Assembly: GCA_900317565.1 (NCBI GenBank)
Contig: ONHI01000011.1
Span: 1 to 45,564 of the forward strand
From: an uncultured Eubacteriales bacterium
GTDB lineage: Bacteria; Bacillota; Clostridia; Christensenellales; Aristaeellaceae
Length of the DNA: 45,564 bases
Direction of reading: 5' to 3'
Shown: positions 1 through 45,564 of the stretch, piece after piece
How the letters are laid out: each line of letters starts with the position of its first letter
Numbering within the stretch: the stretch's first letter is position 1
Made by a program: the position numbers and the translations under genes
The notes under the pieces: generated by a model
Told to the model about the DNA's origin: nothing
The model's input: the letters and a program-made list of their open reading frames with translations, nothing else
Databases searched by the model: none

Positions 1-788
1 GTCACCTGCTCCACGAAATCCATGGAGGCCTGCATGCCGGTCTTGTTGAACAGGTCGTTGTAGCTGGCGATGCCGTTCAGGCCGCTCTCCTCGGGCAGCA
101 TGGAATACAGCTTGAACAGCGCGTCGGCGTAGTTCTTCAGCGCGTCTTCGGCGGCGAAGATGCCGTCCATCAGCTGGGCCATCTGGTCAGAATCCAGGGT
201 GTAGGTGTACTTGGTCACCGCATACTGCTCGCCCTCGAGCAGCAGCGTGTCGGCCACGCCCTCGCCCTTGTCCACGATGCCGGCGAGGATCTCGTCGCCC
301 TTTGCGTTCATGCGCTCGGCGAAGTCCGGATCCTTGGCGGCCTCGATCAGGCCGGTGTAGGCGGGCAGGAACTCCTCGGTCAGGAACTGGAGCAGCTCCG
401 GGTTCTCCGTCTGGATCGCGCCGGTCATGCTCTGCATCATGCCGGAGGCCTGCTCCATGGCGGCGTCGATGGCGTCGGCGGTGACGTTCACGGCGACATC
501 ACTCTTGGTGAACAGGGCGGCCACGCCGGCCTCGCTGACGCCCAGCTGGACGGGCAGCAGCGTCTCGCCGCCCTGGTCGATGCCGAAGTCGAAGACGGCC
601 TTCTCGCCGTCGGTGGAGGCGCCCACATGCAGCGCCTGGGGCAGCTTCACGCTCTCCCCGTTGTAGCTGAACTGCACGTTGTGCAGCACCAGGTTCCGCG
701 CCTGGGCGGGCTGGCCCTCGCCGCCCGCGCCGGTCAGCATCATGGCGAAGCTGAGCAGCATCGCGATCAGATTCATGGTTATGGTCAT
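1..788 (-). CDS. Secreted protein of unknown function (3' part missing)
   Basis: The frame is open from an ATG at 788 to the window edge, 262 codons with no stop, so the C-terminus lies outside. AGGAGG stands about 8 nt before the ATG, and a second in-frame ATG sits four codons later. The first 25 or so residues (MTITMNLIAMLLSFAMMLTG) are hydrophobic with small residues after them, which suggests export, although the usual N-terminal Lys/Arg is missing. The remainder is acidic, rich in Ala, Glu and Met, with predicted alternating beta and helical stretches, and I recognise no family. Codon use matches the neighbours. It is transcribed divergently from argF and has its own promoter at 871-899. 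The gene is real with good confidence; its function is unknown. Confidence 0.75.
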   Translation of the reverse strand, partial: MTITMNLIAMLLSFAMMLTGAGGEGQPAQARNLVLHNVQFSYNGESVKLPQALHVGASTDGEKAVFDFGIDQGGETLLPVQLGVSEAGVAALFTKSDVAVNVTADAIDAAMEQASGMMQSMTGAIQTENPELLQFLTEEFLPAYTGLIEAAKDPDFAERMNAKGDEILAGIVDKGEGVADTLLLEGEQYAVTKYTYTLDSDQMAQLMDGIFAAEDALKNYADALFKLYSMLPEESGLNGIASYNDLFNKTGMQASMDFVEQV

Positions 789-870
789 ACTTTCTTTCCT
801 CCTGTCCTTCCATCTATCCGGCCCTCGCCGGTGTCCACACGGCGCGCCGCCGTGCCTTGGGTACGATGCA

Positions 871-899
871 ATATTACCATGATTGCCGCCCCTTGGCAA
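871..899 (-). promoter_or_regulatory. Sigma-A-type promoter for the secreted protein at 788
   Basis: Read on the minus strand, TTGCCA (894-899) and TAATAT (871-876) are separated by exactly 17 bp. The leader to the ATG at 788 would be about 75 nt. This is prediction from the consensus only. Confidence 0.5.
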
Positions 900-1024
900 C
901 GACCTTTGCCTCAAAAGCCGCAAAACGACACCCAAATGTCAATTTTCGCGCATCAATCCGCGGCCCCTGCTTACTTGGACGGGCGGCAGGGCGATTTGGT
1001 TGCGCTTCGGCACGATATGCATCA

Positions 1025-1042
1025 TTTGCATATATATTCACT
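1025..1042 (+). promoter_or_regulatory. Upstream ARG box (ArgR/AhrC operator)
   Basis: TTTGCATATATATTCACT matches the arginine-repressor consensus WNTGAATWWWWATTCANW at 17 of 18 positions; the only mismatch is C for A in the left half. It lies 86 bp upstream of a second box, the kind of spacing seen where hexameric ArgR/AhrC bridges two operators. ArgR binding here is inference from the motif. Confidence 0.6.
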
Positions 1043-1081
1043 ATAACCGCCATTTGTTCGCATATTTTTACATTTTGTCCC

Positions 1082-1110
1082 TTGCCAATTCGGGCGCGCA
1101 GCGGTATAAT
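1082..1110 (+). promoter_or_regulatory. Promoter of argF-carA-carB
   Basis: TTGCCA (1082-1087), a 17-bp spacer and a perfect TATAAT (1105-1110). Transcription should start near 1116-1118, inside the downstream ARG box, so a bound repressor would block initiation. The leader is about 33 nt. Confidence 0.75.
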
Positions 1111-1128
1111 TATGAATCATAATTCAAA
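1111..1128 (+). promoter_or_regulatory. Downstream ARG box overlapping the transcription start
   Basis: TATGAATCATAATTCAAA matches the ArgR/AhrC consensus WNTGAATWWWWATTCANW at 17 of 18 positions, with the ATGAAT/ATTCA half-sites intact. It begins directly after the -10 box. Arginine-dependent repression of the operon is the natural reading. Confidence 0.75.
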
Positions 1129-1149
1129 CCCCATCCAGGAGGCAACACC

Positions 1150-2133
1150 ATGAATCTAAAGGGCAAGAGCTTTTTGACGCTGCTGGACTTCACGCCGGAG
1201 GAGATCGACGGGCTGCTCGAGCTGGCGGCACAGCTGAAGGCCAAGAAGAAGGCCGGCATCCCCCACGCGGACTTCGCGGGGAAGAACATCGCGCTGATCT
1301 TTGAAAAGACCAGCACCCGCACCCGCTGCTCCTTTGAGGTGGCGGCCCACGACTTGGGCATGGGCGTGACCTACCTGGACCCCAGCGGCTCCCAGATCGG
1401 CAAGAAGGAATCCATCGCGGACACCGCCCGGGTGCTGGGCCGGATGTACGACGGCATCGAATACCGGGGCTACGGCCAGCAAATCGTGGAGACGCTGGCG
1501 AAGTACGCGGGCGTGCCGGTGTGGAACGGCCTGACCAACGAATTCCACCCCACCCAGATCCTGGCGGACTTCCTTACCATAAAGGAAAAGTTCGGCAAGC
1601 TGGCGGGCGTAAAGCTGGTATACATGGGCGACGCGCGCTACAACATGGGCAATTCGCTGATGGTGGGCTGCGCGAAGATGGGCATGGACTTCGTGGCCTG
1701 CGCGCCGAGGAAGTACTTCCCCGACCCGGCGCTGATCGACAAGTGCCGCGCCATCGCCGCCTGGACCGGCGCGAGCCTCAGCTTCAATGAGGACCCCGCC
1801 GCCGCGGTGAAGGGCGCGCAGGTGATCTACACCGACGTGTGGGTCTCCATGGGCGAGCCGGACGCGGTGTGGGCCGAGCGCATCCACGACCTCACCCCCT
1901 ACCAGGTCAATTCCGCGCTGATGGAGGCCGCCGGGCCCGAGGCCGTGTTCATGCACTGCCTGCCCGCCTTCCACGACCTGAACACCGGCATCGGCAGCCA
2001 GATCCACGAAAAGTACGGCCTGGACGCCATGGAGGTCACCGACGAGGTCTTCGAGGGCCCGCGCTCCATCGTGTTCGACGAGGCCGAAAACCGCATGCAC
2101 ACCATCAAGGCGGTCATGGCGGCGACGCTGTGA
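1150..2133 (+). CDS. argF: Ornithine carbamoyltransferase
   Basis: Transfers the carbamoyl group of carbamoyl phosphate to ornithine, giving citrulline, in cytoplasmic arginine synthesis. The 327 residues match the usual length. The N-terminal carbamoyl-phosphate domain carries STRTR (about residues 55-59) and HPTQ (about 132-135). The ornithine domain carries the HCLPAFHD signature near residue 273, whose Cys and Asp contact ornithine, plus DVWVSMGE, the SMG loop that closes over the substrate. The start ATG is preceded by AGGAGG with 7-nt spacing. It is the first gene of an operon with the two carbamoyl-phosphate synthase subunits, so the enzyme making the substrate is co-expressed with its consumer. 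Paired ARG boxes at the promoter favour the biosynthetic enzyme over a catabolic arcB. Confidence 0.95.
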
Positions 2134-2163
2134 TCCGGCGATTTGCCAGGCAATCGCCGGATC
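2132..2163 (+). promoter_or_regulatory. Intercistronic hairpin between argF and carA
   Basis: GATCCGGCGATT (2132-2143) pairs perfectly with AATCGCCGGATC (2152-2163) around an 8-nt loop. It overlaps the argF stop and ends about 15 nt before the carA ATG. No T-run follows, so it is more likely an RNA-stability or translational element than a terminator. Confidence 0.5.
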
Positions 2164-2178
2164 GGAAAGGGTGATACT

Positions 2179-3227
2179 ATGTCCAAAGCATACCTGATAC
2201 TCGAGGACGGCACGGTCTTTGAGGGCGAGGGCTTCGGCGCGGCGGCGACGGGCCTGGGCGAGCTGGTGTTCAACACCGGCGTCGTGGGCTACATCGAGAC
2301 GCTGACCGACCCCAGCTACTACGGCCAGATTGTGATGCAGACCTTCCCGATGGTGGGCAATTACGGCATCATCGAGGAGGACTTCGAGGGCGAATGCGCC
2401 GTGAAGGGCTATGTGGTGCGGGAATGGTGCCGCGAGCCCAGCAACTTCCGCAGCCAGTACGACCTGGACGCCTTTTTGAAGGCGAAGGGCGTGCCGGGCA
2501 TCTGCGGCATCGACACCCGGGCCGTCACCCAGCGCATCCGGGAGCGGGGCGTGATGAACGCCATGATCGCGGACCGCGTGCCGGAGGACCTCTCGGCGCT
2601 GAAAAACTATGCGGTCACCGGCGGCGTGGCGGCGGTCTCGGCGAAGGAATGCGCGCTGTATCCGCCCGTGGGGCCGAAGCAGTGCGACGTGACGCTGATC
2701 GACTACGGCACCAAGCGCAACATCGTCCGGGAGCTGCAGGGCCGGGGCTGCGCGGTGATGGTGGTGCCCCCCACCGTCTCCGCCGAGGCCATACTCTCCG
2801 GCCAGCCCGACGGCGTGATGCTGTCCCCGGGGACCCGGCGGAGAACACCGCCTGCATCGACGAGATCAAAAAGCTGCTGGGCAAGGTGCCGATGTTCGGG
2901 CTGTGCCTGGGACACCAGATGATGGCGCTGGCCGCCGGCGGGCAGACCACCAAGCTGAAGTACGGCCACCGGGGCGGCAACCAGCCCGTGATCGATAAGG
3001 TCACCGGCCACACCTACATCACCAGCCAGAACCACGGCTACGCGGTGGTGTCCGAGAGCCTGCCCACCGGCAGCGTGCGCTTCGTGAACGCCAACGACGG
3101 CACCTGCGAGGGCGTCGATTACCCCGAATGGCGGTCCTTCTCCGTGCAGTTCCACCCCGAGGCCTGCGCCGGGCCGAGGGACACGAGCGCGCTGTTTGAC
3201 AGGTTTATTGAACTGATGAAGGGATAG
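2179..3227 (+). pseudogene. carA: Carbamoyl-phosphate synthase small subunit, frameshifted
   Basis: Glutaminase subunit that releases ammonia from glutamine for CarB. It starts at ATG 2179 (MSKAYLILEDGTVFEGEGFG) after a GGAAAGGG site. The first frame reads through the N-terminal CarA domain to about 2829. The glutaminase domain then continues in the next frame from about 2832, with FGLCLGHQ (nucleophile Cys), the QNHGYAV segment and QFHPEA (catalytic His), to the stop at 3225-3227. At the junction the family motif LSNGPGDP is expected. The DNA reads CTGTCC then CCGGGGACCC, exactly as if 7 nt (AACGGCC) were lost. With those 7 nt restored the protein would be 351 aa, a normal CarA. No other damage is visible, so this is either a recent mutation or a sequencing/assembly error. 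As written, the product lacks the glutaminase domain. Confidence 0.85.
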
Positions 3228-3235
3228 GTAGAAAT

Positions 3236-6200
3236 ATGCCTCTGAACAAGGATATCAAGAAGGTCCTCATGATCGGCTCGGGGCCGATCGTGATCGGGCA
3301 GGCGGCGGAATTCGACTACGCCGGGGCGCAGGCCTGCCGGGTGCTGAAGAAGGCCGGGGTGAACGTGGTGCTGGTGAACAGCAACCCGGCCACCATCATG
3401 ACCGACAAGGCGCTGGCGGACGAGATCTACCTGGAGCCGCTGACCGTGGAGACGGTGAAGCGCATCATCGAAAAGGAGAAGCCCGACAGCATGCTGGCGG
3501 GCCTGGGCGGCCAGACGGGCCTGACCCTGGCCATGCAGCTGAACAGGGAGGGCTTCCTCGCCGCCCACGGCGTGAAGCTGATCGGCACCAACGCCGACGC
3601 CATCGACAAGGCCGAGGACCGGCAGCTGTTCAAGGACACCATGCAGTCCATCGGCGAGCCGGTGATCCCCTCGGACATCGCCGAGGACGTGGATACGGCG
3701 CTGAGGATCGCCGAAGCCATTGGCTATCCGGTGATCATTCGACCCGCCTTCACGCTGGGCGGCACCGGCGGCGGCGTGGCCTACGACGCAGCCCAGATGG
3801 CCGAGGCCGCCCGCACGGGCCTGGACGCCTCCCCCATCACCCAGATACTGGTCGAAAAATACATCGCGGGCTGGAAGGAGATCGAGTTCGAGACCATGCG
3901 GGACGCGGCGGGCAACTGCATCGCCGTTTGCAGCATGGAGAACGTGGACCCGGTGGGCATACACACCGGCGATTCCATCGTCGTGGCCCCGGCGCTGACC
4001 CTGTCCAACAAGGAATACCAGATGCTGCGCAGCGCGTCGCTGAACATCATCAACGCGCTGGGCATCGTGGGCGGCTGCAACTGCCAGTTCGCGCTGGACC
4101 CGGAGAGCTTTGAATACGCGGTGATCGAGGTCAACCCCCGGGTCAGCCGCTCCTCGGCGCTGGCCAGCAAGGCCACGGGCTATCCCATCGCCAAGGTGAC
4201 CACCCAAATCGCGCTGGGCTACCGGCTGGACGAGATCAAAAACGAGATCACCGGCAAGACATGCGCCTGCTTCGAGCCGGCGGTGGACTACGTGGTGGTG
4301 AAGTTCCCCAAGTGGCCCTTCGACAAGTTCAACACCGCCAGCCGCAAGCTGGGCACCCAGATGAAGGCCACCGGCGAGGTGATGAGCATCGCGCCCTGCT
4401 TCGAGATGGCGCTGATGAAGGCCGTGCGCGGCGCGGAGATCAAGCTGGACACGCTGAACCGGCCCTACGACGGCGACCGGCCCGTGCGGGAGCGCCTGGC
4501 CGACGCCGACGACAATCGGCTGTTCACCGTGTTCGAGGCGCTGAAGGCCGGCGTTGGCGTGGACGAGATCTACGCCATCACGAAGATCGACCGCTGGTTC
4601 CTCAACAAGATCAAGAACCTGGCGGACTTCGAGGCGCGCATAGCGGGCGGGCTCTCCGACGCGGACTACTTCCTCGGCAAGAAGCTGGGCTATCCCGACG
4701 CGGCGCTGGCGCGGCTCTCGGGCCGGTCGGACCTGCCCGCGTCCCGCTCCGCCTACAAGATGGTGGACACCTGCGCGGCGGAGTTCGACGCCGAGACGCC
4801 CTACTTCTACGGCACCTTCGACGACGCCTGCGATTCCCGGGCCTTCCCCCGCTCCGGCAAGCCGGTCATCATCGTGCTGGGCTCCGGCCCGATCCGCATC
4901 GGCCAGGGCATCGAGTTCGACTATTCCAGCGTGCACTGCGTGTGGACGCTGAAGCAGCTGGGCTACGACGTGGCGATCATCAACAACAACCCGGAGACCG
5001 TCTCCACCGACTACGACACCGCCGACCGGCTGTACTTCGAGCCGCTGACCGACGAGGACGTGATGCGCATCATCGAGGTGGAGAAGCCCGTGGGCGTGGT
5101 GGTGGCCTTCGGCGGCCAGACCGCCATCAAGCTGACCCAGAGCCTGGACCGCGCCGGGGTGAACATACTGGGCACCAGCGCCGAGGGCATCGACATCGCC
5201 GAGGACCGGGAGCGCTTCGACGCGCTGCTGGAGCAGTTTGACATCCGCCGCCCCAAGGGCGCGGGCGTGCGCACGCTCCCCGAGGCGCTGGCCGAGGCCG
5301 AGGCGCTGGGCTATCCGGTGCTGCTGCGGCCCAGCTATGTCATCGGCGGCCAGAACATGACCATCGCCCACGACGCCCACGACGTGACCGTGTATATGAA
5401 CCGCATACTGGCGGGCGGCATCGAAAACCCGGTGCTGGTGGACAAATACATGTCCGGCGTGGAGCTGGAGGTGGACGTGATCTCCGACGGCACGGACGTG
5501 CTGATCCCCGGCATCATGCAGCACGTGGAGCGCGCGGGCGTGCACAGCGGCGATTCCATCGCGGTCTACCCGCCCTTCAGCCTGGACGACGCCATGATGG
5601 ACACCGTGGTCAGGAGCAGCGAAAAGCTGGCCCTGGCACTGGGCACGAAGGGCCTGGTGAACATACAGTACCTGGTGTACCACGGCGAGCTGTACGTGAT
5701 CGAGGTGAACCCCCGGGCCAGCCGCACCATCCCCTACATCAGCAAGGTGACGGGCGTGCCCATGGTGGACCTGGCCAGCCGGGTGATGGTGGGCCAGCCG
5801 CTGAAGGGCCTGGGCTACGGCACCGGGCTGTACAAAACCCCGCCCTACTGCGCGGTGAAGGTGCCCGTGTTCAGCTTTGAAAAGCTGACCGACGCCAACA
5901 GCTACCTGGGCCCGGAGATGAAGAGCACCGGCGAGGTGCTGGGCATCGGCAAGGACCTGTCCGAGGCGCTGTTCAAGGGGCTGGTGAGCTCCGGCATACG
6001 GCTGCCCCAGCACAGCCACAGGGCCGGCGTGCTGCTGAGCGTGGACGAATACGACTACCTGGAGGCGCTGGACGTAGCGCGGCGCTTCAGCGACCTGGGC
6101 TGCGCGCTGTACGCCACCGAGGGCACCGCCGAGGCCATCGCCACGCTGGGCATACCGGTGACGGCCATCCCCGGCATCCGGGAGAGCGACCACGCCTTCG

Positions 6201-7261
6201 AGCTGCTGGAGAGCGGCAAGGTGAATTTCATCGTGTACACCGGCGCGCTGCTGGACAGCACGATGGAGGATTACATCGCGCTGCACCGCAAGGCGCTGCT
6301 GCTGAACATCGCCTGCCTGACCTCGCTGGACACGGCCCGGGCGCTGGCGGACATCATGCTCAGCCGCTACACCCAGCAGAACACGGAGCTGGTGGACATC
6401 AACCACATGCGCGCGGAGCGCCAGCGGCTGCCCTTCACGAAGATGCAGGCCACCGGCAACGATTACATCATCATCGACAACACCGACGGCGCGATCCAGT
6501 GCCCGGAGAGCCTGTGCGTGCGGCTGTGCGAGCAGCACTACGGCGTGGGCGCGGAGGGTCTGGCGCTGATCGAGCGCAGCGACATCGCCGACGCGAAGCT
6601 GCGGCTGTACAACCGGGACGGCAGCGAGGGCTTCATGGGCGGCAACGCGCTGCGCTGCGCGGGCAAGTACCTGCACGACCGGGGCATGGTGGACAAGACG
6701 GACATCACCGTGGAGACCGCCGGCGGCGTGAAGAAGCTGCGGCTGCTCACCCGCTACGGCCGGGTCAGCTCCGTGGCGGTGGACATGGGCCCGGCCTCCT
6801 TCGACCCGGCGGTCGTGCCCTGCACGCTGCCCGGGAACAGGGCCGTCAGCGTGCCCGCCGAGATCGGCGGGGAGACGTACACCGTCACCTGCGTGTCCAT
6901 GGGCAACCCCCACTGCGTGGTGTTCACGGACCGGGTGGACGCCCTGGACCTGGAGGCCCTGGGGCCCGTGTTCGAGAACGCGCCGCTGTTCCCCGAGCGG
7001 GTGAACGCCGAATTCGTGCGGGTGGTCAACCCCACCACGCTGCGGATGCGCTGCTTCGAGCGCGGCAGCGGCGAGACCATGGCCTGCGGCACCGGCGCCT
7101 GCGCGGCGGCCGCCGCGGCGGTGGAGAACGGGCTGTGCCGCCCGGACGCCGATATCATGGTGCAGGTCCCCGGCGGCAAGCTGTGGGTCCGCGTCGGCGC
7201 GGACGGCCTGACCCTCACCGGCAAGGTGGAGCAGGTGTTCGAGGCGGAGACGGAGTACTGA
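3236..7261 (+). CDS. carB: Carbamoyl-phosphate synthase large subunit fused to a diaminopimelate epimerase domain
   Basis: Residues 1 to about 1063 are a complete CarB: carboxyphosphate ATP-grasp half (from VLMIGSGPIVIGQAAEFDYAG), oligomerisation region, second ATP-grasp half (from VIIVLGSGPIRIGQGIEFDY near residue 543) and C-terminal MGS-like allosteric domain. It makes carbamoyl phosphate from bicarbonate, ammonia and ATP. Without a stop or a new ribosome site, residues 1065-1341 form a full-length DapF (LPFTKMQATGNDYI to the end), which normally interconverts LL- and meso-diaminopimelate for lysine and peptidoglycan. DapF has two catalytic cysteines. The second is present (Cys1284 in ETMACGTGACA), but the first position reads Gly1135 (MGGNALRC instead of MCGNGxRC). 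The ATG at 3236 lies 8 nt after the carA stop. The fusion is read directly from the DNA. Whether the epimerase half is active, and whether the polypeptide is processed, is unknown. Confidence 0.93.
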   Translation: MPLNKDIKKVLMIGSGPIVIGQAAEFDYAGAQACRVLKKAGVNVVLVNSNPATIMTDKALADEIYLEPLTVETVKRIIEKEKPDSMLAGLGGQTGLTLAMQLNREGFLAAHGVKLIGTNADAIDKAEDRQLFKDTMQSIGEPVIPSDIAEDVDTALRIAEAIGYPVIIRPAFTLGGTGGGVAYDAAQMAEAARTGLDASPITQILVEKYIAGWKEIEFETMRDAAGNCIAVCSMENVDPVGIHTGDSIVVAPALTLSNKEYQMLRSASLNIINALGIVGGCNCQFALDPESFEYAVIEVNPRVSRSSALASKATGYPIAKVTTQIALGYRLDEIKNEITGKTCACFEPAVDYVVVKFPKWPFDKFNTASRKLGTQMKATGEVMSIAPCFEMALMKAVRGAEIKLDTLNRPYDGDRPVRERLADADDNRLFTVFEALKAGVGVDEIYAITKIDRWFLNKIKNLADFEARIAGGLSDADYFLGKKLGYPDAALARLSGRSDLPASRSAYKMVDTCAAEFDAETPYFYGTFDDACDSRAFPRSGKPVIIVLGSGPIRIGQGIEFDYSSVHCVWTLKQLGYDVAIINNNPETVSTDYDTADRLYFEPLTDEDVMRIIEVEKPVGVVVAFGGQTAIKLTQSLDRAGVNILGTSAEGIDIAEDRERFDALLEQFDIRRPKGAGVRTLPEALAEAEALGYPVLLRPSYVIGGQNMTIAHDAHDVTVYMNRILAGGIENPVLVDKYMSGVELEVDVISDGTDVLIPGIMQHVERAGVHSGDSIAVYPPFSLDDAMMDTVVRSSEKLALALGTKGLVNIQYLVYHGELYVIEVNPRASRTIPYISKVTGVPMVDLASRVMVGQPLKGLGYGTGLYKTPPYCAVKVPVFSFEKLTDANSYLGPEMKSTGEVLGIGKDLSEALFKGLVSSGIRLPQHSHRAGVLLSVDEYDYLEALDVARRFSDLGCALYATEGTAEAIATLGIPVTAIPGIRESDHAFELLESGKVNFIVYTGALLDSTMEDYIALHRKALLLNIACLTSLDTARALADIMLSRYTQQNTELVDINHMRAERQRLPFTKMQATGNDYIIIDNTDGAIQCPESLCVRLCEQHYGVGAEGLALIERSDIADAKLRLYNRDGSEGFMGGNALRCAGKYLHDRGMVDKTDITVETAGGVKKLRLLTRYGRVSSVAVDMGPASFDPAVVPCTLPGNRAVSVPAEIGGETYTVTCVSMGNPHCVVFTDRVDALDLEALGPVFENAPLFPERVNAEFVRVVNPTTLRMRCFERGSGETMACGTGACAAAAAAVENGLCRPDADIMVQVPGGKLWVRVGADGLTLTGKVEQVFEAETEY

Positions 7262-7278
7262 GGATTTTCGCACGGTTA

Positions 7279-7316
7279 GGGGAGAACGGGGACCTCTCCC
7301 CTCCCCCCGCTGTTTT
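7279..7316 (+). terminator. Possible terminator after carB
   Basis: GGGGAGA (7279-7285) pairs with TCTCCCC (7295-7301) around a 9-nt loop; a short T-run (7312-7316) follows only after about 10 nt. A weak candidate on spacing, but it is the only one between carB and the MATE gene. Confidence 0.3.
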
Positions 7317-7378
7317 TCCGCCCCAATCTTTTAACCCTACCGCGCTTTTTCCTAACGTTCAAATAGGTAAAATAATAG

Positions 7379-7402
7379 GCCGTCGGAGGCGAATCCGACG
7401 GC
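7379..7402 (+). promoter_or_regulatory. Perfect 9-bp hairpin in the leader of the MATE gene
   Basis: GCCGTCGGA (7379-7387) pairs with TCCGACGGC (7394-7402) around loop GGCGAA. It sits 26 nt before the ATG at 7429, just after an AT-rich stretch that could be the -10 region. It may be a leader hairpin or an operator palindrome; no T-run follows. Confidence 0.4.
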
Positions 7403-7428
7403 TGATTTACTGATTCGGAGGACATTTC

Positions 7429-8790
7429 ATGGTTCGGGACATGACACACGGCTCCCCGCTGAAGCTGATCGTGGGCTTCTGGTTTCCGGTGCTGCTGGGC
7501 AACCTGTTCCAGCAGGTCTACAACCTGGTGGACAGCGTGATCGTCGGGCGCTTCGTGGGCGTGGACGCCTTCGCGGGCGTCAGCGCCACGGGCTCGCTGA
7601 ACTTTCTGATCATCGGCTTCCTGCTGGGCATGTGCAGCGGCTGCGCCATCCCGGTGGCCCAGGCCTTCGGCGAAAACGACCCCCACAAGATGCGCAAATA
7701 CTTCGCCAACGCGATCTATCTGTGCGGCGGCATCGCGGTGGTGATGTCGGTGGTCACGGCGCTGCTGACCCGGCCGATCCTGCGCTGGATCGGCACGCCC
7801 GAGGACATACTGGACGAGGCCTACAGCTACATCGTCTACATCTTCGGCGGCATGTCCGCCATCATGGTCTACAACCTGGCCAGCGGCGTGCTGCGGGCCG
7901 TGGGCAACACCCGCACCCCGCTGTACTTCCTGATGCTCAGCTGTGCGGTGAACGTGGTGCTGGACCTGCTGTTCGTGGTGGTGCTGGGCATGGGCGTCAC
8001 CGGCGCGGCGGTGGCCACCGTGGCAGCCCAGCTGCTGTCCGGCGCGCTGTGCATGGGGCTGATCTTCAAAAAATACGACGTGCTGCGCATCCGCGGCGCG
8101 GAGTGGCAGCCGGACTTGGCCTGCATCCGGCGGCTCAGCGGCATGGGCATGCCCATGGGCATGCAGTTCTCCATCACCGCCATCGGCTCGCTGATCCTGC
8201 AGACCGCGGTCAACGGCCTGGGCTCCGGGGCCGTGGCGGCCATCGGCGCGGGCAGCAAGGTGTACACGCTGTTCTGCTGCCCCTTCGACGCCATGGGCGC
8301 GACCATCGCCACCTGGTGCGGCCAGAACCTGGGCGCGCGGCGCATCGACCGGGTGCGCGTGGGCGTGCGGGAATCGCTGCTGGCCATGACGGCCTACGCC
8401 GTGGCGGCGCTGTTCGCCGTCCGGATGTTCGGCGAGCCGCTGATCCGGCTGTTCATCGCCGGGGCCGAGGCGGGCATCATCGCCGACGCGGTGAAATACC
8501 TGAACCTGGTGGTGTGCTTCTTCGTGCCGCTGCTGCTGATATTCGTGCTGCGCAACGGCCTGCAGGGGCTGGGCTATTCCCGGATCGCGATGTTCGCCGG
8601 GCTGTTCGAGCTGATCGGTCGCACCTTCGTGGCCTTCGCGCTGGTGAAGCCCTACGGCTTTGACGGCGCGATACTGGCAAACCCCGCCGCCTGGATCATG
8701 GCCGACGTGCTGCTGATCCCGGTGTGGCTGCACGTGATCCGCCAGCTGGAGCGCGGCGGCGCGACCGCGGCCCTCGCGGCGCGGGACTGA
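7429..8790 (+). CDS. MATE family efflux transporter
   Basis: An inner-membrane exporter of the multidrug and toxic-compound extrusion family, which uses a sodium or proton gradient. The 453-residue protein has the family's usual length and about 12 hydrophobic segments in two related halves. Its N-terminus, SPLKLIVGFWFPVLLGNLFQ followed by VYNLVDSVIVGRFVG, is typical of clostridial DinF/NorM-like members. The second half begins near residue 235 (MGMPMGMQFSITAIGSLILQ). The start is set by CGGAGG 9 nt upstream. It stands alone between carB and a convergent permease, and its substrate cannot be told from the sequence. Confidence 0.9.
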   Translation: MVRDMTHGSPLKLIVGFWFPVLLGNLFQQVYNLVDSVIVGRFVGVDAFAGVSATGSLNFLIIGFLLGMCSGCAIPVAQAFGENDPHKMRKYFANAIYLCGGIAVVMSVVTALLTRPILRWIGTPEDILDEAYSYIVYIFGGMSAIMVYNLASGVLRAVGNTRTPLYFLMLSCAVNVVLDLLFVVVLGMGVTGAAVATVAAQLLSGALCMGLIFKKYDVLRIRGAEWQPDLACIRRLSGMGMPMGMQFSITAIGSLILQTAVNGLGSGAVAAIGAGSKVYTLFCCPFDAMGATIATWCGQNLGARRIDRVRVGVRESLLAMTAYAVAALFAVRMFGEPLIRLFIAGAEAGIIADAVKYLNLVVCFFVPLLLIFVLRNGLQGLGYSRIAMFAGLFELIGRTFVAFALVKPYGFDGAILANPAAWIMADVLLIPVWLHVIRQLERGGATAALAARD

Positions 8791-8809
8791 TTTTCCCTTA
8801 TACAAACGA

Positions 8810-8850
8810 CGCGCAGGGACGGCAAAATGCCGTCCCTGCGCGTTTGCTTT
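8810..8850. terminator. Bidirectional terminator between MATE exporter and purine permease
   Basis: A perfect 15-bp stem, CGCGCAGGGACGGCA (8810-8824) with its complement (8828-8842), around loop AAA. TTTGCTTT follows on the plus strand, and a weaker T-containing tract follows on the minus strand. It lies between the two convergent stop codons (8790 and 8858). Confidence 0.85.
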
Positions 8851-8857
8851 GCCCGAG

Positions 8858-10207
8858 TTATTGGAAATTGGTGATCAGCGTCACGATCCTCAGGCAGAAC
8901 AGCACGAACACGCCCCACATGATGGGGCTGACCTCGCTCGCCTTGCGCTCGCACACCTTCAGTATGACCCAGGCCAGTATGGCGAACATGATGCCCGTGG
9001 CGATGGAATAGCACAGCGGCATCATCAGTATGGCCATGTAAGCGCCCACGGTGTCGGCCACGTCGCCTTCGAAGGATATCTTCTTCGCGCTGGAGAGCAT
9101 CAGCATGCCCACGTAGATCAGCGCCGGGGCCGTGGCGAAGCTGGGGATGGCCAGGAACACCGGGCTCAGCGCCAGCGCCGCCAGGAACAGCAGGCCGGTC
9201 ACCACCGCGGAAAGGCCGGTGCGCCCGCCGGCGGCCACGCCCGCGCTGGACTCCACGAAGGAGGTGACGGTGCTGGTGCCCAGGCACGCGCCCAGCGTGG
9301 TGCCGATGGCGTCGGACATGAACACCTTGCCCACCCGGGGCAGGTTGCCGTCTTTATCCAGCAGGCCCGCCTTGTCGGCCACGCCCACCACCGTGCCGAT
9401 GGTGTCAAACAGGTCCACGTAGAGGAAGCTCAGCACGATGGCGATGAACTGTATGAAGTGCTCCCCGACCCACTTGAAGTCGAACTTGAAGGCCGTGTTC
9501 GCCACGGCGTCCAGCTTCAGCCCGCCGGAGAAGTCCGGCAGCACGCTGGGACCCCGATACCAGCCGATGGCCTGGGCCAGCATGCCCAGCACCCAGGTGA
9601 CGAGTATGCCGATCAGCACCGCGCCCTTGACCTGATAGTGGCTCAGCGCCGCGATCAGCACGAAGCCCAGTATCGCCAGCGCCACGCCCGCGTCGGAGAG
9701 GTCGCCCAGCGCCACGGTGGTGGCGTCGGACTTCACCACCACGCCGGCGTTCACCAGGCCGATGAAGGCCACGAACAGTCCGATGCCGCAGGTGATGCCC
9801 AGCTTCAGGTTGGTGGGGATGCCGTTGACGATCTTCTCCCGGAACTTGAACAGCGACATCAGCAGGAAGATCACGCCCTCCACCAGCACGGCGGTCAGCG
9901 CGATCTTGAAGGCGTTGGGCTCGCCACCCAGCTCGCCCAGGCACACGGTATAGGCGAAATAGGCGTTCAGGCCCAGGCCCGCCGACAGCGCGATGGGATA
10001 GTTGGCCACGAAGCCCATGATGAACGTGGCGATGGCGGAGGCCACCGCCGTGGCCACGAACACGCCGTTGGCGTCCATCACCGTGCCCAGTATGCCGGGG
10101 TTCACGGCCAGTATGTAGGCCATGGCCAGGAACGTGGTGACGCCCGCCACCACCTCCGTGCGGACGTCGGTTTTGTGCTTTTTCAGCTGAAAGACTCTCT
10201 CCAGCAT
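8858..10207 (-). CDS. Hypoxanthine/guanine-type purine permease (NCS2, AzgA/PbuG-like)
   Basis: A membrane transporter for purine bases driven by proton symport. It has 449 residues with about 12 to 14 hydrophobic segments. The N-terminus (MLERVFQLKKHKTDVRTEVV) followed by GVTTFLAMAYILAVNPGILG is characteristic of the AzgA/PbuG branch rather than the xanthine/uracil branch. Further marks are SAGLGLNAYFAYTVC near residue 75 and DLFDTIGTVVGVA near residue 262. The ATG at 10207 is chosen because a GGGGGAG site precedes it; an in-frame upstream extension to 10288 lacks one and would cross the predicted promoter. Its promoter at 10260-10288 makes it independent of the regulator gene upstream. No purine riboswitch fits in the short leader. 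Confidence 0.88.
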   Translation of the reverse strand: MLERVFQLKKHKTDVRTEVVAGVTTFLAMAYILAVNPGILGTVMDANGVFVATAVASAIATFIMGFVANYPIALSAGLGLNAYFAYTVCLGELGGEPNAFKIALTAVLVEGVIFLLMSLFKFREKIVNGIPTNLKLGITCGIGLFVAFIGLVNAGVVVKSDATTVALGDLSDAGVALAILGFVLIAALSHYQVKGAVLIGILVTWVLGMLAQAIGWYRGPSVLPDFSGGLKLDAVANTAFKFDFKWVGEHFIQFIAIVLSFLYVDLFDTIGTVVGVADKAGLLDKDGNLPRVGKVFMSDAIGTTLGACLGTSTVTSFVESSAGVAAGGRTGLSAVVTGLLFLAALALSPVFLAIPSFATAPALIYVGMLMLSSAKKISFEGDVADTVGAYMAILMMPLCYSIATGIMFAILAWVILKVCERKASEVSPIMWGVFVLFCLRIVTLITNFQ

Positions 10208-10259
10208 CGGTATCTCTCCCCCTTCTCCCGGCGGTCCCGCCGCCGGTGGAACGCATATT

Positions 10260-10288
10260 ATTATAGCACATAGCGCAATAACAGGCAA
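10260..10288 (-). promoter_or_regulatory. Promoter of the purine permease
   Basis: On the minus strand, TTGCCT (10283-10288), a 17-bp spacer and a perfect TATAAT (10260-10265). The leader to the ATG at 10207 is about 45 nt and contains a GC-rich 7-bp hairpin (CCGGCGG/CCGCCGG). Confidence 0.7.
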
Positions 10289-10315
10289 CAGCCCTCCTGC
10301 CGTTGCCTGCTCCTG

Positions 10316-11077
10316 TTACCTGTTTTCTGCTTCCCTGTACTCCCCCGGCGTCATGCCCACGATGCGCTTGAAGCTCTTGGAGAAGTGGGCCACGTCGCTG
10401 TAGCCCACCTGCTCGGCAATGGCGTGGATGCGCAGCCCGGAATCGGCCAGCAGCGTCTTGGCGCGCTCCATTCGCATGCGGCCCAGGATGTCGAAGAAGC
10501 TCTGGTTCACGTGCTTGTTGATGAGCTTGGACAGGTGCCACTGGCTGACGTACACGTGGTCGGCCACATCCCCCAGGCTCAGGTGCTCGGCGCAGTGGGC
10601 CTGCATGTAGTCCAGCGCCTGCCGGACGATGTAGTTCCCGGCGACGCTGCCCGCGGCGGCGGGGTCCTCGTCCGGCTCCGCGCCCTCCGGCAGCGGCGGC
10701 AGCGCGTCCAGCCGGGAGGTCATCGTGCGGATGGCCTCGTACAGCTCGTCCAGCTTGCTGGGCTTGAGCAGATAGCGGCAGACGCCCAGGTTCAGCGCCG
10801 TCTGGGCGTATTCAAAGTCCCGGAAGGCCGTCAGCACCGCGATCTGCAGCCGGGGAAACTCGCTGCGCAGCGCGGCGATCATGCTCAGCCCGTCCATGTT
10901 GGGCATGCGGATGTCCGTCAGCAGTATGTCCGGCTTCAGCGCCCGCACCAGCCGCAGGCCCTCCGCGCCGTTGCCCGCCGTGCCCGCGACGCAGCAGTTC
11001 ATCTGCGCCCAGGGCACCGCCCGGGTGAGCCCGTCCAGTATGATGTGTTCGTCGTCCACCAGGATCACGCGATACAC
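10316..11077 (-). CDS. Response regulator with AraC-type DNA-binding domain (YesN-like)
   Basis: Cytoplasmic transcription factor phosphorylated by a partner kinase. Residues 1-115 are a receiver domain: acidic pair Asp8/Asp9, phosphoacceptor Asp55 in LLTDIRMP, and conserved Lys in LLKP. Residues 150-253 hold two AraC-type helix-turn-helix motifs, ending GYSDVAHFSKSFKRIVGMTP, the family signature. The start is GTG at 11077, supported by GGGAGG 9 nt upstream. It is the last gene of the series GH94, mutase, kinase, binding protein, regulator, and lies 58 bp after the binding-protein gene. Likely targets are the operon itself or a transporter elsewhere. Confidence 0.9.
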   Translation of the reverse strand: MYRVILVDDEHIILDGLTRAVPWAQMNCCVAGTAGNGAEGLRLVRALKPDILLTDIRMPNMDGLSMIAALRSEFPRLQIAVLTAFRDFEYAQTALNLGVCRYLLKPSKLDELYEAIRTMTSRLDALPPLPEGAEPDEDPAAAGSVAGNYIVRQALDYMQAHCAEHLSLGDVADHVYVSQWHLSKLINKHVNQSFFDILGRMRMERAKTLLADSGLRIHAIAEQVGYSDVAHFSKSFKRIVGMTPGEYREAENR

Positions 11078-11135
11078 GGCGAGCGCCTCCCTTCATGCTC
11101 TTGCGGTGGAATAATAATGTCAAATGGGGAAATAT

Positions 11136-12323
11136 CTACTCAAACGCTCCCATCCCCATCACCCTGTCCCAGCAGGCCTCGGGGGTCATGCGGCCGTCGG
11201 CTACGGCGGGCACGCACTGCAGCAGCCACGTCTCCCGGGCGTCCTTGTTCATGGCGTCCTGGAGGGGGCCCAGCATCCGCCCGGCGTCGGCGGTGAGCGC
11301 CCGGGCGGATTCGGCCAGCTTGCCCGAGATCTCCTCGGTGCCCAGCAGCGCCGCGTTGTCCGGCGCGGTCAGCCAGGCCAGCAGCCCCACCGCCGCGTCC
11401 CGGCGGGCGGGATCGTCCCAGGCCCGGCGGGTCAGGTAGAAGCCCATGGAGACGCCGCCGATCACCGCGCCGCCCCCGCCGTTCGCCGGGGGCACCGGCA
11501 GCACCGCGGTGGTGTCCATGCCGGATTCGGGGATGGAATTGGCGAACCAGCTGCCGTCAAACTGCATGGCGGCCCGCTTGTCCCGGAACAGCTGGCTGGT
11601 CACGGCCTCGGAGGTGTTCAGCGCGTCCTCCGGGAAAGCCCCCAGCGCGTACAGCCGCCGGATCAGCGCCATGCCCTCCACCCAGCTGGCGGGCACGTCG
11701 CCCCTGTCGGCGGGCCGGGCGGCGTATTCTTCGGGGGTGGCGCAGGCCAGCACCGCGCACTCCGCCAGGTAGTGGGGTATGTCCGACAGCGAGGCCGCGA
11801 TGGGCACGATGCCCGCCGCCCGGAAGGCCGCGACCGCCGCCTCCAGGTCCTCCCAGGTCTCCGGCAGCGCCACGCCGCAGCGCTCGAACAGGTCCGTGTT
11901 CACGAACAGCCCCTCGTAATAGGGTCGCGCGGGGATCGCGTAGACCTCGCCGTCCTCCTCCCGCAGCGCCTCGCTGAGGGGCAGGTCCAGGTCGGGATAG
12001 GCGGCGTTGATCTCGGCGATGGGCACCATCTTGCGCAGGATCGGTGTGGAATCGGCGCTGCACGCGAAGAAGAACAGCACGTCCGGCTCGTCCCCCACGG
12101 CGAAGTCGCTGAGCACCCGGGCCTTCCAGCTCTCGTCGCTGGTGGCGGAGTCGTCCTCCACCACGTTGCCGGTGTTCTGCTCGTAGGCCCGCAGCAGCTC
12201 CGCATAGGAGACCGCCGCCGCGTCCACCCCGGCGAAGCAGCTGACCGTGCGCAACGTCACGCCCTCGGAAAGGGCCACAGCGGGGAGCAGGAGGGACAGT
12301 ACGAGCAGCAGCAGACGTTTCAT
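11136..12323 (-). CDS. Solitary extracellular sugar-binding protein (SBP family 1) within a two-component operon
   Basis: 395 residues starting at ATG 12323 (AAGGAG upstream), with a signal peptide MKRLLLLVLSLLLPAVALSE. No lipobox Cys is at the cleavage site, so membrane anchoring is not evident. The body resembles bacterial extracellular solute-binding protein family 1: DLFERCGVALPETWEDLEA near residue 155, RDKRAAMQFDGSWFAN near residue 255, and a C-terminal DNAALLGTEEISGK segment. No ABC permease lies beside it. Instead it is between a YesM-type kinase and its regulator with 58- and 59-bp gaps. This arrangement suggests that it presents a sugar to the kinase (compare XylFII-LytS); that is inference. 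It could alternatively serve an importer encoded elsewhere. Confidence 0.85.
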   Translation of the reverse strand: MKRLLLLVLSLLLPAVALSEGVTLRTVSCFAGVDAAAVSYAELLRAYEQNTGNVVEDDSATSDESWKARVLSDFAVGDEPDVLFFFACSADSTPILRKMVPIAEINAAYPDLDLPLSEALREEDGEVYAIPARPYYEGLFVNTDLFERCGVALPETWEDLEAAVAAFRAAGIVPIAASLSDIPHYLAECAVLACATPEEYAARPADRGDVPASWVEGMALIRRLYALGAFPEDALNTSEAVTSQLFRDKRAAMQFDGSWFANSIPESGMDTTAVLPVPPANGGGGAVIGGVSMGFYLTRRAWDDPARRDAAVGLLAWLTAPDNAALLGTEEISGKLAESARALTADAGRMLGPLQDAMNKDARETWLLQCVPAVADGRMTPEACWDRVMGMGAFE

Positions 12324-12382
12324 GCGATAACTCCTTTCGGGGCAATTCACACTTTGCCATTTCCCATTTGACATTTGAAATT

Positions 12383-14092
12383 TCATTCCGGTATTTCGAT
12401 CTCCACCCGCGTCCATCCGGGCGTGTCGGTGTGCACGCGGAGGGTGGCGCGATCGGAATAGATCAGGCGCAGCCGCGTGGCGATGTTGGACAGGCCCAGG
12501 TGGCTGCCGTCCAGGCTGTCTCCCTTCAGCGCGGCCTCGATGCGGCGCATGTCCTCGGGCGTGGCCGTCTGGCCGGAGTTGGCGACCTCGATGCGCAGCG
12601 CGCCGTCCGCCCGGGCGCAGCGCAGCACGATCTCGCCGCCCCCCGCCGGGGCGATGCCGTGTTCCACGGCATTTTCGATCAGCGGCTGTATGGTCAGCGC
12701 GGGCAGCGTGGCGTCCAGCGCCTCCGGCGCGGCGTCCACGCGGGTCTCCAGCGCGTCGCCGAAGCGCAGCCCCACGAAGTAGAAATAGGCGTTGGCGGTC
12801 TCCAGCTCCTCCCGCAGGCTGAGCATCCGCCGATCGTTGCGGGACATGCCCGCGTTCAGCAGCACGCTCAGCGATTCCACCATGGCGGAGATGCTCTCGG
12901 AGCCCTCGATGCGGGCCTGCCAGTTGATGGTCTCCAGCGCGTTGTTGATGAAATGGGGGTTGATGCGGCTCTGCATGGCCTGTATGCGGGCGTCCCGCAG
13001 GGCGATCTCCTCCTTATAGGTCTTGTCGATCAGCTCCTGCAGCCGCAGGCTCATGTTGGAGAAGGCCTTGCCCAGGTTGCCCAGCTCGTCGTCGCCCCGC
13101 ATGGGCACGGTGACGCCCAGCTCTCCGGCCTCGATGCGGTTGGAGGCCTCGGAGAGTATGGCGATGGGCCGGGTGATGCGCCGGTAGACGTACCAGGCGA
13201 TGACCGCCGCGATGGGCACCAGCAGCGCCAGCAGCCCGGTCAGCAGCATCCGGAAGGCGTCGATCTCGCCGTACAGCCGCGCCCGGCCGATCACCAGGGC
13301 CACCCGCAGCGCGTAGTCCCGGCTGAGCCCCCGGCGGGAGATGGCATAGCGCCCCGCGCCCGCCGAGGCGATCTCCCCCTCGGGCAGCGCGTCCCAGTCG
13401 GCGGCGGACAGGCCCTCGCCCCCGGCGGCGATGAGGTCGTCGATGGCCACGTCGTCCAGCGTCATGTCCAGCCGGGCCTCCCACTCCCCCGCCAGCGCGG
13501 AGAGCGGCGCCAGCAGCGCGTCGGTGTTCACGCCCAGCACCAGCATGCCGTAGGGCTTCATGCGCAGGTTCACCAGGTTGCGCACCAGATAGACGCCGCC
13601 CTCCAGCCGCACGAAGCGGCACTGGGTGTCCAGCGCCTCGCCCATGGCCTTCACGGCCTCGTGGTCCAGGGCCTGGTAGGCCGCCGCCGCGTCGTTGCCG
13701 GAGCGGCTCACCAGCAGCAGGTCCGGGTTGTCCAGCGTGAAGCACACCGCGCAGGTCAGCAGCGCCTCGCGGCTGTACTTGCGCTCGATGTAGTTCCGGG
13801 CCAGCCGGGAGAATTCGCCGCCGGAGATGTCCCCCGCGTCCCGCCGGGCGGCGGCGTCGGTCAGCTCGCCGTCATAGGTGGCGTCCCGGGCCAGCTCCAC
13901 CAGCTTTGCCAGGTTCTGCTCCGCCAGCATCATGGAATACTCCATGCCCGCCGTCAGCGCCGATTCCGTCTTGGCCTGCAGGTCCCGTAGCACCGCGCCG
14001 CCCATGTACCAGCCCAGCACCACCGCCGGGACCAGATAGCAGACCAGCACGATCACCACCAGCTGGACGCGGATTTTCCTGAAGATGCGCAT
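12383..14092 (-). CDS. Sensor histidine kinase, YesM type
   Basis: 569-residue membrane kinase. It has transmembrane segments at about 10-32 and 275-295 flanking an extracellular sensor of about 240 residues. A HAMP domain follows (RRITRPIAILSEASNRIEAG), then a coiled segment. The His_kinase region has MQSRINPHFINNALETI with phospho-acceptor His380, and a HATPase domain carries the N box (IQPLIENAVEHGI) and SHLGLSNIATRLRL. It starts 12 nt after the mutase gene, so the two are very likely co-transcribed. Its partner is the regulator at 10316-11077, and the intervening binding protein may supply the ligand. Signals are probably oligosaccharides processed by the GH94 enzyme at the head of the operon. 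Confidence 0.92.
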   Translation of the reverse strand: MRIFRKIRVQLVVIVLVCYLVPAVVLGWYMGGAVLRDLQAKTESALTAGMEYSMMLAEQNLAKLVELARDATYDGELTDAAARRDAGDISGGEFSRLARNYIERKYSREALLTCAVCFTLDNPDLLLVSRSGNDAAAAYQALDHEAVKAMGEALDTQCRFVRLEGGVYLVRNLVNLRMKPYGMLVLGVNTDALLAPLSALAGEWEARLDMTLDDVAIDDLIAAGGEGLSAADWDALPEGEIASAGAGRYAISRRGLSRDYALRVALVIGRARLYGEIDAFRMLLTGLLALLVPIAAVIAWYVYRRITRPIAILSEASNRIEAGELGVTVPMRGDDELGNLGKAFSNMSLRLQELIDKTYKEEIALRDARIQAMQSRINPHFINNALETINWQARIEGSESISAMVESLSVLLNAGMSRNDRRMLSLREELETANAYFYFVGLRFGDALETRVDAAPEALDATLPALTIQPLIENAVEHGIAPAGGGEIVLRCARADGALRIEVANSGQTATPEDMRRIEAALKGDSLDGSHLGLSNIATRLRLIYSDRATLRVHTDTPGWTRVEIEIPE

Positions 14093-14104
14093 GCTCTTTC
14101 CCTT

Positions 14105-15538
14105 TTATTTCAGCCCGAGGAAATCGGCCATCGTCCGGACCAGGCCCTCGGCGCGATCCATCGAGGTGTCCTCCGCGAAGATGCGCACCCGGGGCTCGGT
14201 GCCGCTGAAGCGCACGATGATCCAGGGGCCGGGCTCGGGCTCGCCCGCGTCGCCCTTGAAATAGACCTTGCAGCCGTCCTCATAGCTGACGCGGTCCACG
14301 GCGCGGGGGAATTCCGGCAATTTGCGCTGCTGGAACACGGTGTCGGCGATCTCGGCCTTGGCGGCCTCGGTCAGTGGCCAGTCGTGCTCGGCGGTGCGCA
14401 GCTCGCCGAATTCATCGAATATGTCCTGCACCATCCGGGACAGGGGCTTGCCGGACACGGACAGCATCTCCACCAGCAGCGAGGCGGCGTACAGGCCGTC
14501 CTTGCCGAAGATGTGGCCCCGCACGGTCAGGCCGCCGGAGGATTCGCCGCCGATCAGCGCGTCGTTGTCCTGCATGGCCTTGGAGATGTGCTTGAAGCCC
14601 ACGGGCACCTCGAAGCAGCGCTCGCCGTACTTCGCCGCCACCCGGTCCAGCAAGTGGGTGGTGGCCACGTTGCGCACCGCCGCGCCCTTCCAGCCCTTGT
14701 ATTCCAGCAGATAGTGGTACAGCAGCACCAGCACCATGTTCGCGCTGATGTATTCGCCCTTCTCGTCGATCACGCCCAGCCGGTCGGCGTCGCCGTCGGT
14801 GGCGATGCCCAGGTCGGCGTTGTGCTCCATCACCTGGCGCTGCAGGTCCGCCAGCGTATCCACGGTGGGCGCGGGCAGGCGGCGTCCGAAGAAGGCGTCG
14901 TGGGTGTCGTGGATCACGTCCACGTCGCAGCGGCTGGAGTACAGTATGGTCAGAAGGCCCGTCAGGCTGACGCCGAACATCGGGTCCAGCACGATGCGGG
15001 GCCGGCGGCGGCGAATGGCGGCGGTGTCCACCCGGGCCAGTATGGAATCCAGGTATTCGTCCCGGGGGTCGATGTATTCGATGGCCCCGATCCGGCGGCC
15101 CTCCTCGAATTCCAGCGTGCGCACGTCGTCCATCGTCATGGCGTTGGCCTCGTCCTGGATGGCGTCGGTGATCTCCTGCACGGCGTCCCGCCCGCCCCGG
15201 GTGAACAGCTTGATGCCGTTCCACAGCGCCGGGTTGTGGCTGGCGGTGATGGCCGCGCCGTAGGGCAGGTCGCGGGTCTTGACCGTGAACATGATCTGCG
15301 GCGTCGGCGCGGACAGGTTGATGAAGTTCACCTTCACACCCTCCCCCGCGATGGCCTCGGAGAACCAGATCGCCGCCTCGCGGCTCAAAAAGCGCCGGTC
15401 GTAGCCGATGCAGATCTCCCGCTGCGCGCCCTCGCGCCGGATGCGGCGGCCCAGCGCCGTCGCCACCTTCTGGATGTTTTCCCGGGTGAAGCCGTCGCCG
15501 ATGACGGCGCGCCACCCGCCGGTGCCGAATTGGATCAT
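14105..15538 (-). CDS. Phosphohexomutase (phosphoglucomutase/phosphomannomutase family)
   Basis: Alpha-D-phosphohexomutase moving phosphate between C1 and C6 of a hexose. Its four domains show the family's marks in order: catalytic phosphoserine Ser100 in TASHNP, metal-binding loop DGDADR, sugar-binding GGESSGG, and phosphate-binding RFSGTEPRVR near the end. The 477 residues are normal for the family. The start has AAGGAG about 12 nt upstream. Placed directly after a GH94 phosphorylase, it most simply converts the hexose-1-phosphate released there into the 6-phosphate. Because the GH94 enzyme looks chitobiose-type, GlcNAc-1-phosphate is a possible substrate besides glucose-1-phosphate. The specificity is inference. 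Confidence 0.92.
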   Translation of the reverse strand: MIQFGTGGWRAVIGDGFTRENIQKVATALGRRIRREGAQREICIGYDRRFLSREAAIWFSEAIAGEGVKVNFINLSAPTPQIMFTVKTRDLPYGAAITASHNPALWNGIKLFTRGGRDAVQEITDAIQDEANAMTMDDVRTLEFEEGRRIGAIEYIDPRDEYLDSILARVDTAAIRRRRPRIVLDPMFGVSLTGLLTILYSSRCDVDVIHDTHDAFFGRRLPAPTVDTLADLQRQVMEHNADLGIATDGDADRLGVIDEKGEYISANMVLVLLYHYLLEYKGWKGAAVRNVATTHLLDRVAAKYGERCFEVPVGFKHISKAMQDNDALIGGESSGGLTVRGHIFGKDGLYAASLLVEMLSVSGKPLSRMVQDIFDEFGELRTAEHDWPLTEAAKAEIADTVFQQRKLPEFPRAVDRVSYEDGCKVYFKGDAGEPEPGPWIIVRFSGTEPRVRIFAEDTSMDRAEGLVRTMADFLGLK

Positions 15539-15579
15539 GTTGTTTCACGCTCCTTGTTGATATATCGTTTGTTTAATGT

Positions 15580-15732
15580 GGAATGAGGAATGAGGAATGA
15601 GGAATGAGGAATGAGGAATTGTTGAAGAAATCCTCCGGATTTCTATGATTCCAATGCGCCCCGGCCCTCATCATTGATCAGACAAATCCCGGAGGGATTT
15701 GCACCTCCATTCCTCATTCCTAATTCCTAATT
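15580..15732. repeat. Intergenic repeat element: GGAATGA tandem array, palindrome and inverted flank
   Basis: Five perfect head-to-tail copies of the 7-mer GGAATGA (15580-15614) plus a partial sixth. At the other end, 15708-15732 carries the reverse complement of similar units (CATTCCTCATTCCTAATTCC). The interior holds GAAATCC-TCC-GGATTTC and CAAATCCC-GGA-GGGATTTG (15683-15701) palindromes. The element fills the gap between GH94 and the mutase and supplies the GH94 stop codon. No coding capacity. Confidence 0.8.
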
Positions 15733-18126
15733 ATCTCTCATGACAACCTTCACTTCATGTACGCCCTCTCCGAACACCGGAATCGTCCCAGCGTCCTCCC
15801 CGTCCACCGTGATGGACCGGACACCCTTCTCCACATGACCGGGGTTTTCCACGCGGATGCGGTAGGTCGCGCCGCGCCAGCGGCGGGTGACGGAGAAGCC
15901 GTCCCATTCGGCGGGGATGCAGGGGTCCACGGTCAGCCGGTCGAACTCCGGCCGCACGCCCAGCATGCAGCGCGTGGCGGCGAAGTAGGCCCAGCCCGCG
16001 GAGCCGGTCATGAAGGGATGCCGCGCCCTGCCGTGCTCGGCGTGGTCCCGGCCCATGATGAATTGGCAGTAGGTGTAGGGCTCGGCCTGGCGGACCTCCA
16101 TGATATCGTTCTGGTTCTCCGGCAGCAGCGCGTCGTAGAACTTCATGGCGCGATCGCCCCGGCCCAGCCGGCACTCGGCCACCCAGGCCCAGGGGTTGGG
16201 ATGGCTGAACACCGCGCCGTTCTCCTTGATGCCGGGATAGACCCGGGTGATGAAGCCTATGCCGTCGTCCCGCACGGTGAAGGAAGGCGCGTTCAGCATC
16301 AGCCCGTAGGGGGTATACAGCCAGTCATTCACCGCGTCCATGGCCGAAAGCCCCTGCTCCCGCGTGGCCGCGCCGGAGGCCACGGCCCAGGCGTTGCTCT
16401 CCAGGTGGACCTTGCCCTCCGCGGCGGTGTGGCTGCCGATGGGCCGCCCGTCGGCGGTGAAGCCCCGCAGGAACCATTCGCCGTCCCACAGCACCTGCTG
16501 CGCCGCGCGCTTCATGGCCTCCAGCTTCGGCGCGTAGCCGTCCACGTCGCCTCGGCGGCCCAGGAACCGGGCCGCGTCCAGGAAGTGCTCCGTGGCCCAG
16601 ACCAGCAGGAAGGCCACCATGGCGCTCTCACCGCCGCCCAGGTTCAGGCAGTCGTTCCAGTCGGCCCGCAGGCCCTTGGTGATGCCGTGGGCGCCCACCT
16701 GGCCATAGGAGAAGTCCAGTATGCGCTTCATGTGATCCCACACGGATTCCTCGCCGCCGTCGGCATAGGGCACCACGATGTCAAAGAAGCCCGCGTCGCC
16801 CGTCTCCCGCGCGTACTCCACGATGGCGGGGATCAGCCACAGCGCGTCGTCGGCGCAGGCTTCCCCGATGCCGTGGACCCGCTTGTTGTCGGCGGCCTTG
16901 GGCACCACCGTGGGCGACCAGTCCTCCTCCCGCTCGCTGCCCTCGAACCAGGCCGGGTCGAACAGGTGCAGCCCGTAGCCCGCCCGGGTCACGCCGTTGA
17001 GCAGCTGGAGGATGCGCCGCTTGCAGCCCTCCGGCTCCGCGTGGGGGATGCACATGGCATCCTGGGCGGTGTCCCGGAAGCCCAGGCCGGTGCGCCCGCC
17101 CACCTCGATGAAGGAGGCGAAGCGGGAGAACAGCACGTTGATCTCGCTCTGGTACAGGTTCCAGATGTTCAGGCTGCGGTTCATGTTGGCGTGGGGGGTG
17201 TCCACCGACAGCGCGCCCAGCTTTTCGTCCCAGAAGCGGCGCAGCCCGGCAAAGGCGGCGTCGGTCCCGGCGAAGTCATAGCGCTCCCGGGCCCGCCGGG
17301 CGGCGTCGCCGCGGCCCGTGCCCAGGTAGAACAGCAGCCGCGCTTCCTCGCCGGGGGCGAGGCTCAGCCGCTTCATCAGCGCGCCCACCGGGTTGCCGCC
17401 CTGGGCGCAGCTGCCGGTGAAATCGCCCGTCGCCACGGCCCGGGGGTCGCGCTCGGTGCGATAGGGCCCGATGAAGCCCTCCCGGGTGCCCTCCCAGCCG
17501 TCGGGCTCGAAGCTGGCGGCCAGAAACTGGAAGCTGTTTTCCTCGTAGTGCAGCTCGCAGATCGCCGCGCCGTCCTCCATGAAGGACCCGGCGCAGTACA
17601 GGCTCATCTGGAAGTTCTGATTGTCGATGTCGATGTTGTGGAACGAGAATTCGCAGTAGCCGGTGACCTCGATGGTCCGGGGACGGTCGGAAGCGTTGCG
17701 CACGACCACGTCGTAGATCTCCACCGGGTCCCCGTCGCCGTCCTCCCGGGGGATGAACAGCGTCTGCCGGGCGGAGATGCCCGCATGGTCGCATTCATAG
17801 GTGGAATAGCTCAGCCCGTGGCGACAGGCGTACTTCGCGTCCTCCAGCGGGAGCCCCGCCGGCTGCCAGCTGACGGACCAGTGCTCCCCCGTTTCGGCGT
17901 CCCGCAGGTAGACGTAGTGCCCCGGGAAATCCATGGGCACGCCGTTGGGGCGGAACCGGGTGATGCGGTGGAACTGGGGGGAATCCAGCCAGCAGTAGCC
18001 CCCGGCGTTGTGGGACACCACCGCGCCCATCCGCTGGGTGCCCAGGTAATTGGTCATGGAAAAGGGCGCGTCCATCCGGTCGATCACGTATTCCCGGGCC
18101 GCGTCGTCAAAGTATCCGTAGCGCAT
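15727..18126 (-). CDS. GH94 disaccharide phosphorylase, closest in pattern to N,N'-diacetylchitobiose phosphorylase
   Basis: Cytoplasmic phosphorylase that splits a beta-linked disaccharide with phosphate, giving a sugar-1-phosphate and a free sugar. The 799-residue protein has the GH94 layout: N-terminal beta-sandwich (about 1-270), helical linker, (alpha/alpha)6 barrel (about 310-710) and C-terminal beta sheet. The general acid lies in GLRADWNDCLNLGGGES, where the second Asp of DWND is residue 492, the number of the catalytic Asp in Vibrio ChbP. The N-terminus (MRYGYFDDAAREYVIDR), SPTVVP, PYADGGEESVWDHMK and ENGAVFSHPNPWAWVAE recall ChbP more than classical cellobiose phosphorylase; a cellobionic-acid phosphorylase cannot be excluded. 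No signal peptide. AGGAGG precedes the ATG, and a promoter lies at 18163-18191. It heads the operon with mutase and sensory genes. Confidence 0.9.
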   Translation of the reverse strand: MRYGYFDDAAREYVIDRMDAPFSMTNYLGTQRMGAVVSHNAGGYCWLDSPQFHRITRFRPNGVPMDFPGHYVYLRDAETGEHWSVSWQPAGLPLEDAKYACRHGLSYSTYECDHAGISARQTLFIPREDGDGDPVEIYDVVVRNASDRPRTIEVTGYCEFSFHNIDIDNQNFQMSLYCAGSFMEDGAAICELHYEENSFQFLAASFEPDGWEGTREGFIGPYRTERDPRAVATGDFTGSCAQGGNPVGALMKRLSLAPGEEARLLFYLGTGRGDAARRARERYDFAGTDAAFAGLRRFWDEKLGALSVDTPHANMNRSLNIWNLYQSEINVLFSRFASFIEVGGRTGLGFRDTAQDAMCIPHAEPEGCKRRILQLLNGVTRAGYGLHLFDPAWFEGSEREEDWSPTVVPKAADNKRVHGIGEACADDALWLIPAIVEYARETGDAGFFDIVVPYADGGEESVWDHMKRILDFSYGQVGAHGITKGLRADWNDCLNLGGGESAMVAFLLVWATEHFLDAARFLGRRGDVDGYAPKLEAMKRAAQQVLWDGEWFLRGFTADGRPIGSHTAAEGKVHLESNAWAVASGAATREQGLSAMDAVNDWLYTPYGLMLNAPSFTVRDDGIGFITRVYPGIKENGAVFSHPNPWAWVAECRLGRGDRAMKFYDALLPENQNDIMEVRQAEPYTYCQFIMGRDHAEHGRARHPFMTGSAGWAYFAATRCMLGVRPEFDRLTVDPCIPAEWDGFSVTRRWRGATYRIRVENPGHVEKGVRSITVDGEDAGTIPVFGEGVHEVKVVMRDN

Positions 18127-18162
18127 GGCGTTCCTCCTGCGGTCGTGCCTCCGCCGACCTCT

Positions 18163-18191
18163 ATTTTACTCCAGTTCCATTTTATACGCAA
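18163..18191 (-). promoter_or_regulatory. Promoter of the GH94-mutase-sensor operon
   Basis: On the minus strand TTGCGT (18186-18191), 17-bp spacer, TAAAAT (18163-18168). The leader to the ATG at 18126 would be about 30 nt. Confidence 0.5.
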
Positions 18192-18328
18192 GCTGAAAAA
18201 AATGAAATGGCTGAAAGTGGCGTTTGTTGTGCGGGGTTGGCCTGATATCCATGGTATTATTGAAATAACCTGTAAACAGTAGAGGAACGGCATCATGCTG
18301 CCGTCCCCCCATGCCGTCATTCGCGCCT

Positions 18329-18736
18329 TTACAGGCGCAGGAATTCCTCGGGCGCAAGCGCCTTGACCTTTGATTCCCTGAAATCCCTTGTATTCCGCGT
18401 AACAATATAATCCATCTGACAGCGTTCGGCGATGGCGGATACCAGTGCGTCCTCGAAATCGGCCATATTTGACGCAATGGCAGCATGCACATCCTCGGCC
18501 AGGACGTCGGCGAAGCCGACCAGCTGCGACAGCTTTTCCAGGTTGTCCTTCGCTGCCTGCTTATCCTTCAGCGACCGGTGAAGAAGATAGAAGATGTCCG
18601 TTGCCGCAGTCGCGGAAACGAAGCACTCGTCCTGTTCCAGGGCAGAGCGCTTCATCACTTCATAGGAATCCCGAAAGAACGGCTCGCGCTTGAGCAACAC
18701 GTCCAACACCACATTGGTATCGATCATAATCTTCAT
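18329..18736 (-). CDS. PIN-domain toxin (VapC-like ribonuclease)
   Basis: 135-residue PIN domain, predicted to be a metal-dependent endoribonuclease toxin. The acidic residues expected in the active site are visible: Asp6 in MIDTNVVLDVLL, an acidic residue in the ATAATDIFYLLHR region, ADFEDALVSAIAERC with Asp/Glu, and the terminal Asp in IVTRNTRDF. The length is normal. Its ATG at 18736 overlaps the antitoxin stop by 4 nt, with an internal AAGGAG site, so translation is coupled. RNA target unknown. Third codon positions are less GC-rich than in neighbours, consistent with horizontal movement. Confidence 0.9.
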   Translation of the reverse strand: MKIMIDTNVVLDVLLKREPFFRDSYEVMKRSALEQDECFVSATAATDIFYLLHRSLKDKQAAKDNLEKLSQLVGFADVLAEDVHAAIASNMADFEDALVSAIAERCQMDYIVTRNTRDFRESKVKALAPEEFLRL

Positions 18737-18951
18737 GTCGTTTCAAGCCGCTCCTTCTTGATATCCTCGAGCGATACATCCTCGGCCCCCGCGATGCCGA
18801 CGAGGCTGTCCAGCATCGCCACGCGATCCGGGGACGGATTTGTGAGCCTGGCGATGCGCTGGCCATTTTTCGTGATATAAATGTCGCGCTTGGCGGCCAT
18901 GGAGAGATACTTACCCATGTTCAGCTTGAGCTCCGTGGCTGTGATCTGCAT
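18733..18951 (-). CDS. Phd/YefM-type antitoxin
   Basis: 72 residues. The N-terminal half (MQITATELKLNMGKYLSMAA, then DIYITKNGQRIARL) is the Phd/YefM DNA-binding fold that binds operator DNA as a dimer. The acidic C-terminal tail (AEDVSLEDIKKERLE) is the part expected to wrap the toxin. GGGAGG precedes the ATG. It is followed by the PIN toxin with a 4-nt overlap. A 12-bp inverted repeat overlapping its promoter is the likely autoregulatory operator. Confidence 0.88.
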   Translation of the reverse strand: MQITATELKLNMGKYLSMAAKRDIYITKNGQRIARLTNPSPDRVAMLDSLVGIAGAEDVSLEDIKKERLETT

Positions 18952-18980
18952 GATTGTTCCTCCCTTCTATCTGCACTATT

Positions 18981-19024
18981 ATTATATATCAATCGAACGA
19001 AAATATCAATTGTTTCGTTCGATT
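18981..19024 (-). promoter_or_regulatory. Toxin-antitoxin promoter with overlapping operator palindrome
   Basis: On the minus strand TTGATA (19004-19009), 17-bp spacer, TATAAT (18981-18986). A perfect 12-bp inverted repeat, AATCGAACGAAA (18991-19002) and TTTCGTTCGATT (19013-19024), brackets the -35 box with a 10-bp centre. Binding of the antitoxin or the TA complex there would occlude RNA polymerase. The latter point follows from how Phd/YefM systems are known to be regulated. Confidence 0.75.
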
Positions 19025-19041
19025 TTTTTCGCATACGCAGG

Positions 19042-19072
19042 CAGAAAACAACCCCGGACGGAGTGTCCGGGG
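19042..19072 (-). terminator. Terminator of the ABC importer operon
   Basis: An 8-bp stem CCCCGGAC (19052-19059)/GTCCGGGG (19065-19072) with a 5-nt loop, followed on the minus strand by TTGTTTTCTG. It lies 27 nt after the stop of the binding-protein gene. Confidence 0.75.
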
Positions 19073-19098
19073 CTGGGCCTTAGGAAGGATTTCGGATA

Positions 19099-20607
19099 TT
19101 ACTTCGCGGCCAGGAAGGCGGCAAGCTGTTCGTTGGCGGCGTCCAGATAGGTCTGCATGCCGGCGGCGTCCAGCGCGGCCAGGAAATCGGGCAGGGTGGT
19201 CTCGGGGTCCAGCGCGCCGGCGTCCAGGGCCAGGGCATACTGGGCGGCGACGGTGCCCAGGGCGGCCATCTCGTTGGCCACCGCGGTGTTGTCAAAGGCG
19301 AAGCCCGCGGCGGGGATGGCCTTGGCGGAGGCGTAGTAGGCCTTGAAGGCCTCGCGGAAGCCCGCGCCCTCGGCGGCGGTGTCGGGCAGTATGGTCACAT
19401 TGCCCATGCCGTTGGTCCAGGGGCTGTAGTTGGCGCGCTCGTCGGTGAACTCCACCAGGCCGTCGGCGTTCAGGGTGTAGTGGACGCCCTCGACGCCGTA
19501 GTTCAGCAGGGTCATCAGGGTCGGATCGCTGTTCAGCAGGGCCAGGAACTTGAAGCTCTCCTCGGGATGCTCGCTGGCGGTGGAGATGGCGACCATGGCG
19601 CCCTGGGCGGCGGTGGTGTCCACATAGGGCTCGGTGCAGGGCACGAAGGCGACCTCGATGCCGCGGTCCAGCACGTCGGCGCTGTACTCATAGCCGTAGG
19701 CATAGCTCTGGGTGCCGATCAGGTATTCGCCGGTCTTCTGGGTGTTGGTGCGGGTGTCGTTGCTGGTCTCGGCCACGGCCAGGGAGGGATCCACATAGCC
19801 GGCCTCGTAGTATTCGTGCATCTTGTCCACGAACTTGCGGTACTCCTCGGTGGCGAACTTGTTCAGCAGCACGTTGCCCTCGGGGCCCTCGGCGGAGACG
19901 TCGTCCTGGTTCAGGTACAGGCTCAGCAGGTTGGTGCTGCCGGAATCGCCGGTGATGATGACGGAGCCGGTGACCATGCGCTCCAGCACCATGGGCTCCA
20001 CCAGGAAGGGATAGAAGGAATCACCCTTCAGCTCCTTGGCCTTGGCGAACAGATCACCGAAGTCATAGAAGCTCATGGCCTTGAAGTCGTCCAGGCTGTA
20101 GCCCAGCTCGTTCAGCAGCGTGACGTTCACGTCCCAGGTGTTCTGGGTGGCGGTGTCCTTGAAGCCGTTCACGGCGTAGACGCCCATGCCCTCGGCGCCC
20201 TCGATGGTGGCGGCCTGCATCAGGCTCTCCGGGATGGCGGCGGTCAGGTCCGCGCCGTACTCGGCGATCAGGTCGTCCAGCTTCACGAAGTAGCCGTTCT
20301 TGGCGTAGGTGTTGTATTCATCCGCGCTCCAGGAGCAGGTGAACACCATGTCGATGCCGCTGTCGCCGGACAGCAGGGCGTTGGTGGCCTTGTCGTCGAA
20401 GTCGCCCCAGGTGCCCCAGACGACCTCCAGCTTCGCGCCGACCTTGTCGGCGATGTAATCGTTCACGGCCTCCAGCACCGCGGTATCGTCGGTGACGTTG
20501 CTACCGTGGAACATGATGGTGATGGTGGGCAGCTCCTCCGCCACGGCGACGGAGCACACGGCCAGCAGCATGACGGCCGCCAGCATCAGGGCAAGCAGTT
20601 TCTTCAT
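19099..20607 (-). CDS. Carbohydrate ABC transporter substrate-binding protein (LplA-like, DUF3502 type)
   Basis: Extracellular binding protein of a CUT1-type importer. 502 residues from the ATG at 20607 (AAGGAGG upstream); longer in-frame starts lack a ribosome site and lie inside the repeat element. The signal peptide MKKLLALMLAAVMLLAVCSVAVAEE probably ends at AVA, and a lipid-anchored form via the Cys before it is less likely. The mature part has FMHGS-like FHGSNVTDDT, a central VYAVNGFKDTATQNTW segment, and a C-terminal NYGVEGVHYTLNADG typical of the DUF3502 group. It is the last gene after two permeases, separated by a 247-bp repeat element. The substrate cannot be deduced. Confidence 0.88.
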   Translation of the reverse strand: MKKLLALMLAAVMLLAVCSVAVAEELPTITIMFHGSNVTDDTAVLEAVNDYIADKVGAKLEVVWGTWGDFDDKATNALLSGDSGIDMVFTCSWSADEYNTYAKNGYFVKLDDLIAEYGADLTAAIPESLMQAATIEGAEGMGVYAVNGFKDTATQNTWDVNVTLLNELGYSLDDFKAMSFYDFGDLFAKAKELKGDSFYPFLVEPMVLERMVTGSVIITGDSGSTNLLSLYLNQDDVSAEGPEGNVLLNKFATEEYRKFVDKMHEYYEAGYVDPSLAVAETSNDTRTNTQKTGEYLIGTQSYAYGYEYSADVLDRGIEVAFVPCTEPYVDTTAAQGAMVAISTASEHPEESFKFLALLNSDPTLMTLLNYGVEGVHYTLNADGLVEFTDERANYSPWTNGMGNVTILPDTAAEGAGFREAFKAYYASAKAIPAAGFAFDNTAVANEMAALGTVAAQYALALDAGALDPETTLPDFLAALDAAGMQTYLDAANEQLAAFLAAK

Positions 20608-20912
20608 GGGAATAGCCTCCTTATATTTGCAGATGGATGAACCATCGTGCGATTCGAAACCAGGGAGTGTGGAGTTTGGAGTGTGGAGTTGCGGTGCAAA
20701 TCCCTGCGGGATTTGTTCTGAATTTTCATGGGACCGGATTGCCACGGCGTCCATGCCTGCGGCATGAACGCCTCGCAATGACATCCGACCTGTCGATATC
20801 AACGATGTCATTGCGAGGAGGCGCGAAGCGGCGACGCGGCAATCCGTTCTCCGTGAGTGTGTTCATTCCTTCGCGGAAACTCCACACTCCACTCTTCACA
20901 CTCCACACTGTG
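20608..20912. other. 305-bp gap between permease and binding-protein genes
   Basis: No gene is seen here. Nearly the whole gap is one compound repeat element (20663-20909), plus the ribosome site of the binding-protein gene. No obvious promoter for the binding protein was found within it. Confidence 0.7.
20663..20909. repeat. Compound repeat: inverted GGAGTGT-type arrays around a REP-like palindrome
   Basis: The left flank 20664-20690 repeats GGAGTGT/GGAGTTT units. The right flank 20878-20909 is their inverted counterpart (ACTCCACACTCCACTC). Between them are CAAATCCC-TGC-GGGATTTG (20697-20715), the same palindrome as at 15683, and a large palindrome 20735-20846 beginning CGGATTGCCACG and ending GGCAATCCG with inner CTCGCAATGACA/TGTCATTGCGAG arms. 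The right end lies 3 bp from the permease stop codon. Confidence 0.8.
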
Positions 20913-21836
20913 TCATCCTTTGACCGACCCCACCGTCAGCCCGGCCACGACGTACCGCTGGAAGAAGGGATAGGCGCAGGCGATGGGGACGACGATGAAC
21001 ACGACCAGGGCCATCTTCAGCGACTGGCTGGGCAGGTTGCGGGCCGCCACGGAGGCGTCCGCGCCCAGCATGCCGGCGTTCTTGGCCAGGAAGTCGGCGT
21101 TGCGCTGCATCCGCATCAGCAGGTATTGCAGCGGTATGACGTCCATGTTCTTGGTGATATACAGCAGCGACAGGAACCACTCGTTCCAGAAGGCCAGCGC
21201 GTTCAGCAGCGCGATGGTGGCGATGCCCGGCTTGACCACCGGCAGCACCACCTGCAGCAGCGTGCGGTATTCTCCCGCGCCGTCGATGGTGGAGGCCTCG
21301 ATCAGCTCCGTGGGCACGGTGGTCTGGAAGAAGGTGCGCATCACGATGACGTTGAACGGGGAGAACAGCAGCGGCACGATCAGCGCGGCGTAGTTGTCGC
21401 TCAGCCCCAGCAGCGTCTTGCACACCACGAAGGTGGGCACCAGGCCGCCGCCGAAGATCATCGTGAAGAAGCTGAGGAAGTTGAAAAAGCCCCGGTATTT
21501 GAAATCCCTGCGGTAGAGCGGATAGCTGTACAGCACGCAGATGGACACGCTCAACACCGTGCCGATGACGGTGATCAAGAACGAGTTGAAATAGCTGCGC
21601 CACAGCGCGCCGCCCAGCGCGAACACGTATTCATAGGCCTGCACGGACCAGCCCAGCGGCAAAAAGGAATAGCCGATCTGCCGGATGCTCTCCTCCGAGG
21701 TGAAGGAGATGATGATGACGAACGCGAAGGGCAGTATGCACAGCAGCGCGAACAGGCCCAGCACACCGTGGAACAGCGCCTGCGCGCCGGGACCGAACGA
21801 ATTCAGCGTTACGGAACGTCTCTCGGCTTTCTGCAT
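20913..21836 (-). CDS. Carbohydrate ABC transporter permease (LplC/MalG type)
   Basis: Inner-membrane subunit of a CUT1 importer, 307 residues with six predicted helices. The cytoplasmic EAA loop, which docks the ATPase, reads ELIEASTIDGAGEYRTLLQVVLP near residue 190. The C-terminal PFFQRYVVAGLTVGSVKG is the classic ending of the LplC/YtcP group. AAGGAGG precedes the ATG. It follows the LplB-type gene by 16 bp. No ATPase gene is in the window, so a shared MsmX-like ATPase is presumed. Confidence 0.93.
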   Translation of the reverse strand: MQKAERRSVTLNSFGPGAQALFHGVLGLFALLCILPFAFVIIISFTSEESIRQIGYSFLPLGWSVQAYEYVFALGGALWRSYFNSFLITVIGTVLSVSICVLYSYPLYRRDFKYRGFFNFLSFFTMIFGGGLVPTFVVCKTLLGLSDNYAALIVPLLFSPFNVIVMRTFFQTTVPTELIEASTIDGAGEYRTLLQVVLPVVKPGIATIALLNALAFWNEWFLSLLYITKNMDVIPLQYLLMRMQRNADFLAKNAGMLGADASVAARNLPSQSLKMALVVFIVVPIACAYPFFQRYVVAGLTVGSVKG

Positions 21837-21852
21837 GATCAGGACCTCCTTG

Positions 21853-22806
21853 TCAGAACAGCGCGCTCTCCGAATCGATCCGGCTCACGATGGCGTTGGT
21901 GATCACGATGCATATGCAGCCCACCACGCTCTGCAGCAGGCCCGCCGCGGCGCTCATGCCCATGTTGTGGGTGTTGGCGTAGGTGTTGTAGACGTAGGTG
22001 TCGATGACCTGGGTGACCGGGTACAGCGGGCCGGAGTTCTGGGGCACGTTGTAGAAAAGGCCGAAGTCGGCGTTGAAGATCTTGCCCACGGACATGATCA
22101 GCAGTATCACGATCATGGGCCGTATGCCCGGCAGCGTCACGTGCCACACCTGCTGGGGCTTGGTGGCCCCGTCCACGGCGGCGGCCTCGTACAGCGTGGT
22201 ATCGATGCCGGTGATGGCGGCCAGGTACAGCACGCTGGAATAGCCCACGTTCTTCCACAGGTTCGACAGCGTCAATATCAGCGGCCACCAGGTGGTGGTC
22301 ATGTAGAACTGGGTGGGCTTCATGCCCAGGCTCTTCTGGATCGACGGGATCATGCCGCTGGTGGGATCCAGGAAGGCCAGCACGAAATAGCTCGCCACCA
22401 CCCAGCTGAGGAAGTACGGGAAGAACATCATCGTCTGATAGGCCTTGGCCATGAAGCGGTTCTTCAGCTCGCTCATCATCACGGCGAAGGTCACCGCGAT
22501 CACCAGCACCAGCGCGATCCACACCGCGTTGTACAGCAGCGTGTTGCGGATCATCGTGGCGGTGGAGGGGCTCTTCAGGAACTGGAAGTTCTTCAGGCCC
22601 ACCCACTCGGACTTGATCAGGTTGTTCCAGAAGGTGTTGGGCTTCTGGGCCTTGTAGTCCTTGAAGGAGATGATCACGCCCAGCATGGGCAGATAGCGTA
22701 TCAGCAGCAGCCACACCGCCCCGGGCAGCGTCATCGTCAGCAGCCAGAAGTTCTTCCAGCTCCAACGGCGCTTCGCCTTTGCCTTGCCATAGCCCGCGTA
22801 CATCAT
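21853..22806 (-). CDS. Carbohydrate ABC transporter permease (LplB/MalF type)
   Basis: Partner permease of about 317 residues with six predicted helices. Marks are PGAVWLLLIRYLPMLGVIIS at the first helix, the EAA loop TLYEAAAVDGATKPQQVWHV near residue 205, and a C-terminal VSRIDSESALF, usual for LplB/YtcO proteins. The start at 22806 is preferred because AAGGGAG stands 8 nt before it. An in-frame ATG at 22824 would add six residues but has no clear ribosome site. First gene of the importer operon. A TATACT-like -10 lies near 22843-22848 without a good -35. Confidence 0.92.
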   Translation of the reverse strand: MMYAGYGKAKAKRRWSWKNFWLLTMTLPGAVWLLLIRYLPMLGVIISFKDYKAQKPNTFWNNLIKSEWVGLKNFQFLKSPSTATMIRNTLLYNAVWIALVLVIAVTFAVMMSELKNRFMAKAYQTMMFFPYFLSWVVASYFVLAFLDPTSGMIPSIQKSLGMKPTQFYMTTTWWPLILTLSNLWKNVGYSSVLYLAAITGIDTTLYEAAAVDGATKPQQVWHVTLPGIRPMIVILLIMSVGKIFNADFGLFYNVPQNSGPLYPVTQVIDTYVYNTYANTHNMGMSAAAGLLQSVVGCICIVITNAIVSRIDSESALF

Positions 22807-23246
22807 GGCCGCCGCTCCCTTCATTGTGCTTTCGTTAAATTAAGTATACCGGAAGGCGCGGAAAATTGCATCGTCCCTGTTTGGCTTTTGTTGTCTGAAA
22901 TTGCGGAGTTGCCAAAGGATGCCCGGGCGGCGACATCGCGTCACCGCGGCAGCAAAAATGAATATTGACCTTCCTGAAAATTCGCGCCGGTTTTTGTGTG
23001 AACAATGGCCCGGATGGGCGGTATGAACGAATTTATTTCTATATCAATGTTTTTAATTAACATACATGTGCTATGATAGCGGAAACCGCCGCCGAACGGG
23101 GACGCCCAAACATTCAAAAATGCAGGATTTGCTTCTCAAATTATGCATATTTCAGGAATGGCGGCATTTTGCGCATCGCCGCCCGGAAGCAGGCGCGGGC
23201 AATCCCCCATCGATGTGCCTTCCCTTCGGAAGAGAAAGGAAAAAGC
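22807..23246. other. Divergent intergenic region between importer and aminotransferase
   Basis: About 440 bp with no credible gene. It is AT-richer around 23020-23080, where TATGAT (23072-23077) could be a -10 for the aminotransferase, leaving a leader of about 165 nt. I looked for T-box, riboswitch and ARG-box patterns in that leader and saw none. Confidence 0.5.
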
Positions 23247-24539
23247 ATGAAGCCTTATATTGAGATGACCGTGGAGGAGCTGAACCAGGAGCTGACGACC
23301 CTGAAGGCGGAATACCGGCGCAAGCAGGCGCTGGGCATGCACCTGAACATGAGCCGCGGCGTGCCCTGCCAGGACCAGCTGGACCTGTCCATGAAGATGA
23401 TGGACGTGCTGAATTCCAGCTCGGACCTGACGTGCGAGGACGGCACCGACAGCCGCAACTACGGCCAGCTGACCGGCATCGAGGAGGCCCGGGAGCTGCT
23501 GGGCGACATGATGGAGAACAATCCCAAGGACATCATCATCTACGGCAACTCCTCGCTGAACGTGATGTTCGACACGGTCAGCCGCTGCTGGACCCACGGC
23601 GTGATGGGCAACATCCCCTGGTGCCGCCTGCCGGAGGTGAAATTCCTGTGTCCGGTGCCCGGCTATGACCGCCACTTCGCCATCACCGAATATTTCGGCA
23701 TCGGCATGATCCCCGTGCCCATGACCCCCACCGGCCCGGACATGGACATGGTGGAAAAGCTGGTGCGGGAGGACGAGGCCATCAAGGGCATCTGGTGCGT
23801 GCCCAAGTATTCCAACCCCCAGGGCATCTCCTATTCGGACGAGACGGTGCGCCGCTTTGCCCGGCTGGAGCCCGCCGCGCCGGACTTCCGCATCTTCTGG
23901 GACAACGCCTACGGCATGCACCACCTGTACGACGACCGGCAGGATTACCTGATCGAGATCCTGGCCGAGTGCAAGCGGGCGGGCAACCCGGACATGGTGT
24001 ACAAGTTCTCCTCCACCTCGAAGATCACCTTCCCCGGCAGCGGCATCGCCGCGCTGGCCACCAGCCCCAACAACATGGAGGACTTCCTGGCCCACATGCG
24101 CCGCCAGACCATCGGCCACGACAAGGTGAACCAGCTGCGCCACGTGCGCTTCTTCGGCAACATCCACGGCATGGTGGAGCACATGCGCAAGCACGCCGAC
24201 ATCCTCCGGCCCAAGTTCGAGGCCGTGGAGGACGCGCTGGAGCGCGACCTGGGCGGGCTGGGCGTCGGCACCTGGACCAAGCCCCTGGGCGGCTATTTCA
24301 TCATGTTCGATTCGCTGCCCGGCTGCGCCAAGGACATCGTGGCCCGCTGCAAGAAGGCCGGCGTGGTCATGACCCCCGCCGGGGCGACCTGGCCCTACGG
24401 CAAGGACCCCAACGATTCCAACATCCGCATCGCGCCCTCCTTCCCCAGCCTGGCGGACCTGCAGAACGCCGTGGACATATTCACCCTCAGCGTGCGCATC
24501 TCCAGCGCGAAGAAGCTGCTGGCGGAGAAGCAGGCGTAA
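23247..24539 (+). CDS. Aspartate-type aminotransferase (PLP-dependent, class I-like, PF12897 group)
   Basis: 430-residue PLP enzyme of the fold-type I aminotransferases, probably exchanging amino groups between aspartate and 2-oxoglutarate. Marks in order: ELNQELTTLKAEYRRKQALG with LNMSRGVPCQDQLDLS at the N-terminus, SRNYGQLTGIEEARELLGD near residue 75, YGNSSLNVMFDTVSRC (cofactor phosphate region), NPQGISYS, FWDNAYGMHHL (Asp contacting the PLP ring nitrogen), and the Schiff-base lysine Lys259 in KFSSTSKITFPGSG. The ATG has GAAAGGA upstream; an in-frame extension to 23073 is unsupported. Monocistronic: a repeat element begins just after its stop. The assignment to the PF12897 group is from pattern memory. 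Confidence 0.88.
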   Translation: MKPYIEMTVEELNQELTTLKAEYRRKQALGMHLNMSRGVPCQDQLDLSMKMMDVLNSSSDLTCEDGTDSRNYGQLTGIEEARELLGDMMENNPKDIIIYGNSSLNVMFDTVSRCWTHGVMGNIPWCRLPEVKFLCPVPGYDRHFAITEYFGIGMIPVPMTPTGPDMDMVEKLVREDEAIKGIWCVPKYSNPQGISYSDETVRRFARLEPAAPDFRIFWDNAYGMHHLYDDRQDYLIEILAECKRAGNPDMVYKFSSTSKITFPGSGIAALATSPNNMEDFLAHMRRQTIGHDKVNQLRHVRFFGNIHGMVEHMRKHADILRPKFEAVEDALERDLGGLGVGTWTKPLGGYFIMFDSLPGCAKDIVARCKKAGVVMTPAGATWPYGKDPNDSNIRIAPSFPSLADLQNAVDIFTLSVRISSAKKLLAEKQA

Positions 24540-24545
24540 AACAGC

Positions 24546-24613
24546 AGATCCTTCGGCTGCGCTCAGGATGACGGGCGGCGCCGCACCGTCATTCTGTACG
24601 GAGTGAAGAATCC
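24546..24613. repeat. Short imperfect palindromic repeat after the aminotransferase
   Basis: AGATCCTTCGGCTGCGCTCAGGATGAC is opposed by an inverted, diverged arm ending GAGTGAAGAATCC, with a GC-rich centre. It begins within 10 bp of the stop codon. It resembles palindromic units common in gut Clostridia genomes and is not clearly a terminator. Confidence 0.55.
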
Positions 24614-24685
24614 ACTGATTTATACCCCTGTGCCGGTGCAAATCTTAACAATTCCCTTAAAGCTTGATTTAAGGATTCCCGGATA

Positions 24686-24727
24686 AAATCAATCCAGTAC
24701 AGCGAAGAGCGCTGGCTGGATTGATTT
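24686..24727 (+). promoter_or_regulatory. Long two-part hairpin in the leader of the tannase-like gene
   Basis: AAATCAATCCAG (24686-24697) pairs perfectly with CTGGATTGATTT (24716-24727), and inside it CAGCG (24700-24704) pairs with CGCTG (24710-24714). It ends 17 nt before the ATG at 24745, with the GGGAGG ribosome site immediately after the stem. It may be an mRNA leader structure, an attenuator or an operator palindrome. Confidence 0.6.
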
Positions 24728-24744
24728 ATTTGGGAGGGAAATAT

Positions 24745-27036
24745 ATGAAGCGTATACTTGCACTGCTGCTGGCGGCGATCCTGCTGCTGGCCTGCTGCCC
24801 GGCGCTGGCCGAGGACGAGGTCTCGGACAAGGCGGCCATCGAGGCGGCGCTGAACCTGGCGAACAACCCCGATCAGGCCTGGACCTATGATTCCGGCGCG
24901 GACGCCTGGGTGCTGTCCGTGGTAACGGCGGTCACCAGGCCGGTCATCGAAAGCGAGGAGGGCGTGTCGGTGTGCGTGCCCGGGGCCTACGTCACCGGCA
25001 TCGACACCGACGGCGACGGCGCGGCGGACGTCACCGCCCAGACCGCCGAAGGGACCGTGTACGGCGGCCTGGTGATCGATTACACCGCTGAGGTCACCAG
25101 CACCAACGGCCAGACCTACACCGCGGCCACGGCCCCGGTGATCCTGAACACCGGCGCGGCGGGCTACGGCAATTCCACCAGCACCGCCGCGGCGACCACC
25201 TACGCCGCCGAGGGCTACATCAACGTGGCCTGCGGCAACCGCGGCAAGCAGGACAGCTACACCGATGCAAACGGAAACACCGTCTACACCGGCGACGCGC
25301 CCTCCTGCCTGGCGGACCAGAAGGCGGCCACCCGCTACGTGAAGTACAACATACTGCTGGGCAACCTGCCGGGCAGCGTGGATTACTGGGTCTCCACCGG
25401 CGGCAGCGGCGGCGGCGCCCACGCGGCGATGTTCGCGGCCACCTCGAACAACCCGGATTTCTACGACTACCAGATCGAGGTCGGCGCGGTGGGCGTCTAC
25501 AGGAACACCGACGGCAGCTACTGCACCACGGTCACCATCGACGGCGAGGAGGTCGAGCTGTCCGACGGCGCGTGGGGCTGCGTGGCCTACAGCGCCATCA
25601 CATCGCTGTACGAGGCGGACATGGCGCTGGCCATGGAATACACGCTGAACCCCGATTTCAACTATAACACCGACTTCCAGCAGGCGCTGGCGGCCTGTCT
25701 GTCCGCGGAGTACATGGACTACATCAACGCCCAGGACCTGAGCGTGGCGGAAGCGGCGGTGGGCTTCGACCTGGACGGCGACGGGGCGCTCGCGAGCACC
25801 GTGGCGCTGACCATCGAATACGACGCGGAGAAGTACGCCGACACCAACGGCTACGGCGGCAGCTACCTGGAGCTGTACCTGGCGGAGCTGACGGAGAACC
25901 TCCAGTGGTACGTGGACAGCCTGGGCTACGCCGAGGGCTGGACCTGGTTCGACGCGGAGGGCAACGCGCTGTCCGACGAGGCCGTGGCCGCCATGACCGA
26001 CGCGGACCGGGCACAGGCCTTCATCGAGGGCCGCTATGCCAAGGGCGCCACCGGCAGGGGCGGCATGGGCCCCAGCGGCATGAACGGCAGGGCTGACTTC
26101 GGCGGCGGTCGCGGCGGCTTCGGCGGCGGCATGGGCGAGATGCCCGATTTCGAGGGCGGCTTCCCCGGCAACATGGGCGAGATGCCCGACCGCGAAGGCG
26201 GCTTCCCCGGCGGCGACATGGGCGATATGCCCGACCGCGAGGGCGGCTTCCCCGGCGGCGACATGGGCGGCGAGCGCGGCTTCGACAACGCCGGCATCGC
26301 CGAAAACAGCACGGGCGACGAGATGGCCGTGGGCAACCCGGACGCGGGCACGACCCAGGCGGCGGGCAGCAGCACCGATTCCAAGAACTACGCCGACTAC
26401 GACGCGCTGCTGGCGGCCTACGCCGCGGACATCGCTGAGCTGGAGGCGGGCGACGCCTACGGCAACAACCCCGTGGATCTGTACAATCCGCTGAAGTACA
26501 TCGGCGCGGAGGGCACCGAGGACCCCGCCTGGCTGCGGATCGTGTGCGGCGCGGTGGAGGGCGACATCTCCATGTTCAATTCGCTGAATTTGCAGCTGGC
26601 CGCGCTGGACGCCGGCATCGACGCCACCATCGAATGGCAGTGGGACGGCGGCCACGTGCCCAGCGAGGTGCTGGGCGAGAGCCTGGCGCTGTGGGTGGAT
26701 AAGATGTACGGCGAGTACGTCAGCGGCGTGGAGACCGTGAAGGCGGCGGCCCGGCCCCAGACCGAAAACGGCACGGCCGAAGCGCCCACCGGCACGGACC
26801 TGTCCGGCTGGGTCAGCCTCGGCGACGACGGCAGCGTGTCCTTCACCCTGGCGGACGGCATGGCCTACCGCACCAGCGGCGCCAGCAAGGCCGTCCCCGG
26901 CTTCGACGTGATCGACTACGGCCAGGAGGACTACGTGTTCGGCGACAGCGACACCGACGCCCGCCACTGGAGCGAATGGGTGCTGAAGGCGCTGGATGAG
27001 AACCGGGAGACGCTGGAGGGGCTGTTCAATCAATAG
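24745..27036 (+). CDS. Secreted tannase/feruloyl-esterase-like alpha/beta hydrolase with internal Gly/Met/Pro repeat
   Basis: 763 residues with signal peptide MKRILALLLAAILLLACCPALA (a Cys also allows lipid anchoring). The segment YINVACGNRGKQD, then DQKAATRYVKYNI, resembles subtype-B bacterial tannases. The nucleophile elbow is STGGSGGGAH with Ser221. Late in the chain, GAVEGDISMFNS (Asp607) and WQWDGGHVPSEVLGESLALW (His637) fit the rest of a Ser-Asp-His triad. Residues of about 433-515, inside the presumed lid, are low-complexity GGF/GGM/PDREGGFPG repeats. Such enzymes hydrolyse galloyl or hydroxycinnamoyl esters of plant polyphenols outside the cell. The exact substrate is unknown. The start has GGGAGGG upstream; an upstream in-frame ATG at 24721 falls inside the leader hairpin. 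Confidence 0.75.
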   Translation: MKRILALLLAAILLLACCPALAEDEVSDKAAIEAALNLANNPDQAWTYDSGADAWVLSVVTAVTRPVIESEEGVSVCVPGAYVTGIDTDGDGAADVTAQTAEGTVYGGLVIDYTAEVTSTNGQTYTAATAPVILNTGAAGYGNSTSTAAATTYAAEGYINVACGNRGKQDSYTDANGNTVYTGDAPSCLADQKAATRYVKYNILLGNLPGSVDYWVSTGGSGGGAHAAMFAATSNNPDFYDYQIEVGAVGVYRNTDGSYCTTVTIDGEEVELSDGAWGCVAYSAITSLYEADMALAMEYTLNPDFNYNTDFQQALAACLSAEYMDYINAQDLSVAEAAVGFDLDGDGALASTVALTIEYDAEKYADTNGYGGSYLELYLAELTENLQWYVDSLGYAEGWTWFDAEGNALSDEAVAAMTDADRAQAFIEGRYAKGATGRGGMGPSGMNGRADFGGGRGGFGGGMGEMPDFEGGFPGNMGEMPDREGGFPGGDMGDMPDREGGFPGGDMGGERGFDNAGIAENSTGDEMAVGNPDAGTTQAAGSSTDSKNYADYDALLAAYAADIAELEAGDAYGNNPVDLYNPLKYIGAEGTEDPAWLRIVCGAVEGDISMFNSLNLQLAALDAGIDATIEWQWDGGHVPSEVLGESLALWVDKMYGEYVSGVETVKAAARPQTENGTAEAPTGTDLSGWVSLGDDGSVSFTLADGMAYRTSGASKAVPGFDVIDYGQEDYVFGDSDTDARHWSEWVLKALDENRETLEGLFNQ
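26131..26262 (+). repeat. In-frame tandem repeat within the esterase gene
   Basis: Three consecutive units of 42, 45 and 45 bp encode MGEMPDFEGGFPGN, MGEMPDREGGFPGGD and MGDMPDREGGFPGGD. The last two units differ at very few bases, indicating recent duplication. All units keep the frame. Confidence 0.9.
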
Positions 27037-27064
27037 TCAGAGATCAAAGGGGATACATTCGCAC

Positions 27065-27094
27065 TTGCCACAGGCCCCCGGCGCGTGTTATACT
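27065..27094 (+). promoter_or_regulatory. Promoter of the MntA-HepT pair
   Basis: TTGCCA (27065-27070), 18-bp spacer, TATACT (27089-27094), 23 bp before the start codon. Confidence 0.6.
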
Positions 27095-27117
27095 GTGGGT
27101 GGAGGGAGGTGTAAACA

Positions 27118-27399
27118 TTGCCCACTGTGGAAATGATCAGAAGCGTGGTGGATGGCCTGAAGGCGACCTACGCGCTGCGCACAGTCAACATCTTCGGCTC
27201 CTATGCGGAAGGCCGCGTCACGCCTCAAAGCGACTTGGACCTGTTGGTGGAGTTCGATAAGCCCGCCGTTTCGCTGATCCAGCTGAACGCGTTGAAATAT
27301 GATCTGGAGGACGCGCTGGGCCTGCCCGTGGACGTGATTCACGCTCCATTGCCCGCCGGCAGCATGATACAGCCTCAGAAGGTGGTGCGTGTTCTGTGA
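27118..27399 (+). CDS. MntA-type nucleotidyltransferase antitoxin
   Basis: 93-residue minimal nucleotidyltransferase. The family motif GSX10DXD is exact: Gly27-Ser28, ten residues, Asp39-Leu-Asp41. In studied pairs MntA neutralises HepT by attaching AMP to a tyrosine of the toxin. The start is TTG at 27118, supported by GGAGGG/GGAGG 6 to 12 nt upstream; no ATG fits. The stop overlaps the GTG of the HEPN gene by 4 nt. It is preceded by its own promoter and the pair is followed by a terminator, so it is a self-contained unit. Confidence 0.9.
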   Translation: MPTVEMIRSVVDGLKATYALRTVNIFGSYAEGRVTPQSDLDLLVEFDKPAVSLIQLNALKYDLEDALGLPVDVIHAPLPAGSMIQPQKVVRVL

Positions 27400-27737
27400 C
27401 TTCGAGGGACAGCCAGATACTGACGAAAATCCTGTCTGAAATCGCTGTTGCCGGGCAGCTGCTTGATGGCGTCTCCATGGAGAACTTCGTCAGCGACGAG
27501 CGCACAGCCCGCGCCATCAGCATGACGCTGATCAACATTGGCGAACTGGTCAAGAACCTGACGCCCGAGCTGAAACAGGCGCACCCGGACATTCCCTGGC
27601 GGGCAATATCAGGAATGCGGGACATAACCGCCCATAAATACCAGACGCTGCGCAAAGAGGACGTTTACAGCACGTGTGTGGACGACCTGCCTGCCTTTGA
27701 AAGGCAACTGCGACAGCTGACGCAAGAAGATAACTGA
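27396..27737 (+). CDS. HepT-like HEPN-domain toxin
   Basis: 113-residue HEPN protein (DUF86 group), a helical RNase toxin. The catalytic and target motif RX4HXY is present as RDITAHKY: Arg75, His80 and Tyr82, the last being the expected AMPylation site. LINIGELVKNL and the preceding DERTARAISM are typical of the family. The start is GTG at 27396 inside the antitoxin stop (GTGA), indicating translational coupling. A strong terminator follows immediately. Confidence 0.9.
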   Translation: MTSRDSQILTKILSEIAVAGQLLDGVSMENFVSDERTARAISMTLINIGELVKNLTPELKQAHPDIPWRAISGMRDITAHKYQTLRKEDVYSTCVDDLPAFERQLRQLTQEDN

Positions 27738-27742
27738 ATTAT

Positions 27743-27774
27743 ACCGCTTCTCTGTTTCCGGAGAAGCGGTTTTT
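27743..27774 (+). terminator. Terminator of the MntA-HepT operon
   Basis: ACCGCTTCTC (27743-27752) pairs with GAGAAGCGGT (27761-27770) around an 8-nt loop and is followed by TTTT. It begins 5 nt after the HepT stop. Confidence 0.88.
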
Positions 27775-28330
27775 GATGGCGGATCACAATAGTAGAGACA
27801 ATGACCGATAAGGACTTTATAATCGGCATTACAATTCGCCACAGCTTTTTCCCTAAATAGAAATGATGTCAACTGTGTGCTGGCAAGGGTCCCCCTCTCC
27901 GCCCTTCGGGCACCTCTCCCCCTCACGGGCGCGAGGCAAGAAGACAGCGGCGGTACCTACTCTTGGCTCGTCCCCTTACGGGGTGAGGCAAGAAGAATGG
28001 GGCGGTCCCTACTCTTGGCTCGTCCCCGTGAGGGGGAGAGCTGGCAGCCGCAGGCTGACTGAGAGGGGCCTCATCAATTGACGTCATTGCCCCAAGTGGA
28101 AGTCCCTGTCCGTGTTTCCAATTGCCTTTCGATCCGGAGCATCACCTTCAACTGAGGAAACAACCAAGCCCAACCCCTCCTTCAGAGGCAGGGCATCCAC
28201 GCGCCCCGGCGGCATGCTGGCCCGAACCATTTGATAGAGGCAGCTCGACCGCGATGTGGGCGAGCGCCGATAATCCGGTTCGGAAAGCATGCCGCCGAGG
28301 CGCAGGTCAACTGATCCCGCACAAAATGCA
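27775..28330. other. Gene-free stretch between HepT terminator and the HPr-like gene terminator
   Basis: About 555 bp. The middle is the compound repeat 27886-28071. The segment 28084-28330 has an open minus frame of 93 codons with no ribosome site and no recognisable family, so I do not call it a gene; it could be decayed coding sequence. Confidence 0.6.
27886..28071. repeat. Compound palindromic repeat with a 52-bp tandem duplication
   Basis: CTCTCCCCCTCACGGG (27914-27929) is mirrored by CCCGTGAGGGGGAGAG (28025-28040). Between them a unit starting GGCGGTACCTACTCTTGGC (27949) recurs 52 bp on as GGCGGTCCCTACTCTTGGC (28001). Outer ends carry GGTCCCCCTCTC and an inverted-like GAGAGGGGCC. No coding capacity. 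The style matches palindromic units of gut Clostridia. Confidence 0.75.
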
Positions 28331-28362
28331 AATCGCCCCTGCCGATTCCGGCAGGGGCGATT
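28331..28362 (-). terminator. Terminator-like hairpin after the HPr-like gene
   Basis: Perfect 14-bp stem AATCGCCCCTGCCG (28331-28344)/complement (28349-28362) with a 4-nt loop, 16 bp after the stop of the minus-strand gene. The following minus-strand sequence TTTGCATTTT is only partly a T-tract. Confidence 0.7.
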
Positions 28363-28378
28363 CACCCTTCAGACAGTC

Positions 28379-28639
28379 TTACGCGCACTTCGCGTTGACG
28401 TGGCCCAGGTTCATGAAGAAGTTGACCATGTAGCCCTCGTCGGCGCGGTCCATGCAGAACAGCTCGTACTCGTCGCCGTGGTCCTGGCACAGCTGGCCGA
28501 TGGCCACGTAGCGGGAGAGCACGCTCTTCAGGTTGAACTCCTCCCGACCGTCGGTGGAGCGCAGCAGCACGTCGCCGCGGCAGCGGTTCACCGCCTCAAT
28601 CAGACTATCTATATCCTTTGCATTCTTCAGAAGCATCAT
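28379..28639 (-). CDS. Small HPr-like protein lacking the phosphorylatable histidine
   Basis: 86 residues. The order helix (DIDSLIEAVNRC), strand (GDVLLRST), then EEFNLKSVLSRYVAIGQL, strand (YELFCMD), helix (EGYMVNFFMNLG) resembles the HPr fold of the phosphotransferase system, with NLKSVLS matching the KS-containing second helix. At the place of the GLHTRP motif it has DIDSLIE, so no active-site His is visible. A role as carrier is therefore unlikely; a regulatory or orphan function is possible. The ATG at 28639 (or the next codon) has AAGGAT upstream. It is divergent from a PucR-type regulator with a 9-bp palindrome in the shared region. The family call is tentative; the gene itself is likely real. 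Confidence 0.65.
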   Translation of the reverse strand: MMLLKNAKDIDSLIEAVNRCRGDVLLRSTDGREEFNLKSVLSRYVAIGQLCQDHGDEYELFCMDRADEGYMVNFFMNLGHVNAKCA

Positions 28640-28662
28640 AATATCGCATCCTTTCTGCGTGT

Positions 28663-28686
28663 CGTGTACCGTTCCCGCGGTACACG
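28663..28686. promoter_or_regulatory. Palindromic operator or leader hairpin in the divergent region
   Basis: CGTGTACCG (28663-28671) and CGGTACACG (28678-28686) form a perfect 9-bp inverted repeat with 6 bp between. On the minus strand it directly follows a TATAAT (28691-28696), so it covers the expected start of the HPr-like transcript. The neighbouring PucR-type regulator is an obvious candidate binder. Confidence 0.55.
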
Positions 28687-28706
28687 AATTATTATAGCCA
28701 ATGTGC

Positions 28707-28735
28707 TTGATTTTGCACGATGCTGCGGGTATAAT
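28707..28735 (+). promoter_or_regulatory. Promoter of the PucR-type regulator
   Basis: TTGATT (28707-28712), 17-bp spacer, perfect TATAAT (28730-28735). It overlaps the upstream part of the divergent minus-strand promoter. Confidence 0.65.
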
Positions 28736-28803
28736 ATTCACAAAGGCTTTTGTGCTGCCAGCACAGCAACGGTATTCCATTTCGCGCATAGGGAGGCAAT
28801 TTC

Positions 28804-29997
28804 GTGGACCTGCAGGCCTTTTTGGACGATTTCATGAACAAGGACGACCTGGACCTGCTGGTCCGGGACGCGGGGCAGCTGTTTGCCTGCCCGGTGATGG
28901 TGGTGGACATGGCCTTCCACGCCATCGCGTGGCACTGCCCGGCGGGCTTCGAGGACGCGCCGCTGACCTCGTCCATCGAGCGGGGCAGCCTCTCCTACGA
29001 GACGGGCAGCTTCCTGGCGGGCAGCGACGCCCAGGCCCGCTTCGTCACCCTGCCGGACAGCCCCCACCGGCGGCGCTTTTCGCTGCTGGTGACCGGCGGT
29101 GCGCCGGTGGGCTACCTGATCCTGGTGGACGTAGACGACCGGCTGGAGCGGGAGGAGCCGCGGCTGTTCCAGGCGGTGGAATCGGCGCTGGCCAAACAGC
29201 TGATGCTGGAGACGGGCCGGGGCGGTAGCATGCAGACCCCGGAGGAATCGGTGCTGCAGCACCTGCTGGAGGGCCGCTTCACCGACGAGGCGCTCTTCGA
29301 GCTGCAAATCGCCGGGGCGGGGCTGAAATACCTGGCTCCGCGGCGCATCGCGCTGGTGAACCTGGAGCTGTACCGGGGCACGAACTGGTCGGAGAACGCG
29401 CTGCGCAGCACGATCCTGGACTACTTCCCCATGTCCAAGCCCATGGTGCACGACGGCGGCGTGGTGTTCTTTCTGAACAGCGACCCGGACATGGGCCTGT
29501 TCCGCAACCTGGCGGACCAGTTCAACCTGCGGGTGGCCATCTCCGCGCCCATCGGCAGGCTGTTCAACCTGCCCACGGTCTACGGCGACACCCGGGCGCT
29601 GCTGGAGGCGCTGCTGCCCCGCATGCCCCACCCCTTCGCGGTGCTGGCGGAGCCCTACCGGGGCTGGATGATGCTGCGCCGGCTGGCGGAGACGCCGGAG
29701 CTGGCGCTGCCCGCGGTGCGCGCGCTGGGTGAGCATGACCGGGCGGAGGGCACGCTGTACTGCCTGACGCTGTACACCTACCTGGCCTGTCACCACTCGC
29801 TGCAGGAGGCCTGCGCCCGGCTGTACACCCACCGCAACACGGTGCTCTACAGGATGCGCAAGCTGCGGGAGGACTTCGACATTCCCCTGGACGATCCCGC
29901 CCAGCACCTGGCGCTGCTGGCCTCCGCCGGGATGCAGCTGGTGGCGCTGGGCCAGGAGGACGGGCTCATGCCGGAGTACGCCCGGGAGGAGGCATAG
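28804..29997 (+). CDS. PucR/CdaR-type transcriptional regulator
   Basis: 397 residues. The C-terminus (about 320-380) is the PucR-type helix-turn-helix HTH_30: ACHHSLQEACARLYTHRNTV followed by LYRMRKLREDFDIPLDDP. The N-terminal 100 residues look like a small-molecule sensor (VMVVDMAFHAIAWHCP), and the middle a GGDEF-like CdaR region without active-site motifs. It probably responds to a metabolite and controls its own gene and the divergent HPr-like gene. The start is GTG at 28804, supported by AGGGAGG 7 nt upstream. The gene ends at a strong terminator. Confidence 0.88.
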   Translation: MDLQAFLDDFMNKDDLDLLVRDAGQLFACPVMVVDMAFHAIAWHCPAGFEDAPLTSSIERGSLSYETGSFLAGSDAQARFVTLPDSPHRRRFSLLVTGGAPVGYLILVDVDDRLEREEPRLFQAVESALAKQLMLETGRGGSMQTPEESVLQHLLEGRFTDEALFELQIAGAGLKYLAPRRIALVNLELYRGTNWSENALRSTILDYFPMSKPMVHDGGVVFFLNSDPDMGLFRNLADQFNLRVAISAPIGRLFNLPTVYGDTRALLEALLPRMPHPFAVLAEPYRGWMMLRRLAETPELALPAVRALGEHDRAEGTLYCLTLYTYLACHHSLQEACARLYTHRNTVLYRMRKLREDFDIPLDDPAQHLALLASAGMQLVALGQEDGLMPEYAREEA

Positions 29998-30008
29998 CCA
30001 TATACAGC

Positions 30009-30050
30009 GCGACGCTTCGCCGGAACCGGCGAAGCGTCGCTGTTTTTTTT
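30009..30050 (+). terminator. Terminator of the PucR-type regulator
   Basis: A 15-bp GC-rich stem (30009-30023 with 30026-30040) followed by TGTTTTTTTT. It sits between convergent genes; the T-run reaches the stop codon of the GH5 gene on the other strand. Confidence 0.92.
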
Positions 30051-31725
30051 ATTCCTCTCCCGGAAGCGGGAAGTTGACGGATTCGACCTGGACGCAGCCC
30101 CGAACGGCGCAGAGCCGCACCGTGCGGGCGTCGCCGGGCCGGAGCACCGGCAGCGCGTAGTCGGCGAAGTCCGCGCCCGCAGGGATTTCGATCTCCGCCG
30201 CCTGGTCCCCGTCGTCTGCCCGGAGCGTCGCGCCGCCCGTCGAGCGCAGCCGCGCCGTCGCCGCGCAGGGCGATGTGACCGCCCGCACGGTGTAGCTGGC
30301 GAACGCGCCCTCGTCCAGCTGGAGCAGCAGGCTGCCCAGCGGGTCCCGCGCGGGCGGCGGCCCGCCGATGGCAAAGCCGTCCGGCACCCGGACGCCGTCC
30401 CTCAGCACCAGATGCGTGCCGTCCTCGGCGCGATAGCCGAAGGCGTTGCCCAGCGTCCAACCGCCGCTGAAGCCCTCGGGATCGTAGCCCGCCCCGGGCA
30501 GCGCGATGCCCTGGGCCCGCCGGCAATGGCGGTGCGCACCTGCGTTGACGTGGCAGTTCTCATAGCGCAGGTTTTCCAGCATGGCGTCAAACAGCCGCTG
30601 GCTCTCCGCATAGCTGGGCCGCGGGCCGCCCTCGGTGCAGTATTTCAGCACGGCATCGAAGCCCTCCGGCAGCGCGTAGGTCGTCGCGCCGGAATCCTCG
30701 TCGTTCTCCACCGACTTCCACACCCACAGGTTGAAGCCCATGTGGTGCGCCGCGGCGATCTCGTAGAACACCGCCATGCCCGGGTCCTTCAAGCGGCCCT
30801 CGCCGATCCAGACCGGCACGTCCAGCCGCCGCTGGGCCTCGATGAACTTGTACAGCTCCCGCACCTCGGGCGATACGTTGTACAGGTGGATGGAGATGCC
30901 CCAGTTCCGGCATTCGGGGTCGTAGTCCCGGTGGAAGATGTCCAGGTTCGTGGCGAACAGCGCGCCCTCGAGGAAGCAGATGTGCTTCCTGTCGTGCCTG
31001 CGGATGCGGGCGATGGCGTCATCATAGAAGCGCTCCAGCTCGGGCATGAGGTGGTGCCAGCGCCCGATGGAGATCGGCTCGTTCAGCAGGTCGTAGCCGC
31101 CGACGATCCAGCGGTCCGCGTAGCGCCGGGCAATCTCCTCCCACAGCGCCAGCGCGCGCTCCCGGCTCTCGGGCTCCATGAACATGTGGGGGATGTTGTC
31201 CAGCCCGTCGTCGCACGCCAGGCCGGACTGGCCCCCGGGCGCGCCGTGCAGATCGAGTATGGCGTAGACCCGGTATTGCTCGCACCAGTCCAGCACCTGA
31301 TCCAGCATGGCAAAGCCCGCCTCGTCGAAGCGCAGCTCCGGCTCCTCGGGCAGCAGCACCCAGGCCGTGATGGGCAGGCGCACGGAATTGTAGCCCCACT
31401 CGGCCATGGCGCGGATATCCGCCTCGCCCAGGTGGTTGCGCTGCCAGCGGGGCCAGAACGCCCGGGCGTATGCGCTGCCGCACAGGTCGCGGATGACCTG
31501 GGTGGTGGTCCGCGCGCTGGTGAAGCGGCCCGGCAGCGCCAGCCCCGGCTTCATGCTGTCGCCCATGTAACCCGTGCCGATGCCCAGCATGAAGCCCTCA
31601 GGGTTGGTCCAGTTGCCCGCGCCCCAGCCGCGCAGCAGCACCTCCTCCCCCGCGGCGTTCACGGTGCGGATGCCCTCGGCCCGCAGAAAGCCGTCCACGC
31701 GGCTGTTGTCAAAGCGATTGGACAT
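30049..31725 (-). CDS. GH5 family glycoside hydrolase, cytoplasmic
   Basis: 558 residues from ATG 31725 (GAGGAGG upstream). The (beta/alpha)8 domain covers about 20-420: VRLPITAW, YAILDLHGAPGGQSG, acid/base Glu216 in LLNEPISIG and nucleophile Glu309 in VPVWIGEGRL, with FNLWVWKS after it. Residues of about 430-558 form a beta-rich accessory domain, possibly a carbohydrate-binding module. No signal peptide, so it acts on imported oligosaccharides. It is the last gene of the rhamnosidase, sensor and transporter locus, after the second permease. The architecture suits beta-glucan or glucoside cleavage; the subfamily and substrate are not determinable here. Confidence 0.9.
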   Translation of the reverse strand: MSNRFDNSRVDGFLRAEGIRTVNAAGEEVLLRGWGAGNWTNPEGFMLGIGTGYMGDSMKPGLALPGRFTSARTTTQVIRDLCGSAYARAFWPRWQRNHLGEADIRAMAEWGYNSVRLPITAWVLLPEEPELRFDEAGFAMLDQVLDWCEQYRVYAILDLHGAPGGQSGLACDDGLDNIPHMFMEPESRERALALWEEIARRYADRWIVGGYDLLNEPISIGRWHHLMPELERFYDDAIARIRRHDRKHICFLEGALFATNLDIFHRDYDPECRNWGISIHLYNVSPEVRELYKFIEAQRRLDVPVWIGEGRLKDPGMAVFYEIAAAHHMGFNLWVWKSVENDEDSGATTYALPEGFDAVLKYCTEGGPRPSYAESQRLFDAMLENLRYENCHVNAGAHRHCRRAQGIALPGAGYDPEGFSGGWTLGNAFGYRAEDGTHLVLRDGVRVPDGFAIGGPPPARDPLGSLLLQLDEGAFASYTVRAVTSPCAATARLRSTGGATLRADDGDQAAEIEIPAGADFADYALPVLRPGDARTVRLCAVRGCVQVESVNFPLPGEE

Positions 31726-31744
31726 GATAACCTCCTCATTGCAG

Positions 31745-31780
31745 CTGTGGCGGGAATCGCATTCCCGCCACAGGTTTTTT
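31745..31780 (+). promoter_or_regulatory. 13-bp hairpin between permease and GH5 genes
   Basis: CTGTGGCGGGAAT (31745-31757) pairs with ATTCCCGCCACAG (31761-31773) around CGC. A TTTTTT tract (31775-31780) follows on the plus strand, the direction opposite to the genes. For the minus-strand message no T-run follows, so it likely acts as an mRNA 3' stabiliser or processing site, while blocking antisense transcription. Confidence 0.55.
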
Positions 31781-31781
31781 C

Positions 31782-32669
31782 TCATCCCTTGACGCCGCCC
31801 ACGACGATGCCCCGGATGAAGTATTTCTGGAAGAACGGATAGATCACCAGCACCGGTATGATGCCCACGATGGCGATGGCCATGCGCACGCCCACGCTGG
31901 GCAGCTTGCTCATGTCCACGTTGGAGGCCAGGGAGCCCTGACCGCTGGTGATGAACTGTATGTTGGTGATGATGGTGTTCAGTATCGCCTGGATGCTGAA
32001 CAGCTTTTCATCGGTGACGTAGTACAGGCTGTTCATCCAGTCGTTCCAGTAGCCCAGGCCCATCATCAGTATCAGCGTGACCATCATCGGCAGGGACAGC
32101 GGCATCACGATCTGGAACAGTATCCTGTATTCGCCGCAGCCGTCGATGCGCGCCGCCTCGATCAGCGCGTCCGGTATGTTGGCCGTGAAGAACGAGCGCA
32201 TCATGATGATGTAGAAGCCGTTCATCAAAAGCCCCGGCACGATCAGCGCCCAGAGGGTGTTCTTGATGTGGAAGGTCTGGCTCCACATCATGTAGGCGGG
32301 CACCAGGCCGCCGGAGAACAGCATCGTGAAGAACACGAAGAAGGAGAAGAACATCCTGTGGGGCAGCTCCCGGCGGGACAGCGGATAGGCGAACATCGTC
32401 GTCATCAGCACGCCCGCGCTGGTGCCCAGCAGGGTGACCAGTATCGTGATGCCGTAGGCCCGGAAGATCTTGCCGCCGCTCTGGAACAGGTATTCATAGG
32501 AATAGAGGCTGAAATCCTTCGGGAAGAAGCGGTAGCCCTCCTGCACCAGCGTGCTCTCCAGCGTCAGCGACGAGGACAGCAGCAGCAAAAACGGCGCGAC
32601 CGCGATCACGGAGAGGAGGATCAGCACGATGTTCAGGGCGATCTGCTCGCCGGTATTCTTTCTTACCAT
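31782..32669 (-). CDS. Carbohydrate ABC transporter permease (LplC/MalG type)
   Basis: 295 residues, six predicted helices. The EAA loop is ALIEAARIDGCGEYRILFQI near residue 180, and the C-terminus YPFFQKYFIRGIVVGGVKG is typical of LplC. The start at 32669 is chosen for its GAGGGGGG site; the in-frame extension to 32723 lies in the upstream permease gene. It follows the LplB-type gene by 13 bp. Like the importer at 19099-22806, it has no ATPase gene nearby. Confidence 0.92.
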   Translation of the reverse strand: MVRKNTGEQIALNIVLILLSVIAVAPFLLLLSSSLTLESTLVQEGYRFFPKDFSLYSYEYLFQSGGKIFRAYGITILVTLLGTSAGVLMTTMFAYPLSRRELPHRMFFSFFVFFTMLFSGGLVPAYMMWSQTFHIKNTLWALIVPGLLMNGFYIIMMRSFFTANIPDALIEAARIDGCGEYRILFQIVMPLSLPMMVTLILMMGLGYWNDWMNSLYYVTDEKLFSIQAILNTIITNIQFITSGQGSLASNVDMSKLPSVGVRMAIAIVGIIPVLVIYPFFQKYFIRGIVVGGVKG

Positions 32670-32682
32670 ATCCACACCCCCC

Positions 32683-33624
32683 TCAGAACAGCGCGTTGTC
32701 CTTGTCGATCTTGCGGACGACAAGGTTCGCGGTCAGCACCAGCGCGAAGCCCAGCACGGACTGCAGGAAGCCCGCCGCGGACGCGCGGCCCACGTCGTTG
32801 AGCTGCGTCAGGGCCTTGTACACGAACACGTCGATGGTGTCCGTCACCGAGGAGATCAGGCCCGAGCGCATGGGCACCTGGTAGAACAGGCCGAAGTCGG
32901 AGTAGAACACGCGGCCGATGGCCAGCAGCACCAGCGTGATGATCGTGCCCCGCAGGCCCGGCAGCGTCACGTGCCAGATCTGCTTCCAGCGGTTCGCGCC
33001 GTCGATCTCCGCCGCCTCGTACAGCGTGGAATCGATGCCGATGGCCGTGGCGTAGTAGATGATGCTGGAATAGCCGAAGCTCTTCCACAGGTACACGATG
33101 GTCAGTATATAGGGCCAGTATTTCGCCTGGGTGTACCAGCTGATGGAATTGCCCCCCAGGGACACCAGCAGCCGGTTCAGATAGCCGTTCTCCTGGCTCA
33201 GGAAGCCGAACACGATGTAGGACACCACGACCATGGAAATCAGGTAGGGCGTCAGTATGACGGTCTGGTACAGCTTCTTGTTGGCGTTGCCCCGCAGGAA
33301 GTTCAGCATGATCGCCACCGCCACCGACAGCACGTGGCTGAGCACGATGAACACCAGGTTGTAGCCCAGGGTGTTGCGCATGATGTTGTAGGCGTCCTGG
33401 GTCTTGAAGAGGTAGGTGAAGTTCTTCAGGCCGTTCCATTCGCTGGCCCACAGGCCCTTGGAATAATTGAACTTCTTGAAGGCGATCACCAGGCCCGCCA
33501 TGGGGATGTAATTGTTGATGATGAGATAGACGATGCCGGGGATCATCATCGAAATCAGCGCGAAGGTCATCTTGCTGTTCGCGCCCTTGCCCCGACCCTT
33601 CGCCGCGGGTACGCCCTTGGTCAT
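32683..33624 (-). CDS. Carbohydrate ABC transporter permease (LplB/MalF type)
   Basis: 313 residues. Marks are PGIVYLIINNYIPMAGLVIA at helix 1, the EAA loop TLYEAAEIDGANRWKQIWHV near residue 205, and a C-terminal VRKIDKDNALF. It is paired with the downstream LplC-type permease and the upstream binding protein. The ribosome site is GGGGAAG. A hairpin separates it from the binding-protein gene, which would let the binding protein be made in excess. Confidence 0.93.
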   Translation of the reverse strand: MTKGVPAAKGRGKGANSKMTFALISMMIPGIVYLIINNYIPMAGLVIAFKKFNYSKGLWASEWNGLKNFTYLFKTQDAYNIMRNTLGYNLVFIVLSHVLSVAVAIMLNFLRGNANKKLYQTVILTPYLISMVVVSYIVFGFLSQENGYLNRLLVSLGGNSISWYTQAKYWPYILTIVYLWKSFGYSSIIYYATAIGIDSTLYEAAEIDGANRWKQIWHVTLPGLRGTIITLVLLAIGRVFYSDFGLFYQVPMRSGLISSVTDTIDVFVYKALTQLNDVGRASAAGFLQSVLGFALVLTANLVVRKIDKDNALF

Positions 33625-33662
33625 GGTCTTCCCCGTCCTTTCGATGTCGTTCGGTCAACGCT

Positions 33663-33689
33663 GTGGGGGCGGCGTTGCGCCGCCCCCAC
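33663..33689 (-). promoter_or_regulatory. GC-rich intercistronic hairpin after the binding-protein gene
   Basis: GTGGGGGCGGCG (33663-33674) pairs perfectly with CGCCGCCCCCAC (33678-33689) around TTG, 18 bp after the binding-protein stop, with no T-run. Known importer operons use such hairpins to protect the binding-protein message; that role is inferred here. Confidence 0.6.
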
Positions 33690-33707
33690 GTGGTCGTAAG
33701 GCTTGAA

Positions 33708-35036
33708 TTACTTGCCCAGATAGGCGTCCAGCTGGGCCTGCTTGGCGGCGATGATGTCGCCGAGGCCGGCGGCCTCGAACTCGGCGTTGGCTTGGGCGAT
33801 GATATCGTCCACGGGCACGGAGCCGGACATCAGGGCGTGATAGTACTTGTTCATGATGTTGGTGCAGGCGGTGTACTGGTCCTCGACGTCGGAGATGTCG
33901 AAGGAGAAGCCGAAGGCCATGGACTTGGTGGTGCGGTTCTTGTTGAAGTCCACCAGGTCCTCATAGAAGGTGGGGCCGTTCACATCCAGCGGATGGGCGA
34001 TGGCGGAATAGGGGGTGATCCAGTAGAACTCGGCCATGCCGTAGCCCACGGTGGCGCCGACCTGTCCCTCGGGATAGGAGGCGGTGCCGTCCTCGTTCAG
34101 CACGTAGTGCTTGCCCTCGATGCCCAGGTTGATCAGGTTCTCCACCTCGGCGTCGGTGTACAGGATCTCCATGGCCTTCCAGGCAGCGTCCTGATGGGCG
34201 GAATTGGCGTTGATGCCGTAGCACAGCGCGGAATAGGAGTTCGCGACGGCCCAGGGCTCCAGGATGATGGTGCGGATCATGCCCGCCACGGCGTTCACGC
34301 CATAGTTGTCGATGGCGGTGACGGCCTTCTTGTTGGCGATCATGGTCTGCCAGGACTCGGTGTTGGACAGTATGTCGGCCATGATGTAGCCGTCATTGTA
34401 CCACTTCTCGGCCCAATGGGCGAAGGTCAGGAAGGACTCGGTCTCGAACAGGTTCTGCACCTCGGTGGTCTGGCCGCAATCCGGCAGCACGCCGTTGCCC
34501 AGCAGCTCGTCGACCTCTTCCATGGTCAGGTGCTGGCCGTCCTCGATGCCCATCTCGGCGGCGACCTCGGCGTCGATGTTCAGGCCGAAGTAGTTGCCGA
34601 AGTTGCGCATGTTGGGCACGGCGAAGATCTCGCCGTTGATGCTGGTACCCGCCATCTCCTCGGGGCTCCAGACGGCCTTGAATTCCTCGGAGGCGTTCGC
34701 GTAATACGCGTCCAGGTTGATGATCTGGCCGTTCTTCACGAACACGGACAGGGGCGTGCCGAAGATGGCGGTGATGTCCACCTCGTCGCCGGTGAGCAGC
34801 AGGTTGCTCTGCTGGGTCCAGTTGCCGATGGGCACGAACAGCAGCTCGAAGCTGATGCCGTACTTCTCCTCGGTGATGGCGTTGATCGCGTCCTGCACCT
34901 CGGGGGTATCGGTCATGTCGTACACGGACGGCATGGCCAGGACGACCTTTTCGCTCTCGGCCAGCGCGGAGCCCGCGAAGGCCATCACGCTCAGCAGCAT
35001 GGCCACGCACAGCAGCAAGGAAGCCAGTTTCTTCAT
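33708..35036 (-). CDS. Carbohydrate ABC transporter substrate-binding protein (DUF3502 type, short)
   Basis: 442 residues from ATG 35036 (GGAGGG upstream); a longer open frame upstream only crosses the repeat element. The signal peptide MKKLASLLLCVAMLLSVMAF runs on to GSALA. It resembles the importer protein at 19099: FVPIGNWTQQSNLLLTGDEV, NLGIEGKHYVLNEDGTASYP, C-terminal ADSE-like AAKQAQLDAYLGK. It is about 60 residues shorter; the region after LTMEEVDELLGNG joins quickly to QTTEVQNLFET, where relatives have a longer loop. First gene of the importer part of the locus, with a 40-bp palindrome in its leader. Confidence 0.88.
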   Translation of the reverse strand: MKKLASLLLCVAMLLSVMAFAGSALAESEKVVLAMPSVYDMTDTPEVQDAINAITEEKYGISFELLFVPIGNWTQQSNLLLTGDEVDITAIFGTPLSVFVKNGQIINLDAYYANASEEFKAVWSPEEMAGTSINGEIFAVPNMRNFGNYFGLNIDAEVAAEMGIEDGQHLTMEEVDELLGNGVLPDCGQTTEVQNLFETESFLTFAHWAEKWYNDGYIMADILSNTESWQTMIANKKAVTAIDNYGVNAVAGMIRTIILEPWAVANSYSALCYGINANSAHQDAAWKAMEILYTDAEVENLINLGIEGKHYVLNEDGTASYPEGQVGATVGYGMAEFYWITPYSAIAHPLDVNGPTFYEDLVDFNKNRTTKSMAFGFSFDISDVEDQYTACTNIMNKYYHALMSGSVPVDDIIAQANAEFEAAGLGDIIAAKQAQLDAYLGK

Positions 35037-35066
35037 GGTGTTTTCCCTCCAAATTATTACGGCAAA

Positions 35067-35106
35067 CGCCGCTTTGATTGATAACATTGTATCAACAAAA
35101 GCGGCG
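35067..35106 (-). promoter_or_regulatory. 40-bp inverted repeat in the binding-protein leader
   Basis: Arms 35067-35083 and 35090-35106 are complementary at 15 of 17 positions (outer CGCCGCTTT/AAAGCGGCG, inner TTGATA/TATCAA) around ACATTG. It ends 30 bp before the ATG. As RNA it is a strong leader hairpin; as DNA it could be an operator. No good promoter could be placed relative to it. Confidence 0.6.
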
Positions 35107-35158
35107 AACGATCTATAATTTTCGTGGCTTTGATTTTCGGTTTTGTGACGTATTACAC

Positions 35159-35323
35159 TAGAGTGTGTTTCTAAAATCCCTGAAGCGCATTTTCGGCGTA
35201 TTTGACTGCATTTCTGTGTTGCTTTTCCTTGACTTGCAACCAGTAAGCCTGCGGAAAAAGCGCCTTGAAATGCAGTCAAATCCACTCGAAACTGCATCTC
35301 CCGGGATTTAGAAACACACTCTA
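35159..35323. mobile_element. 165-bp MITE-like palindromic element
   Basis: Terminal arms TAGAGTGTGTTTCTAAAATCCC (35159-35180) and its near-perfect inverse (35303-35323) enclose a second perfect pair, ATTTGACTGCATTTC (35200-35214)/complement (35267-35281), and a loop region with weaker pairing. Both ends are TAG...CTA, so a TA target is possible. There is no coding capacity. It separates the regulator from the importer genes and supplies the regulator's stop codon. Confidence 0.65.
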
Positions 35324-36580
35324 ATTTCCGTGATTTTTGCGATATTCCTGGGGCGTCTCCCCCACCACCTTCTTGAAGATCTGGGAGAAGTGGGAGAAGT
35401 TGTCGTAGCCCACCTTGGAGGCCACGATGCTCACCGACAGGCCCGAGGACACCAGCAGCTTCTTGGCGGCGTTCATCTTTTCGTTCAGCAGGTAATCCTT
35501 GAAGGTGAAGCCCGTCTGGCGGCTGAACAGCCGGGAGAAGTATTCCTCGGTCAGATGGACCTCGGAGGCCACGTCGCCCCGGGAGATGTTGCGGCTCAAA
35601 TTCCGGGCGATGAAGGCCTTCGCCCGGCCCACGATGTCCGCGTCCCCGGCGGCGGCGTCGGGCACGCGGGTGTCCCAGTACACGCCGGGGCGCTTCTGGG
35701 CGTTGGCCTCCCGCCGGCCCTCCAGCCGGCGGCACAGCGCGGCAAAGCCCTCCTCGCCCACCTCGCCGGCGGGATACAGCGCCACCTGGAAGTCCATGTT
35801 GCTCTGCAGGAAGCGGTAGAACTCCTCGATGCCGCTGGCATAGGCCTCGCCCGGCAGCTCCTCCCGGCTCAGGGAGAGCACGATCCAATAGCGGCTCTCC
35901 GTCAGGCTGGAGATGGTCGCGCTGCCCTTCGAGGCCTCGAAGATGTCCTCCAGCACATTGATGAACAGCTGGGGCAGCATCCGCTCCCCGCGCTCGTGAC
36001 CGATGCCGTGCCAGTCCACGAGCTCCAGCAGCAGCGGGTGAAGGCTCACCCGCCCCCGCTCCAGCTCCTCCGATTCCCACATCTCCCGGAACGTCTGGTC
36101 CACGGCGGCGTCGTTGCCCAGGTTCAGCTTCTGGATCAGCCCGTCCAGCATGTTGCTCCTGCGCCCGCGCTGGCTCTCCGGCGAGGCGCGCAGCTCCGCG
36201 GCGGCCCGGCGGCGCAGGCTCTGCCCCGCCTTGCGCAGCGCCGCCTCCACCTCCTCGCCCTTGAAGGGCTGGAGGATGTAATCGAAGCCGCCCATGTGGA
36301 TGGCCTCCTGGGCGTAGTGGAAATCCGCGTGGGCGGTCAGGAAGATGCCCACCACGTGGGGGCAGTTCTCCCGCATCCAGCGAAACAGCGAAAGCCCGTC
36401 CTCCTCCGGCATCTCGATGTCCGTCAGCAGCACGTCCACGTCGAAATTGCGCAGCGCCATGCGGGCCTCCCGGGCGCTGAGGGCGGTGTAGACCTTCTCC
36501 ACCGGGATCTGATCCCAGCGGACCTCCTTCTTCAGGCTGTCGATCACCGCCTGCTGGTCGTCCACGATCAGCACGTTCAT
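35321..36580 (-). CDS. Response regulator with AraC-type DNA-binding domain (YesN-like)
   Basis: 419 residues. The receiver domain covers 1-120 with Asp7/Asp8, phosphoacceptor Asp54 in LLTDIEMP and Lys in the ILQPFKG loop (Gln replaces the residue before Pro). A central region of about 180 residues of unknown fold follows. Two AraC helix-turn-helix motifs lie at about 315-415, ending GYDNFSHFSQIFKKVVGETP. Its ATG at 36580 overlaps the kinase stop (ATGA), and AGGAGG lies upstream. It probably controls the importer and hydrolase genes of this locus. The stop codon TAG is the first three bases of the MITE-like element, so the natural C-terminus might have been a few residues longer. Confidence 0.9.
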   Translation of the reverse strand: MNVLIVDDQQAVIDSLKKEVRWDQIPVEKVYTALSAREARMALRNFDVDVLLTDIEMPEEDGLSLFRWMRENCPHVVGIFLTAHADFHYAQEAIHMGGFDYILQPFKGEEVEAALRKAGQSLRRRAAAELRASPESQRGRRSNMLDGLIQKLNLGNDAAVDQTFREMWESEELERGRVSLHPLLLELVDWHGIGHERGERMLPQLFINVLEDIFEASKGSATISSLTESRYWIVLSLSREELPGEAYASGIEEFYRFLQSNMDFQVALYPAGEVGEEGFAALCRRLEGRREANAQKRPGVYWDTRVPDAAAGDADIVGRAKAFIARNLSRNISRGDVASEVHLTEEYFSRLFSRQTGFTFKDYLLNEKMNAAKKLLVSSGLSVSIVASKVGYDNFSHFSQIFKKVVGETPQEYRKNHGN

Positions 36581-38316
36581 GTCCTCGCCTCCTCCTGCCG
36601 CGCTTCGCCCTCGTCCTCCGAAAGCTCCGGCAGTATGAGCTCGCTCACCGCGCCGCCCTCGTTGTAGAAGCGCAGCTCCGCGCGCTCCCCATACAGCAGC
36701 CTGCACCGGCGCAGTATGTTGCCGATGCCCACCGCCCGGCCGTCGTCGCCGAAGTTGCCACTGTTCACCCGCTCCAGCACGTCGTCGGAATAGCCCTGGC
36801 AGTTGTCGGAGATGATCAGGTCGATGTAGCGGCCCTCCTCGGTAGCCAGCATGTCGACCCGCACCTCCATGGCCAACGGGGCGCCGCTGACCGCCGTGCG
36901 GGCGTACTTCACGCTGTTCTCCACGAAGGTCTGCACGCACAGTATCGGCACCAGCCATTCCCGCACCGCCGGGTCCGCGTCCACCTCCAGCCGGATGTCC
37001 CGCGCCGCGGTCTGGCGCTGCAGCGCCACGTAGTTTTCCGTGAAGTCCAGCTCCTCCGACAGGCGCACCAGCTGGCTTTCCCGGAACAGGAAGCGCAGGT
37101 GGTCCGACACCGCGTACACCATGGACTGTATGGCCTCGGTATCGCCGTTGATGGCCAGCGCGTTGATGGTCTTCAGGCCGTTCAGATAGAAATGGGGCCG
37201 CAGCTGCAATTGCAGATACTGCATCTGCGCCTTCTGCTTTTCGATGATCTCCTCGTAGATCTTGACCTTCTGGGATTCGATCTCCGAGACCATGCGGGCC
37301 AGGGTCCGGTTGACCTCCCGCATCTCGGTGAAGCGCACGTCCAGCGTGGGCACCTCGCTGATCTCCCCCTGCCGCAGCTGCTCCATCGCCTGGGTCAGCT
37401 CCCGGGTGGGGCGCAGGAATTCCCGGCGGAAGAAGCTGTACAGCAGTATGACCGCCACCACGGAGGCCGTCGTCAGCAGCAGCAGCCCCAGCTGCCAGGC
37501 GTTCAGCAGGCTCCACAGGTCGATCTTCACCGCCAGCACGATCCACAGGTTCGCCTGGGGGATCCGCCGGGCGTGCACCCGATAGCCGCCCAGCCGCTGG
37601 GAGAACAGCCCGCCGTCCGCGGGCAGCCGCTGGGCAAGGCCCAGGGCGTCCGCCAGCTCCGCCCCGCGCAGCGCCTCGCCGACGTCGGTGAGGATCGCCA
37701 CCTGGCCGGGCCGGCGCAGGCCGCTGCCGATGTCCCCGGCGTCCTTCAGGCAGTACATGCCGGAGATGGCCGCGTTGTCCCGGCGGCAGGTGACCACCAT
37801 CACCGGCTCGCCGCCGATGTTCAGCCGCTCCCAGGTGCGCTGGCGCACGATGGACAGCACCCCCGGGCGGATGGCCTCCACGGCCTGGCGCATCTCGTCG
37901 TTGGTGAGATAGACGTTGTCCTTGGTGCGGTACCACACGTTGGACAGGTTGTCATAGAATATGGCGAAGCCGTGGATGTAGTTCTCCAGGAACATCTTGC
38001 TGGTCATGGCCTCCCGCAGGTAGTATGCGGTCTCGTAGTTCTCGGTATACGATTGCAGCCCCGACAGCGCCAGGAAGTCGCGGTTGGTGGCGTAGGTGTC
38101 GTAGATGTGGCGCTCCAGCATGCTCATCTCGTCCGAGGCCCGGTCCACATATCCGGCCAGCGCCTCGTCCTCGGCCCGCTCCACCTCGTACTGGGTGTTG
38201 GAGATCCAGTACAGGCTGATGACCAGCAGCAGCACCAGCAGCGCCGTGTAGCCGACCATCAGCATCCACGCCAGCGTCCGGTTCATCGAAAGCGCGCGCT
38301 TGCCCACCGCGTTCAC
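36577..38316 (-). CDS. Sensor histidine kinase, YesM type
   Basis: 579 residues. Transmembrane segments at about 15-38 and 285-305 flank an extracellular sensor. A HAMP-like linker (FRREFLRPTRELTQAMEQLR) leads into a coiled coil. The acceptor histidine is His375 in QLRPHFYLNGLKTI, and the ATPase domain has CVQTFVENSVKYA and GIGNILRRCRLLYG. The start is GTG at 38316 with GGAG 6 nt upstream; an ATG ten codons later has no ribosome site. It lies 24 bp after the second rhamnosidase gene and overlaps its regulator. Confidence 0.92.
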   Translation of the reverse strand: MNAVGKRALSMNRTLAWMLMVGYTALLVLLLVISLYWISNTQYEVERAEDEALAGYVDRASDEMSMLERHIYDTYATNRDFLALSGLQSYTENYETAYYLREAMTSKMFLENYIHGFAIFYDNLSNVWYRTKDNVYLTNDEMRQAVEAIRPGVLSIVRQRTWERLNIGGEPVMVVTCRRDNAAISGMYCLKDAGDIGSGLRRPGQVAILTDVGEALRGAELADALGLAQRLPADGGLFSQRLGGYRVHARRIPQANLWIVLAVKIDLWSLLNAWQLGLLLLTTASVVAVILLYSFFRREFLRPTRELTQAMEQLRQGEISEVPTLDVRFTEMREVNRTLARMVSEIESQKVKIYEEIIEKQKAQMQYLQLQLRPHFYLNGLKTINALAINGDTEAIQSMVYAVSDHLRFLFRESQLVRLSEELDFTENYVALQRQTAARDIRLEVDADPAVREWLVPILCVQTFVENSVKYARTAVSGAPLAMEVRVDMLATEEGRYIDLIISDNCQGYSDDVLERVNSGNFGDDGRAVGIGNILRRCRLLYGERAELRFYNEGGAVSELILPELSEDEGEARQEEART

Positions 38317-38340
38317 CTCCCGCTCCGATTTGATGCTTCG

Positions 38341-40296
38341 TTACCGGACGGCCACGCTCACTTCCTGCCCGGCCTGAAGCGGCAGCCTCTGCCCGCCGAA
38401 CACCAGCGTGCCCCCGGGGGCCGTGGCCAGCACCGACAGGCGCTCGCCGTCCATGCGCACGCGGACCTCGCCCGCGGGCAGCGGCACGGTGCAGTCGAAT
38501 CGCTTCAGGTCCCCCAGCCGGGGCGCGACCTCGAAGGTCTGATAACCCACCCCGGTGCGGCGCACGCCCGCGCGATAGCGCCCCAGCAGGTAGATCGGGT
38601 TGCAGCTCCAGGCGTGGCACAGCGATTTTTCAAAGGGATGGCCGTACATCGCGTAGCGCTCCGGGCCGGTCTCGTTCGGGTCGAACTGCTCATAGAGCGT
38701 GGTCGCGCCCAGGCGCAGCATGCCGCCGAAGTACTCCCGGATGGATCGCTCCAGCCCCGCGTCGCTGCCCGCCTCGCAGTGCACCAGGTTCTCGTAGAAC
38801 TTGAAGTAGGGCGTGGTGATCTGGGGCACGGAGTCGTCCAGTATCGCGTGGGCGTACAGCGACGTCTTCCGCGCGTCGTCCATCGGCAGGAAGAGGTAGG
38901 CCAGTATGTTGCTGTGGCGGCTGACGAAGCGCTTGCCGGACTCGTAGCTGTCCACGAACGCGCCCTTTTCATCGTCCCAGAAGCGCTCCAGCACCGCCGC
39001 CTGCAGCGCCCTTGCCTGCTCCGCCGCGCCGCGGCTGTCCTCGCCCAGCAGCGCGCAGATGCTGCCGTAGGCCTCCAGCGCCCGGGCGAACAGCACCTGC
39101 TCGCCGCAGAGCGCGCCTGCCCGGTCCATGGGGGCCCAGTCGATGAACACCCAGTCCCGCTGCTTGCCGCGCACGAAGCCGTCCGCGTCCGCCCGGGACC
39201 GGCAGAAGTCCATGATGCGCCGCGCCTGGGGGAAGATGCGGCGCAGCAGGTCCGCGTCGCCGTAGGTCTCATAGTATTCGTACAGCCCGATCATCCAATA
39301 GAAGGTGTAGTCCACGATGCCGTTGATGTGGGCCTCGAAGGGCGGCTTGCCCGCCAGCGCGATCAGCGTGCGGCGCTCCAGCTCCCGGTCCAGGAACAGA
39401 TAGCGGTTCACGAACAGGCTCTGGTAGGCGTCCCCCGACCAGACCCAGCGGTCCCGCTTGATGCCGTCCAGGAAAAATTCCCGGCTGTTCAGGTGGAAGG
39501 TGTAGGCCGCGGTGTCCCAGACGCGGTTCACGATGTCCTCGTCGCAGCGGAACGCCCCGCGATACGAAAGCGGCAGGTATTCGTATTCGGCGGTCACCTT
39601 CGCGCCGGGATCGTCGACAAAGATATAGCGGAACGCCTGGGCCTCGAACTTTGCCCGGTCCGCGCCGCGCACGGTGCGCCGGATGACGCACCATTCCGGG
39701 CTCATGGCCTCCTCCCGGGATTCGCCGAAGCGCAGGACGTGGTCCCCCTTCCCGGAGAAGCGGAAGGCCGTGCGGGCGAAGGTCTCCCTGCCGAAGTCCA
39801 ACAGCGCGCCGCCCTCCAGGCGCTCCCGGCGCACGCATTCCACGGGGGCATAGGCGAAGGGAAACACCTCCGGGGACTTCTCCGGCGCGTCGAACCAGGC
39901 GCAGCTGTCCGCGGGGGCGGGGTCGCCGGCCAGGTCGTCCGCCGTCCAGCTCTCGTCCGTCTGCAGATCGCCGTCCACGTACAGGCAGGGGAAGCTCTCC
40001 CGGTTGGAGACGGTGACCGTCACGCGCATGGGGCCGTCCCCCAGGGCGATCTCGTGCTGTCCGCCGTACTCCGTCTTTTCGTAGCCGCGCCACACGGTCA
40101 CGGCGAAATCCCCCTTCGCCCACACGCGGATCGTGCCGCCGGGGCCGGGCACCTCCCTGGCGAAGCGGACGCAGCTCTCCGGCGCGCACACCTTCCACAC
40201 CGGCGGCGAGGGCCAGCCGTACTGGGTGCGCCGGTTGTGCAGCAGCAGGTTGTGATAGATCTCAAATTCCCCGAATTTCCATATCCAGCGGGCCAT
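38341..40296 (-). CDS. GH78-type alpha-L-rhamnosidase (second of a tandem pair)
   Basis: 651 residues without a signal peptide. The N-terminus MARWIWKFGEFEIYHNLLLH and following beta-rich domains fit intracellular clostridial rhamnosidases. The (alpha/alpha)6 barrel begins near residue 260 with FFLDGIKRDRWVWSGDAYQS (about 275-290), the acidic motif region of GH78, and ends with LCHAWSCNPIYLLGRY before a C-terminal beta domain. It hydrolyses terminal rhamnose from glycans or glycosides; the exact linkage is unknown. ATG 40296 has AGGAGG 8 nt upstream; a longer start at 40329 also has AAGGAG but would overlap the previous gene's end. Same operon as the next gene upstream, to which it is clearly related. 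Confidence 0.82.
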   Translation of the reverse strand: MARWIWKFGEFEIYHNLLLHNRRTQYGWPSPPVWKVCAPESCVRFAREVPGPGGTIRVWAKGDFAVTVWRGYEKTEYGGQHEIALGDGPMRVTVTVSNRESFPCLYVDGDLQTDESWTADDLAGDPAPADSCAWFDAPEKSPEVFPFAYAPVECVRRERLEGGALLDFGRETFARTAFRFSGKGDHVLRFGESREEAMSPEWCVIRRTVRGADRAKFEAQAFRYIFVDDPGAKVTAEYEYLPLSYRGAFRCDEDIVNRVWDTAAYTFHLNSREFFLDGIKRDRWVWSGDAYQSLFVNRYLFLDRELERRTLIALAGKPPFEAHINGIVDYTFYWMIGLYEYYETYGDADLLRRIFPQARRIMDFCRSRADADGFVRGKQRDWVFIDWAPMDRAGALCGEQVLFARALEAYGSICALLGEDSRGAAEQARALQAAVLERFWDDEKGAFVDSYESGKRFVSRHSNILAYLFLPMDDARKTSLYAHAILDDSVPQITTPYFKFYENLVHCEAGSDAGLERSIREYFGGMLRLGATTLYEQFDPNETGPERYAMYGHPFEKSLCHAWSCNPIYLLGRYRAGVRRTGVGYQTFEVAPRLGDLKRFDCTVPLPAGEVRVRMDGERLSVLATAPGGTLVFGGQRLPLQAGQEVSVAVR

Positions 40297-40334
40297 GCTC
40301 CGATCCTCCTGTTCAATCGATATCCTCATCCGCC

Positions 40335-41876
40335 TTACCGCTCCTTCGCGCCGCCCCGGAGGAAATAGGCCGGGGTGCAGCTCCAGGCGTGGCAATAGCT
40401 GTTCACGATGGGCGAGCCGTAGGGCGATTCATCCGGGTTGGCGGGGTTGTACAGCTCGAAGAAGGTGTCCGCCCCGAGCCTGACCATGCCGCCCCAATAG
40501 TCCATCATCACTTGGTGGGCCTTCTCCGGGCAGCCCAGGTGGTACAGCGCGTCCACGTAGTGGTGCATCATGTAGGGGCTGACCATGATGGCCGCCTCCC
40601 CGTCGAGGGCCACGTTCTCCAGCGCGCGCAGGGCGTCCTCCCGGGGCAGCACGTCCGCCAGCGCGAACCAGACCTGGGACGCCCAGGAGACCTGCCGGTC
40701 CGTGCCGCTGACGAACAGCCCGCGTTCCCCGTCGTAAAGCCGCGCCACCGCCGCGGCGCTGCGCGCTTCGATGCGCTGTCGCAGCGCCTCCGCGCCGTCG
40801 GTCTCGTGCAGCAGCGCCATCAGCCGCAGCGCGTCCCTGGTGCAGTAGATCCACACGGCCTGGCCCGCCGCCTGCTTGTTCAGGGTCAGGTTCCAGTCGA
40901 TGAAGAAGGCGCTCTGGTCCACCATGTTCGCCTGATTTTCCGGGCCCTTGGACTGCTGCCGGCGGGTGAGGGACTTCGCGTCGCCGTCCCGCACCAGCTG
41001 GGTCTGCGGGTCGAAATAGCTCTCCGACAGCTCCAGCTGCCGCAGCGCCACGGGCAACAGGTCGCGGCCCGTCTCCAGGTCGCCGGTGTGGGCCACGTAG
41101 TCCTTCAGCGTGGAGATGAACAGCAGCGCGTAGTCGGCCATCCAGTTGTCGTCGCCCTCCAGCTTCGGCTCGGTGAACAGGCAGGCCGTCAGCTGGCCGT
41201 CGTCGCCCGCGGCGGCGGCGAACAGGTACAGGCAGCGCTTCACCAGGTCGTCGCCGTGGAAGGTGGCGTAGCTGGTCAGCGCCTGGAGCCTCAAATCGCC
41301 CAGCCAAAGCCGCCGGTCCCGCTTCGGGCCGTCCTCGAAGAAGTCCTGCATGCAGCTGCGCAGCGTGCGCACGGCCACGCGGTCGATGGCCGCCTCCTCC
41401 GGCGTGCCCTCAAAGGGCGCGAGGGCCCCGTCGTCCGCGCTGGTGGTGGAATCCAGCCAGGCGTCCTCCACTGCCAGCCGGAATTTCAGCGACACCGCCA
41501 GCACCTCCACGCGCAGGTACCGGAAGGCGTAGCGCCGGGGCAGGCTCAGCTCGCAGGGCAGCACGTCGATGTGCAGCTGCTCCTCCTGGATCCAGCCCTT
41601 GCTGATCCAGCCCTTGTAGCCCTCCACCGTCTCGTTCAGCTCCCGGGGGGATTCGCAGAACTTCAGCCGCAGCCACACCGGCGCGTCCGGATGGCTGCCG
41701 GCGTAGTTCAGCTTCAGCGTCACGTGACCCACGTGGTGGTTGCCGAAGTCCAGCAGCAGGCTGTCCCCCTCGGCCATGGGCTCCGCGGGTAGTCCCGCGA
41801 CCGGCCGCACGCGCTCCACGCGCAGCGCGGGCTTCAACAGATCCGCCTTTTCCAGATATTCCTTCCTGCGATCCAT
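40335..41876 (-). CDS. GH78-type alpha-L-rhamnosidase-like protein (first of a tandem pair)
   Basis: 513 residues, shorter than its neighbour: it keeps one beta domain (DFGNHHVGHVTLKLNYAG) and the (alpha/alpha)6 barrel. The active-site region reads FFEDGPKRDRRLWLGDLRLQ near residue 180, and NSYCHAWSCTPAYFLRGG ends the chain, so the C-terminal beta domain present in the neighbour is absent. No signal peptide. Probably cleaves rhamnose from imported oligosaccharides; activity not certain given the short form. GGGAGGG precedes the ATG, and a strong promoter lies at 41933-41962. First gene of the large minus-strand locus. Confidence 0.75.
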   Translation of the reverse strand: MDRRKEYLEKADLLKPALRVERVRPVAGLPAEPMAEGDSLLLDFGNHHVGHVTLKLNYAGSHPDAPVWLRLKFCESPRELNETVEGYKGWISKGWIQEEQLHIDVLPCELSLPRRYAFRYLRVEVLAVSLKFRLAVEDAWLDSTTSADDGALAPFEGTPEEAAIDRVAVRTLRSCMQDFFEDGPKRDRRLWLGDLRLQALTSYATFHGDDLVKRCLYLFAAAAGDDGQLTACLFTEPKLEGDDNWMADYALLFISTLKDYVAHTGDLETGRDLLPVALRQLELSESYFDPQTQLVRDGDAKSLTRRQQSKGPENQANMVDQSAFFIDWNLTLNKQAAGQAVWIYCTRDALRLMALLHETDGAEALRQRIEARSAAAVARLYDGERGLFVSGTDRQVSWASQVWFALADVLPREDALRALENVALDGEAAIMVSPYMMHHYVDALYHLGCPEKAHQVMMDYWGGMVRLGADTFFELYNPANPDESPYGSPIVNSYCHAWSCTPAYFLRGGAKER

Positions 41877-41932
41877 GACAGGTCCCTCCCCGTTTCCATT
41901 TCGGCGCGGACGAGCGCCCGCTGTTTACACCT

Positions 41933-41962
41933 ATTATACAGTGCGGGCTCGCCCCGCGTCAA
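41933..41962 (-). promoter_or_regulatory. Promoter of the rhamnosidase-sensor-importer locus
   Basis: On the minus strand TTGACG (41957-41962), 18-bp spacer, perfect TATAAT (41933-41938); leader about 50 nt. Confidence 0.7.
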
Positions 41963-41987
41963 ATGCAACTTTTCGACCCTGGGAGAC

Positions 41988-42085
41988 CGGATTGCCACGT
42001 CGGCGCTGCGCGCCTCCTCGCAATGACAACTTTCGATGCAGTTATGTAGGTGTCATTGCGAGGAGCGAAGCGACGTGGCAATCCG
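41988..42085. repeat. REP-like palindrome, same family as 20735-20846
   Basis: Begins CGGATTGCCACGTCG and ends CGACGTGGCAATCCG, with inner CCTCGCAATGACA/TGTCATTGCGAGG arms. The same outer and inner arms occur at 20735-20846. The copy here has shorter spacers and better outer pairing. Confidence 0.85.
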
Positions 42086-42101
42086 TTCCCAACCATCCGA
42101 C

Positions 42102-42135
42102 TAATGCCTATTGCCTAATGCCTACTGCCTATTGC
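42102..42135 (+). repeat. Short tandem repeat of TAATGCCTATTGCC-like units
   Basis: TAATGCCTATTGCC and TAATGCCTACTGCC follow one another, then ATTGCCT, and a further TTGCCT forms the -35 of the promoter at 42146. No function evident beyond that. Confidence 0.6.
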
Positions 42136-42145
42136 CTCACCCCTG

Positions 42146-42174
42146 TTGCCTGTCCCCCCATTTTGTGATATTAT
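42146..42174 (+). promoter_or_regulatory. Promoter of the oxidoreductase pair
   Basis: TTGCCT (42146-42151), 17-bp spacer, TATTAT (42169-42174), 35 bp before the ATG. Confidence 0.55.
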
Positions 42175-42209
42175 GATACCAACCAAAACAACCACAGGGA
42201 GGCGGCAAT

Positions 42210-43379
42210 ATGATTCGCGTTGCAATCGTCGGCACGGGCGGCATCGCCCACGCCCACATGGAGGCCTATCTGGCCCTGAAGGAGCGCTGCGAGGTGGTGG
42301 CGCTGGTGGACATCATCCCCGGCAAGGCCCGGCGCTTCATGGAGGAATTCGCGCTGGACTGCGATACCTATGAGCGCCATGAGGACATACTGCCCCGGCG
42401 GGACATCGACCTGGTGGACGTCTGCACGCCGCCCTTCGTGCACGCCTCCATCAGCATCGACGCGCTGAAAAGCGGCAAGCACGTGGTGTGCGAAAAGCCC
42501 ATGGCCGCGTCGCTTCAGGAGTGCGACGCCATGCTGAGGGCCCGGGACGAGAGCGGCAGGCTGCTGTCCATCATCGCCCAGAACCGCTTCCGCAAGCCCA
42601 TACGGGACCTGAAGGCCCTGCTGGACAGCGGCATCGCCGGACCGGTGCGCCACGCCGAGATCGACAGCTTCTGGTGGCGCGGCCACAGCTACTACGACCT
42701 GTGGTGGCGGGGCACCTGGGTGAAGGAGGGCGGCGGCTGCACGCTGAACCACGCCGTGCACCACATCGACATGCTGGGCTGGATGATGGGCCTGCCGGAG
42801 AGGATCACCAGCGTGCTGGCCAACACCGGCCACGACAACGCCGAGGTGGAGGACCTGTCCGTCTCCGTGATGGAATATCCCCACGCGCTGGCCACGGTCA
42901 CCGCCTCCGTCGTGCACCACGGCGAGGACCAGAAGCTGGTGTTCCAGTGCGAGAAGGCGAGGATCTCCGCGCCCTACGACTGCTTCAGCTCCATCCCCAT
43001 GCCCAACGGCTTCCCGCTGAAGGCTCCGGATCCGGCGTTTGAGAAGGAGGCCGCGGACTACCTGGCGGCGCTGCCGCCCCTGCCCTACGAGCACCACGCG
43101 GGCCAGCTGGACGACGTGCTGCGGGCCATCGAGACCGGCGGGCAGCCCGCCATCACCGGCGAGGACGGGCGGCGCACCATCGAGCTGATCACCGCCATCT
43201 ACAAGGCCGGATCGTCCCGCCTGCCCGTCCAGCTGCCGCTGAAGGCGGACGACCCCTTCTACACGGTGGACGGCATCCGGGCGAACGTGCCCCACTTCTA
43301 CGAAAAGACGACCTCGGTCATGGAGCAGGAGGGCGAGCTGACCTTCGGCAGCGACCTGGGCGAGAAAGGGGACAAATGA
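42210..43379 (+). CDS. Gfo/Idh/MocA family oxidoreductase
   Basis: 389-residue NAD(P)-dependent dehydrogenase of sugars or sugar derivatives. The N-terminal Rossmann fold has VAIVGTGGIAHAH. The cofactor/catalytic EKP motif is Glu95-Lys96-Pro97 (VCEKPMA), and GGCTLNHAVHHIDML near residue 180 carries the expected catalytic His region. GGGAGGC precedes the ATG. Its stop lies 1 nt before the next gene, so both are translated from one message. Divergent position next to rhamnosidases suggests a role in sugar catabolism; the substrate is not determinable. Confidence 0.92.
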   Translation: MIRVAIVGTGGIAHAHMEAYLALKERCEVVALVDIIPGKARRFMEEFALDCDTYERHEDILPRRDIDLVDVCTPPFVHASISIDALKSGKHVVCEKPMAASLQECDAMLRARDESGRLLSIIAQNRFRKPIRDLKALLDSGIAGPVRHAEIDSFWWRGHSYYDLWWRGTWVKEGGGCTLNHAVHHIDMLGWMMGLPERITSVLANTGHDNAEVEDLSVSVMEYPHALATVTASVVHHGEDQKLVFQCEKARISAPYDCFSSIPMPNGFPLKAPDPAFEKEAADYLAALPPLPYEHHAGQLDDVLRAIETGGQPAITGEDGRRTIELITAIYKAGSSRLPVQLPLKADDPFYTVDGIRANVPHFYEKTTSVMEQEGELTFGSDLGEKGDK

Positions 43380-43380
43380 C

Positions 43381-44466
43381 ATGAATAAGATGGACGGCAT
43401 GAATTACGCGCCCCAGGGCAGGCCGAAGCCGGTGGTGAAGCCGGGAGAATTCGTGTTCTCCGCGGCCCACATCGACCACGGCCACATCTACGGCATGTGC
43501 AACGGCCTGACCGAGGCCGGCGGCACGCTGAAATACGTGTACGACCCCGACCCGAAGAAGGTGGCGGCCTTCCTGAAGGCCTATCCCCAGGCGAAGCCCG
43601 CGGCGAGCCTCGACCAGGTCCTGGAGGACCGGGAGACGCGGATGGTCTGCTCCTCCAACGTCACCAGCGAGCGCGGCCCGCTGGGCGTGAAGGCGATGGA
43701 CGCGGGCAAGGACTACTTTTCCGACAAGGCCCCCTTCACCACGCTTAAACAGCTGGACGACGCCAAGGCCGCCGCCGCGCGCACCGGCAAAAAGTACATG
43801 GTCTACTACTCCGAGCGGCTGCACGTGGAGGGCGCGATCCTGGCGGGCTACATGATCGACGCGGGCGAGATCGGCCGGGTCATCAGCGTGACCGGCTTCG
43901 GCCCCCACCGCCTGGGCGCGGCAGGCCGCCCCAAGTGGTTCTTTGAGCGGGAAAAGTACGGCGGCATACTCTGCGACATCGGCAGCCACCAGATCGAGCA
44001 GTACCTGCACTTCGCGGGCGAGGAGGACGCCACGGTGCAATCCAGCCGCATCGCCAACTACGCCCACCCGGAGTACCCGGAGCTGGAGGACTTCGGCGAC
44101 TGCGCCCTCACCGGCGCGAAGGGCAGCACCAACTACTTCCGGGTGGACTGGTTCAACCCGGACGGGCTGCGCACCTGGGGCGACGGGCGCACCTTCATCC
44201 TCGGCACCGAGGGCTTTATCGAGATCCGCAAGTACATCAACCTGGCCTCGGACGCGGTGGACGGCGACCACGTGTACCTGGTCAACGGCAAGGGCGAGCA
44301 GTATTTCAACGCCAGCGGCACGGTGGGCTTCCCCTTCTTCGGCCAGCTGATACTGGACTGCCTGAACCGCACCGAGAACGCCATGACCCAGGCCCACGCC
44401 TTCAAGGCCGCGGAGCTCTGCCTGCTGGCCCAGGAAGGGGCCGTGAAGGTCACCGGGCTGAAATAG
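43381..44466 (+). CDS. Gfo/Idh/MocA family oxidoreductase, atypical cofactor motifs
   Basis: 361 residues. It keeps the two-domain layout (Rossmann part to about residue 140, then the beta-sheet dimer domain), with YGGILCDIGSHQIEQYLHF matching the catalytic His region. However, the glycine-rich NAD loop is replaced by FSAAHIDHGHIYGM, and the EKP motif reads Asp115-Lys-Ala-Pro118. Such HIDHGH-type members exist and are poorly characterised. An N-terminal extension of about 20 residues precedes the Rossmann fold. GGGGAC is the likely ribosome site. It forms a two-gene operon with the preceding oxidoreductase. Confidence 0.88.
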   Translation: MNKMDGMNYAPQGRPKPVVKPGEFVFSAAHIDHGHIYGMCNGLTEAGGTLKYVYDPDPKKVAAFLKAYPQAKPAASLDQVLEDRETRMVCSSNVTSERGPLGVKAMDAGKDYFSDKAPFTTLKQLDDAKAAAARTGKKYMVYYSERLHVEGAILAGYMIDAGEIGRVISVTGFGPHRLGAAGRPKWFFEREKYGGILCDIGSHQIEQYLHFAGEEDATVQSSRIANYAHPEYPELEDFGDCALTGAKGSTNYFRVDWFNPDGLRTWGDGRTFILGTEGFIEIRKYINLASDAVDGDHVYLVNGKGEQYFNASGTVGFPFFGQLILDCLNRTENAMTQAHAFKAAELCLLAQEGAVKVTGLK

Positions 44467-44511
44467 CGAAAATGGGCCGTAGGGCGAAGGGGCCGCACAG
44501 CGGTCAGGGCT

Positions 44512-44532
44512 GAAAATATCACCGATATTTTC
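44512..44532 (+). terminator. Possible terminator after the oxidoreductase pair
   Basis: GAAAATATC (44512-44520) pairs with GATATTTTC (44524-44532) around ACC. The T-run is part of the stem and C-rich sequence follows, so termination is uncertain. Confidence 0.35.
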
Positions 44533-44548
44533 CCTCCAGCCATTGAAA

Positions 44549-44577
44549 TTGACACGATGAAATGATATTATAATATA
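44549..44577 (+). promoter_or_regulatory. Promoter of the secreted TPR protein
   Basis: A perfect TTGACA (44549-44554) is followed by an AT-rich block; TAATAT at 44571-44576 gives a 16-bp spacer (a TATAAT at 44569-44574 would give 14). The ATG is about 30 nt beyond. Confidence 0.6.
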
Positions 44578-44605
44578 GAATTTATAGGATCAGGAGGAAT
44601 AACCT

Positions 44606-45564
44606 ATGAACTTGAAAAAGCTGATTGCCGCAGGTCTGGCAGCCGGCATGCTGCTGACTGCGCCCGTGCTGGCCGAGGAAGCCCCCGCGACAGAGATCCC
44701 CGTGGAGGAGACCGCCGTGGAGAACGCGGCCGTGGAGAACGCAGCCGTGGTGGACACCCAGAAGCTGGACGCCAGCTACACCCTGGCGCTGAACGCCATC
44801 AACGCGGAGGACTATGAGACCGCGAAGGAATATCTGAACGTGTGCTTCGCCTACTGCGACCCGGTGAGCAACCCCACCATGTACGCCGATCTGCTGCTCA
44901 AGCGCGCCTGCATCGATGTGATCGAGGAGAAGAACGACATGGCGCTGTTGCAGCTGGACGCGGCGATCCGCGTGCAGCCGGACCTGGCGGACGCCTATCT
45001 GGTGCGCACGCAGGTCTACGCGGCCCAGGGCAATGTGGACGCGGCCATCGAGAGCCTGGAGAAGTACATCGAGCTGACCGAGGACACCTCCCTGTATGAG
45101 ACCGTGGCCCAGCTGAACGAGGCGAAGGGCGACATCGAGGCGGCCCAGGCGGCCTACGACAAGTTCGTCGAAGGCGCGGGCAGCGAGGTGGAGGAAGCGG
45201 GCTTCCAGTCCGGCCTGTACAAGATGCAGGCGGGCAACCTGGAGGAGGCCATCGCGGCGTTCGAGGCCTACGCTGAGGACGAGACCTATGGCGCGGGCGC
45301 GGCCTACAACATCGGCATCTGCAAGATGAACCTGGGCGACTACGCCGGGGCCATCGAGGCCTTCAACACCTGCGAGGAGAAGGGCGGCGCGTTCGAGGGG
45401 CTGCTGTACAACCGCGGCGTGTGCGCGCTGATGGACGCCCAGTGGGAGGCTGCGGCGGCGGACTTCACCAAGTCCATCGAGAGCGAGCCCTACGTGGACG
45501 ACGCGCGCTACAACCTGGCCGTGTGCCAGATGCAGCAGGAGGACTACGAGACGGCGGTGGCGAC
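44606..45564 (+). CDS. Secreted tetratricopeptide-repeat protein (3' end missing)
   Basis: Open from ATG 44606 (AGGAGG 8 nt upstream) to the window edge, 319 codons. The signal peptide MNLKKLIAAGLAAGMLLTAPVLAEE probably ends at VLA. A short Glu/Val/Ala-rich spacer with a duplicated AVENAAVENAAV segment follows. Then come repeated TPR units of about 34 residues: SYTLALNAINAEDYETAKEY, PDLADAYLVRTQVYAAQGNV, GAAYNIGICKMNLGDYAGAI, DARYNLAVCQMQQEDYETAV and others. TPR arrays are protein-binding scaffolds; the partner and role outside the membrane are unknown. Confidence 0.85.
   Translation, partial: MNLKKLIAAGLAAGMLLTAPVLAEEAPATEIPVEETAVENAAVENAAVVDTQKLDASYTLALNAINAEDYETAKEYLNVCFAYCDPVSNPTMYADLLLKRACIDVIEEKNDMALLQLDAAIRVQPDLADAYLVRTQVYAAQGNVDAAIESLEKYIELTEDTSLYETVAQLNEAKGDIEAAQAAYDKFVEGAGSEVEEAGFQSGLYKMQAGNLEEAIAAFEAYAEDETYGAGAAYNIGICKMNLGDYAGAIEAFNTCEEKGGAFEGLLYNRGVCALMDAQWEAAAADFTKSIESEPYVDDARYNLAVCQMQQEDYETAVA

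Follow-up and report, generated by a model that had tools for sequence, protein, structure and literature searches.

A DapF-like domain lacking a catalytic cysteine is fused to carbamoyl-phosphate synthase in Clostridia

Results

The window analysed here is a stretch of 45,564 nucleotides from an uncultured Eubacteriales bacterium (contig ONHI01000011.1), in which argF, carA and a carB.dapF fusion follow one another in an arginine-type order (Table 1). A reading made from the sequence alone had proposed an in-frame fusion of CarB to DapF without stop or gap, and this proposal stands: the gene is one frame of 1341 aa, the junction DNA between 6241 and 6600 contains neither a stop nor a change of frame, and the same fusion is present in relatives. 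The CarB part comprises both ATP-grasp halves, the oligomerisation domain and the MGS-like allosteric domain (Pfam, NCBIfam), scoring 1411 bits against NF003671 (cut-off 599) and 1374 bits over the full length of TIGR01369 (cut-off 1027), and the CarA partner expected of a CarB is encoded by the adjoining gene. In the junction segment the E and L are invariant, and the N, T, V, I, N and R nearly invariant. The domain that follows matches the DapF model TIGR00652 with 246 bits (cut-off 114.65), and the closest DapF by rmsd to its AlphaFold2 model, among the matches listed, is 9mro (1.6 A). Possible internal starts for a free DapF are the in-frame ATG 6356, GTG 6392, ATG 6407 and ATG 6443, with at most a weak GGAG.

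Table 1. Features of the argF-carA-carB.dapF locus (positions in the window)
Feature	Position	Strand	Basis
ARG-box-like site	1025..1042	+	1 mismatch to 18-bp consensus
ARG-box-like site, beside TATAAT, 21 bp before argF	1111..1128	+	1 mismatch to 18-bp consensus
argF, ornithine carbamoyltransferase	1150..2133	+	TIGR00658, 434.5 bits (cut-off 280.85)
carA (ORF start as listed; true start unsure)	2143..3227	+	domain matches
carB.dapF fusion, 1341 aa	3236..7261	+	single stop-free ORF translation; CarB and DapF models
CarB part, residues 1-1043	3236..6364	+	Pfam, NCBIfam
Junction, residues 1044-1066, conserved NTELVDINxMR segment	6365..6433	+	51-row alignment
DapF-fold domain, residues 1067-1339	6434..7252	+	TIGR00652, AlphaFold2 model
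Gly1135 codon GGC, in place of catalytic Cys73	6638..6640	+	residue alignment
Cys1284 codon, equivalent to catalytic Cys217, kept	7085..7087	+	residue alignment

The adjoining carA carries a frame break around 2820-2840 in this assembly, its two parts sharing one frame in six relatives, and this break might suggest that the fusion too is an assembly or sequencing artefact. Fusions of similar length occur, however, in dozens of other genomes, some of them within a single contig (G472; G845, G869), and an artefact is thereby refuted with near certainty. The ARG boxes reported in the sequence-only reading are real by pattern, both sites having been scored against an 18-bp sequence that we take to be the ARG-box consensus; no further site was found in the window at up to three mismatches, where 0.19 would be expected.

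Genome scans covering 391 sampled genomes of the class detected the fusion in 51, so that long CarB proteins with a C-terminal DAP_epimerase domain, which had been suggested as a check, do exist in relatives. It is not rare, being present in many Clostridia, Oscillibacter valericigenes An860 and Gemmiger An120 among them, and the idea of an oddity unique to one lineage was rejected, as the fusion recurs across the class and within the window's family. In the window's genus, five genomes (G016, G108, G128, G146 and G192) have the fusion in frames of 1343-1362 aa. Separate genes in relatives, coupled with an indel at 6400-6430, were not what we observed, yet 3 of 10 other genus members sampled (G060, G086 and G160) have only an unfused carB. 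A set of 120 listed matches, which includes the query and near-copies, combines CarB-type Pfam domains with DAP_epimerase, mostly at 1341 aa. The few that are named are all called carbamoyl-phosphate synthase large subunit only; hence, in an enzyme common in gut Clostridia, a second domain seems to have gone unnoticed. A literature search of incomplete coverage found no published account of a CarB-DapF fusion.

The sequence-only reading had also described the DapF part as full-length. This holds for its length, but not for its active site: of the two cysteines of DapF, the second is present in the window's domain as Cys1284, while the first is replaced by Gly1135. All 60 stand-alone DapFs have Cys at residue 73, as do 36 of 138 distinct fused domains; the remaining 102 have Ala (73), Gly (23) or Ser (6), residues found at this site in none of the 60 stand-alone proteins. 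Cysteine was present in 27 and absent in 23 of 50 fusions from the class scan, whereas all 120 listed matches lack it, a count biased by the choice of matches, which are those nearest to a Gly-type query. In a quick tree, the Cys-bearing fusions form a basal grade, and one large clade, which includes the window genome, is Cys-less; the starred branches force only three changes of the Cys label.

Other residues of the site are retained. In Hi-DapF, as described in PMC8225329, the reacting carboxylate is bound by G74, N75, G218 and S219, and the far carboxylate by N64, N157, N190 and R209. The window's domain has N64, N157, N190, R209, G74, N75, G218 and T219, and thus both carboxylate sites, together with the residues for the far amine of DAP. 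Among the 102 Cys-less domains, N64, N157, E208 and G218 are each present in all 102, N190 and H159 in 101, R209 and C217 in 100, and G74, N75 and T219 in 99 each; at position 11, where Asn binds the reacting amine, 25 have Asp or another residue. Retention of both carboxylate sites points to DAP as the ligand. The DapF-like domain is under constraint, 12 Cys-less pairs giving omega values of 0.06-0.25. Against this, the values for the window's own genus, which is GC-rich, and for the neighbouring L025 were 0.38-0.61 in the domain versus 0.20-0.38 in CarB.

Within the CarB part, the ornithine-site residues E783, D791 and T1042 are kept, as in CarB proteins generally (TIGR01369), from which the fusion differs in its C-terminal DapF domain and at the UMP site, where Lys993 is replaced by Gly and Asn1015 by Tyr. 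Binding of UMP through Lys993 is a regulatory trait of the Escherichia coli enzyme and not a requirement for carbamoyl-phosphate synthase (CPSase) activity. Lys993 is retained in 36 of 36 Cys-type rows and 15 of 15 unfused CarBs, but in only 26 of 95 Cys-less rows (near-copies included). Loss of the ornithine site was considered as a hallmark of the fusion and rejected: the residue equivalent to E. coli E892 is Val (or Ala) in fused CarBs and Val in unfused CarBs, and is uninformative because Val is common to both.

Discussion

The first question is whether the fused domain can still act as an epimerase, such that one protein would make both carbamoyl phosphate and meso-DAP. The full TIGR00652 match above cut-off is in keeping with such an activity, as is the probable activity of the Cys-type fusions. 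However, a DapF homologue in which either cysteine was changed to Ser retained less than 0.1% of its activity, according to PMC8225329, and the fused domain, with only Cys217 left of the catalytic pair, likely no longer makes meso-DAP. The window genome also has, on another contig, a second, stand-alone dapF with both cysteines, the presence of which had been raised as a check. Another route to meso-DAP was found in 85 of 92 Cys-less genomes, 64 with another DapF or DapF fragment and 21 more with meso-DAP dehydrogenase (Ddh). Neither was found in the other seven, a point in favour of a working epimerase, though two of the seven genomes are 65% complete. Ddh is absent from G192, a 93% complete member of the window's genus that carries the fusion and one DapF. 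At least four DAP_epimerase half-matches, equivalent to two DapFs, are present in 64 of 72 fusion genomes of the window's family (its own included). Taken together, we regard a working epimerase as very unlikely.

The Cys-bearing fusion, by comparison, is the only DapF of the genome in 33 of 37 cases and is accompanied by another in 4, a difference from Cys-less genomes with a Fisher p of 7e-10 when kinship is ignored. The presence of another route does not by itself separate the classes, because 31 of the 37 Cys-type genomes have Ddh in addition to the fusion and only 5 have neither route, much as in the Cys-less class. When phylogeny was controlled for, there were only 3 to 5 independent pairs for Cys loss versus a second DapF and the sign test was not significant; the association rests on few independent losses, as do the other associations with the Cys classes.

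The neighbourhood of the gene also differs between the classes. Genes for arginine synthesis lie nearby in 40 of 70 Cys-less loci versus 0 of 10 Cys-type loci, and dapL in 1 of 70 versus 6 of 10, many loci ending at a contig edge. Calls of neighbouring genes were crude in GC-rich DNA and were followed by a tblastn check with a single representative of each neighbour; the ArgD, ArgH and DapL representatives and the window's ArgF were checked against NCBIfam, and other neighbours were named by reading their sequences. These plain arginine-synthesis genes, which are the recurrent neighbours among those identified, argue against the possibility that the one-cysteine domain is an enzyme of new chemistry, such as amino-acid proton exchange or beta-elimination with Cys217 alone. 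The retention of Cys217 in 100 of 102 domains and the near invariance of His159 and Glu208 despite loss of Cys73 would fit such an enzyme, but we consider it improbable.

It is also possible that the domain is purely structural, aiding CarB folding or dimerisation or holding CarA or ArgF without any sensing. Throughout the fusion family the linker is conserved, as is the domain, and there are precedents for partners without catalysis. Yeast Ura2 and animal CAD are likewise fusions of CPSase to another enzyme domain, although their partners belong to pyrimidine synthesis rather than DAP, and Ura2 contains an inactive dihydroorotase-like domain (as described in PMC6245113). Inactive E. coli DapF, with Ala in place of C73 and C217, retains the ability to bind and stimulate RppH, in the account given in PMC4227774. 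That case differs in having no fusion, an RNA pyrophosphohydrolase as partner and a DapF that is normally an enzyme, but because a DapF fold there stimulates a second enzyme although its own epimerase activity is gone, it is equally a precedent for a regulatory role. A scaffold, moreover, would have no need of the two carboxylate sites, Glu208, His159 and Cys217, yet these are preserved in 97-100% of the 102 Cys-less domains, and a purely structural role seems unlikely to us.

Our preferred reading, held tentatively, is a CarB with a DapF domain that is likely unable to interconvert LL- and meso-DAP and is predicted to act on the synthase allosterically, as a domain that binds DAP. The domain has the DapF (TIGR00652) fold at full length, with both carboxylate-binding sites and Cys217 in place, and differs from DapF in lacking Cys73, in being fused to CarB and in co-occurring with a stand-alone dapF. 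The ancestor may have been a bifunctional CPSase/DAP epimerase; a second dapF or Ddh would have made the fused epimerase redundant, the CPSase would have become dedicated to arginine, and the domain may have been retained because CPSase activity had come under its control in response to DAP. The wider form of this proposal is possible but more doubtful: that an ancient CPSase/DAP epimerase lost its catalytic Cys several times and that, in one large clade of Clostridia, an arginine-dedicated CPSase carries the pseudo-epimerase as a new type of allosteric domain through which the cell-wall precursor DAP has direct control over the synthesis of carbamoyl phosphate and arginine. The sequence-only reading had instead suggested that wall precursor synthesis might be tied to arginine status; this is unsupported because the fused domain has no catalytic Cys73 and a separate two-cysteine dapF exists in the genome. 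Any coupling is more likely to consist of DAP acting on carbamoyl-phosphate synthesis, the opposite direction.

The fusion family includes separate carB and dapF genes, an active-looking fusion and a disarmed fusion, which look like living intermediates, and hence is a good case for following the change from enzyme to regulator. The family is a warning not to score a fusion gene without the cysteine as dapF when metabolic models or lists of targets are drawn up. If sensing is true, the level of a peptidoglycan and lysine precursor would be wired to the synthesis of nitrogen-rich arginine at the level of the enzyme.

Results

The sequence-only reading had described CarB running in frame, without a break, into DapF, and this was borne out: a single open frame of 1,341 aa spans positions 3236 to 7261 of the window, and the DNA at the CarB/DapF joint is clean. 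ARG-box-like sites are expected 0.19 times by chance over the whole window. The window's carA lies in two frames, split at about 2820 to 2840; as its parts share a single frame in six relatives (L025, L177, L179, L181, L186 and L187), the split seems to reflect either misassembly or a recent disruption of the gene.

Fusion parts (in residues) and neighboring features (in window positions): feature, extent, location, basis
CarB part	residues 1-1043		CarB models, above cut-off
DapF part	residues 1067-1339		TIGR00652, above cut-off
argF		upstream of fusion	TIGR00658
carA	2143-3227	upstream of fusion	
ARG-box-like site	1025-1042	before argF	1 mismatch to the consensus
ARG-box-like site	1111-1128	before argF	1 mismatch to the consensus
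MATE-family transporter gene	7429-8790	3' of fusion	TIGR00797, 192 bits

CarB-DapF fusions are common. A protein search with residues 1060 to 1341, admitting only lengths 0.55 to 1.75 times that of the fusion, gave 4,918 matches to the fused domain among 7,988 scored candidates; all 120 matches listed, of these 4,918, contained CarB and DAP_epimerase domains. At least 582 stretches in named genomes encode relatives of the domain, with fusion status checked for only part of them. Among the best 80 (L025 to L104), all have CarB sequence or linker in frame, some fusions being cut by a contig end, and carriers include the strain records Oscillibacter valericigenes An860 (L042) and Gemmiger sp. An120 (L046). 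When fusion was scored as a DapF match inside a frame of at least 600 aa, it was present in 51 of 391 sampled class genomes and in 15 of 398 sampled phylum genomes, the window's own counted in each. A fused-type domain (E 1e-118) occurs in 72 of 200 sampled genomes of the window's family, again including its own, a few of the domains being in shortened frames. All these thresholds overlook divergent fusions; three genomes of genus g24 (G064, G131 and G194) have 1,342-aa frames yet are absent from the E 1e-118 family matches.

The catalytic residues of DapF are Cys73, His159, Glu208 and Cys217 (excerpt of PMC3581254). Gly1135 of the window aligns with Cys73 of solved DapFs. Among distinct domain sequences, Cys73 is present in 60 of 60 stand-alone DapFs versus 36 of 138 fused domains; in the other 102, the residue is Ala in 73, Gly in 23 and Ser in 6. 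These Cys-less domains keep N64, N157, E208 and G218 (102/102 each), N190 and H159 (101/102), R209 and C217 (100/102), and G74, N75 and T219 (99/102), with Asn11 in 77 of 102; as the mean domain column in the same set is 69% conserved, the near-invariant catalytic and binding sites stand out. Positions 11, 64, 74, 75, 157, 190, 208, 209, 218 and 219 (N, N, G, N, N, N, E, R, G and T) hold both carboxylates and the amines of DAP, and in a DapF homologue either Cys-to-Ser change leaves <0.1% activity (excerpt of PMC8225329). Hence, Cys-less domains retain a predicted binding site for a DAP-like molecule, while two-base epimerization has likely been lost. The fused DapF of L055 and L273 is eroded further at the active site (N11T, N75G, R78M and C79L). 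Both loci probably belong to one genome (G235 = G080, Candidatus Pullichristensenella); that taxon would then fall in the window's family, and no other DapF and no Ddh were found in it.

The loss of Cys73 accompanies a changed CPSase regulatory site and a changed gene neighborhood, as contrasts between the classes indicate. dapL (TIGR03542) is present at 6 of 10 Cys-type loci versus 1 of 70 Cys-less loci, and glutamine-synthetase or ANTAR-like genes at several of the Cys-type loci. At least one arg gene was found at 40 of the 70 Cys-less loci, many of the remaining 30 being shortened, and at none of the 10 Cys-type loci. E783, D791, E892, K954 and N1015 of CarB are residues that we take to be functional. 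Residue 1015, Asn in E. coli CarB and in 13 of 15 unfused CarBs, is Ser in 36 of 36 Cys-type but Tyr in 78 of 95 Cys-less fusions. Thr977 and Thr1042 are retained almost everywhere. Lys993 of the UMP site, described as crucial (excerpt of PMC6245113), is kept in 36 of 36 Cys-type fusions and 15 of 15 unfused CarBs versus 26 of 95 Cys-less rows.

In a quick-method tree (LG+G4) of the C-terminal half of CarB, with DapF columns excluded, one branch (support, 85) parts 121 fused from 12 unfused rows, a split made less certain by the long unfused branch L171. Cys-type fusions form a basal grade. A single clade of 82 rows (support, 100) has only A, G or S at position 73, and seven more Cys-less rows, two of which pair together, lie among Cys-types or at the base. 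Cys state changed at least six times on the best tree, or three times counting starred branches alone; the tree covers fusions for which enough sequence was available upstream of the domain, a condition that leaves out the Gly types of genus g112, among others. One genome (G236) has an unfused carA-carB-dapF-dapL run (L189, contig C39) and also a carB.dapF fusion beside argF (L190, contig C42). This run likely shows the pre-fusion gene order, with the caveat that its carB groups with other unfused CarBs. In G230 too, a carB is unfused, with a separate dapF shortly after it. L171 (G229, Gemmiger An120) encodes a CarB of 1,119 aa without DapF that lies nearer the fused family, with 57% identity to that of the window versus 45 to 48% for the other unfused CarBs compared; it could represent domain loss or a pre-fusion branch.

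The omega values (NG86, hand-picked close pairs, with synonymous changes near saturation in several) show that the fused DapF domain is under constraint, mostly looser than that on CarB. Leaving aside the window's genus, domain omega was 0.06 to 0.25 in the 12 Cys-less pairs; it was 0.02 to 0.10 in the six Cys-type pairs yielding a value; in both classes, CarB omega was 1.0 to 3.5 times lower in the same pairs. For the GC-rich window genus and its neighbor L025 (8 pairs), values were 0.38 to 0.61 for the domain and 0.20 to 0.38 for CarB. An AlphaFold2 model of residues 549 to 1341 (51-row alignment; mean pLDDT, 85.6; pTM, 0.82) was scored in ten-residue blocks, and across the DapF domain most of these had pLDDT at or near 90. 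By Foldseek, its first part matches CPSases and its last part DapFs, the lowest-rmsd DapF among the matches listed being cyanobacterial 9mro (1.6 Å), whose entry title describes an enzyme bound to DAP analogues. The predicted structure shows an intact DapF fold, not binding.

A stand-alone dapF, for which a check had been suggested, is present with its Cys on contig C53 of the window's genome, in which no Ddh was found. In 129 fusion genomes (80 named and 49 from the class sample), the 92 Cys-less genomes comprise 64 with another DapF or a fragment, 21 more with Ddh and 7 with neither, and the 37 Cys-type genomes comprise 4 with another DapF, 28 with only Ddh besides the fusion and 5 with neither, a similar share. 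The second-DapF contrast was strong in raw counts across these related genomes (Fisher p of 7e-10); on independent pairs (3 to 5) it was not significant. Among the 72 fusion genomes of the window's family, 64 have at least four DAP_epimerase half-matches, equivalent to two DapFs, one has three and seven have two; Ddh was absent from the three of these seven examined (G192, G078 and G080).

Discussion

No literature on a CarB-DapF protein was found among open-licence papers, searching for both enzymes or for DapF with fusion or pseudoenzyme. There are precedents for its elements: in E. coli, the DapF fold regulates another enzyme, RppH, without catalysis (excerpt of PMC4227774), and yeast Ura2 contains an inactive enzyme domain within a CPSase fusion (excerpt of PMC6245113). 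We consider it most likely that the Cys-less DapF domain would bind DAP, that this signal would cross the conserved linker to the neighboring MGS allosteric domain, and that DAP would thereby replace the lost UMP input to CPSase.
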